32,685 nt of DNA, from the NCBI GenBank assembly GCA_017994835.1, contig JAGOKC010000021.1:1-32685 (forward strand). The letters run 5' to 3'. The notes under the pieces were generated by a model. The model saw only the letters and a list, made by a program, of their open reading frames with translations. It had not been told where the DNA came from and did not search any database. The DNA is from Aquabacterium sp. GTDB lineage: Bacteria > Pseudomonadota > Gammaproteobacteria > Burkholderiales > Burkholderiaceae_C. Position numbers and translations under genes: made by a program. Of this stretch, positions 1-32,685 are shown piece after piece. Numbering within the stretch: position 1 is the stretch's first letter; the number at the start of each line of letters is the position of its first letter.

Positions 1-8
1 TTCAGTTT
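1..8 (-). rRNA. rrs: 16S ribosomal RNA, first 8 bases only
   Basis: Read on the minus strand, bases 8 to 1 give AAACTGAA. This matches the known 5' end of bacterial 16S rRNA (AAAUUGAAGAGUUUGAUC in E. coli), and the upstream bases AGAGATT are typical of Burkholderiales 16S leaders. The rest of the gene lies outside the window. The call relies on the very short match plus the complete leader and promoter next to it. Confidence 0.72.
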
Positions 9-171
9 AATCTCTGTAAACTCGCTCTTAACGGAATTGAAGTGATTTAACGCACTTCTCTTACCGTGAGCATTTGGCCTCTTTCATCCAAACACCCACG
101 CTTATCGGCTGCTAATTTTTAAAGAACTGTTCCGCTGTGTTGATCGCGTTTTGTTGTTGCGATCAGCGAAG
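9..171 (-). promoter_or_regulatory. rRNA operon leader with boxB-like hairpin and boxA antitermination site
   Basis: This untranslated leader lies between the rRNA promoter and 16S rRNA. On the minus strand it first shows a hairpin with 6-bp arms GATCGC/GCGATC (142-147 and 159-164), flanked by a second pairing CGCT/AGCG (165-168 and 133-136). This matches a boxB position. Next comes GTTCTTTAAAAATT (114-127), which closely resembles the rRNA boxA bound by NusB/S10 for antitermination. A further small hairpin, AAGTG/CACTT, lies nearer 16S. Order and spacing are as expected for rrn leaders. Confidence 0.75.
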
Positions 172-177
172 AATGCA

Positions 178-207
178 ATTATGGCACGGGTTTGAGTGGG
201 TGCGCAA
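178..207 (-). promoter_or_regulatory. rRNA operon sigma-70 promoter
   Basis: On the minus strand the -35 element is TTGCGC (207-202) and the -10 element is CATAAT (183-178), with an 18-bp spacer. The A/T-rich stretch just upstream (about 208-235, containing TTTTTCAACTTTTTT) looks like an UP element, which rRNA promoters use for strong activity. Transcription would start near 171 and run leftward into 16S rRNA. The rsmE gene is transcribed away from it. Confidence 0.7.
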
Positions 208-334
208 GTGCTTTTGTAAAAAAGTTGAAAAAGATGCGCGGCGCCCTCGTGGAGTGGGTGCGAGGGGCGTACGTCGCTCTATGGCGTGGGGCGACGGCGA
301 ACGGGATGGTGAGGTTGTCAGGAAGGGTTGGGTG

Positions 335-348
335 TGTCTTGCAAGACA
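335..348. promoter_or_regulatory. 14-bp perfect palindrome upstream of rsmE
   Basis: TGTCTTGCAAGACA is a perfect palindrome ending 37 bp before the rsmE start codon and lying between rsmE and the divergent rRNA promoter. A symmetric site here is a reasonable candidate operator for a dimeric regulator, but no regulator family is recognised. No convincing rsmE promoter was found around it. Confidence 0.35.
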
Positions 349-385
349 ATGAGCGCGTTGGCCCGGGCAAGGTTCGGGTGTTCTG

Positions 386-1168
386 ATGAGTGAGGTCTGT
401 GTGCTGCCCCGTTTTCATATGGCGTCTTTGTCCCTGGCCCCGGGGGTGCAGGTGGATTTACCTGAGGGCGCGGCGCGCCATGTTCAGGTCTTGCGCCTGC
501 AGCCGGGTGATGCGCTTCGCCTGTTTGATGGCGCGGGGCGGGAGTGCCTGGCCACGGTGACAGAGATGGGGCGCAAGGCTGTGAGCGTGGTGCTGGGTGA
601 GGCGGTGGAGGAGCCGCGGGAGTTGCCCGTTCGGGTGACGCTCGCCATGGGGATGCCAGCGAACGACCGGATGGATGCGCTGGTGGAGAAGGCGGCGGAG
701 TTGGGCGTGTACGCGATCCAACCTCTGGTGTGCGCCCGCTCGGTGCTGCGCCTGGATGGGGAGCGTGCGGCGAAGAAGGTGGCGCACTGGCAGGCGGTGG
801 CGGTGTCGGCCTGTGAGCAGAGCGGTCGGGCGGTGGTGCCCAAGGTGTATCCGGTGGCGAGCCTGCAGAGCTGGCTGCAGTCAGCGGAAGCCCATGCTGG
901 GGCATCGGCTGTGATGCGGGGCGTGCTGAGTCTGCGTGAAGCGGTGTCGGTGCGGGAGTGGCTGGCGAACGCAGCACCTCAGGGGCTGGAGGTTGCACCG
1001 CCAGATTGGTGCTTTCTGAGTGGCCCGGAGGGTGGGTTGAGCGCCGAGGAGGAGGCGCTGGCCTTGTCGCGAGGCTGGTCGGCGGTGAGCCTGGGCAAGC
1101 GGGTGTTGCGAGCCGACACCGCGCCGCTGGCCATGCTCAGTGTGTTGGGTGCGCAGTTCGAGGGCTGA
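386..1168 (+). CDS. rsmE: 16S rRNA (uracil(1498)-N(3))-methyltransferase RsmE
   Basis: RsmE methylates N3 of U1498 in the decoding region of 16S rRNA, using S-adenosylmethionine, on assembled 30S subunits. The 260-residue protein has the family layout: an N-terminal PUA-like RNA-binding part (PRFHMA near residue 8, LRLFDGAG near 45) and a C-terminal SPOUT knot with LSGPEGGLSAEE (about 212-223) and LGKRVLRADTAPLA. E. coli RsmE has 243 residues, so the length is normal. ATG at 386 puts the usual PRF motif close to the N terminus; the ribosome binding site is weak. The gene is divergent from the rRNA operon promoter, which is fitting for an rRNA modification enzyme but may be coincidental. Confidence 0.93.
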   Translation: MSEVCVLPRFHMASLSLAPGVQVDLPEGAARHVQVLRLQPGDALRLFDGAGRECLATVTEMGRKAVSVVLGEAVEEPRELPVRVTLAMGMPANDRMDALVEKAAELGVYAIQPLVCARSVLRLDGERAAKKVAHWQAVAVSACEQSGRAVVPKVYPVASLQSWLQSAEAHAGASAVMRGVLSLREAVSVREWLANAAPQGLEVAPPDWCFLSGPEGGLSAEEEALALSRGWSAVSLGKRVLRADTAPLAMLSVLGAQFEG

Positions 1169-1278
1169 AGACGGTTGGCTTGGGCTGCTTGCTCGGCTTT
1201 CCTTTGAAGTCCTGTCAAGCTTGAGGCTCGCCTGCGTCGAGCAACGCCGGATGATTCACGCACCGCTCACCGCTTGCG

Positions 1279-1301
1279 CTCCCCCTGCTCCCCCTGCTCC
1301 C
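1279..1301. repeat. Short tandem repeat, 9-bp unit CTCCCCCTG
   Basis: CTCCCCCTG occurs twice in a row, followed by a partial third copy. It lies in the 200-bp convergent gap between the ends of rsmE and the THUMP methyltransferase gene. No clear terminator with a T-run was found in that gap. The repeat is probably a slippage-prone tract with no evident function. Confidence 0.8.
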
Positions 1302-1368
1302 AGGCATCAGATGAGACTTGGTTTGACCTGATGCGACCGGAACAGGCCGCACCGGGTCAATGCCAGAT

Positions 1369-3060
1369 TCAGTCGCCTTGCGAGGGCGATGGCGGCAACT
1401 CGGTGTCTGTCGGGGCGGCGGCGCGAGGCTTGTTGCTGCCGGCGACGAGGTCGAAGCGGAAGAGGCGGCACTCAATGGGGCCGTTGAACATGACGACGCG
1501 GCGGCTTTCCTTGAGGCGCATGGCGCTGGGCAACTTCATGTCGGGGCTGAGGATCCAGGCGGTCCAGCCGGGGTATTGCTTCTTCCAATGGGAAGACAGG
1601 CGCTGGAAGAAGGTGGCGGCTTCGTCGTCCTGGAATTGCTCACGACCGGCGCGGGATGTCGGGGCGGGCTCACCCATCTCGTCGTCCGCTTCGGAGCGGG
1701 CGCGGTAGGCGTTGCGCACGGAGCCTTTGGTGTCGATCCGTTCGCCGTAAGGCGGGTTGAACATGAGCACGCCACGTTCGCAGGGGACCGGGCGCTGCAG
1801 CGCATCGGCGGTTTTGAACTCGATGTACTGGCGCACGCCGGCCCGCTCGGCGTTGCGGGTGGCGAAGTCGGTCATGCGGAAGGCCACGTCACCCGCGTAG
1901 ATGGGAACCAGGGGCGGGTGCTGGCGGTCGTGAGCGGCCTGCCGCAGGCGCTGCCAGTCGGCCTGGTGGGCACGGAAGGGCAGCAGCCGCTCAAAGGCGA
2001 AGCGGCGCTGCAGGCCCGGTGCGATGCCGCAGGCGATCTGGGCGGCTTCGATGGGGATGGTGCCGGCACCGCAGCAGGGGTCGAGCAAGGCGCCGTCTTC
2101 GGGGCGGCCTTGCCAGTCGGCGGCGGCGAGCATGGCGGCAGCAAGAGTCTCTTTCAGCGGGGCTTCGCCGGTGTCTTCGCGCCAGCCGCGCTTGAAGAGC
2201 GCTTCGCCGGAGGTGTCGACGTAGAGGATGGCGTCAAGGTCGTCAAGGTAGAGGACGAGGCCGAGGTCGGGGAAGCGGGTGTCGACGCTGGGGCGTTCGC
2301 CGGTGCGTTCGCGCAGGTCGTCGCAGACGGCGTCCTTGACGCGCAGGCCAGCGAAGTTGAGGCTTTGCAGGTGGCTGCGGCGCGAGACGACGTCGACGCG
2401 CAGGGTGTGCTCAGGGGTGATCCAGTCCGACCAGTTGACGCCCCGGGCCATGACGTAGATGTCGTCTTCGTGGCGGTAGACGCGGGAGGCGACGCGCCAG
2501 AGGACGCGCTGGGCCAGGCGGCTCTCCAGATTGAGGCGCATGGCGTAGTCGCGCAGGGTGTGCTGTCGCTCGGCGGCGGACGCGGTGGTGGGTGCGATCA
2601 CCTCGATGCCGCCGCGGGATTCGGTGATCTGTGCGGCGGCACCCAGGATGCGACGGGCCTCAATGGCCAGCAGTGATTCGACGCCGGAGGGGCAGGACAG
2701 GTAGAGGGCCGCGGGGCGGTCGGCGGCCAGCACGGGGCGTTGGCCAAAGTCACGCGACTCGGGACGGGGGCCGGAACGGGCAGGCGCCGGGCGCGGGGGC
2801 ACCCCCCAGGATGCACCACGCGCAGCGCCGCCGGGCGGGGAAGCGGGGCGACGCTCGTCACCGGCTCGCCAGACGTCGGAGCCGGCAGATCGGAAGCCAG
2901 GGCGGGCGCCGGGGCTGGACTCGGAACGGGTTGAGTCGCGTCCTTGCGGGTCACGCCCATGCGGTGCGCGGGTGGACGAGGGTGCGCGGTCGCGGGTGTC
3001 CCCCGAGGAGCGTCCGGTGGCCTGGGACACGACGGGGCGGCGGGGGGGCTTGATGGGCAT
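1369..3060 (-). CDS. rlmL: THUMP-domain class I SAM-dependent RNA methyltransferase, RlmL-like
   Basis: This is a predicted 23S rRNA m2G2445 methyltransferase. Residues 1-115 are an Arg/Pro/Ser-rich, probably disordered extension. Residues about 118-290 match the THUMP RNA-binding region (starting YLSCPSGVESLLAIE). The catalytic Rossmann domain follows, with the SAM motif DPCCGAGT (327-334) and NPPYGERID (435 on), the NPPY motif of N2-guanine methyltransferases. E. coli RlmL is about 700 residues and carries a second methyltransferase domain (RlmK) at its C terminus. That domain is absent here, so this is the single-domain form common in betaproteobacteria. ATG at 3060 is the first start, and a shorter N terminus is possible. 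The gene follows the DUF599 gene after 30 bp and may be cotranscribed with it. Confidence 0.85.
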   Translation of the reverse strand: MPIKPPRRPVVSQATGRSSGDTRDRAPSSTRAPHGRDPQGRDSTRSESSPGARPGFRSAGSDVWRAGDERRPASPPGGAARGASWGVPPRPAPARSGPRPESRDFGQRPVLAADRPAALYLSCPSGVESLLAIEARRILGAAAQITESRGGIEVIAPTTASAAERQHTLRDYAMRLNLESRLAQRVLWRVASRVYRHEDDIYVMARGVNWSDWITPEHTLRVDVVSRRSHLQSLNFAGLRVKDAVCDDLRERTGERPSVDTRFPDLGLVLYLDDLDAILYVDTSGEALFKRGWREDTGEAPLKETLAAAMLAAADWQGRPEDGALLDPCCGAGTIPIEAAQIACGIAPGLQRRFAFERLLPFRAHQADWQRLRQAAHDRQHPPLVPIYAGDVAFRMTDFATRNAERAGVRQYIEFKTADALQRPVPCERGVLMFNPPYGERIDTKGSVRNAYRARSEADDEMGEPAPTSRAGREQFQDDEAATFFQRLSSHWKKQYPGWTAWILSPDMKLPSAMRLKESRRVVMFNGPIECRLFRFDLVAGSNKPRAAAPTDTELPPSPSQGD

Positions 3061-3090
3061 GGTGGGGTCGCAATGAAAAAAAGAACGTGG

Positions 3091-3801
3091 TCAGGGGCGG
3101 AGGATGGCCAGCACGTCGGAGCGGAATTCTCGCCGATAGAGAATCCAGAGGACGGCGAGGGTGCCCAGGGCGAAGGCCACCGGGGACACCAGCCAGGCGA
3201 TGACCGCGAAGGACATGTAGTAAGCCCGCAGGCCATCGGCAAAGCTTTCGGCGGCCATGCCCATGAGCTTGCCCGCACGGTCGCCGAACTCCTGGCGGTT
3301 GGCCCCACCTTGATCGAATACATCGACGGTGGGGGCCGCGCCGACCAGGATGGCACCGAAGGAGTACACCCGCATGGACCAGGTGAAGCGGAAGAAGGCG
3401 TAAACAAAGACGGACAGCAGCGCAATGAGTTTGATGTCGAGCACCAGCAGGGAGGTGCTGGCGGCAAAGGGCAGGTCGCGCACGAACTCGCTGGCCTTTT
3501 CGGTGGTGCCGAGCACGGCCAGCAAGCCGCCGATCACCAGGATGGTGGTGGAGGCCCAGAAGCTGGGGCTGCTGGCGAGGTTCTGGGTGATGGCGGCATC
3601 GACGATGCGCTGGTCACGGTGGGTGACCTGAAGCATCCACAGGCGCCGGTAGTGGTTGGTGCTCGACAGCAGGGTGCGTTCGACCCGGGCCCGGCGGTTG
3701 GCGAACAGCGCGTAGCCGATCCAGCCGAACACGAAGAGGGCCAGGGCAGCCCAGTCTTGCCAGGGCAGCACAGTGATCAGGTTTTGAATGCGAGGCAACA
3801 T
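3091..3801 (-). CDS. DUF599 family membrane protein
   Basis: This 236-residue inner-membrane protein has four likely transmembrane segments (about 14-32, 85-101, 119-142 and 205-228) and a loop with the family-typical NRRARVERTLLSSTNHYRRLWM. It resembles the DUF599 family, whose function is not established. It lies 92 bp after rpoN, where many betaproteobacteria carry hpf and ptsN. No good Shine-Dalgarno site precedes ATG at 3801. I infer membrane location only. Confidence 0.8.
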   Translation of the reverse strand: MLPRIQNLITVLPWQDWAALALFVFGWIGYALFANRRARVERTLLSSTNHYRRLWMLQVTHRDQRIVDAAITQNLASSPSFWASTTILVIGGLLAVLGTTEKASEFVRDLPFAASTSLLVLDIKLIALLSVFVYAFFRFTWSMRVYSFGAILVGAAPTVDVFDQGGANRQEFGDRAGKLMGMAAESFADGLRAYYMSFAVIAWLVSPVAFALGTLAVLWILYRREFRSDVLAILRP

Positions 3802-3893
3802 GGATGAAGGACGAATGAGCGGCTCAGCTCGGTCAGGCTTGCTGCGTCAACCGTATGTCGCGCACCACCGCGTGGTCAGGACGCAGGGCGTGC

Positions 3894-5432
3894 TCACAGG
3901 GCTTTGCGCAAGTTGGCGGGGGCGATCTTGAGGGCTTCACGGTACTTCGCCACAGTGCGGCGCGCGACCTGGATGCCCTGCTCTTCCAGCATGCTGGAGA
4001 GGGCGCTGTCTGACAAGGGCTTCTTGGGATCTTCGGCACCGACCAGCTGTTTGATGAGCGCGCGCACCGCCGTGCTGGAGGCATTGCCACCGGCTTCGGT
4101 GTTGAGGGAGGAGCCAAAGAAGTACTTGAGCTCGAAGGTGCCAAACGGCGTGTTCATGTACTTGGCCGTGGTCACGCGCGAGATGGTGGACTCGTGCAGG
4201 CCGAGCTCGTCGGCGATTTCACGCAGGACCAGCGGCTTCATGGCGATCTCGCCATGGGTGAAGAAGTTCTTCTGGCGATCGACGATGGCCCGGGACACGC
4301 GCAGGATGGTGTCGAAGCGCTGCATGATGTTCTTGACGAACCAGCGAGCCTCTTGCAGACGGGCGTTGAGGTTGGCGTGCCCCTCGCTGGCCGTGCCCCC
4401 GCGCGGGCCGCGGCTGGAGCGCAGGGCCTGGGCGTAGTAGTCGTTGATGCGCAGCTTGGGCATGACATCCGGGTTGAGGATGACCTTCCAGCTGCGCCCG
4501 GCCTTCTGCACGATGACATCGGGAATGATGATGTTGGCTTCGGCGCGGGTGAAGGCGCGGCCCGGCTTGGGTTCGAGCGAGACGATGAGGCTTTGGGCGT
4601 CTTTCAGCAGGGCCTCGTCGGCCCCGGTGGCGGCCATGAGCTTCTTGAAATCGCGACGGGCCAGCAGTTCGAGGTGCTCGCGGCAGATGACCTTGGCCAC
4701 GTCGCACGCAGGCTCGGCGGGCCGCCCGCGCAGTTGCAGGAGCAGGCACTCAGAGAGGTTACGCGCGCCCACGCCCACGGGCTCGAGATTTTGCAGCCAG
4801 CCCAGCGCGCAGCGCAGGCGCGACAGGAGTTCGTCGAGGGTGTCTTCGTCGGGCTCGTCGGGCAGGAGGCTGGCAGCGATGTCTTCGAGCGTGTCGGCGA
4901 GGTAGCCGTCCTCGTTGAGGGACTCGATGAGCATGTCGACCGCGGCCATGTCTTCGGCACTCAGGCGGGTGCCCAGCAGTTGCTGCCTCAGGTGTTCCTG
5001 AAGGGTGATGGACAGGCTGTTGCGCTCGAGCGGATCGATCTCGTCGTCGCCCTGGTTCTGGCGCGCGGGGCTTTCGCTGATGCCGTCGAAGTCTTCGCGT
5101 TCAGTGCCGTTTTCCCAGTCCTCGCGCTCGGTGGTGCCCATCTCGGCGGTGTCGATGCCGCTGGTGTCGGCCTCGGTGGACGAGCTTTCGCGCTCGGCAC
5201 CGGCGTCTTCGCTGCTGTTGTGTTCGTTGCGCTGGCGTTCGAACTCCAGCGCTGTGGCACCCTCGATAGGGGAGAAGTCGTCTTCGGGCTCCAGGAAGGG
5301 GTTTTGCTCGAGCATTTGCTCGATTTCCTGGTGCAGCTCGAGGGTGGACAGTTGCAGAAGTCGGATGGACTGCTGCAACTGGGGGGTGAGCGCCAGGTGT
5401 TGCGAAAGCCGGAACTGCAGGGTGGGCTTCAT
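3894..5432 (-). CDS. rpoN: RNA polymerase sigma-54 factor RpoN
   Basis: RpoN directs RNA polymerase to -24/-12 promoters and depends on AAA+ activators. The 512-residue protein has all expected regions: the Gln/Leu-rich activator-interacting region I (LTPQLQQSIRLLQLSTLELH), a long acidic region II rich in E/D/S/T, the core-binding region (PVGVGARNLSECLLLQL), the HTH region and the C-terminal RpoN box ARRTVAKYRE. The start is placed at ATG 5432, giving the canonical MKPTLQFRLSQ. The frame stays open upstream to 5564, but that part only overlaps lptB and encodes a basic, non-homologous stretch. The gene follows lptB by 14 bp, so lptA-lptB-rpoN form an operon. Confidence 0.96.
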   Translation of the reverse strand: MKPTLQFRLSQHLALTPQLQQSIRLLQLSTLELHQEIEQMLEQNPFLEPEDDFSPIEGATALEFERQRNEHNSSEDAGAERESSSTEADTSGIDTAEMGTTEREDWENGTEREDFDGISESPARQNQGDDEIDPLERNSLSITLQEHLRQQLLGTRLSAEDMAAVDMLIESLNEDGYLADTLEDIAASLLPDEPDEDTLDELLSRLRCALGWLQNLEPVGVGARNLSECLLLQLRGRPAEPACDVAKVICREHLELLARRDFKKLMAATGADEALLKDAQSLIVSLEPKPGRAFTRAEANIIIPDVIVQKAGRSWKVILNPDVMPKLRINDYYAQALRSSRGPRGGTASEGHANLNARLQEARWFVKNIMQRFDTILRVSRAIVDRQKNFFTHGEIAMKPLVLREIADELGLHESTISRVTTAKYMNTPFGTFELKYFFGSSLNTEAGGNASSTAVRALIKQLVGAEDPKKPLSDSALSSMLEEQGIQVARRTVAKYREALKIAPANLRKAL

Positions 5433-5446
5433 GGGGCGCAGATCAC

Positions 5447-6214
5447 TTACATGCGGAAGTGCTCGCCAAGATAGACCTTGCGGACTTCGGCGTTTTGGAC
5501 GATGTCGGCGGGACTGCCTTCGGCGAGGACGCTGCCTTCGCTGATGATATAGGCGCGGTCGCAAATGCCCAGCGTTTCGCGGACGTTGTGATCGGTGATG
5601 AGCACACCGATGCCCCGCGCCTTGAGGAAACTGATGATGCGCTGGATCTCGATGACGGCAATCGGGTCCACGCCAGCAAAGGGCTCGTCAAGCAGGATGA
5701 AGCGGGGTTGGGTGGCGAGGGCGCGGGCGATTTCGACGCGGCGGCGCTCGCCTCCGGACAACGACAAGGCTGGGTTGGTGCGCAGCTTCTCGATGCTGAG
5801 TTCGTGCAGCAGACCGTCCAGGCGCGCCTGGATGGTGTCTTTGCTCAGGCGTTTGCCGTGTTCATCGACCTGCAGTTCGAGCACGGCGCGGATGTTGTCT
5901 TCCACAGTGAGCTGTCGGAAGATGGAGGCTTCCTGAGGCAGATAGCTCAGACCCAGGCGCGCGCGCTGGTGGATGGGCAAGCGCTCAACGCGTTGACCAT
6001 CAATGGTGATCTCACCCGCATCGGCAGGCACGAGGCCCACAATCATGTAGAAACTGGTGGTTTTGCCGGCACCATTGGGACCCAGCAGGCCTACGACCTC
6101 ACCGGCGGCAACGGCCACGTGCACATCGTGCACCACGGTACGGGCACCGTAACGCTTCCTGAGGCGCTCGGCACGCAGTTCGCTGCGCGGGGGCGTGACC
6201 TGCGGGGCGTTCAT
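5447..6214 (-). CDS. lptB: LPS export ABC transporter ATP-binding protein LptB
   Basis: LptB is the cytoplasmic ATPase that powers lipopolysaccharide extraction from the inner membrane by LptB2FG. The 255-residue sequence shows Walker [10 protein letters not shown], the ABC signature [15 protein letters not shown], Walker [13 protein letters not shown] and the H-loop [11 protein letters not shown], with the C-terminal extension usual for LptB ([11 protein letters not shown]...VYLGEHFRM). The start is ATG 6214, whose A is also the last base of the lptA stop (TGATG), indicating translational coupling. A TTG just before is less likely. Confidence 0.96.
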
Positions 6215-6816
6215 CAACGGCTGCCTTCTGCGCGCGAGTTCTCGGGCGTGGTGCGGGGCGTGATCACACCGCGAACGCGACCCGTTCCCTCGCCACCGCT
6301 GCCACCCTGCACCTGAAAGACCGAGGTCTTGTTGTCATAGACGATGACCGGGCCACTGACCTGATCGTTGACGGTGTTGCCCTGCAAGCGACGCATGATG
6401 GCGCGCGAAGTAAAACGCACGACCTCGGTTTTGCCGTCGTAAACGATGCGCTCGGCTTCGCCTTCGATGGCTTCATCGACCCCGTCACGCTTTTGCCGGA
6501 AGAAGGCGCGCCCACCAGGACCACCGATGGCGGTGGCTGTTTGGGTACCGTCAGGGTTTTGACGCACTTCGACGCGGTCGGCGCGAACCACCATGGTGCC
6601 TTTGGTGATTTCAACGTTGCCGCTGAGGATGTTCAGGCGCTGGTTGTCTTCGACACGGGCTGCGTCAGCGGCGAAGTTGAGCGGCTCAAAGCGATCGGCC
6701 TTTTCCGCTCCAGCAGGAACGGCCCACAGGGCGCTCAACGACAGCGCCAGGGCTGCGGCGGTGCGGGAAAAACGCGACGTCAGCAAGAGGGAGGATAGGT
6801 TCGTCATCATCGGCAT
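6214..6816 (-). CDS. lptA: LPS transport periplasmic protein LptA
   Basis: LptA forms the periplasmic bridge that carries lipopolysaccharide from LptC to LptD. The protein has a signal peptide (basic start, hydrophobic stretch [14 protein letters not shown], cleavage near PAGA-EK) followed by an OstA-like beta-jellyroll: [20 protein letters not shown], then [21 protein letters not shown] 6816 gives 200 residues. ATGs at 6810 and 6807 are also possible, while the in-frame ATG at 6861 lies inside a hairpin and is unlikely. TAAAAT (6835-6830) could be a -10 box, but no good -35 was found. lptC is not next to it, unlike in many relatives. The C terminus ([10 protein letters not shown]) is somewhat long. 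Confidence 0.9.
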
Positions 6817-6849
6817 GGAATTTGCATACATTTTAGCCGTGAACCCTGC

Positions 6850-6878
6850 GGGAAATCGCATGCGCCACGCGATTTCCC
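6850..6878. repeat. Perfect 10-bp inverted repeat between the dsbA-like gene and lptA
   Basis: GGGAAATCGC (6850-6859) pairs with GCGATTTCCC (6869-6878) around a 9-base loop. It begins 15 bp after the end of the dsbA-like gene and lies just upstream of lptA. The stem is strong, but no T-run follows on either strand, so it is not a standard intrinsic terminator. It may stabilise the upstream transcript's 3' end or act as an operator for lptA. Confidence 0.6.
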
Positions 6879-6892
6879 TGCCTCCGCGCGCC

Positions 6893-7543
6893 TCATCGCC
6901 CTTGGCGGGCGAGGTTGATCAGGAAGTTGGTGGTCGCCAGGGTGCGCTCGTGGCCGCCATTGAGCGAGACCGAGGTGAAGTAGCGCCCGGCAATGCCCAG
7001 GGTAGGCACGCCGTCGATCTTGTAGGCCTCAGCCAGGCTGCGGGCTTGCTTGCATTTGGTCTGCACGGCAAACGAGTTGAACATGGCCATGAACTTGGTC
7101 GCATCCACCCCGTGACGGGCGACGAAAGCCGCAATCGCTTCAGGTTTGTCGAGCGACTGACCTTCGGCGTGGATGGCGCGAAAGACCTTGGGGTGCAGGG
7201 TGGACACCAGGCCCATGGCCTCCATGGCGTAGAACAGGCGCTGATGGTTGCCAAACGGGTTCTCGCGGAACGCCACGGGTACGCGACGGAAGACCACGTC
7301 GGCGGGCAGTTTGTCGGCCCAGGCACCCAGCGAGGGCTCGAAGTTGTAGCAGTGGTTGCATCCGTACCAGAAGAACTCGACGACTTCGACCTTGCCTGCG
7401 GGTGCCGCAACCTGCGCAGCTTGCGACAGGCGCACATAGTGCGTGCCTTCTACCGGACCACCTTGGGCCAGCGCCAAGCCGGGCAGTCCGGCACTCAAAC
7501 CCAGCGCGCTCAGGGTGTGGATCGAAAACTCACGGCGATTCAT
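6893..7543 (-). CDS. dsbA: Thiol:disulfide interchange protein, DsbA-type
   Basis: This is a periplasmic thioredoxin-fold oxidoreductase that would introduce disulfides into exported proteins. Residues 1-26 look like a signal peptide (MNRREF, hydrophobic core, ALAQ). The active site is C62-N-H-C65 in FFWYGCNHCYNFEP, where classic DsbA has CPHC. The cis-proline loop GVPTLGI is at 179-185. An extra Cys is at 164. Length (216) is normal for the DsbA family. The start ATG 7543 has AAAGGA 8 bases upstream. It follows the SPOR protein gene by 59 bp on the same strand. Confidence 0.9.
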   Translation of the reverse strand: MNRREFSIHTLSALGLSAGLPGLALAQGGPVEGTHYVRLSQAAQVAAPAGKVEVVEFFWYGCNHCYNFEPSLGAWADKLPADVVFRRVPVAFRENPFGNHQRLFYAMEAMGLVSTLHPKVFRAIHAEGQSLDKPEAIAAFVARHGVDATKFMAMFNSFAVQTKCKQARSLAEAYKIDGVPTLGIAGRYFTSVSLNGGHERTLATTNFLINLARQGR

Positions 7544-7602
7544 CTAGCGTCCTTTCTGTCGGGCCACAAGGCCCAGGCAATCAAGAGGGCAACAGCCCCT
7601 GC

Positions 7603-8283
7603 TTATTTCTGGATGCGAACCAAGGCGGATTCCACCCCGGCGGATTGCAGTTTGATGCGAACTTCTTCTGCCTCATCTTTTTGAGCGTAAGGCCCCAGAC
7701 GCACCCGGAACATGGTGCGGCCATTGATCTCACGCTCCTGAATGCGAGCCTCCAGCCCCATGATGAGGAGTTTGGCACGTTGCTGCTCCGCCTCGGTCAG
7801 GCTGGCATAAGCGCCCGCTTGAACTTGATAGTTCAACGCATCAGTGGCCGCCGCGGTGGACACGGATGGGCCACCCGAAAGAATGGCAGCAGGATTGCGT
7901 GCGCCAGATGCCGCGGTCGAAGCGGGTTTGCTGGCGACGACCGGAGCCGATGAGGATGCGTTGGGCGCTGAGGCGGGCTCGTCGGAAATGACGGGCTCCT
8001 CTACGGGCGCGGAGGCGGCGTCGGAAGCTGCAGATGCCGCGGGAACCGGACGCGGCAGCGCCGGATTGCTGCCATAGAGCGGACGGTTGGGATCCCAACT
8101 CTTGTTTTGTTCCATCTCTGCAGCTTCCTGCTCGGGGGTGCGCTGCGGCACCTTGTCGATAAAGGGCAGCGGCACCTTGGTGATGTAGACGGCCACCCCC
8201 AGCGCCAGCGCCAGCCCGATCAGGAGGCCGACGATCATGCCGAGGAAAAAACCGCCGCGCTGAGCGGCACGTGGACTGGTCAT
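7603..8283 (-). CDS. SPOR domain-containing membrane protein, FtsN-like
   Basis: The 226-residue protein has a short cytoplasmic N terminus, one transmembrane helix (about 12-34, FFLGMIVGLLIGLALALGVA), a long Pro/Ala/Ser-rich periplasmic linker (about 75-145), and a C-terminal SPOR domain (about 152-226: YQVQAGAYASLTEAEQQRAKL ... FRVRLGPYAQKDEAEEVR). SPOR domains bind denuded septal peptidoglycan, so a role at the division site, perhaps as the FtsN equivalent, is likely but not proven. The start is set at ATG 8283, which has GAGAGGA about 9 bases upstream; an in-frame ATG at 8307 is weaker. It lies 33 bp after argS and is probably cotranscribed with it. Confidence 0.87.
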   Translation of the reverse strand: MTSPRAAQRGGFFLGMIVGLLIGLALALGVAVYITKVPLPFIDKVPQRTPEQEAAEMEQNKSWDPNRPLYGSNPALPRPVPAASAASDAASAPVEEPVISDEPASAPNASSSAPVVASKPASTAASGARNPAAILSGGPSVSTAAATDALNYQVQAGAYASLTEAEQQRAKLLIMGLEARIQEREINGRTMFRVRLGPYAQKDEAEEVRIKLQSAGVESALVRIQK

Positions 8284-8316
8284 GGAATGGGATCCTCTCT
8301 GGGTCACCGGGGTGGT

Positions 8317-10008
8317 TTACATCTTGTTGGGCGCGCTGACGCCCAACAGCGCCAAGCCATTGCGCAGCACCTGCGCGGTCGCGCTCAGCAAGGCCACGCG
8401 GGCACGGCTGAGTTCGACCTCGTCGACCAGGAAACGTTCCGCCGCGTAGTAGCTGTGGAAGGCACTGGCCAGGTCACGCAGGTAGAAGGCAACGTCGTGC
8501 GGGGCGAGACCCTGGGCGGCGGCCGTGAGCATGCCGGGGAATTCGGCCAGACGGGTCATCAGCGCCAGCTCGGTATCGGCCGTCAGCAAGGCCAGGTTGG
8601 CACCAGCCAGGGCGTTCACATCGCCGCCCTTCTCCGCGTACTGGGCGCGCACGGACTGGATGCGAGCGTGGGCGTACTGAACGTAGAACACGGGGTTCTC
8701 GTCGTTCTGCTTGAGGGCCAGGTCGACGTCGAAGGTGAACTCGGTGTCGGCCTTGCGGCTGATCAGGAAGAAGCGCACGGCGTCCTTGCTGGTCCACTCG
8801 ATCAGGTCGCGCAGGGTGACGTAAGAGCCGGCGCGCTTGGAGATCTTGACCTCCTCGCCGTTCTTCATCACGGTGACCATCTTGTGCAGCACGTAGTCGG
8901 GCCAGCCCTGGGGGATGCCAACGCCAGCGGCTTGCAGGCCGGCGCGCACGCGGGCGATGGTGCCGTGGTGGTCGGAGCCCTGGATGTTGACGACCTGCTC
9001 GAAGCCGCGCTCCCACTTGGCGATGTGATAAGCCACATCGGGCACGAAGTAGGTGTAGCCGCCTTCGGACTTGCGCATCACGCGGTCCTTGTCGTCACCG
9101 TAGTCGGTCGAGCGCAGCCACAGGGCGCCGTCTTGCTCGTAGGTCTTGCCGGCGTCGACCAGTTTCTGGACCGTTTGCTCGACGCGGCCCGAGGTGTAGA
9201 GGCTGGACTCGAGGTAGTAGTTGTCGAAGCGGACGTCGAAGGCCTGGAGGTCCAGGTCCTGCTCGTGGCGCAGGTAGGCCACGGCGAACTGGCGGATGCC
9301 GTCGAGATCTTCCGGGTCGCCGGAGGCGGTGAACTCGCGGTCGTCGGCCTTGACAGTCTTCTTGGCCAGGAAGTCGGCGGCGATGTCGGCGATGTAGTCG
9401 CCGTTGTAGGCCGACTCGGGCCAGTGCTCGTCACCGGGCTTGTAGCCCTTGATGCGTGCGTGGGTGGACCAGGCCAGGGTGCTGATCTGCACGCCGGCGT
9501 CGTTGTAATAGAACTCGCGGGTGACCGACTGGCCCTGCGTCTCGAACAGGTTGCACAGGGCATCGCCCAGCGCGCCCTGGCGGCCGTGGCCCACATGCAA
9601 CGGACCGGTGGGGTTGGCCGAGACGAACTCGACCAGCACCTTGCGGCCATTGGCGGGTTGCCAGCCGAACTTGTCGCCTTCGGTGAGCACATCGGTGACG
9701 ATGGCCTGCTTGGCTTCGGGCTGCAGACGCAGGTTGATGAAACCGGGGCCGGCGATCTCGATGGGGAGCTTCACCCACTGCTGGACGGCGGGTTGGGCTT
9801 CCAGCGCGGCGACCAGGGCGGTGGCCAGCTCGCGAGGGTTCTTTTTGAGGGGCTTGGCCAGTTGCATGGCCGCGGTCACGGCCAGGTCGCCGTGGGCGGC
9901 CTGCTTGGGGGCCTCGAAAACCGGTGTGAAGGACGCGGCGGCGTCGGGCGCCACTTGGCGCAGGGCTTCACCCAGGGCAGAAAGAAGGGCACGCTTGGCT
10001 TGAATCAT
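8317..10008 (-). CDS. argS: Arginine--tRNA ligase
   Basis: This is a class I aminoacyl-tRNA synthetase charging tRNA-Arg. The 563-residue protein has the N-terminal additional domain of ArgRS (1-110), the HIGH signature as HVGH (138-141, in [20 protein letters not shown]), a KMSKS-like loop VKISKRAG, and the C-terminal DALR anticodon-binding domain ending [17 protein letters not shown]. Length and order match the family. The argS-SPOR order occurs in related Burkholderiales. The gene is divergent from the kinase gene at 10122, with a 113-bp gap between them. Confidence 0.97.
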
Positions 10009-10121
10009 GAGCGAATTCTACGGGGGCGAACCGCCTTCCTGCGGGGATGCGATGATGCGCGAACAATTGCACACTCTCCAAGGGCTTTTTCGCTTGGTGA
10101 AGTGAGCCCGGACGTGGAAAG

Positions 10122-11486
10122 ATGGACGCATGGCAGCAGTGGGTGAGCATGGGCGACCTTGACATTGATCTCAATAGCGGTTTGATCGGCAAATACCGGA
10201 TCATTGAACGGCTGGGCGAAGGCGCTACCAGCGAGGTGTATCTTTGCCGGGACGACTTCCACGATCGGGACGTGGCGATCAAGCGCGTGCGCTCGTCGGC
10301 ATTGAGTGATGCCGTGGACGGGCCGGTGTATGCGCGGTTCTTCGCGGCTGAAGCGGCGCTGGTTGGTCGGTTGCAGCACCCGAATGTGGTGCACATTTTT
10401 GATGCGATCCCCGATCCTTCTTCACCCTATGTGGTGATGGAGTATGTGCCGGGCACGACGTTGCGCACCTTCTGCCGCCCCGACCACCTGCTCCCGTTGG
10501 AGCTGATCGTGGAAATTGGCTTCAAGTGTGCAATGGCACTGGGTTATGTGTATCGCCAGGGCTTGATTCACCGCGACGTCAAACCAGCGAACATCCTGGC
10601 GATTGTCAATGACGCCGGGGCCGTGACCGATGTCAAGATCAGTGACTTTGGCAGCGTGCTGAACCTGACGGCTGAATCCACACAGATCCACCAGGTGGGC
10701 TCGCTGGCTTACATGGCCCCCGAGCAACTGGACGGGGAAGTGCCGGACTGTCGGGCCGACATTTATGGCCTGGGTGCGGTGCTGTACCACCTCATCGCCG
10801 GGCGTCCACCGTTTGAAGCACCGTCACAGGCGGTGCTGATGAACCAGATTTACAACCATACCCCGATGGCACTGTCGGGTCTGCGCTCAGGGGTGAACAG
10901 CGCCGTGGACGAGGTCGTCCTCAAAGCGCTGGCCAAGGATCCAAAAGACCGCTATCCCAGCTGGGATGCCTTTGCTCAGGCGCTGTCGGGCCTGATCGCC
11001 GATCACCAGGTGCCGCGTGGTCACTTGCAAGGGGTGCTGGATTCGGAGCGTTTCAACCTGTTGCGCTCACTCGATTTTTTCACCCAGTTTGGCGATGTCG
11101 AATTGTGGGAAGTGGTGCACCGGGCAAAGTGGCAACGCTTTGCCTTCGGGCACGCGCTGTACCGTCGCGGTGAAGAAGGCCGCACCTTTCACATCATGGC
11201 GCAAGGCAGTGTCGAGGTGTACCGCGACAACAAGCGCGTCGCCCTGCTGGGTGCGGGCACTTCGGTGGGCGAGATGGCCTACCTGGCACCCAGCCCCGAC
11301 ATGCGCCGCCACAGCACCGATGTGGTGGTGACCGAACCGGCCACCACCATTTCCTTTACCCCTGATGTCATGCAGCAGTTGAGCCCCACCTGCCGTCACC
11401 TGTTCGACGAAGCCTTCATCCGGGTGCTGGTACGACGGCTGCATGCGGCGCACGAAGCACTGGCCCACCCACGGCGCATCATGTGA
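10122..11486 (+). CDS. Serine/threonine protein kinase with C-terminal cyclic-nucleotide-binding-like domain
   Basis: Residues 24-292 are a complete Hanks-type kinase: glycine loop LGEGATSEVY (31-40), Lys54 in VAIK, catalytic HRDVKPAN (150-157), DFG (175-177) and APE (199-201). Residues about 325-440 resemble a cyclic-nucleotide-binding fold (FGHALYRRGEEGRTFHIMAQGSVEVY, then GTSVGEMAYLAPSPDMRR), with Glu384 and Arg395/396 near the positions that bind ribose and phosphate in true sensors. The kinase is therefore probably controlled by a small ligand or by protein contact. No transmembrane segment is seen, so it is cytoplasmic. The start may be ATG 10122 or ATG 10149 (MGDLDID); neither has a strong ribosome binding site. 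Substrates are unknown. Confidence 0.88.
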   Translation: MDAWQQWVSMGDLDIDLNSGLIGKYRIIERLGEGATSEVYLCRDDFHDRDVAIKRVRSSALSDAVDGPVYARFFAAEAALVGRLQHPNVVHIFDAIPDPSSPYVVMEYVPGTTLRTFCRPDHLLPLELIVEIGFKCAMALGYVYRQGLIHRDVKPANILAIVNDAGAVTDVKISDFGSVLNLTAESTQIHQVGSLAYMAPEQLDGEVPDCRADIYGLGAVLYHLIAGRPPFEAPSQAVLMNQIYNHTPMALSGLRSGVNSAVDEVVLKALAKDPKDRYPSWDAFAQALSGLIADHQVPRGHLQGVLDSERFNLLRSLDFFTQFGDVELWEVVHRAKWQRFAFGHALYRRGEEGRTFHIMAQGSVEVYRDNKRVALLGAGTSVGEMAYLAPSPDMRRHSTDVVVTEPATTISFTPDVMQQLSPTCRHLFDEAFIRVLVRRLHAAHEALAHPRRIM

Positions 11487-11556
11487 TGGCGGGTATGCTG
11501 CCACCGTGTTCTGTTATGCCTTCTTCTTTTTACTGACCCTCACTGAGGAGCCTGAG

Positions 11557-11820
11557 ATGCGTACCCTGATCGTTGCCACAACCCTCGCGCTGCTGTCCAC
11601 CTTGTCCTACGCAGGCACAGCCGCCTGTGATGCCAAGGCTGCCGAGAAGAAACTGGCCGGTGCGGCCAAGAACAGCTTCCTCAAGAAGTGCGAAAAGGAT
11701 GCAGCCGCTTCGGTCAGTGCCGTCTGCCTGAACAAGGCCGCCGAGAAGAAGTTGGCGGGCGCGGCGAAGAACAGTTTCGTCAAGAAGTGCGAAAAGGACG
11801 CGACAGCGGCCCCTCAATAA
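11557..11820 (+). CDS. PsiF repeat-containing small secreted protein
   Basis: This 87-residue exported protein has a signal peptide (MRTLIVATTLALLSTLSYAG) and two nearly identical repeats with a 33-residue period (about 24-52 and 57-84). Each carries Cys-x-x-KAAEKKLAGAAKNSF-x-KKC, so Cys24/45 and Cys57/78 may form disulfides. This matches the PsiF repeat family, first seen in the phosphate-starvation-inducible PsiF of E. coli, whose function is unknown. TGAGGAG lies 7 bases before ATG 11557. The frame is open upstream to 11443, but that part overlaps the kinase gene and has no signal peptide. Confidence 0.88.
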   Translation: MRTLIVATTLALLSTLSYAGTAACDAKAAEKKLAGAAKNSFLKKCEKDAAASVSAVCLNKAAEKKLAGAAKNSFVKKCEKDATAAPQ

Positions 11821-11843
11821 GCACGCACTATCGTCAGCGACAC

Positions 11844-12299
11844 TCAGCGGACCCAGAGCCCGCGCGCCAGCAAACTGCCGGCCAGCGGGATCAGGATCAT
11901 GATGTGGGTCTGAATCATGACCAGACGCCGCACGCGACTGATCTCGGTCGCATCGGGCAAGGTGCCATCGGCATCAAGCTGCCGAGCCCAGCGGCGAAAC
12001 GCCAGGCTGGGCGGGATGGACAACAACCCCATCACCACCAATAGCGTGAGCTTGAGGTGCAGCAGCGGCTGCTGCCAGTACCAGCCACCACCTTTGATGC
12101 CCCACCCGGTGCGCGCCAGACCGGTGAGCAAGACCACCAGCACCGCCACCCAATAAATGGTGTCCACCCGCACCAGGCGTCGCACCACGGCCGCATTGAG
12201 CCACTCGATTCGACACAGCGCCGCCTCGCTGGTGGCGAAAACCACCACGCTGAGAATGGCGACAAGGTGGGCGTAGGCCAGCAGAGATTCAAGCAGCAT
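11844..12299 (-). CDS. DUF2214 family membrane protein
   Basis: This 151-residue protein has four predicted transmembrane helices (about 5-24, 49-66, 79-97 and 129-148). Conserved-looking features are the loop TGWGIKGGGWYWQQPLLHLKL and the stretch LLSIPPSLAFRRW, as in the DUF2214 family of uncharacterised inner-membrane proteins. It begins 47 bp after the LysR gene on the same strand and is convergent with the PsiF-repeat gene. Its function is unknown. Confidence 0.8.
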   Translation of the reverse strand: MLLESLLAYAHLVAILSVVVFATSEAALCRIEWLNAAVVRRLVRVDTIYWVAVLVVLLTGLARTGWGIKGGGWYWQQPLLHLKLTLLVVMGLLSIPPSLAFRRWARQLDADGTLPDATEISRVRRLVMIQTHIMILIPLAGSLLARGLWVR

Positions 12300-12346
12300 G
12301 GATCAGGACCGCGCAGTCAATGAGGGGATCAGAATCATGCCAGCCA

Positions 12347-13270
12347 TCATGCCCCGGACGCCTGGCTGCGCTGCCAATACCCTGCATCGGCGTAGGCCTG
12401 CTTGATGAAGTCAATCCACAGACGCAGACGCAAAGGCAGGTGCTTGCGTTGCGCAAAGACGGCGTAGATGCCGTTGGGCGGTGCGGCGAAGTCGTCGAGC
12501 ACGCTGACCAGGCGGCCGGCAGCGATGTCGTGCGCCACCTCCCAGGTGCTACGCCAGGCCAGACCCAGCCCCTGCAGGCACCATTCATGCAACACCTGAC
12601 CATCGCTGCAATCGAGGCGCGCGCCGGGGCGCAGATAACTGGGTTTGCCATCCACCACAAAAACCCAGCCGCGCGTCTGGCTGGCGTCAGAGCTCAAAGT
12701 CAGGCAGGCGTGGCGGGTGAGTTCGCTGGGGTGGCGCGGGGTGCCGGCGCGTTGCAGGTAAGCGGGGGTGGCCACGCACAGGCGCCGGTTGTCGGCCAGG
12801 CGCACGCTGACGAGACTGGAGTCGGGCAGGTCGCCTACGCGCACCGCGCAGTCAAAACCTTCGTTGACCAGGTCCACCACACGGTCGGACAGGTTGAGCG
12901 AGAGGCTGACGTCGGGGTGCTGGTTCAGGAAGCCAGGCACCAAGGGGGCCACATGTCGGCGCCCGAAACCGGCCGGCGCGGTAACGCGCAGATGGCCGCT
13001 GGCCTTGACCCCACCCGCCGAGACGCTGGCCTCGGCGTTGTTGAAGTCGGCAATCAGACGCTGGCAGTCTTCCAGAAAGGCGCTGCCTTCGTGGGTCAGG
13101 CTGATGCGACGCGTGGTGCGCAGCAGGAGCTTGACCCCCAGACGCGCCTCCAGGGCGTCCATGCGTCGCCCGATGATGGCGGGTGCGACACCTTCGGCCA
13201 GCGCGGCGGCGGTGAGACTGCCTTTGGTGGCCACGGCCACAAAGGTTTCGATCTGCTTCAAACGGTCCAT
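12347..13270 (-). CDS. LysR family transcriptional regulator, divergent from glcB
   Basis: The 307-residue protein has an N-terminal winged HTH (1-60: MDRLKQIETFVAVATKGSLTAAA ... RRMDALEARLGVKLLLRTTRRISLTHEG) and a C-terminal periplasmic-binding-like effector domain (about 90-295, LRVTAPAGFGRRHVAPLVPGFL). This resembles the CrgA/AaeR-like subgroup. LysR regulators commonly act on the divergent neighbour, here malate synthase G, so control of glyoxylate or glycolate use is likely but inferred. The effector is unknown. Confidence 0.9.
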   Translation of the reverse strand: MDRLKQIETFVAVATKGSLTAAALAEGVAPAIIGRRMDALEARLGVKLLLRTTRRISLTHEGSAFLEDCQRLIADFNNAEASVSAGGVKASGHLRVTAPAGFGRRHVAPLVPGFLNQHPDVSLSLNLSDRVVDLVNEGFDCAVRVGDLPDSSLVSVRLADNRRLCVATPAYLQRAGTPRHPSELTRHACLTLSSDASQTRGWVFVVDGKPSYLRPGARLDCSDGQVLHEWCLQGLGLAWRSTWEVAHDIAAGRLVSVLDDFAAPPNGIYAVFAQRKHLPLRLRLWIDFIKQAYADAGYWQRSQASGA

Positions 13271-13288
13271 GGATGGTGCCTCAACCCT

Positions 13289-13317
13289 TGGATTCGTGCG
13301 CTCAAGTCATGAATCCA
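13289..13317. promoter_or_regulatory. Inverted repeat in the LysR/glcB intergenic region, candidate LysR operator
   Basis: TGGATTC (13289-13295) and GAATCCA (13311-13317) are perfect 7-bp arms separated by 15 bp, close to the LysR start codon. The dyad size and position fit a LysR-type recognition site, where the regulator represses its own gene and activates the divergent one. No experimental support is visible. Confidence 0.45.
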
Positions 13318-13326
13318 TCACTTTTG

Positions 13327-13346
13327 TGCCTGGTAATAGCCAGGCA
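13327..13346. promoter_or_regulatory. Second inverted repeat upstream of glcB, overlapping a possible promoter
   Basis: TGCCTGG (13327-13333), spacer TAATAG, and CCAGGCA (13340-13346) form a compact perfect dyad. It overlaps a tentative promoter for glcB (TTGTGC at 13325-13330 and TATCGA at 13349-13354, 18-bp spacer). A protein bound here would affect glcB initiation. It could be the activation site of the divergent LysR protein or the site of another regulator. Confidence 0.45.
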
Positions 13347-13444
13347 AGTATCGAATAAACTGCCATTCTTGCCAAGCGTGCGCCCTCGTAGCGGTACGCC
13401 CACTGGCCGCCCGACTCTTCTTTTTCCATCTTGACGAGGTTTGC

Positions 13445-15631
13445 ATGAACGCACGCACCAATGTCCACGGCCTTCAGGTCGCCACCGATCTCTATCGCTT
13501 CATTGAAGACAAGGTGCTGCCGGGCACCGGCGTGGACAGCGCCAGCTTCTGGGCTGGTTTTGACAAGCTCGTGGCCGATCTGGCCCCCAAGAACGCCGCC
13601 CTGCTGGCCGAGCGTGACCGCATCCAGACCGAGATGGACGCTTGGCACACCGCCCACCCTGGCCCGATCAGCGACATGGCCGCCTACAAAGCCCATCTGA
13701 CGAAGATTGGCTACTTGGTGCCCGTGCCGGCAGACACCCAGATCACCACGGCCAACGTGGACGCCGAACTGGCCACGATGGCCGGCCCGCAACTGGTGGT
13801 GCCCATCCTGAACGCCCGTTATGCCCTGAACGCCGCCAACGCCCGCTGGGGCAGTCTGTATGACGCCCTGTATGGCACCGATGCCATCAGCGAAGAAGGC
13901 GGCGCAGAAAAGGGCAAGGGCTACAACCCCGTGCGCGGGGCCAAGGTCATCGCCTTCGCCCGCAATCTGCTGGACCAGGCCGCGCCGCTGGCAGGCGCGT
14001 CGCACACCGCAGCCGCTGGCTACCGCGTCGAAGACGGCAAGCTGGTTGTGGCCCTGACCAATGGTTCAACCACCGGCCTGCAAGATCCGGCCAAGTTCGT
14101 GGGCTACCAAGGTGAAGCGGCCGCACCCAAGAGCGTGCTGCTGGTCAACAACGGTTTGCACCTCGACATCCAGATCAATCGCAGCACCCCGATCGGCCAG
14201 TCCGATGCCGCTGGCGTGTCAGACGTGATCATGGAGTCCGCCGTGTCCACCATCCTGGACCTGGAAGACTCGGTGGCCGCCGTGGACGCCGAAGACAAGG
14301 TGCTGGGCTACAGCAACTGGTTGGGCATTCAGCTGGGCACCCTGGCTGAAGAAGTGTCCAAGGGCGGCAAGACTTTCACCCGCACACTCAACGGCGACCG
14401 CGTGTACATCGCCCCGAACGGTGGTGAGGTCAAGCTGCATGGCCGCTCGCTGATGTTCGTGCGCAATGTGGGTCACCTGATGACCAACCCCGCCGTCCTG
14501 TGGGGCACCGAGGGCAAAGAAATTCCCGAAGGCATCCTGGACGCCGTGGTGACCACCACCATTGCCCTGCACGACCTGCAGCGTCATGGCCAGAACGGCA
14601 TCACCAACTCGCGCACCGGCTCGGTTTACATCGTCAAACCCAAGATGCACGGCCCGAGCGAGGTGGCCTTTGCGAACGAGTTGTTCGGTCGCGTCGAGCA
14701 ACTGCTGGGTCTGGCTGACAGCACCGTCAAGCTGGGCATCATGGACGAAGAGCGCCGCACCAGCGCCAACCTGAAGGCCTGTATCGCTGCGGCCTCCAGC
14801 CGCGTGGCCTTCATCAACACCGGCTTCCTGGACCGCACCGGCGACGAGATGCACACCGCCATGCTGGCCGGCCCGATGATGCGCAAGGGCGACATCAAAA
14901 ACAGCGCCTGGATTGCTGCTTACGAGCGTCGCAACGTGCTGATAGGCCTGGAGTGCGGCTTGAGCGGCAAGGCGCAAATCGGCAAGGGCATGTGGGCCAT
15001 GCCCGACCTGATGGCCGGGATGCTGGAGCAAAAGATCGCTCACCCCAAGGCCGGTGCCAACACCGCCTGGGTGCCCTCACCCACCGGTGCAACCCTGCAC
15101 GCCACCCACTATCATCAGGTGAACGTGGCCCAGGTGCAAGCCGAGATCGCCGCACTGAAAGAAGATCCGCAAGCCCTGGTGGACAAGCTGTTGACCATCC
15201 CTGTAGCGGCCCAGGCCAACTGGTCGGAAGCCGAGAAGCAGCAAGAGCTGGACAACAACATCCAGGGCATCCTGGGTTATGTGGTGCGCTGGATTGACCA
15301 GGGCGTGGGTTGCTCGAAGGTGCCCGACATCCATGACATCGGCCTGATGGAAGACCGCGCCACGCTGCGCATCTCCAGCCAGCACGTGGCCAACTGGCTG
15401 CACCATGGTGTGGTGAGCGAAGCGCAAGTGCGCGCCACTTTCACCCGCATGGCCGCAGTCGTGGACCAGCAAAACGCCGGTGATGCGCTGTACCAGCCCC
15501 TGGTCGCCAACCCGAACGGTTGCGCCTTCCAGGCTGCACTCGACCTGGTGTTCAAGGGCAAGGAACAGCCTTCGGGCTACACCGAGCCGTTGCTGCATGC
15601 CTGGCGTCAGAAGAAGAAGGCACAGGGCTGA
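13445..15631 (+). CDS. glcB: Malate synthase G
   Basis: This enzyme condenses glyoxylate and acetyl-CoA to malate in the glyoxylate and glycolate pathways. The 728-residue protein is the length of isoform G (E. coli GlcB has 723 residues). It has the family's active-site segments: [20 protein letters not shown] and [16 protein letters not shown] (Arg and flanking residues), [13 protein letters not shown] (metal-binding Glu), [12 protein letters not shown] (metal-binding Asp), and a C-terminal region with the catalytic Asp near [22 protein letters not shown] lies about 6 bases before ATG 13445. It is transcribed alone, divergent from a LysR gene, and ends at a strong terminator. Confidence 0.98.
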
Positions 15632-15667
15632 TCGGCCCTAGGGAGGTCACCCCGCGCTGATGTGACA

Positions 15668-15697
15668 ACGGTGCCCTGCGGGGCACCGTTTTTTTTT
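15668..15697 (+). terminator. Intrinsic terminator of glcB
   Basis: A 9-bp perfect stem ACGGTGCCC/GGGCACCGT (15668-15676 and 15681-15689) with tetraloop TGCG runs straight into nine T (15689-15697). It lies 37 bp after the glcB stop codon. The opposite strand has no matching T-run, so it acts mainly on the plus strand. Confidence 0.95.
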
Positions 15698-15739
15698 ACT
15701 TGTGCAGGCGCATGCACATGTGTGCTGCGCAGCGCTGGC

Positions 15740-16492
15740 TCACGTCATGCGCGCCACCCACGACAGCGGCGCATGTCGCATGAAGAACCCCACCAGGGTC
15801 CAGGGCCATGACGGCACGCAAGCCTGGGCAGGTTCACGCTCGATGGCAGCCACCATGGCACGACAACCGGCCTCGGTCTCCGTCATGAGCGGCGTCTTGT
15901 CAGCCTTGCCGCTGAGCTCTGTTTCGATGTAGCCCGGAAAGATCGTGCTGACGCGAATCGGCGTGCGCAGCAAATCTGCCCGTATGCCCTCAGACAAGGC
16001 CGCCAGACCCGCTTTGGTGGCCGCGTAAGTGGTGAGGTTGCGCGGCAGACCGCGCATGGCACTCATCGACGAGATGGTGACCAGGTGACCGGCCTGCTGC
16101 TGACGAAAGATGCCCACTGCGGCTTCGCACTGTGCCAGGGCGGCAATGAAGTTGGTTTGCGCCGTCTGCAAATTGGCATCAAAACGGCCCTTGCCAACAG
16201 CTTGCCCTTTGCCCAGACCCGCATTCACGATGACGCGGTCAAGCGTACCGAACTCTTGCTGAAATGCATGGAACACCTCGAACACACGGGCGTGGTCATT
16301 CACATCCAAGGCCTTGACGCTGATGCGCACACTCGGATGCCGGGCTTGCAACTCGGCCTTCAGTTGCTCAAGCCGGTCGATGCGACGGGCGCACAACCCG
16401 AGGTTACGTCCCATGCCCGCATACAACCGGGCCATGCCTTCACCGAGCCCTGAACTGGCTCCCGTGATGACGATGTTCTGACGCACTGGCAT
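15740..16492 (-). CDS. SDR family NAD(P)-dependent oxidoreductase
   Basis: This 250-residue short-chain dehydrogenase has the nucleotide-binding TGASSGLG (10-17), NAG (90-92), the catalytic Ser region TISSMSAMRG (139-148) and YAATK (Tyr156, Lys160). The substrate cannot be read from sequence. The C terminus has a hydrophobic patch (WTLVGFFMRHAPLSWVARM) that may touch the membrane. ATG 16492 is chosen because it gives the canonical VRQNIVITGASSG start; an ATG far upstream overlaps the hydrolase gene. It begins 7 bp after the hydrolase stop, so the two are coupled. Confidence 0.9.
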   Translation of the reverse strand: MPVRQNIVITGASSGLGEGMARLYAGMGRNLGLCARRIDRLEQLKAELQARHPSVRISVKALDVNDHARVFEVFHAFQQEFGTLDRVIVNAGLGKGQAVGKGRFDANLQTAQTNFIAALAQCEAAVGIFRQQQAGHLVTISSMSAMRGLPRNLTTYAATKAGLAALSEGIRADLLRTPIRVSTIFPGYIETELSGKADKTPLMTETEAGCRAMVAAIEREPAQACVPSWPWTLVGFFMRHAPLSWVARMT

Positions 16493-16499
16493 ACCTTCA

Positions 16500-17444
16500 T
16501 CACTCCTGCAAAAAGCGCTGCACGGCAGCCACCGTGGCGGCCGGATCTTCTTCATGGGGCACATGCCCCAGGGCATCGAACATCACCACGCGGCTGCCCG
16601 CAATATCGCGCCCAAATTTCGCGGCGTTGTCTGGTGGAATCAACCGATCCTGACCACCCCACAGAATCAAGGTGGGTTGTCGCACCTGCGAAATCTGGGC
16701 GGTGAACTCGCCACTCGGACTCTGCCGGAAACGCTCGACCAAAGCACCACGGTTACCTGCACGCAAGGTCAGATCGTGATAGCGATCAATCAACTCCTGC
16801 GTCACCTTGGAGGGGTCGCCATACACGTTGCGCACGCTGGACTCGATCATGCTGCGCGGCAAGGTGTTCTGCATCAAGGGACGCAGGGCTGGTATCTGAG
16901 CGATCTTGAACCCGATGGGCATGGATTGCGGATCAAAGGGATAGCCCGCCGCATCGACCAGGACCAACTTGCTGACGCGATGCGGGTGATCGACTGCGAT
17001 CTTCCAGGCCAGATTGCCGCCAAAGGAGTTGCCCGCCAGCACCACCTGGGAAACCTCCAGCTGATCCAGCAGGGCGATGACCACCTCCACATAACGGCTG
17101 AGACGATAGTTGCCATCGGGCATGGGGCCAGTCAGACCAAACCCAGGCAGATCCATGCGGATGACGCGTCGCCCGCTTTTGAGCGCCTCGGTCCAACCGT
17201 CCCAGGTGTGCAGACTGGCCGAGGTGCCGTGCAGCAGCACAATGGGCTGAGGATCCGTGCGCGGCCCCTCATCTCGCAGGTGCATCTGCATGCCCTCGAT
17301 CGACACGAACTGCGAGGGCGGCGGAGCCCAACGGCCAGTGAGCGTCTCCACCGGGCGATCCGGAGCCCAACTCAAGGCCACACCCACCCCGACGAGGGCT
17401 ACCAGCGCCAGCAGCAACCCCGCTGCCATCTTGCCTGCACGCAT
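16500..17444 (-). CDS. Membrane-anchored alpha/beta hydrolase
   Basis: The 314-residue protein has an N-terminal hydrophobic helix (about 6-25) that would anchor it in the inner membrane or serve as an uncleaved signal, followed by an alpha/beta hydrolase fold. The oxyanion motif is LLHGTSAS (70-77), the nucleophile Ser140 sits in GNSFGG, and the acid and base are likely Asp266 (GGQDRLIPP) and His294 (ALGHVPHEEDP). The triad is complete, so it should be active on an ester or related bond; the substrate is unknown. It is followed 7 bp later by the SDR gene. Confidence 0.88.
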   Translation of the reverse strand: MRAGKMAAGLLLALVALVGVGVALSWAPDRPVETLTGRWAPPPSQFVSIEGMQMHLRDEGPRTDPQPIVLLHGTSASLHTWDGWTEALKSGRRVIRMDLPGFGLTGPMPDGNYRLSRYVEVVIALLDQLEVSQVVLAGNSFGGNLAWKIAVDHPHRVSKLVLVDAAGYPFDPQSMPIGFKIAQIPALRPLMQNTLPRSMIESSVRNVYGDPSKVTQELIDRYHDLTLRAGNRGALVERFRQSPSGEFTAQISQVRQPTLILWGGQDRLIPPDNAAKFGRDIAGSRVVMFDALGHVPHEEDPAATVAAVQRFLQE

Positions 17445-17464
17445 GAATCATCCTTTCAAGTGAG

Positions 17465-17484
17465 CGCGCATCTTGGCATGCGCG
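17465..17484. repeat. Inverted repeat between the phosphatase-like and hydrolase genes
   Basis: CGCGCAT (17465-17471) and ATGCGCG (17478-17484) are perfect 7-bp arms with a 6-base spacer, about 20 bp upstream of the hydrolase start. A second, longer-range pair, GATTCGCC (17495-17502) and GGCGAATC (17540-17547), overlaps the end of the phosphatase-like gene. There is no T-run, so this is more likely an mRNA structure or operator than a terminator. Confidence 0.45.
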
Positions 17485-17545
17485 AAGTACGCCCGATTCG
17501 CCACAGACGTCCACACACCCCCGTCCTGTCGAACCAGGGGGCGAA

Positions 17546-18238
17546 TCAACGATAAGTCAGCATACCCGCCTCGCCACCTTCCAGATGCGCGTGCTCATTG
17601 ACCGACACCAGACGCACGCCGTCCCGCCCCGTCACGACTTTGGTGATGCCGGTGTTGACCAGTGTCCAGTTGATGGTGAAAGCCTGGGCGTCGCTCAGGC
17701 CCAGCAGGTGCGCGCACATCACACTGATGGTGCCGCCCGAGGTGAACACCACTGCCTGCCCCTTGGCAGGCGTAGCCCGCACCAACTCATCCAGTGCAGT
17801 CACGCAACGCAGCTTGAACACCGACCAGGGCTCGGCGTACTCGTCATCGTGGTGACCACTCAGCCAACGACTCACCGCATCCTGGAAGAACTTCTGAAAC
17901 GCCCGGCGTGGATCGTCGGCCCCCGCCATGTCCGCCATCATCGCGATCTTGCTCGCATAGCGCGGTTCAGCCACCTGGATGACATTCTCGTGATCAAATT
18001 CATTGACCCCGGGCAAGACCTGCAAAGGCCGATTCACCCCCAGTTCCGCCACGGCCCCGACGGCCGTTTCCTGATGTCGGCGCATGCTGCCACTGAAGAC
18101 CATGTCCGGCACCACCCCACGCACCTTGAGCGCCCGACCGACCACGCCAGCCTGCCGGTGTCCCAGACTGGACAGCGCGTCGTAGTTGTCACTGCCAAAC
18201 GAAGCCTGGCCATGGCGCACAAGGTAAATCGCCCCCAT
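17546..18238 (-). CDS. Histidine phosphatase family protein lacking the second catalytic His
   Basis: The 230-residue protein starts with the phosphohistidine motif LVRHGQAS (Arg8, His9, Gly10) and has the phosphate-binding Arg in SGSMRRHQETA (about 49-59) and the acid region NEFDH (79-83). At the C-terminal site, where active members carry a second His (usually HGG), it has VVFTSGGTIS, with Ser167 in that place. It may therefore be weakly active, use another base, or bind a phosphate ester without turnover. It starts 1 bp after the stop of the acyl-CoA dehydrogenase gene, so they are certainly cotranscribed. Confidence 0.87.
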   Translation of the reverse strand: MGAIYLVRHGQASFGSDNYDALSSLGHRQAGVVGRALKVRGVVPDMVFSGSMRRHQETAVGAVAELGVNRPLQVLPGVNEFDHENVIQVAEPRYASKIAMMADMAGADDPRRAFQKFFQDAVSRWLSGHHDDEYAEPWSVFKLRCVTALDELVRATPAKGQAVVFTSGGTISVMCAHLLGLSDAQAFTINWTLVNTGITKVVTGRDGVRLVSVNEHAHLEGGEAGMLTYR

Positions 18239-18239
18239 C

Positions 18240-19472
18240 TCAGCGCTTGACCCCGTACTTCATCAACTCCAGGCGAGCGATCATGCCCTTGTGCACCTCA
18301 TCCGGTCCATCGGCCAGCCGCAGGGAACGCGCCTGGTTGAAGAAAGCCGTCAGCGGCGTATCGTGCGAGACACCTGCCCCGCCGTGCATCTGAATGGCGA
18401 AGTCCACCACGTTTTGCAACATGGTCGGGGCGACCACCTTGATGGCTGACACGTCGGTCAGCGCACTCATCACGCCCAGCGTGTCGATCTTCCACGCAGC
18501 CTGCAAGGTCAGCAACCGGGCCTGATCAATGGCAACACGACACTCGGCAATGCGCTCACGGTTGCCACCCAGGTCGATCAAGGGCTTGCGGAACGCGGTG
18601 CGAGCCAGGCCTCGCTGAATTGCGAGCTCCAGCGCCTTCTCCGCCGCACCAATGCAGCGCATGCAGTGGTGGATGCGTCCCGGCCCCAGGCGACCCTGGG
18701 CGATCTCGAAACCACGGCCCGGCCCGGAAATGAAATGGCCGATCGGCACGCGCACATTGTGAAAGTGCACCTCGCCATGACCGTGGGGCTCGTCATACTC
18801 GCCAAACACCGGCAGCATGCGGACGATCTCGACGCCCGGCGTGTCCAGTGGCACCAGCACCATCGAGTGCTGGTGATGCCGATCCTTGCTCTCATCCGGC
18901 GTCAACGCCATGAAGATGCCAATCTTGCAGCGCGGGTCGCCCACGCCGGACGACCACCACTTCTTGCCATTCAAGACAATGTGATCGCCGTCGATCACGG
19001 CCGTGGCCGCCATGTTGGTGGCGTCAGACGAGGCCACATCCGGCTCGGTCATGAAAAACACCGAACGAATGTCACCGGCCAGCAAGGGCGTGAGCCACTG
19101 CGCCTTTTGCTCGGCATTGCCGTACTTCCACAACACTTCCATGTTGCCGGAGTCAGGCGCATTGCAGTTGAAAATCTCGGGGGCCATCATCGAACGGCCC
19201 GTCTGCTCGGCACTGAAAGCGTAATCGAGCACGCTCAGTCCCGCGCCCAATTCGGCATCGGGCAGAAACAGGTTCCACAGCCCCTCCTCCCGCGCCTTGG
19301 CCTTCAAGGCCTCGACACGCGGCGGTATCTGCCACGCCGTCCAATCCCCACCATGACGCTGCTGCAAAATGCCAGCCCAGTGCTCGGCTTCAACCGGCGC
19401 GATGTGGGTGTCAATGAAGGCCCGCACACGTTGTGCCGTCCGGGCTGCGCGTTCACTGGGTTGAAAGTCCAT
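18240..19472 (-). CDS. Acyl-CoA dehydrogenase family protein, ACAD10/11-like
   Basis: This flavoprotein acts on acyl-CoA thioesters. The 410-residue sequence shows FFMTEPDVASSDATNMAATA (138-157, FAD contact), NGKKWWSSGVGD (168-179), the helical C-terminal domain with QMHGGAGVSHDTPL (361-374), and RLADGPDEVHKG (385-396). In medium-chain enzymes the catalytic Glu sits in a YEGT context; here Asp388 occupies that place, as in animal ACAD10/11. Those proteins and the bacterial levulinate enzymes work on 4-hydroxyacyl-CoA chemistry, so a similar role is possible but inferred. TCAGGAGA precedes ATG 19472. It is followed by the histidine phosphatase gene at 1 bp, then the hydrolase and SDR genes. 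Confidence 0.9.
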   Translation of the reverse strand: MDFQPSERAARTAQRVRAFIDTHIAPVEAEHWAGILQQRHGGDWTAWQIPPRVEALKAKAREEGLWNLFLPDAELGAGLSVLDYAFSAEQTGRSMMAPEIFNCNAPDSGNMEVLWKYGNAEQKAQWLTPLLAGDIRSVFFMTEPDVASSDATNMAATAVIDGDHIVLNGKKWWSSGVGDPRCKIGIFMALTPDESKDRHHQHSMVLVPLDTPGVEIVRMLPVFGEYDEPHGHGEVHFHNVRVPIGHFISGPGRGFEIAQGRLGPGRIHHCMRCIGAAEKALELAIQRGLARTAFRKPLIDLGGNRERIAECRVAIDQARLLTLQAAWKIDTLGVMSALTDVSAIKVVAPTMLQNVVDFAIQMHGGAGVSHDTPLTAFFNQARSLRLADGPDEVHKGMIARLELMKYGVKR

Positions 19473-19486
19473 GCCTGTCTCCTGAG

Positions 19487-19517
19487 GTTCAGGCCACCAT
19501 CCTACGTCGCCCTGAAC
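19487..19517. promoter_or_regulatory. Inverted repeat in front of the acyl-CoA dehydrogenase gene
   Basis: GTTCAGG (19487-19493) and CCTGAAC (19511-19517) are perfect 7-bp arms with a 17-base spacer. They lie in the 66-bp gap between the LysR gene and the dehydrogenase gene, ending just upstream of the ribosome binding site. It could be the operator of the adjacent LysR protein or a leader hairpin. Confidence 0.4.
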
Positions 19518-19538
19518 TGTGCATCAAATGATGAATTT

Positions 19539-20477
19539 TTACCCCAAGTCATGCATACCTTGCATGGCCAGACACGCCCCCTCCGCCACGCAAGCGCGCA
19601 TCCAGCGGTGCACCGGATCGCCCTCGCGATCGGCATGCCAGTACAGCCAGATCCCCATCGCCGGCATAGGGGCCTGCAACTCCCGCAGCACCAACGGCAA
19701 ACCACGCGTCAACCCCTGGGCGTAGGTGCGCGGCAAAGTCAGCAGCGCACTGCCATGTGCCACCACATTGGCCGCAGCAAAGTAATGCTGACAACGCAAG
19801 ATCACCTCGCGCTCGCCCCGCCCCAAGCCTGCCCACACCGGTTGCAGCGGGTCCGGACGTTCAGGCTGCAAAGCCACCATCACATGCTGGCAGGCAAAGT
19901 AGTCATCCAGACTGATCGGCCCGCCCGCCAGCGGATGATCGGCATGCATCAGCACCGCCAGGGTTTCATCCGCCAGATGCTCGCCACGAATGCGCGGCCC
20001 CACCCGACGCTGCCGGTCAATCACCAGATCCACCTCACCCAGCGTGAGGGCGCGCTCCAGCGCATCACGCGGCACCCGCACACTGGTCAGACGCACCCGT
20101 GGTGCCTCCAGCCCCAGTCGCGCCATCAAAGGCGGCAAGGCAATCGCCTCCAGCACGTCCCGCATGCCCACCCTCAGCGTCATGTCCAGGGTCGCAGGCT
20201 CAAAACTCTCGGCCTGCGCCATCAGCGACTGCAACCCTCGCAAATGCGCCTGCACCTCCCCGATCACACGGCGCGTCAACTCGGTTGGCACCATGCTATT
20301 GCCCTGCCGCACAAACAGCGGATCCCCCCACAGGCGCCGCAGACGTGCCAAGGCGTGGCTGACAGCAGGTTGACTCAAATGCAGATGCCGTGCGGCACCC
20401 GAGATACCCCCTTGCTCATAGACGGCATCCATGACGCGAAAGAGATTGAGATCGAGACGGGTAACGGGTATCACCAT
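19539..20477 (-). CDS. LysR family transcriptional regulator upstream of the acyl-CoA dehydrogenase cluster
   Basis: The 312-residue protein has an N-terminal winged HTH (about 7-66: RLDLNLFRVMDAVYEQGGISGAA, then LSQPAVSHALARLRRLWGDPLFVR) and a substrate-binding-like effector domain (about 98-300). The HTH is of the NodD/LeuO-like type. Unusually for LysR genes it points the same way as its probable targets, 66 bp upstream of the dehydrogenase gene. Control of the downstream cluster is inferred from position. ATG 20477 has no strong ribosome binding site. Confidence 0.9.
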   Translation of the reverse strand: MVIPVTRLDLNLFRVMDAVYEQGGISGAARHLHLSQPAVSHALARLRRLWGDPLFVRQGNSMVPTELTRRVIGEVQAHLRGLQSLMAQAESFEPATLDMTLRVGMRDVLEAIALPPLMARLGLEAPRVRLTSVRVPRDALERALTLGEVDLVIDRQRRVGPRIRGEHLADETLAVLMHADHPLAGGPISLDDYFACQHVMVALQPERPDPLQPVWAGLGRGEREVILRCQHYFAAANVVAHGSALLTLPRTYAQGLTRGLPLVLRELQAPMPAMGIWLYWHADREGDPVHRWMRACVAEGACLAMQGMHDLG

Positions 20478-20792
20478 GACGCCACATTACACCGCAGCAG
20501 ACGTCCATCGTTGCCACATATTTGGCGCATTGCAACACCCACAAGGCTTGATGGCGGGCGATAATGGCCCGCTTGCCGATCACATCGGCGCTTTGGAGCC
20601 ATCACCTTGGACAGTCCCCATCGGTGACCGCCCACTTCAGCCATCCGGCCGTTCAGCCCACGCAAGGCACGACACCGGATGCGACCCACCGGATTGGGTC
20701 TTGCGGAAGGGGGCGGCACAACCTGACACCCCCTCGACCTGTGAGACGCGCACGCCCCTTGAGCGTCGTGCCGTCCACGTGCTGGAGTTTGC
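20478..20792 (+). promoter_or_regulatory. Long corA upstream region with several potential hairpins
   Basis: This 315-bp gap between a divergent LysR gene and corA holds no convincing gene. A GATAAT box (20560-20565) sits in the loop of a GCGGGC/GCCCGC hairpin (20554-20572), though no good -35 is visible. Downstream are GACCCA/TGGGTC (20683-20688 and 20695-20700) and a GGGGG/CCCCC pairing around 20713-20740. If transcription starts near 20572, corA has a leader of about 220 nt, long enough for Mg2+ or translation-dependent control. No known Mg2+ riboswitch class is recognised. Confidence 0.35.
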
Positions 20793-21752
20793 ATGCTCAA
20801 CGTCTTCACGCTGGCCAACGGTCGGCTGTTTCAGGAAGAAATCGACAGTCTGGATGGCCTCAATTCTGCCCATCCCGTCTGGGTTGACCTGGAAGACCCT
20901 TCGCCCGAAGAGAAAAGCTGGATCGCCGTCAAGTTCGGGCTCATGATCCCGGCCGACATCATCGACGACGACCTCGAAGAATCCGCCCGGTTCTATGAAG
21001 AAGACGGTGCCATCCACATCCGTTCCGACTTTCTGATCGACGATGATGAAGCCCCACGCAACGTGCGGGTGGCCTTCATCCTGCACGACAAGGTGCTGTT
21101 CTCGGTCCACCGCGAAGACCTGCCCGTGTTCCGCCTGCTGCGCATGCGCGCACGCCGCATTCCCGCCCTCATCGAAGACGCCAAGGACGTGCTGCTCAAG
21201 CTCTACGACGCCGATGCGGAATACTCGGCCGACACCCTCGAAGGCATCTACGACGATCTTGAAAAAGTCAGCCACCGTGTCCTGAAAGATGAGGTCAACG
21301 ACCAGGCCGCCGGTGAAGCGCTGGCCGCCATTGCGCGCCAGGAAGACCTGAACGGACGCATCCGTCGCAACGTCATGGACACGCGCCGTGCCGTCAGCTT
21401 CATGATGCGTGCGCGCATGCTCAACGCCGACCAGTTCGAAGAAGCCCGCCAGATCCTGCGCGACATCGACTCGCTCGACAGTCACACCGCCTTCCTGTTC
21501 GACAAGATCAACTTCCTGATGGACGCCACCGTCGGCTTCATCAACATCAACCAGAACAAGATCATCAAGATCTTCTCGGTGGCCTCGGTGGCCTTGCTGC
21601 CACCCACCCTGATCGCCAGCATCTATGGCATGAACTTCCAGCACATGCCTGAGCTGAGCCAGAAGTGGGGCTACCCCTTGGCGCTGTGCCTGATGCTGCT
21701 GTCCATCGTGACGCCGTTCTGGTTCTTCCGTCGCAAAGGCTGGTTGAAGTAA
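20793..21752 (+). CDS. corA: Magnesium transporter CorA
   Basis: CorA forms pentameric channels for Mg2+ (also Co2+ and Ni2+) uptake across the inner membrane. The 319-residue protein has the acidic N-terminal cytoplasmic domain, a long stalk helix, and two C-terminal transmembrane helices: about 263-283, ending in the signature YGMNF that forms the selectivity filter, and about 295-315. The positively charged tail (FFRRKGWLK) is typical. GGAG lies 6 bases before ATG 20793. The next gene starts 1 bp after the stop codon. Confidence 0.96.
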   Translation: MLNVFTLANGRLFQEEIDSLDGLNSAHPVWVDLEDPSPEEKSWIAVKFGLMIPADIIDDDLEESARFYEEDGAIHIRSDFLIDDDEAPRNVRVAFILHDKVLFSVHREDLPVFRLLRMRARRIPALIEDAKDVLLKLYDADAEYSADTLEGIYDDLEKVSHRVLKDEVNDQAAGEALAAIARQEDLNGRIRRNVMDTRRAVSFMMRARMLNADQFEEARQILRDIDSLDSHTAFLFDKINFLMDATVGFININQNKIIKIFSVASVALLPPTLIASIYGMNFQHMPELSQKWGYPLALCLMLLSIVTPFWFFRRKGWLK

Positions 21753-21753
21753 G

Positions 21754-22914
21754 GTGCCCTGTCTGAACCTGCCGCCGCTGCCACCCGGCTTGTGGCGTGT
21801 GATGCTCAGCACGGCCCTGGTCGTGCTCGCCTTCAGCCTGCTCAGCCCCGTGCTGGCAGTGCGTCTGCAGACAGCGGGCGTCAGCGGCACGGCCATCGGC
21901 ACCTTTGCCATGCTGTCGTTCCTCAGCGTGGCCCTGCTCATTCCGGTCGTCCCCCATGTGTTCGCCCGCATCGGTGTGGGCCAGGCCTACCGGCTGGGAC
22001 TGGCCCTCGAACTGATCGCCTGCCTGGGCTACCTGCTGACCGACAACTACACCCTGTGGTGCGCGCTGGGTGTGCTGGGCGGCGTCGGCGCGGCAGCTGC
22101 CTGGAACGCCACCGAAGCCCTGATTGCGCACAACGTGCCCGCCAGCCACCGAGGCCGCCTCACCGGCCTGTATCAGGCCATTCTGGGTGCCGGGATGGCC
22201 ATCGGCCCTTTTCTGCCCGGACTGCTCGGATTGGGGCCACTGCAAGCCAATGCCGTCGCCGCCACCGGGTTGGCACTCGGATTAAGTCTGACGCTGACCC
22301 CAACCGTCGGTCAACTCAAAGCCATGCACGCAGACCGCGAGCCCATGAGCATGCTGGCTGCCTGGCGCTTTCGCCCCGTGCTGGTGTGGGCCGCCATCGT
22401 CGGTGGCGTCTTCGAAGTGGGCCTGGGCACCATCACCACGGCCTATGGTTCGCAAATCGGACTCAATCTGGCCGCAGCCACCTCCATTGCCGGAGCCCTC
22501 GGCATGGGCAGCTTTACCCTGCAATACCCTTTGGGCTGGTTGGCCGACCACGTTGCCTCGCGCCGCCTGTTTGCCATCGGTGCGGTCGTGCTGGCCATCA
22601 GTGGCGTGGCCTTCACCTTCGCCAGCCAATGGCCCGCCCTGATCTGGGTCTGCGCTGCTCTCTGGGGCGCGGTGGGTGGAGCCCTCTACACCCTGAGCAT
22701 GATCCGCGTCGCCCACGACTTTGCCGACTCATCGGCGCTGGCCGGCACCTCGGCCATGATCGCCGGCTACACCATCGGCGGCTCGGTGGGACCACTGGTC
22801 AGCGGCTGGGTCTTTGACCACGTCGGCGTCCTCGGACAAGGCTGCTGGCTGACCGTGCTCGCCCTCAGCCTGCTGTGGCTGCAGCGCCAACCCACCCTCG
22901 GCTCAAACGCCTGA
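21754..22914 (+). CDS. MFS transporter
   Basis: The 386-residue protein has about 12 hydrophobic segments and major facilitator features: a short loop with ASHRGRLTGLYQAILGAGMAIGPFL (about 130-154) as in motif-C-type exporters, and GWLADHVASRRLF after helix 8. The substrate cannot be inferred; drug or metabolite export is possible. The GTG at 21754, 1 bp after corA, gives the full first helix; ATG 21802 would cut into it. The 3' end overlaps the convergent sensor kinase gene by 12 bp. Confidence 0.87.
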   Translation: MPCLNLPPLPPGLWRVMLSTALVVLAFSLLSPVLAVRLQTAGVSGTAIGTFAMLSFLSVALLIPVVPHVFARIGVGQAYRLGLALELIACLGYLLTDNYTLWCALGVLGGVGAAAAWNATEALIAHNVPASHRGRLTGLYQAILGAGMAIGPFLPGLLGLGPLQANAVAATGLALGLSLTLTPTVGQLKAMHADREPMSMLAAWRFRPVLVWAAIVGGVFEVGLGTITTAYGSQIGLNLAAATSIAGALGMGSFTLQYPLGWLADHVASRRLFAIGAVVLAISGVAFTFASQWPALIWVCAALWGAVGGALYTLSMIRVAHDFADSSALAGTSAMIAGYTIGGSVGPLVSGWVFDHVGVLGQGCWLTVLALSLLWLQRQPTLGSNA

Positions 22915-24726
22915 CACCTCTCCCTTCGCGACAGCCAGATCACGCAGCAAACTCTGCAACAAATCGGCAGGTACCGGCTTGTGCAACAAGGCCAGACCCT
23001 GCGCCTGCGCATCATGCAAACGCTCGACAGCGGTATCTCCCGTGACCAAAGCCGCCGGCACCCTCATCCCCAGCCGCTCACGCACGGCTGCAACCGCCTG
23101 AAGCCCCGTCTCAGCGCTGCGCAGACGGTAATCCGCCAGCACCACATCCGGCACAAACCTCGACAGACACTGCAAGGCCGCATCCGCCGATGCCACCACC
23201 TCGCACTGCACACCCCATACCCCCATCAGGTCGGACATCGCCAACCGTACACTCTCATCGTCATCGATGAGCAGCACCCTCAAACCCCGCAAGGCCTGCG
23301 CCGATGCGGGCAACCGCTCCGGTGCCAACGACGGCCGCAAGCCCTGCGGCAAACTCACGCGGAACACCGTACCGCGCCCCGGACGCGACACCAACTCCAC
23401 ACTCACCCCCATGGCCTTGGCCAAACCCTGCACAATCGCCAGCCCCAAGCCCAAGCCATTGCGTCGGTCCCGCTGCGGATTGCCCAGCTGCTGGAATGCA
23501 TGAAAAATCGTTTGGTGCGACTCGGACGGAATGCCGATCCCGGTGTCCCACACCTCAATCACCGCACGGCCACCACGCTGACGGCAGGCCAGCAGCACCC
23601 CGCCACGCTCGGTGTAGCGGATTGCATTGAGCAGCAGATTGCGCAAAATCAGCTCCACCATGCCCTGATCGGCAAAAGGCGTCGCCACCGTGTCACGCAT
23701 GCGCAAAACCAAACCCTTGTCGGCCGCCCACGGTGCCAACTCCCGCTCCAGCTTGTGAAACAAAGGCTGCAAGGCAAAACTGTGCGGCTGCGGCTCGATC
23801 ATGCCCGCACCCACTTTTGAAAAATCCAGCAAGGTATTGAGCATCTCGCTGGCCGCCGTGTTCGATGCCTGCGCATGCTCGAGCAACATCGCCTGACGCG
23901 CCTCCAGCCCGGACCGCGCCAGCGAGCCCAGAAACAACCCTGCGGCATGCAATGGTTGGCGCAAATCATGGCTGGCTGAAGCCAGAAACAGCGTCTTGGC
24001 GCGATTGGCCTCCTCCGCCGTCTGCTGAGCCCCTTCAGCCAGATCGCGCGCCAACTGTGCCTGCTGCGTCTGCTCACGCAGTTGCACCACCAGATCATCA
24101 TTGTCCAGACGCAAAGCCAGGGCGCGGCGCACAGCCAATCCCGTATGACGGGCAAACAGCGCCATCGCCACCAGGTACAACATCCCGCCAAGCCCCAGGG
24201 AGGTCATGACCGGATCCTGCCAACGCAACAGCGCCACAACCATGGGCAGCATGCAACTCAGCCAGAACAACTGCGCCAATCGCCAAACCGGCGCAAACAC
24301 CAGCAACCCGGCCGAACTCAACCCCGCCATCACACCGACCACAATGTGCATGGAAGCCGGTCGCGCTGCGTCAATGAACAGCAGAGGCAACATCCCCCAG
24401 GCTCCTCCCAAGCCCAGGCAGATGCCACTCATGACACGCCGATAATGCTCCGCCGTACCCTCTGCACCAGGGAGTTCCGGACGCGGCAATCGCCGGTGGC
24501 ACCACACCCCAACCCCACACATCAACGTGACGGCCACGGCCCACAGCGCCACGCTCGTGTCATTCAAGGCATACAAAAAGGCCGCCACCGTCAACCAGGC
24601 AGCCAGCACCGAGGTCCGCAAGGTGACACCCACATTGCTGTCGAGCAACGACAGCTGAGCAGCCAGCAGGCGGGTAGATCCGGCAGATCGGGGGGCCGGG
24701 CCGCGCAGCCAGGCCAGCACCGTCAT
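22903..24726 (-). CDS. Hybrid sensor histidine kinase with receiver domain
   Basis: The N-terminal half (about 30-200) has six hydrophobic segments with no large periplasmic loop, so signals may come from within the membrane. A coiled linker (about 205-245) leads to a HisKA domain with phospho-acceptor His253 in SASHDLRQPLH, then the ATPase domain (N-box Asn367 in LLNAIRYTERG, DTGIGIP, GLGLGLAIV). A C-terminal receiver (about 483-600) has the acidic pocket IDDDE, phospho-acceptor Asp532 in LADYRL, Thr562 and Lys583 (HKP). ATG 24726 overlaps the regulator stop (ATGA), so 607 residues; a GTG at 24738 is an alternative. It forms a pair with the upstream LuxR-type regulator. Confidence 0.92.
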   Translation of the reverse strand: MTVLAWLRGPAPRSAGSTRLLAAQLSLLDSNVGVTLRTSVLAAWLTVAAFLYALNDTSVALWAVAVTLMCGVGVWCHRRLPRPELPGAEGTAEHYRRVMSGICLGLGGAWGMLPLLFIDAARPASMHIVVGVMAGLSSAGLLVFAPVWRLAQLFWLSCMLPMVVALLRWQDPVMTSLGLGGMLYLVAMALFARHTGLAVRRALALRLDNDDLVVQLREQTQQAQLARDLAEGAQQTAEEANRAKTLFLASASHDLRQPLHAAGLFLGSLARSGLEARQAMLLEHAQASNTAASEMLNTLLDFSKVGAGMIEPQPHSFALQPLFHKLERELAPWAADKGLVLRMRDTVATPFADQGMVELILRNLLLNAIRYTERGGVLLACRQRGGRAVIEVWDTGIGIPSESHQTIFHAFQQLGNPQRDRRNGLGLGLAIVQGLAKAMGVSVELVSRPGRGTVFRVSLPQGLRPSLAPERLPASAQALRGLRVLLIDDDESVRLAMSDLMGVWGVQCEVVASADAALQCLSRFVPDVVLADYRLRSAETGLQAVAAVRERLGMRVPAALVTGDTAVERLHDAQAQGLALLHKPVPADLLQSLLRDLAVAKGEVSGV

Positions 24727-25415
24727 GGCGTCACCCACCCTCGGGCCAACGCTTCGGTGTAAGCCTCCTGCCGACTGGTCGCATTCAGGCGCTCGGTCAG
24801 ACCCGACACCTCGGCGCGGACCTCGTTCTCACTCAAACCCAACTGACGCGCGATGGCCTTGTTGGGCGTTCCCCGCCCCAGGTAGGACAAGATCGCCAAC
24901 TGACGCGCGCTCAACGCTCCGACAGGCTCGACACGGTCGATCACGCCTGTCAACGCCACCGATACCGCCCCGCCCCCGCTCACACGCACGGGCTCTGGAC
25001 GCGCCACCGACGAAGTCACAGCAAAAGAACCTCGACTCGATAACGCCAAATGCACAGCGGCAACGATTTCAGCCGCCGAGGCCACCTTGGCCACCAGACC
25101 CGCGGCACCTCGCTGCTGCGCCTGCGCCAGACGCTCTGCATCCACCTGCGCAGACATCAACAAAATCGGACACCCCGGCAACAAAGATTGCAACTGAGCC
25201 AGGTTGTCCAGCCCATCACCGTCTGGCAACTGAATGTCCAGCATGACCAGGTCCGGTGCGGGCTGCATGTCACGCACCATGTCCAGCGCCTGGGCCCACT
25301 GTCCAGCATGCCGCATCACAGCCAAGGGCCAATACTCGGACAGCATGATGCCCAGCCCGGTGCGAAACAGGGCATGGTCATCCACCAGCAGGAAGCAAGG
25401 TCCGGAATGATTCAT
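24723..25415 (-). CDS. LuxR-type (NarL/FixJ) response regulator
   Basis: The 230-residue protein has a receiver domain (about 7-120) with acidic residues VDDH (11-14), phospho-acceptor Asp60 in VMLDIQLPDGDG, Ser88 and Lys110, and a C-terminal LuxR HTH (about 167-225: LSARQLAILSYLGRGTPNKAIARQLGLSENEVRAEVSGL). The linker between the domains (about 125-163) is long and Val/Gly-rich. The recognition helix part ENEVRAEVSGL departs from the usual KTVKNHV, so DNA targets may be unusual. It is translationally coupled to the downstream hybrid kinase through a 4-bp overlap, and lies 121 bp after aroG. Confidence 0.92.
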   Translation of the reverse strand: MNHSGPCFLLVDDHALFRTGLGIMLSEYWPLAVMRHAGQWAQALDMVRDMQPAPDLVMLDIQLPDGDGLDNLAQLQSLLPGCPILLMSAQVDAERLAQAQQRGAAGLVAKVASAAEIVAAVHLALSSRGSFAVTSSVARPEPVRVSGGGAVSVALTGVIDRVEPVGALSARQLAILSYLGRGTPNKAIARQLGLSENEVRAEVSGLTERLNATSRQEAYTEALARGWVTP

Positions 25416-25465
25416 GAATGCAAGACTTAACGGCCATCAAGTATCGCCTGACGCGTCGTCATGGA

Positions 25466-25493
25466 ACAGACCTGCCCTCACGGACAGGTCCGT
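25466..25493. repeat. Hairpin between aroG and the response regulator gene
   Basis: ACAGACCTG (25466-25474) and CAGGTCCGT (25485-25493) form a 9-bp stem including one G-U pair, with a 10-base loop. On the minus strand, the direction of both flanking genes, no T-run follows. It may be a weak or Rho-assisted end of the aroG transcript, or a structure in the regulator's leader. Confidence 0.45.
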
Positions 25494-25536
25494 TTCCCCC
25501 CATCAGAGGGAGTCATCCTGTCAAGGAATACCGCGC

Positions 25537-26655
25537 TCAGCGTGCACGGCGCGCCTTGACGGCATCCGACAGCACCTTCAACACTTCTTTGGAGTCATCC
25601 CAACCAATGCACGCATCGGTGATCGACTGGCCGTAAGTCAGCTTGGACGGATCATCCTTGCCCGGTGTGAACTTCTGGGCACCCGCGCACAGATGGCTCT
25701 CGACCATCACACCAAAGACCTGGTTCGAACCACCCGCCACCTGTTGCGCAATGTCCTTGGCCACCACCACCTGACGCTCATGCTGCTTCGAGCTGTTGGC
25801 GTGCGAGAAATCCACCATCAACGAAACAGGCAACTTCGCCGCGTCCAGATCCTTGCAAGCGGCAGCCACACTCTCCGCGTCGTAGTTGGGAGTCTTGCCA
25901 CCGCGCAAGATCACATGACAGTCCGGATTGCCGGCCGTCTCCACGATGGCAACCTGCCCGCTCTTCGCCACCGACAAAAAGTGGTGAGGACGGGAAGCTG
26001 ACTGCATGGCGTCCGTCGCAATCTTGATGTTGCCATCGGTTCCATTCTTGAATCCGATCGGGGCACTGATCCCCGAAGCCAGTTCGCGATGAACCTGGCT
26101 TTCCGTTGTACGCGCACCGATCGCACCCCAAGAAATCAGATCGCCAATGTACTGAGGCGAAATCACATCCAGGAACTCGCTGCCCGCAGGCATGCCCATG
26201 CGATTGATCTCCAGCAGCAGATGACGTGCCATCCGCAAACCCTCGTCAATCTTGTAGGACTCATCCAGATAAGGGTCGTTGATCAGACCCTTCCAGCCGA
26301 CTGTTGTGCGGGGCTTCTCGAAATACACCCGCATGACCACCTCCAGCGTATCGCGGTAGGTCTCACGCAAGGCGAGCAGCTTGCGCCCGTACTCGATGGC
26401 GGCGGCCGGGTCGTGGATCGAACACGGGCCGATGATGACCAACATGCGGTCATCCTTACCATGGATGATCTTTCGAATGGCCTTGCGGGTGTCACTCACC
26501 AATGCTTCAACAGCGGTGCCCCGAATCGGGAAAAAGCGGATCAAAGCCTCCGGTGGCGGCAGAGTGGTCACTTTCTTGATGCGGGCATCGTCGGTTTCAG
26601 AGGTACGTTCGGCGGGTGAGACCCAGCCGACTGTGGCGCTGGACTTGGCTGTCAT
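25537..26655 (-). CDS. aroG: 3-deoxy-7-phosphoheptulonate synthase, class I (AroF/G/H type)
   Basis: DAHP synthase joins phosphoenolpyruvate and erythrose 4-phosphate, the first committed step toward Phe, Tyr and Trp. The 372-residue protein has the class I signatures GPCSIHDP (metal-binding Cys), KPRTTVGWKGLINDP, GSEFLDVISPQYIGDLISWGAIGARTTESQ across residues near 170-200, IGFKNGTDG, DFSHANSSKQ (metal-binding His), VMVESHL (Glu) and SITDACIGWDD (Asp). ACAGGA lies 6 bases before ATG 26655. It stands alone downstream of a leader peptide and attenuator, so it is probably the Phe-controlled isozyme; allosteric specificity cannot be read directly. Confidence 0.97.
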   Translation of the reverse strand: MTAKSSATVGWVSPAERTSETDDARIKKVTTLPPPEALIRFFPIRGTAVEALVSDTRKAIRKIIHGKDDRMLVIIGPCSIHDPAAAIEYGRKLLALRETYRDTLEVVMRVYFEKPRTTVGWKGLINDPYLDESYKIDEGLRMARHLLLEINRMGMPAGSEFLDVISPQYIGDLISWGAIGARTTESQVHRELASGISAPIGFKNGTDGNIKIATDAMQSASRPHHFLSVAKSGQVAIVETAGNPDCHVILRGGKTPNYDAESVAAACKDLDAAKLPVSLMVDFSHANSSKQHERQVVVAKDIAQQVAGGSNQVFGVMVESHLCAGAQKFTPGKDDPSKLTYGQSITDACIGWDDSKEVLKVLSDAVKARRAR

Positions 26656-26695
26656 GAGAATTCCTGTCGCGAGGCAAGTTGGTCAGAAAACGTCG

Positions 26696-26727
26696 AAAAA
26701 AAACCGCCGGGTTTGCCCGGCGGTTTT
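26696..26727 (-). terminator. Attenuator terminator in front of aroG (segments 3:4)
   Basis: On the minus strand AAAACCGCCGGG, loop CAAA, then CCCGGCGG followed by eight T (26703-26696) form a very stable 8-bp GC stem plus U-run, 40 bp before the aroG start. It is located after the leader peptide gene and its promoter, so it can only stop transcripts heading into aroG. On the plus strand the stem is followed by just four T. Confidence 0.93.
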
Positions 26728-26816
26728 CAGGATCTGGGTGGTCTGCTTACGCGTCCGCCACTCCTGCGCCGGTAGGGTGCTGGAAATGAAAGAAGCTAAA
26801 GTAAAAGCGAACCGAC
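26711..26816 (-). promoter_or_regulatory. Attenuation segments 1-3 of the aroG leader (pause and antiterminator stems)
   Basis: In RNA sense, segment 1 is GUCGGU (26816-26811, codons 2-4 of the leader peptide), segment 2 is ACCGGCG (26773-26767, codons 17-19) and segment 3 is CGCCGG (26722-26717, inside the terminator's 5' arm). Segments 1:2 pair over 6 bp with one G-U. Segments 2:3 pair over 6 GC base pairs, and this excludes the 3:4 terminator. A ribosome stalled at the Phe codons hides segment 1 and frees segment 2 to act as antiterminator. One that reaches the stop codon at 26747 covers segment 2 and lets the terminator form. This is the logic of the pheA and trp leaders. Confidence 0.75.
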
Positions 26817-26821
26817 TTCAT
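26747..26821 (-). CDS. Phe/Tyr-rich leader peptide controlling aroG
   Basis: This 24-codon reading frame begins MKSVR and continues FYFSFFHF (residues 6-13), then QHPTGAGVADA and TAA. Five Phe and one Tyr within eight residues is the hallmark of an attenuator leader peptide; E. coli pheA has a comparable MKHIPFFFAFFF start. The ATG is 7 bases from the -10 box with no Shine-Dalgarno sequence, so the RNA probably starts at or beside the A of AUG and is translated leaderless. The peptide itself likely has no other role; its translation reports the supply of charged tRNA-Phe (and perhaps tRNA-Tyr) to the downstream terminator/antiterminator. Confidence 0.85.
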   Translation of the reverse strand: MKSVRFYFSFFHFQHPTGAGVADA

Positions 26822-26828
26822 GGTCTTG

Positions 26829-26858
26829 ACTGTAGCACGTTGCACGCCCACGTCACAA
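26829..26858 (-). promoter_or_regulatory. Promoter of the aroG leader
   Basis: On the minus strand the -35 is TTGTGA (26858-26853) and the -10 is TACAGT (26834-26829), with an 18-bp spacer. The expected start is 26822 or 26821, which is the A of the leader peptide ATG. It lies just downstream of the terminator that ends the ribosomal protein operon, so aroG is an independent transcription unit. Confidence 0.78.
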
Positions 26859-26878
26859 GACCTCGCAGCCCAGGCAAG

Positions 26879-26914
26879 AAAAAACCGGCTGCCAGCAACA
26901 CTGGACAACCGGTT
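26879..26914 (-). terminator. Intrinsic terminator of the rplC-rpsQ ribosomal protein operon
   Basis: On the minus strand AACCGGTTG, bulged T, CCAG, loop TGTTG, CTGG, CAG, CCGGTT form a stem of about 13 bp with one bulge. T-run 26884-26879 follows. It lies 58 bp after the rpsQ stop codon. A second stem without a T-run, GCAACGG/CCGTTGC (26925-26931 and 26942-26948), sits between rpsQ and this terminator. Confidence 0.9.
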
Positions 26915-26972
26915 CGGGTCAGTCGCAACGGAACCTCAGTCCCGTTGCAACCGAGCGATCAGATCATGAAGA

Positions 26973-27242
26973 TCAGACCAACTCGGCCTTCTGGACCAGA
27001 CGGGTCACGACCCAGCTCTTGGTCTTGGACAGAGGGCGGCTTTCACAGATCTCGACCACATCACCGATCTTGAACTCATTGTTCTCGTCGTGTGCATGGT
27101 ACTTGCGCGACTTGGCCACAATCTTGCCGTACAACTCGTGCTTGGCACGACGCTCGACCAACACCGTCACGGTCTTGGCGCGGGCATCGCTGACCACCTT
27201 GCCCACGAAGGAGCGGGTGACTTTGGTTTGAGCTTCCGTCAT
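26973..27242 (-). CDS. rpsQ: 30S ribosomal protein S17
   Basis: This early-assembly 16S rRNA-binding protein has the family's OB-fold features: [22 protein letters not shown] near the N terminus, and [26 protein letters not shown]. The 89-residue length is close to the E. coli protein (84). Its ATG overlaps the rpmC stop by 4 bp (ATGA). It is the last gene of this operon, and a terminator follows instead of rplN. Confidence 0.97.
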
Positions 27243-27439
27243 TGGGCGGCTCCTTTCTTCTCGGTCAGAATCGTCTTGACACGTGCAATGTCGCGACGGG
27301 TCTTCTTCAGAGCCGAGTGATCATTGAGCTGCTGGGTGGCACGCTGCATGCGCAGGTTGAAGTGCGACTTCAGCAGGTCCTTGATTTCGGTTTCCAGTGC
27401 GGCCACATCCTTGGCGCGCAGTTCAGAGGCTTTCGCCAT
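27239..27439 (-). CDS. rpmC: 50S ribosomal protein L29
   Basis: This small helical protein sits at the exit tunnel rim of the large subunit. The 66 residues [20 protein letters not shown] ... [17 protein letters not shown] ... [15 protein letters not shown] match L29 in length and in the conserved LxxxLF/NLRxQ and RRxIARxKTIL segments. It lies between rplP (21-bp gap) and rpsQ (4-bp overlap). Confidence 0.97.
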
Positions 27440-27460
27440 AACTTTCTCCTTAGCGCCTGA

Positions 27461-27877
27461 TTAGATGCCGAACTGACGGCCGACGAAAGTGGTGCTCAGT
27501 GGCAGCTTTGCAGCAGCCAGCGTGAACGCCTCACGAGCGAGTGCCTCGGGCACGCCCTGGATTTCATAGAGCACTTTGCCAGGCTGAATTTCAGCCACGT
27601 AGTACTCGACGTTACCCTTGCCGTTGCCCATGCGAACTTCAGCAGGCTTGTTCGTGATCGGCTTGTCGGGGAAGATGCGGATGAAGATGCGACCACCACG
27701 CTTGACGTGACGGGAAATCGCACGACGTGCAGCTTCGATCTGACGAGCCGTGATACGACCGCGCTCAGTGGCCTTCAGGCCAAAATCGCCGAAGGACACA
27801 TCGGCACCGCGGGTGGCAACACCCGTGTTACGGCCTTTGTGTTCCTTGCGGAACTTGCGACGATTAGGTTGCAACAT
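27461..27877 (-). CDS. rplP: 50S ribosomal protein L16
   Basis: This protein organises the 23S rRNA near the A-site and peptidyl transferase centre. The 138-residue sequence [62 protein letters not shown] and [19 protein letters not shown] is characteristic. AAGGAG lies before ATG 27877, and the gene starts 2 bp after the rpsC stop. Confidence 0.98.
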
Positions 27878-27879
27878 GA

Positions 27880-28743
27880 TTATTCTCCTTTCGCTTCGGC
27901 GACGGGAGCCTTGCGAACGCGCTTGACATCAGCGACGACAGCAGGCTTGTCGCTGCCATCAGCCGGTGCGCCATCCGCACGCGGGGCACCACGGCCTGGG
28001 CCGCCACGACCACCAGCAGGACGACGATCGCCACCAGGACGGTCGTTACGAGGACCACGGCGGTTGCGACGATCGTCTTGGCTGTCGTCGCCCTTGAGCA
28101 CAGGGGCTTCGCCATTGGCCAGACGGTCACCACGATAGACCCACACCTTCACGCCGATCACACCATAAGTGGTATGAGCTTCGGAGGTGCCGTAGTCGAT
28201 GTCAGCACGCAGAGTGTGAAGCGGCACACGACCTTCGCGGTACCACTCGGTACGTGCGATTTCGATGCCATTCAGACGACCAGCCGACATGATCTTGATG
28301 CCCAGGGCACCCAGACGCATGGCGTTCTGCATCGCACGCTTCATGGCACGGCGGAACATGATGCGCTTTTCCAGCTGCTGCGTGATCGAATCAGCGATCA
28401 GTTGAGCATCGACTTCAGGCTTGCGCACTTCTTCGATGTTCACCGAGACCGGGCAATTCAGACGCTTGGCCAGTTCGAGCTTCAGGTTCTCGATGTCTTC
28501 GCCCTTCTTGCCGATCACCACGCCCGGACGAGCCGAGAAAATGGTGATGCGTGCGCTCTTGGCGGGACGCTCGATCAAGATGCGCGACACGGCCGCGTTC
28601 TTGAGCTTTTTCTTCAGGAATTCGCGGACTTCCAGGTCTTCAGCCAACATCGAGGCAAAGTTGCGATTGGTAGCGTACCAACGCGATGCCCAGTTGCGGG
28701 TGACGGCCAGGCGGAAGCCGGTTGGGTGGATTTTTTGTCCCAT
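27880..28743 (-). CDS. rpsC: 30S ribosomal protein S3 with extended Gly/Arg-rich tail
   Basis: S3 helps form the mRNA entry channel of the small subunit. The 287-residue protein has the start [20 protein letters not shown]-domain motif VIGKKGEDI (76-84) and the C-terminal domain [19 protein letters not shown] (141-159). From about residue 218 it carries a low-complexity tail ([12 protein letters not shown], then Gly/Arg/Pro stretches, ending [18 protein letters not shown]). E. coli S3 has 233 residues; such tails occur in many betaproteobacteria. The gene lies 13 bp after rplV. Confidence 0.97.
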
Positions 28744-28756
28744 GATCAGCCTCTGC

Positions 28757-29086
28757 TTAGTTGCCCACGGTCACATAGATGTGGCAAGTCGGCTTGCTGA
28801 TGCGGTTGCCACGACCCTTTGCACGGGCGGTGAAACGCTTCAGCGTGGTGCCTTGCTCCACATAAATGGTCTTGACCTTCAGTTCGTCGATGTCAGCACC
28901 GTCATTGTGCTCGGCGTTGGCAATTGCCGACTCCAGAGCCTTTTTGATGATGCCAGCCGCCTTCTTCTGGGTGAACTCCAGGATGTTCAGGGCTTGGTCC
29001 ACCTTCTTGCCGCGGATCAGGTCAGCGACCAGACGACCCTTGTCAACAGACAGGCGAACACCACGAACGATTGCTTTGGTTTCCAT
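28757..29086 (-). CDS. rplV: 50S ribosomal protein L22
   Basis: L22 lines the peptide exit tunnel. The 109 residues include [27 protein letters not shown]-type core, [13 protein letters not shown] and the tunnel loop with [21 protein letters not shown], followed by the conserved end CHIYVTVGN. Length matches E. coli (110). It follows rpsS by 12 bp. Confidence 0.98.
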
Positions 29087-29098
29087 CGTCGCTGCTCC

Positions 29099-29374
29099 TT
29101 ATTTCTTGGCTTTCTTGTCGCCTGGATGACCCTTGAACGTACGGGTCAGGGCGAACTCGCCGAGCTTGTGACCAACCATCTGGTCCTGGATGTACACGGG
29201 CACGTGTTGCTTGCCGTTGTGAACGGCAATCGTCAGGCCAATGAACTCAGGCAGGATGGTCGAACGACGCGACCAGGTCTTGACAGGCTTTTTGTCTTTG
29301 GTTTCGACAGCCTTCTCGACCTTGGCCAGCAGGTGATGGTCAACGAACGGACCCTTTTTAAGAGAACGAGCCAT
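29099..29374 (-). CDS. rpsS: 30S ribosomal protein S19
   Basis: S19 binds 16S rRNA in the head of the small subunit with S13. The 91-residue protein begins [20 protein letters not shown] and has [24 protein letters not shown] and [16 protein letters not shown], all typical. It lies 13 bp after rplB. Confidence 0.98.
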
Positions 29375-29387
29375 TTCAGCCTACCTC

Positions 29388-30212
29388 TTATTTCTTGCGA
29401 CGCGACACAATGAAGGTCTGCGTGCGCTTGTTGTTACGGGTACGGTAGCCCTTCGTCATGGTGTTCCATGGCGAGACGGGAACCTGACCTTCGCCAGTGC
29501 GGCCTTCACCACCACCGTGCGGGTGATCCACCGGGTTCATGGCAACGCCACGAACGGTCGGACGGATGCCCTTCCAGCGGATGGCACCGGCCTTACCGTA
29601 CCGACGCAGGCTGTGCTCTTCGTTGCTCACTTCACCCAAAGTGGCGCGGCATTCGATGTGAACCTTGCGGACTTCACCGGAGCGCAGGCGAACCTGAGCG
29701 TAGGTACCCTCACGGGCCATCAACACAGCGGACGTACCAGCCGAACGAGCGATCTGACCGCCCTTGCCAGGCTTGAGTTCGATGTTGTGGATGGTCGAGC
29801 CCACGGGGATGTTGCGGATGGGCAGCGCGTTGCCAGCCTTGATCGGGGCTTCAGAGCCGCTGATCACGGTGGCACCAGCTTCCAGACCACGGGGAGCGAT
29901 GATGTAGCGACGCTCGCCGTCGGCATAGCACACCAGAGCGATGTGAGCCGTACGGTTCGGGTCATATTCAATGCGCTCGACCTTGGCGGGGATGCCATCC
30001 TTGTTGCGGATGAAGTCAACCACGCGGTAGTGGTGCTTGTGACCACCACCCTTGTGGCGGATCGTGATGTGACCGTTGTTGTTACGGCCAGCATTCTGGA
30101 TCTGCGGCTCCAACAGCGCAGCGTGAGGCGCGCCCTTGTGCAGGTGTTTGTGCACCACCTTCACCACGCCACGACGGCCTGGGGAAGTAGGTTTGAGTTT
30201 AACGACGGCCAT
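29388..30212 (-). CDS. rplB: 50S ribosomal protein L2
   Basis: L2 is a primary 23S rRNA-binding protein close to the peptidyl transferase centre. The 274-residue sequence matches E. coli length (273) and contains [55 protein letters not shown] and the signature [14 protein letters not shown] near the C terminus. It begins 2 bp after the rplW stop. Confidence 0.98.
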
Positions 30213-30214
30213 GA

Positions 30215-30529
30215 TTACGCAGCCTCCCCGGAGAAGTTCAGCTCTTGACCCGCAGCCAGAGACACATAGGCCTTCTTGGCGTGGTCGCGGCGACCGATAC
30301 GGCCACCAAAGCGCTTGGTCTTACCCTTCTGGTTCAGGACTTGCACCGACTTCACTTCGACCTTGAACAGCAGCTCGACAGCGGCCTTGATCTCGGGCTT
30401 GGTGGCATCGCGCATCACCTTGAACAGCACTTGCCCACGCTCTTCAGCAGCGGCCGTGGCCTTTTCCGAAATGATCGGAGCGACCAGCACCTTCAGCAGG
30501 CGGGCTTCATCAAATTTCAGAGTGCTCAT
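30215..30529 (-). CDS. rplW: 50S ribosomal protein L23
   Basis: L23 sits at the tunnel exit and docks trigger factor and SRP. The 104-residue sequence shows [40 protein letters not shown] and [20 protein letters not shown], as expected for the family. Its ATG overlaps the rplD stop by 4 bp. Confidence 0.98.
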
Positions 30530-31149
30530 GCGAACATCTCCTGCAGCTTGGCGATCGCACCCTTGGTGACCACGACCTTCTTGTAGAAGACCAGGGACAG
30601 GGGATCGGCGTAACGGGGCTCAACCACCAGCACGTTGGGCAGGTTGCGAGCGGCCAGGAACAGGTTTTCGTTGACTTCGTCAGCGATCACAAGGACGTGG
30701 TCCAGGTTCATGGCCTTCAACTTGGCGGCCAGCAGCTTGGTCTTGGGGGCTTCGATCTCGATCGAATCCACCACGGCCAGACGGCCTTCGCGAGCCAACT
30801 GCGAGAAGATGGCGGCCATGCCGGCGCGGTACATCTTCTTGTTGACCTTGTGCGAGAAGTTCTCGTCAGGGCTGTTCGGGAAAATCCGACCACCCCCACG
30901 CCACAGGGGCGAGGACGTCATACCTGCACGAGCGCGGCCGGTGCCTTTTTGGCGCCATGGCTTCTTCGTGGAGTGCTTGACGGTCTCGCGGTCCTTCTGG
31001 GCGCGCGTACCTTGGCGAGCGTTGGCTTGGTAAGCGACAACGACCTGATGGATCAGGGCTTCGTTGTAGTCACGGCCGAACACGGTGTCGGATGCTTCAA
31101 CCTTGGAAGCAGCCTGACCTTGCTCATTGAGGAGCTCGAGCTGTGCCAT
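30526..31149 (-). CDS. rplD: 50S ribosomal protein L4
   Basis: L4 binds 23S rRNA early and, in E. coli, represses its own S10 operon by acting on the mRNA leader. The 207 residues include [39 protein letters not shown] (the tunnel loop) and the globular C-terminal domain [22 protein letters not shown]. Its ATG shares one base with the rplC stop (TGATG). A structured leader lies upstream of rplC, so autogenous control by L4 is possible. Confidence 0.98.
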
Positions 31150-31823
31150 CAGTTGGCTCCTTTCTTGCTCTTGACCTTCACGGCCGGACGCACGGTGACA
31201 AAGCCACCCTTGGCACCCGGCACAGCACCTTTGACCAGCAACAGTTGACGGGCTTCGTCAACGCGCACGATGTCGAGGTTCTGCGTGGTGACGGCCTCGT
31301 CACCCATGTGACCGGTCATCTTCTTGCCAGGGAACACGCGACCAGGATCCTGGGCCATCGAGATGGAGCCAGGAACGTTGTGCGAACGCGAGTTACCGTG
31401 CGAAGCACGCTGCGAGCTGAAGTTGTGGCGCTTGATGGTACCGGCGAAGCCTTTACCAATCGAAGTGCCCTGCACATCGACCAGTTGACCAGCCTGGAAC
31501 AAGGCTGCGGGCGCAATGCTGCTACCCGCCTTGTACTCGGCGGCGACTTCGGGGGCCACGCGGAATTCCTTGGTGACTTCACCGGCTTCGACGCCAGCTT
31601 TGGCGAAGTGACCGGCTTCGGGCTTGGTGACACGCGAAGCTTTGCGCGCACCGAACACCACCTGCACGGCGGTGTAGCCGTCAGTCTCAACGGTTTTGAC
31701 CTGGGACACACGGTTGTTGGACACATCCAGCACCGTCACAGGAACAGCATCGCCGTCCTCCGTGTAGATGCGCATCATGCCCACCTTGCGGCCCAGCAAT
31801 CCGAGGCGATTGCTAAGACTCAT
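31149..31823 (-). CDS. rplC: 50S ribosomal protein L3
   Basis: L3 is an early-assembly 23S rRNA-binding protein reaching toward the peptidyl transferase centre. ATG 31823 gives 224 residues starting [20 protein letters not shown], with GGAG just upstream; the frame is open further upstream but that part is leader. The loop [20 protein letters not shown] is characteristic and contains the Gln methylated by PrmB in some bacteria. The first gene of an eleven-gene set whose own promoter lies at 32027-32055. Confidence 0.97.
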
Positions 31824-32020
31824 GGTTTTTTCTCCAGCCCCACGTGGGAGCCTTGTACACAAACCCGACAACGATTGGCCGGGCCGATCTTTCGACGCCG
31901 TATGCAACATGCAAATCTGCTTGATCCGCATGAAATCACCCGACGTCTTTGAATTTCCGCTTTGCGTGTTTTGCGTTGCTTAATAATTAGGCAACGGGCA
32001 AGCCACCCATTACGGGAAAG
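31824..32020 (-). promoter_or_regulatory. Structured 5' leader of the rplC operon
   Basis: This leader of about 197 nt lies between the predicted start site and rplC. In RNA sense it folds first into a long imperfect stem, GGCAGGCUUUCCC with GGGUGGCUUGCC (about 32025-31996). Next is CGUUGC/GCAACG (31996-31991 and 31979-31974), whose arms continue into UAAU/AUUA. The E. coli S10 leader also uses stem-loops for L4 autoregulation, so a similar function is plausible. No reading frame here looks real. Confidence 0.5.
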
Positions 32021-32026
32021 CCTGCC

Positions 32027-32055
32027 ATCATATCAAACACCCAGCACTTTCGCAA
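32027..32055 (-). promoter_or_regulatory. Promoter of the rplC-rpsQ operon
   Basis: On the minus strand the -35 is TTGCGA (32055-32050) and the -10 is TATGAT (32032-32027), with an ideal 17-bp spacer. It lies downstream of the terminator after rpsJ, which makes the rplC set a transcription unit separate from tuf-rpsJ. Confidence 0.82.
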
Positions 32056-32076
32056 GCGCCTCCATCTATCAGGCGC

Positions 32077-32100
32077 AAAAAAACCGCCCGAAGGCGGTTT
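32077..32100 (-). terminator. Intrinsic terminator after rpsJ
   Basis: On the minus strand AAACCGCC, tetraloop TTCG, GGCGGTTT, then a run of T to position 32077 form a perfect 8-bp stem with a UUCG loop and seven T in all (32083-32077). It begins 29 bp after the rpsJ stop codon. Confidence 0.93.
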
Positions 32101-32128
32101 GGTGCAGCGATCAGCCGAAGCCGAACGA

Positions 32129-32440
32129 TCACTGCAGCTTGATTTCAACGTCCACACCCGCAGGCAGGTCAAGCTTCATCAGGGCGTCAACCGTCTTGTC
32201 GGTTGGGTCCACGATGTCCATCAGACGCTGGTGGGTGCGAATTTCAAACTGGTCACGCGATGTCTTGTTGACGTGGGGCGAGCGCAGGATGTCGAAACGT
32301 TGCAGACGGGTCGGCAGGGGCACTGGGCCCTTGACGATTGCGCCGGTACGTTTGGCGGTTTCAACGATTTCAGCCGACGACTGGTCGATCAGCTTGTAGT
32401 CGAATGCCTTCAGGCGAATGCGGATCTTTTGTTGTGCCAT
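32129..32440 (-). CDS. rpsJ: 30S ribosomal protein S10
   Basis: S10 is a small-subunit head protein and also NusE, the partner of NusB at boxA sites such as the one in the rRNA leader in this window. The 103-residue sequence ([64 protein letters not shown]) matches E. coli in length and motifs. AAAGGAAG precedes ATG 32440. It follows tuf by 78 bp and ends at a terminator, unlike in E. coli where it leads straight into rplC. Confidence 0.98.
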
Positions 32441-32518
32441 GACACACTTCCTTTAATTAAAGAACAATGACGCCCGACCACCAGCGGGAAAGCCAGCGGC
32501 GGGCATGTGTCATGTGAA

Positions 32519-32685
<167 letters not shown>

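Follow-up and report, generated by a model that had tools for sequence, protein, structure and literature searches.

A predicted, conserved and probably leaderless aromatic leader-peptide attenuator upstream of the DAHP synthase gene aroG in Aquabacterium and its relatives

Organisation of the aroG locus

What controls the entry step of the aromatic amino acid pathway in Aquabacterium sp. is the question raised by the region upstream of aroG, in which a short frame rich in aromatic codons precedes a hairpin with a run of T. The window, meaning the whole 32,685 nt stretch of DNA that was analysed, has on its minus strand, in order, the ribosomal protein S17 gene (identified by eye), then a terminator-like site, an extended -10 box, the leader frame, an intrinsic terminator and the regulated gene itself, aroG, encoding a class I DAHP synthase (25537-26655, minus strand; PF00793, E 2.9e-94). 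This is the single class I DAHP synthase match in its own genome, and a search of the same genome for a class II enzyme (PF01474) found none; hence AroG appears to be the only DAHP synthase present, in an assembly that is 94% complete and divided into 162 contigs, such that a missing stretch could hide another. The pheA gene of this genome has no leader directly before it, the gene ahead looking by eye like serC. Frames resembling a sensor kinase and a response regulator follow aroG on its own strand (22903-25415, by eye). The terminator-like site, found by a terminator scan after the S17 gene rpsQ (26896-26884, minus strand), sets the ribosomal protein genes apart from the aroG promoter.

The leader peptide frame (26747-26821, minus strand) comprises 24 codons and a TAA stop, MKSVRFYFSFFHFQHPTGAGVADA, and sits within a longer TTG-started frame in the list of open reading frames. 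Its regulatory codons, 6 to 13 (26783-26806, minus strand), read F Y F S F F H F, with Phe at codons 6, 8, 10, 11 and 13, Tyr at codon 7 and Trp absent. The original prediction had described such a frame, starting seven bases past a -10 box, having no Shine-Dalgarno sequence and containing five Phe codons and one Tyr codon; all of these features can be read directly from the window, and a frame of this kind recurs across nearly all of the family.

Conservation of the leader

Upstream regions of the best aroG match were examined in 143 of the 149 genomes of the window's family that had a match, the other six matches being weaker. A frame of 12-40 residues was counted as a leader if, within ten residues, four or more were Phe, Tyr or Trp. 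Such an aromatic-rich frame was found in 140 of the 143 regions, starting with ATG in 139 cases and GTG in one. Two of the three regions without one are at contig ends (L220, L221), and the third precedes the second copy of a tandem aroG pair, the first copy of which does carry a leader (L222, L230). By contrast, none of six paralogous DAHP synthase genes from the same family (57-62% identical; L224-L229) is preceded by a leader, nor is any of six further paralogue regions from the order sample (L316-L321), one of which has a TTG-started frame that was not counted. These sequence comparisons confirm the leader as real, conserved and nearly universal in the family.

Amongst the named aroG loci, 74 of 80 have the leader, and one of the others has only 48 upstream bases. 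The five remaining are all from Cupriavidus (L064, L070, L072, L076 and L081, with aroG 73-75% identical), in which the aromatic leader seems to have been lost or replaced.

The leader also reaches beyond the family. An order-level sample comprised 110 genomes, 84 with a class I match; the region before the best match was read in each, and weak frames lacking a terminator were excluded by eye. An aromatic leader followed by a terminator was present in 25 of the 84, the window's own genome included, representing 12 families. The remaining 59 include two close AroG matches (75-76% identical, both in family f32), in which the leader was not found, and the rest are at most 66% identical. Searching class-wide with an RNA model, R1, gave matches at E <= 0.001 in 32 of 369 genomes, seven of them strong (E < 1e-7): three in the window's family and four in two families outside the order (three in f63, one in f68). 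Of the 18 R1 loci outside the window's family that were checked, only four have a DAHP synthase gene as a neighbour, in each case following the leader, and these are exactly the four strong matches from outside the order; half of the 14 weak loci outside the family are partial matches to the 3' part of the model. In a sample of the class (84 of 114 genomes matched), the 28 top-ranking DAHP synthase loci from beyond the family include one with a leader (L370); another (L367), whose aromatic frame is not followed by a T-run, was not counted.

Amino acids sensed by the leader

All three kinds of codon, for Phe, Tyr and Trp, are present in 127 of the 140 family leaders, and a common core reads FYF-x-YFWFS. 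The FWF motif is shared by 115 of the 140, and the third bases of the codons around it vary where the amino acid permits, as would be expected of selection acting on the peptide at this point. Since 127 leaders hold all three types of codon, the comparison supports a signal of aromatic starvation in the family, rather than of the charging of tRNA-Phe alone. The initial description of the region as a phenylalanine attenuator fits the window itself, with its five Phe codons and one Tyr codon, and needs widening to an aromatic sensor for the family as a whole.

The window's leader is one of ten in the family that have no Trp codon (L001, L091, L099, L106, L124, L128, L136, L177, L181 and L215). 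Nine of these ten belong to genomes in which class I DAHP synthase was matched only once, a raw count over the ten leaders. This is the opposite of what might be expected, since an enzyme without a second copy should respond to Trp as well.

Promoter and translation start

Upstream of the leader frame is an extended -10 sequence, TGC-TACAGT (26829-26837, minus strand; hexamer 26834-26829), with a weak -35-like TTGTGA, matching the consensus at four of six positions, 18 bases further upstream (26853-26858, minus strand). A consensus promoter and terminator scan of the window listed neither this promoter nor the terminator proximal to aroG. Across the family, 130 of 140 leaders have TG ahead of the hexamer, which reads TACATT in 95. 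A -35 box with five or six matches to TTGACA, at a spacing of 15-19 bases, is found in 18 of 137 family leaders, compared with 1.8 expected from shuffled sequences; four matches are found in 13 (15.1 expected), and three or fewer in 106. On this comparison, the conserved part of the promoter is the extended -10, GTGC-TACATT, and the -35 is weak and mostly unconserved. The promoter originally proposed, TTGTGA-18-TACAGT, is therefore upheld in its extended -10; as a good -35 occurs in only a minority of the family, TTGTGA is not to be relied upon.

The distance from this hexamer to the leader start is tightly constrained: it is seven bases in 80 of the 140 family leaders, eight in 35, six in 12, nine in eight and ten in two, with no hexamer found in three. 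Because the leader frames were picked partly by their -10 box, which favours this count, other starts and shuffled sequences were used as controls. A -10 box scoring at least 5 at a spacing of 6-8 bases precedes 122 of the 140 leader starts and none of the 140 aroG ATG codons; it is absent before the 598 remaining ATGs of these regions and turns up in 14 of 2800 shuffled sequences. Conversely, a Shine-Dalgarno-like motif is found at two of the 140 leader starts but at 109 of the 140 aroG starts. Given this narrow spacing and the missing Shine-Dalgarno sequence, the leader mRNA is probably leaderless, beginning at its AUG, as had been suggested for the window. The predicted transcription start in the window is the A of that codon (26821, minus strand), seven bases past the -10, within the range of six to eight bases seen in 127 of the 140 family leaders. 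Outside the family, a -10-like box (score of at least 4) at a spacing of 6-8 bases was found in 10 of 22 leaders and was missing in the other 12.

Alternative RNA structures

The leader RNA can fold in mutually exclusive ways. Segment 1 (26776-26796, minus strand) pairs in the window folds with leader nucleotides 52-71 (26770-26751), and segment 2, CCGGCGCAGGA (26762-26772, minus strand), defined by complement search, alignment and folds, is within the leader frame. Segment 3 (TCCTG...CGCCGG; 26717-26732, minus strand) can pair either with segment 2, to form an antiterminator, or with segment 4, to form the terminator. The latter (26696-26728, minus strand; hairpin 26728-26699, T-run 26703-26696) has 13 pairs, a four-base loop and eight T before aroG, in keeping with the GC stem and T-run first noted there, and in all 140 family leaders a T-run likewise comes after a segment whose folding energy is -12.4 kcal/mol or lower. 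The fold of the window's leader is 3.68 sd better than those of shuffled sequences, none of 200 of which reach it. With segment 4 left out, the 2:3 antiterminator forms (-24.0 kcal/mol, nucleotides 50-107), pairing nucleotides 50-60 with 90-94 and 100-105; when segment 4 is present, the 3:4 terminator forms instead.

These pairings were compared across an alignment of 60 of the 87 non-redundant leaders (derived from 162), consisting of the first 42 of 69 from the family and all 18 others. Standard pairs fill 87.9% of cells for 1:2, 87.6% for 2:3 and 95.5% for 3:4, as against 15-78%, 15-56% and 16-55%, respectively, when the same pairings are slid by one to three columns. Double changes occur at four of four pairs in 1:2, and at two of seven in both 2:3 and 3:4. 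The number of cells with double changes beats all 500 shuffles for each of the three pairings; counted by pairs, double changes are less telling, since 30 (1:2), 220 (2:3) and 104 (3:4) of the 500 reach the observed number. Slid versions equal or beat the true register on double changes in two instances, 1:2 moved by one column (13 cells versus 12) and 2:3 moved by three (four pairs versus two). Related loci show segments 2 and 3 changing jointly (CCGGCGG/CCGCCGG, CTGGCGG/CCGCCAG and CCGACGG/CCGTCGG), and the best complement of segment 3 averages a score of 20.5 in the family compared to 14.0 in shuffled sequences. Taken alone, the 2:3 match of the window is reached by three of 50 shuffles. 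In L104, one leader of the family, the 2:3 match is not convincing, shuffles reaching it in 43 of 50 cases. The exclusive pairings first proposed for the window thus find support both in its own folds and in the double changes amongst the aligned leaders; in relatives, aromatic codons are kept in 140 of 143 regions.

The usual 1:2 pairing in the family joins the TCTC of the Phe-Ser codons after Trp to a downstream GAGA (TTCTC:GAGA), whereas the window has a different, longer pairing. The spacing from GGCGG to GAGA is seven bases in 100 of the 140 leaders and eight in 15, with another value or none in 25. Those with a spacing of seven fall into three reading frames, containing 88, 10 and two leaders, and 13 of the 88 have a stop codon that overlaps GAGA or comes ahead of it. 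As the spacing is kept across three frames, comparison of the sequences indicates that the tail of the leader is conserved as RNA, not as peptide. In 110 of the 121 leaders for which it was measured, 13-16 nt separate the start of the Trp codon from segment 2, which fits a ribosome stalled at Trp covering segment 1 and ending just short of segment 2, given the usual size of a ribosome footprint.

Proposed mechanism and alternative explanations

The region has the features of the attenuator class: a cluster of codons for the end products, mutually exclusive 1:2, 2:3 and 3:4 pairings and a terminator before a biosynthetic gene. Since the aromatic codons, the three pairings and the terminator are all conserved, aroG is very probably controlled by a ribosome-mediated transcription attenuator, which bears out the central proposal made from the window alone. 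RNA polymerase would start at the A of the leader AUG, as judged from the spacing, and a ribosome would load on this 5'-terminal codon without a Shine-Dalgarno sequence. When charged aromatic tRNA is short, the ribosome would stall, presumably within codons 6-13, covering segment 1 and leaving segment 2 free to pair with segment 3; the terminator would then be blocked and aroG transcribed by read-through. When charged tRNA is plentiful, the ribosome would run on through segment 2 inside the frame, allowing 3:4 to form and transcription to terminate at the T-run. The entry step of the pathway would in this way answer to its end products through the charging of tRNAs for Phe, Tyr and usually Trp.

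Attenuation might also operate on an RNA that starts further upstream, with a 5' untranslated region and a frame translated without a Shine-Dalgarno sequence, in which case the leader would not be leaderless. Some leaders outside the family (e.g. L237, L239 and L245) do have, by eye, a -10-like box around 20-35 bases before the ATG. In the family, however, 122 of the 140 leaders have a strong -10 box 6-8 bases ahead of the start codon, which puts the beginning of the RNA at the AUG or within a base or two of it, and we regard an upstream start as unlikely. A different proposal is that the terminated leader RNA, its peptide or both act in trans, besides or instead of attenuation, in the manner of rnTrpL and peTrpL of Sinorhizobium meliloti; termination would free a small leaderless mRNA of the kind described for rnTrpL (excerpt of PMC7298713). 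Against this, the RNA elements are retained from genus to genus whereas the tail of the peptide differs in frame and length, and the conserved elements are explained by pairing in cis, making a trans-acting product an unlikely explanation. The same variation in the tails weakens the case for a peptide with a function of its own.

It is scarcely credible that the hairpin is simply a constitutive terminator insulating aroG from the ribosomal protein genes, with the short frame incidental. Insulation can be the role of a strong terminator placed just ahead of a gene, but a separate terminator-like site already follows rpsQ, and an insulator would not account for aromatic codons, start spacing and alternative pairings being conserved in 140 of 143 regions. 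An insulator-only role was rejected on the comparison of these main genes with the same family's paralogues, all six of which lack the leader.

If the attenuation model is correct, a large group of environmental bacteria can use tRNA charging to set aromatic flux at the pathway's first enzyme, a single leader reading Phe, Tyr and Trp together. Cultivable strains among them would also allow a test of whether leaderless initiation is preferred when ribosomes have to engage nascent RNA without delay.

Relation to known systems

A DAHP synthase gene under attenuation by a leader peptide with Phe and Tyr codons has already been reported in Corynebacterium glutamicum, and the idea is not new. In this species a Phe-Tyr-Phe leader, aroR, precedes the DAHP synthase gene aroF, transcription of which goes up under Phe limitation (excerpt of PMC11802643); the aroR leader also appears in excerpts of PMC4046766 and PMC7356990 and in PMC3890552, and leaderless initiation is discussed for the ilvBNC leader (excerpt of PMC11857589). 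The aroG leader resembles aroR in being a short Phe/Tyr peptide ahead of a DAHP synthase gene, but belongs to a different phylum; furthermore, aroR is reported to be unresponsive to Tyr availability. Unlike aroR, the leader described here usually adds a Trp codon and has segment 2 inside the frame. All of the C. glutamicum attenuators studied by Neshat et al. in 2014 are said to be leaderless. The original prediction considered attenuation of DAHP synthase through a leaderless peptide a notable variant with respect to E. coli; the C. glutamicum case makes this less surprising, whilst the leaderless appearance of the leader itself has gained support.

The leader of enteric pheA, pheL, is built along similar lines: it has Phe codons and hairpins that exclude one another, and its terminator precedes a gene of the aromatic pathway, albeit a different one; unlike the aroG leader, it is led by a Shine-Dalgarno sequence. 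It is named in the excerpt of PMC11802643. The Rfam model Phe_leader (RF01859) scores 16.9 bits in the window and at most 26 in nine relatives, below its gathering score of 55. The trpL leader of S. meliloti (rnTrpL) begins at the AUG of its frame (excerpt of PMC7298713), as proposed here; it differs in having Trp codons, in preceding trpE(G) and in belonging to an alphaproteobacterium. Putative attenuators from the Merino database, selected for tyrA and listed in Table 7 of PMC1173090 (excerpt), include ones at Vibrio DAHP synthase-tyrA operons and at a gyrA-serC-pheA-tyrA cluster of Bordetella parapertussis. These entries are predictions.

No Rfam family matched the window at its gathering score. 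Matches at E values of up to 10, to unrelated families and to Phe_leader, had low scores, and the best in the window (NsiR1, E 0.028; psRNA14, E 0.098) were taken to be chance similarities to a terminator-like structure. Four aroG leaders and one trpE leader had no match in Pfam or NCBIfam, peptides this short being hard for such models. The RNA element is absent from the libraries searched (Rfam, Pfam and NCBIfam). No recognisable report of a Burkholderiales aroG attenuator was found in the literature searched, subscription papers being mostly outside its reach; an excerpt of PMC2965389 mentions a figure naming 65 attenuated gene families, and an earlier prediction of the aroG leader is possible. 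Overall, this is a well supported attenuator, near-universal in its family, usually with codons for three aromatic amino acids, probably leaderless and having half of its antiterminator inside the frame.

A similar arrangement upstream of trpE

Leaders of the ..RGAWPWR type precede trpE in 27 of 28 regions from the family (L387-L414), a count that covers the 28 of 30 genomes with long matches and concerns leader frames, with no terminator established. The -10 box is 6-8 bases from the start in 23 of these, nine bases in one and outside the range tested in three. We consider it about as likely as not that leaderless leader-peptide attenuators are the norm in this part of the Burkholderiales, the aroG leader sensing three aromatic amino acids, the trpE leader sharing the same spacing from promoter to AUG and the ribosome loading at the first base, as a lineage-wide solution to the coupling of transcription and translation. 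In the Aquabacterium genome itself, trpE is preceded by the frame MFISRKQTKGPHDRGAWPWRCCAAPA, containing Trp-Pro-Trp, the ATG of which lies six bases after TGC-TACACT (L261:1245, contig C159).
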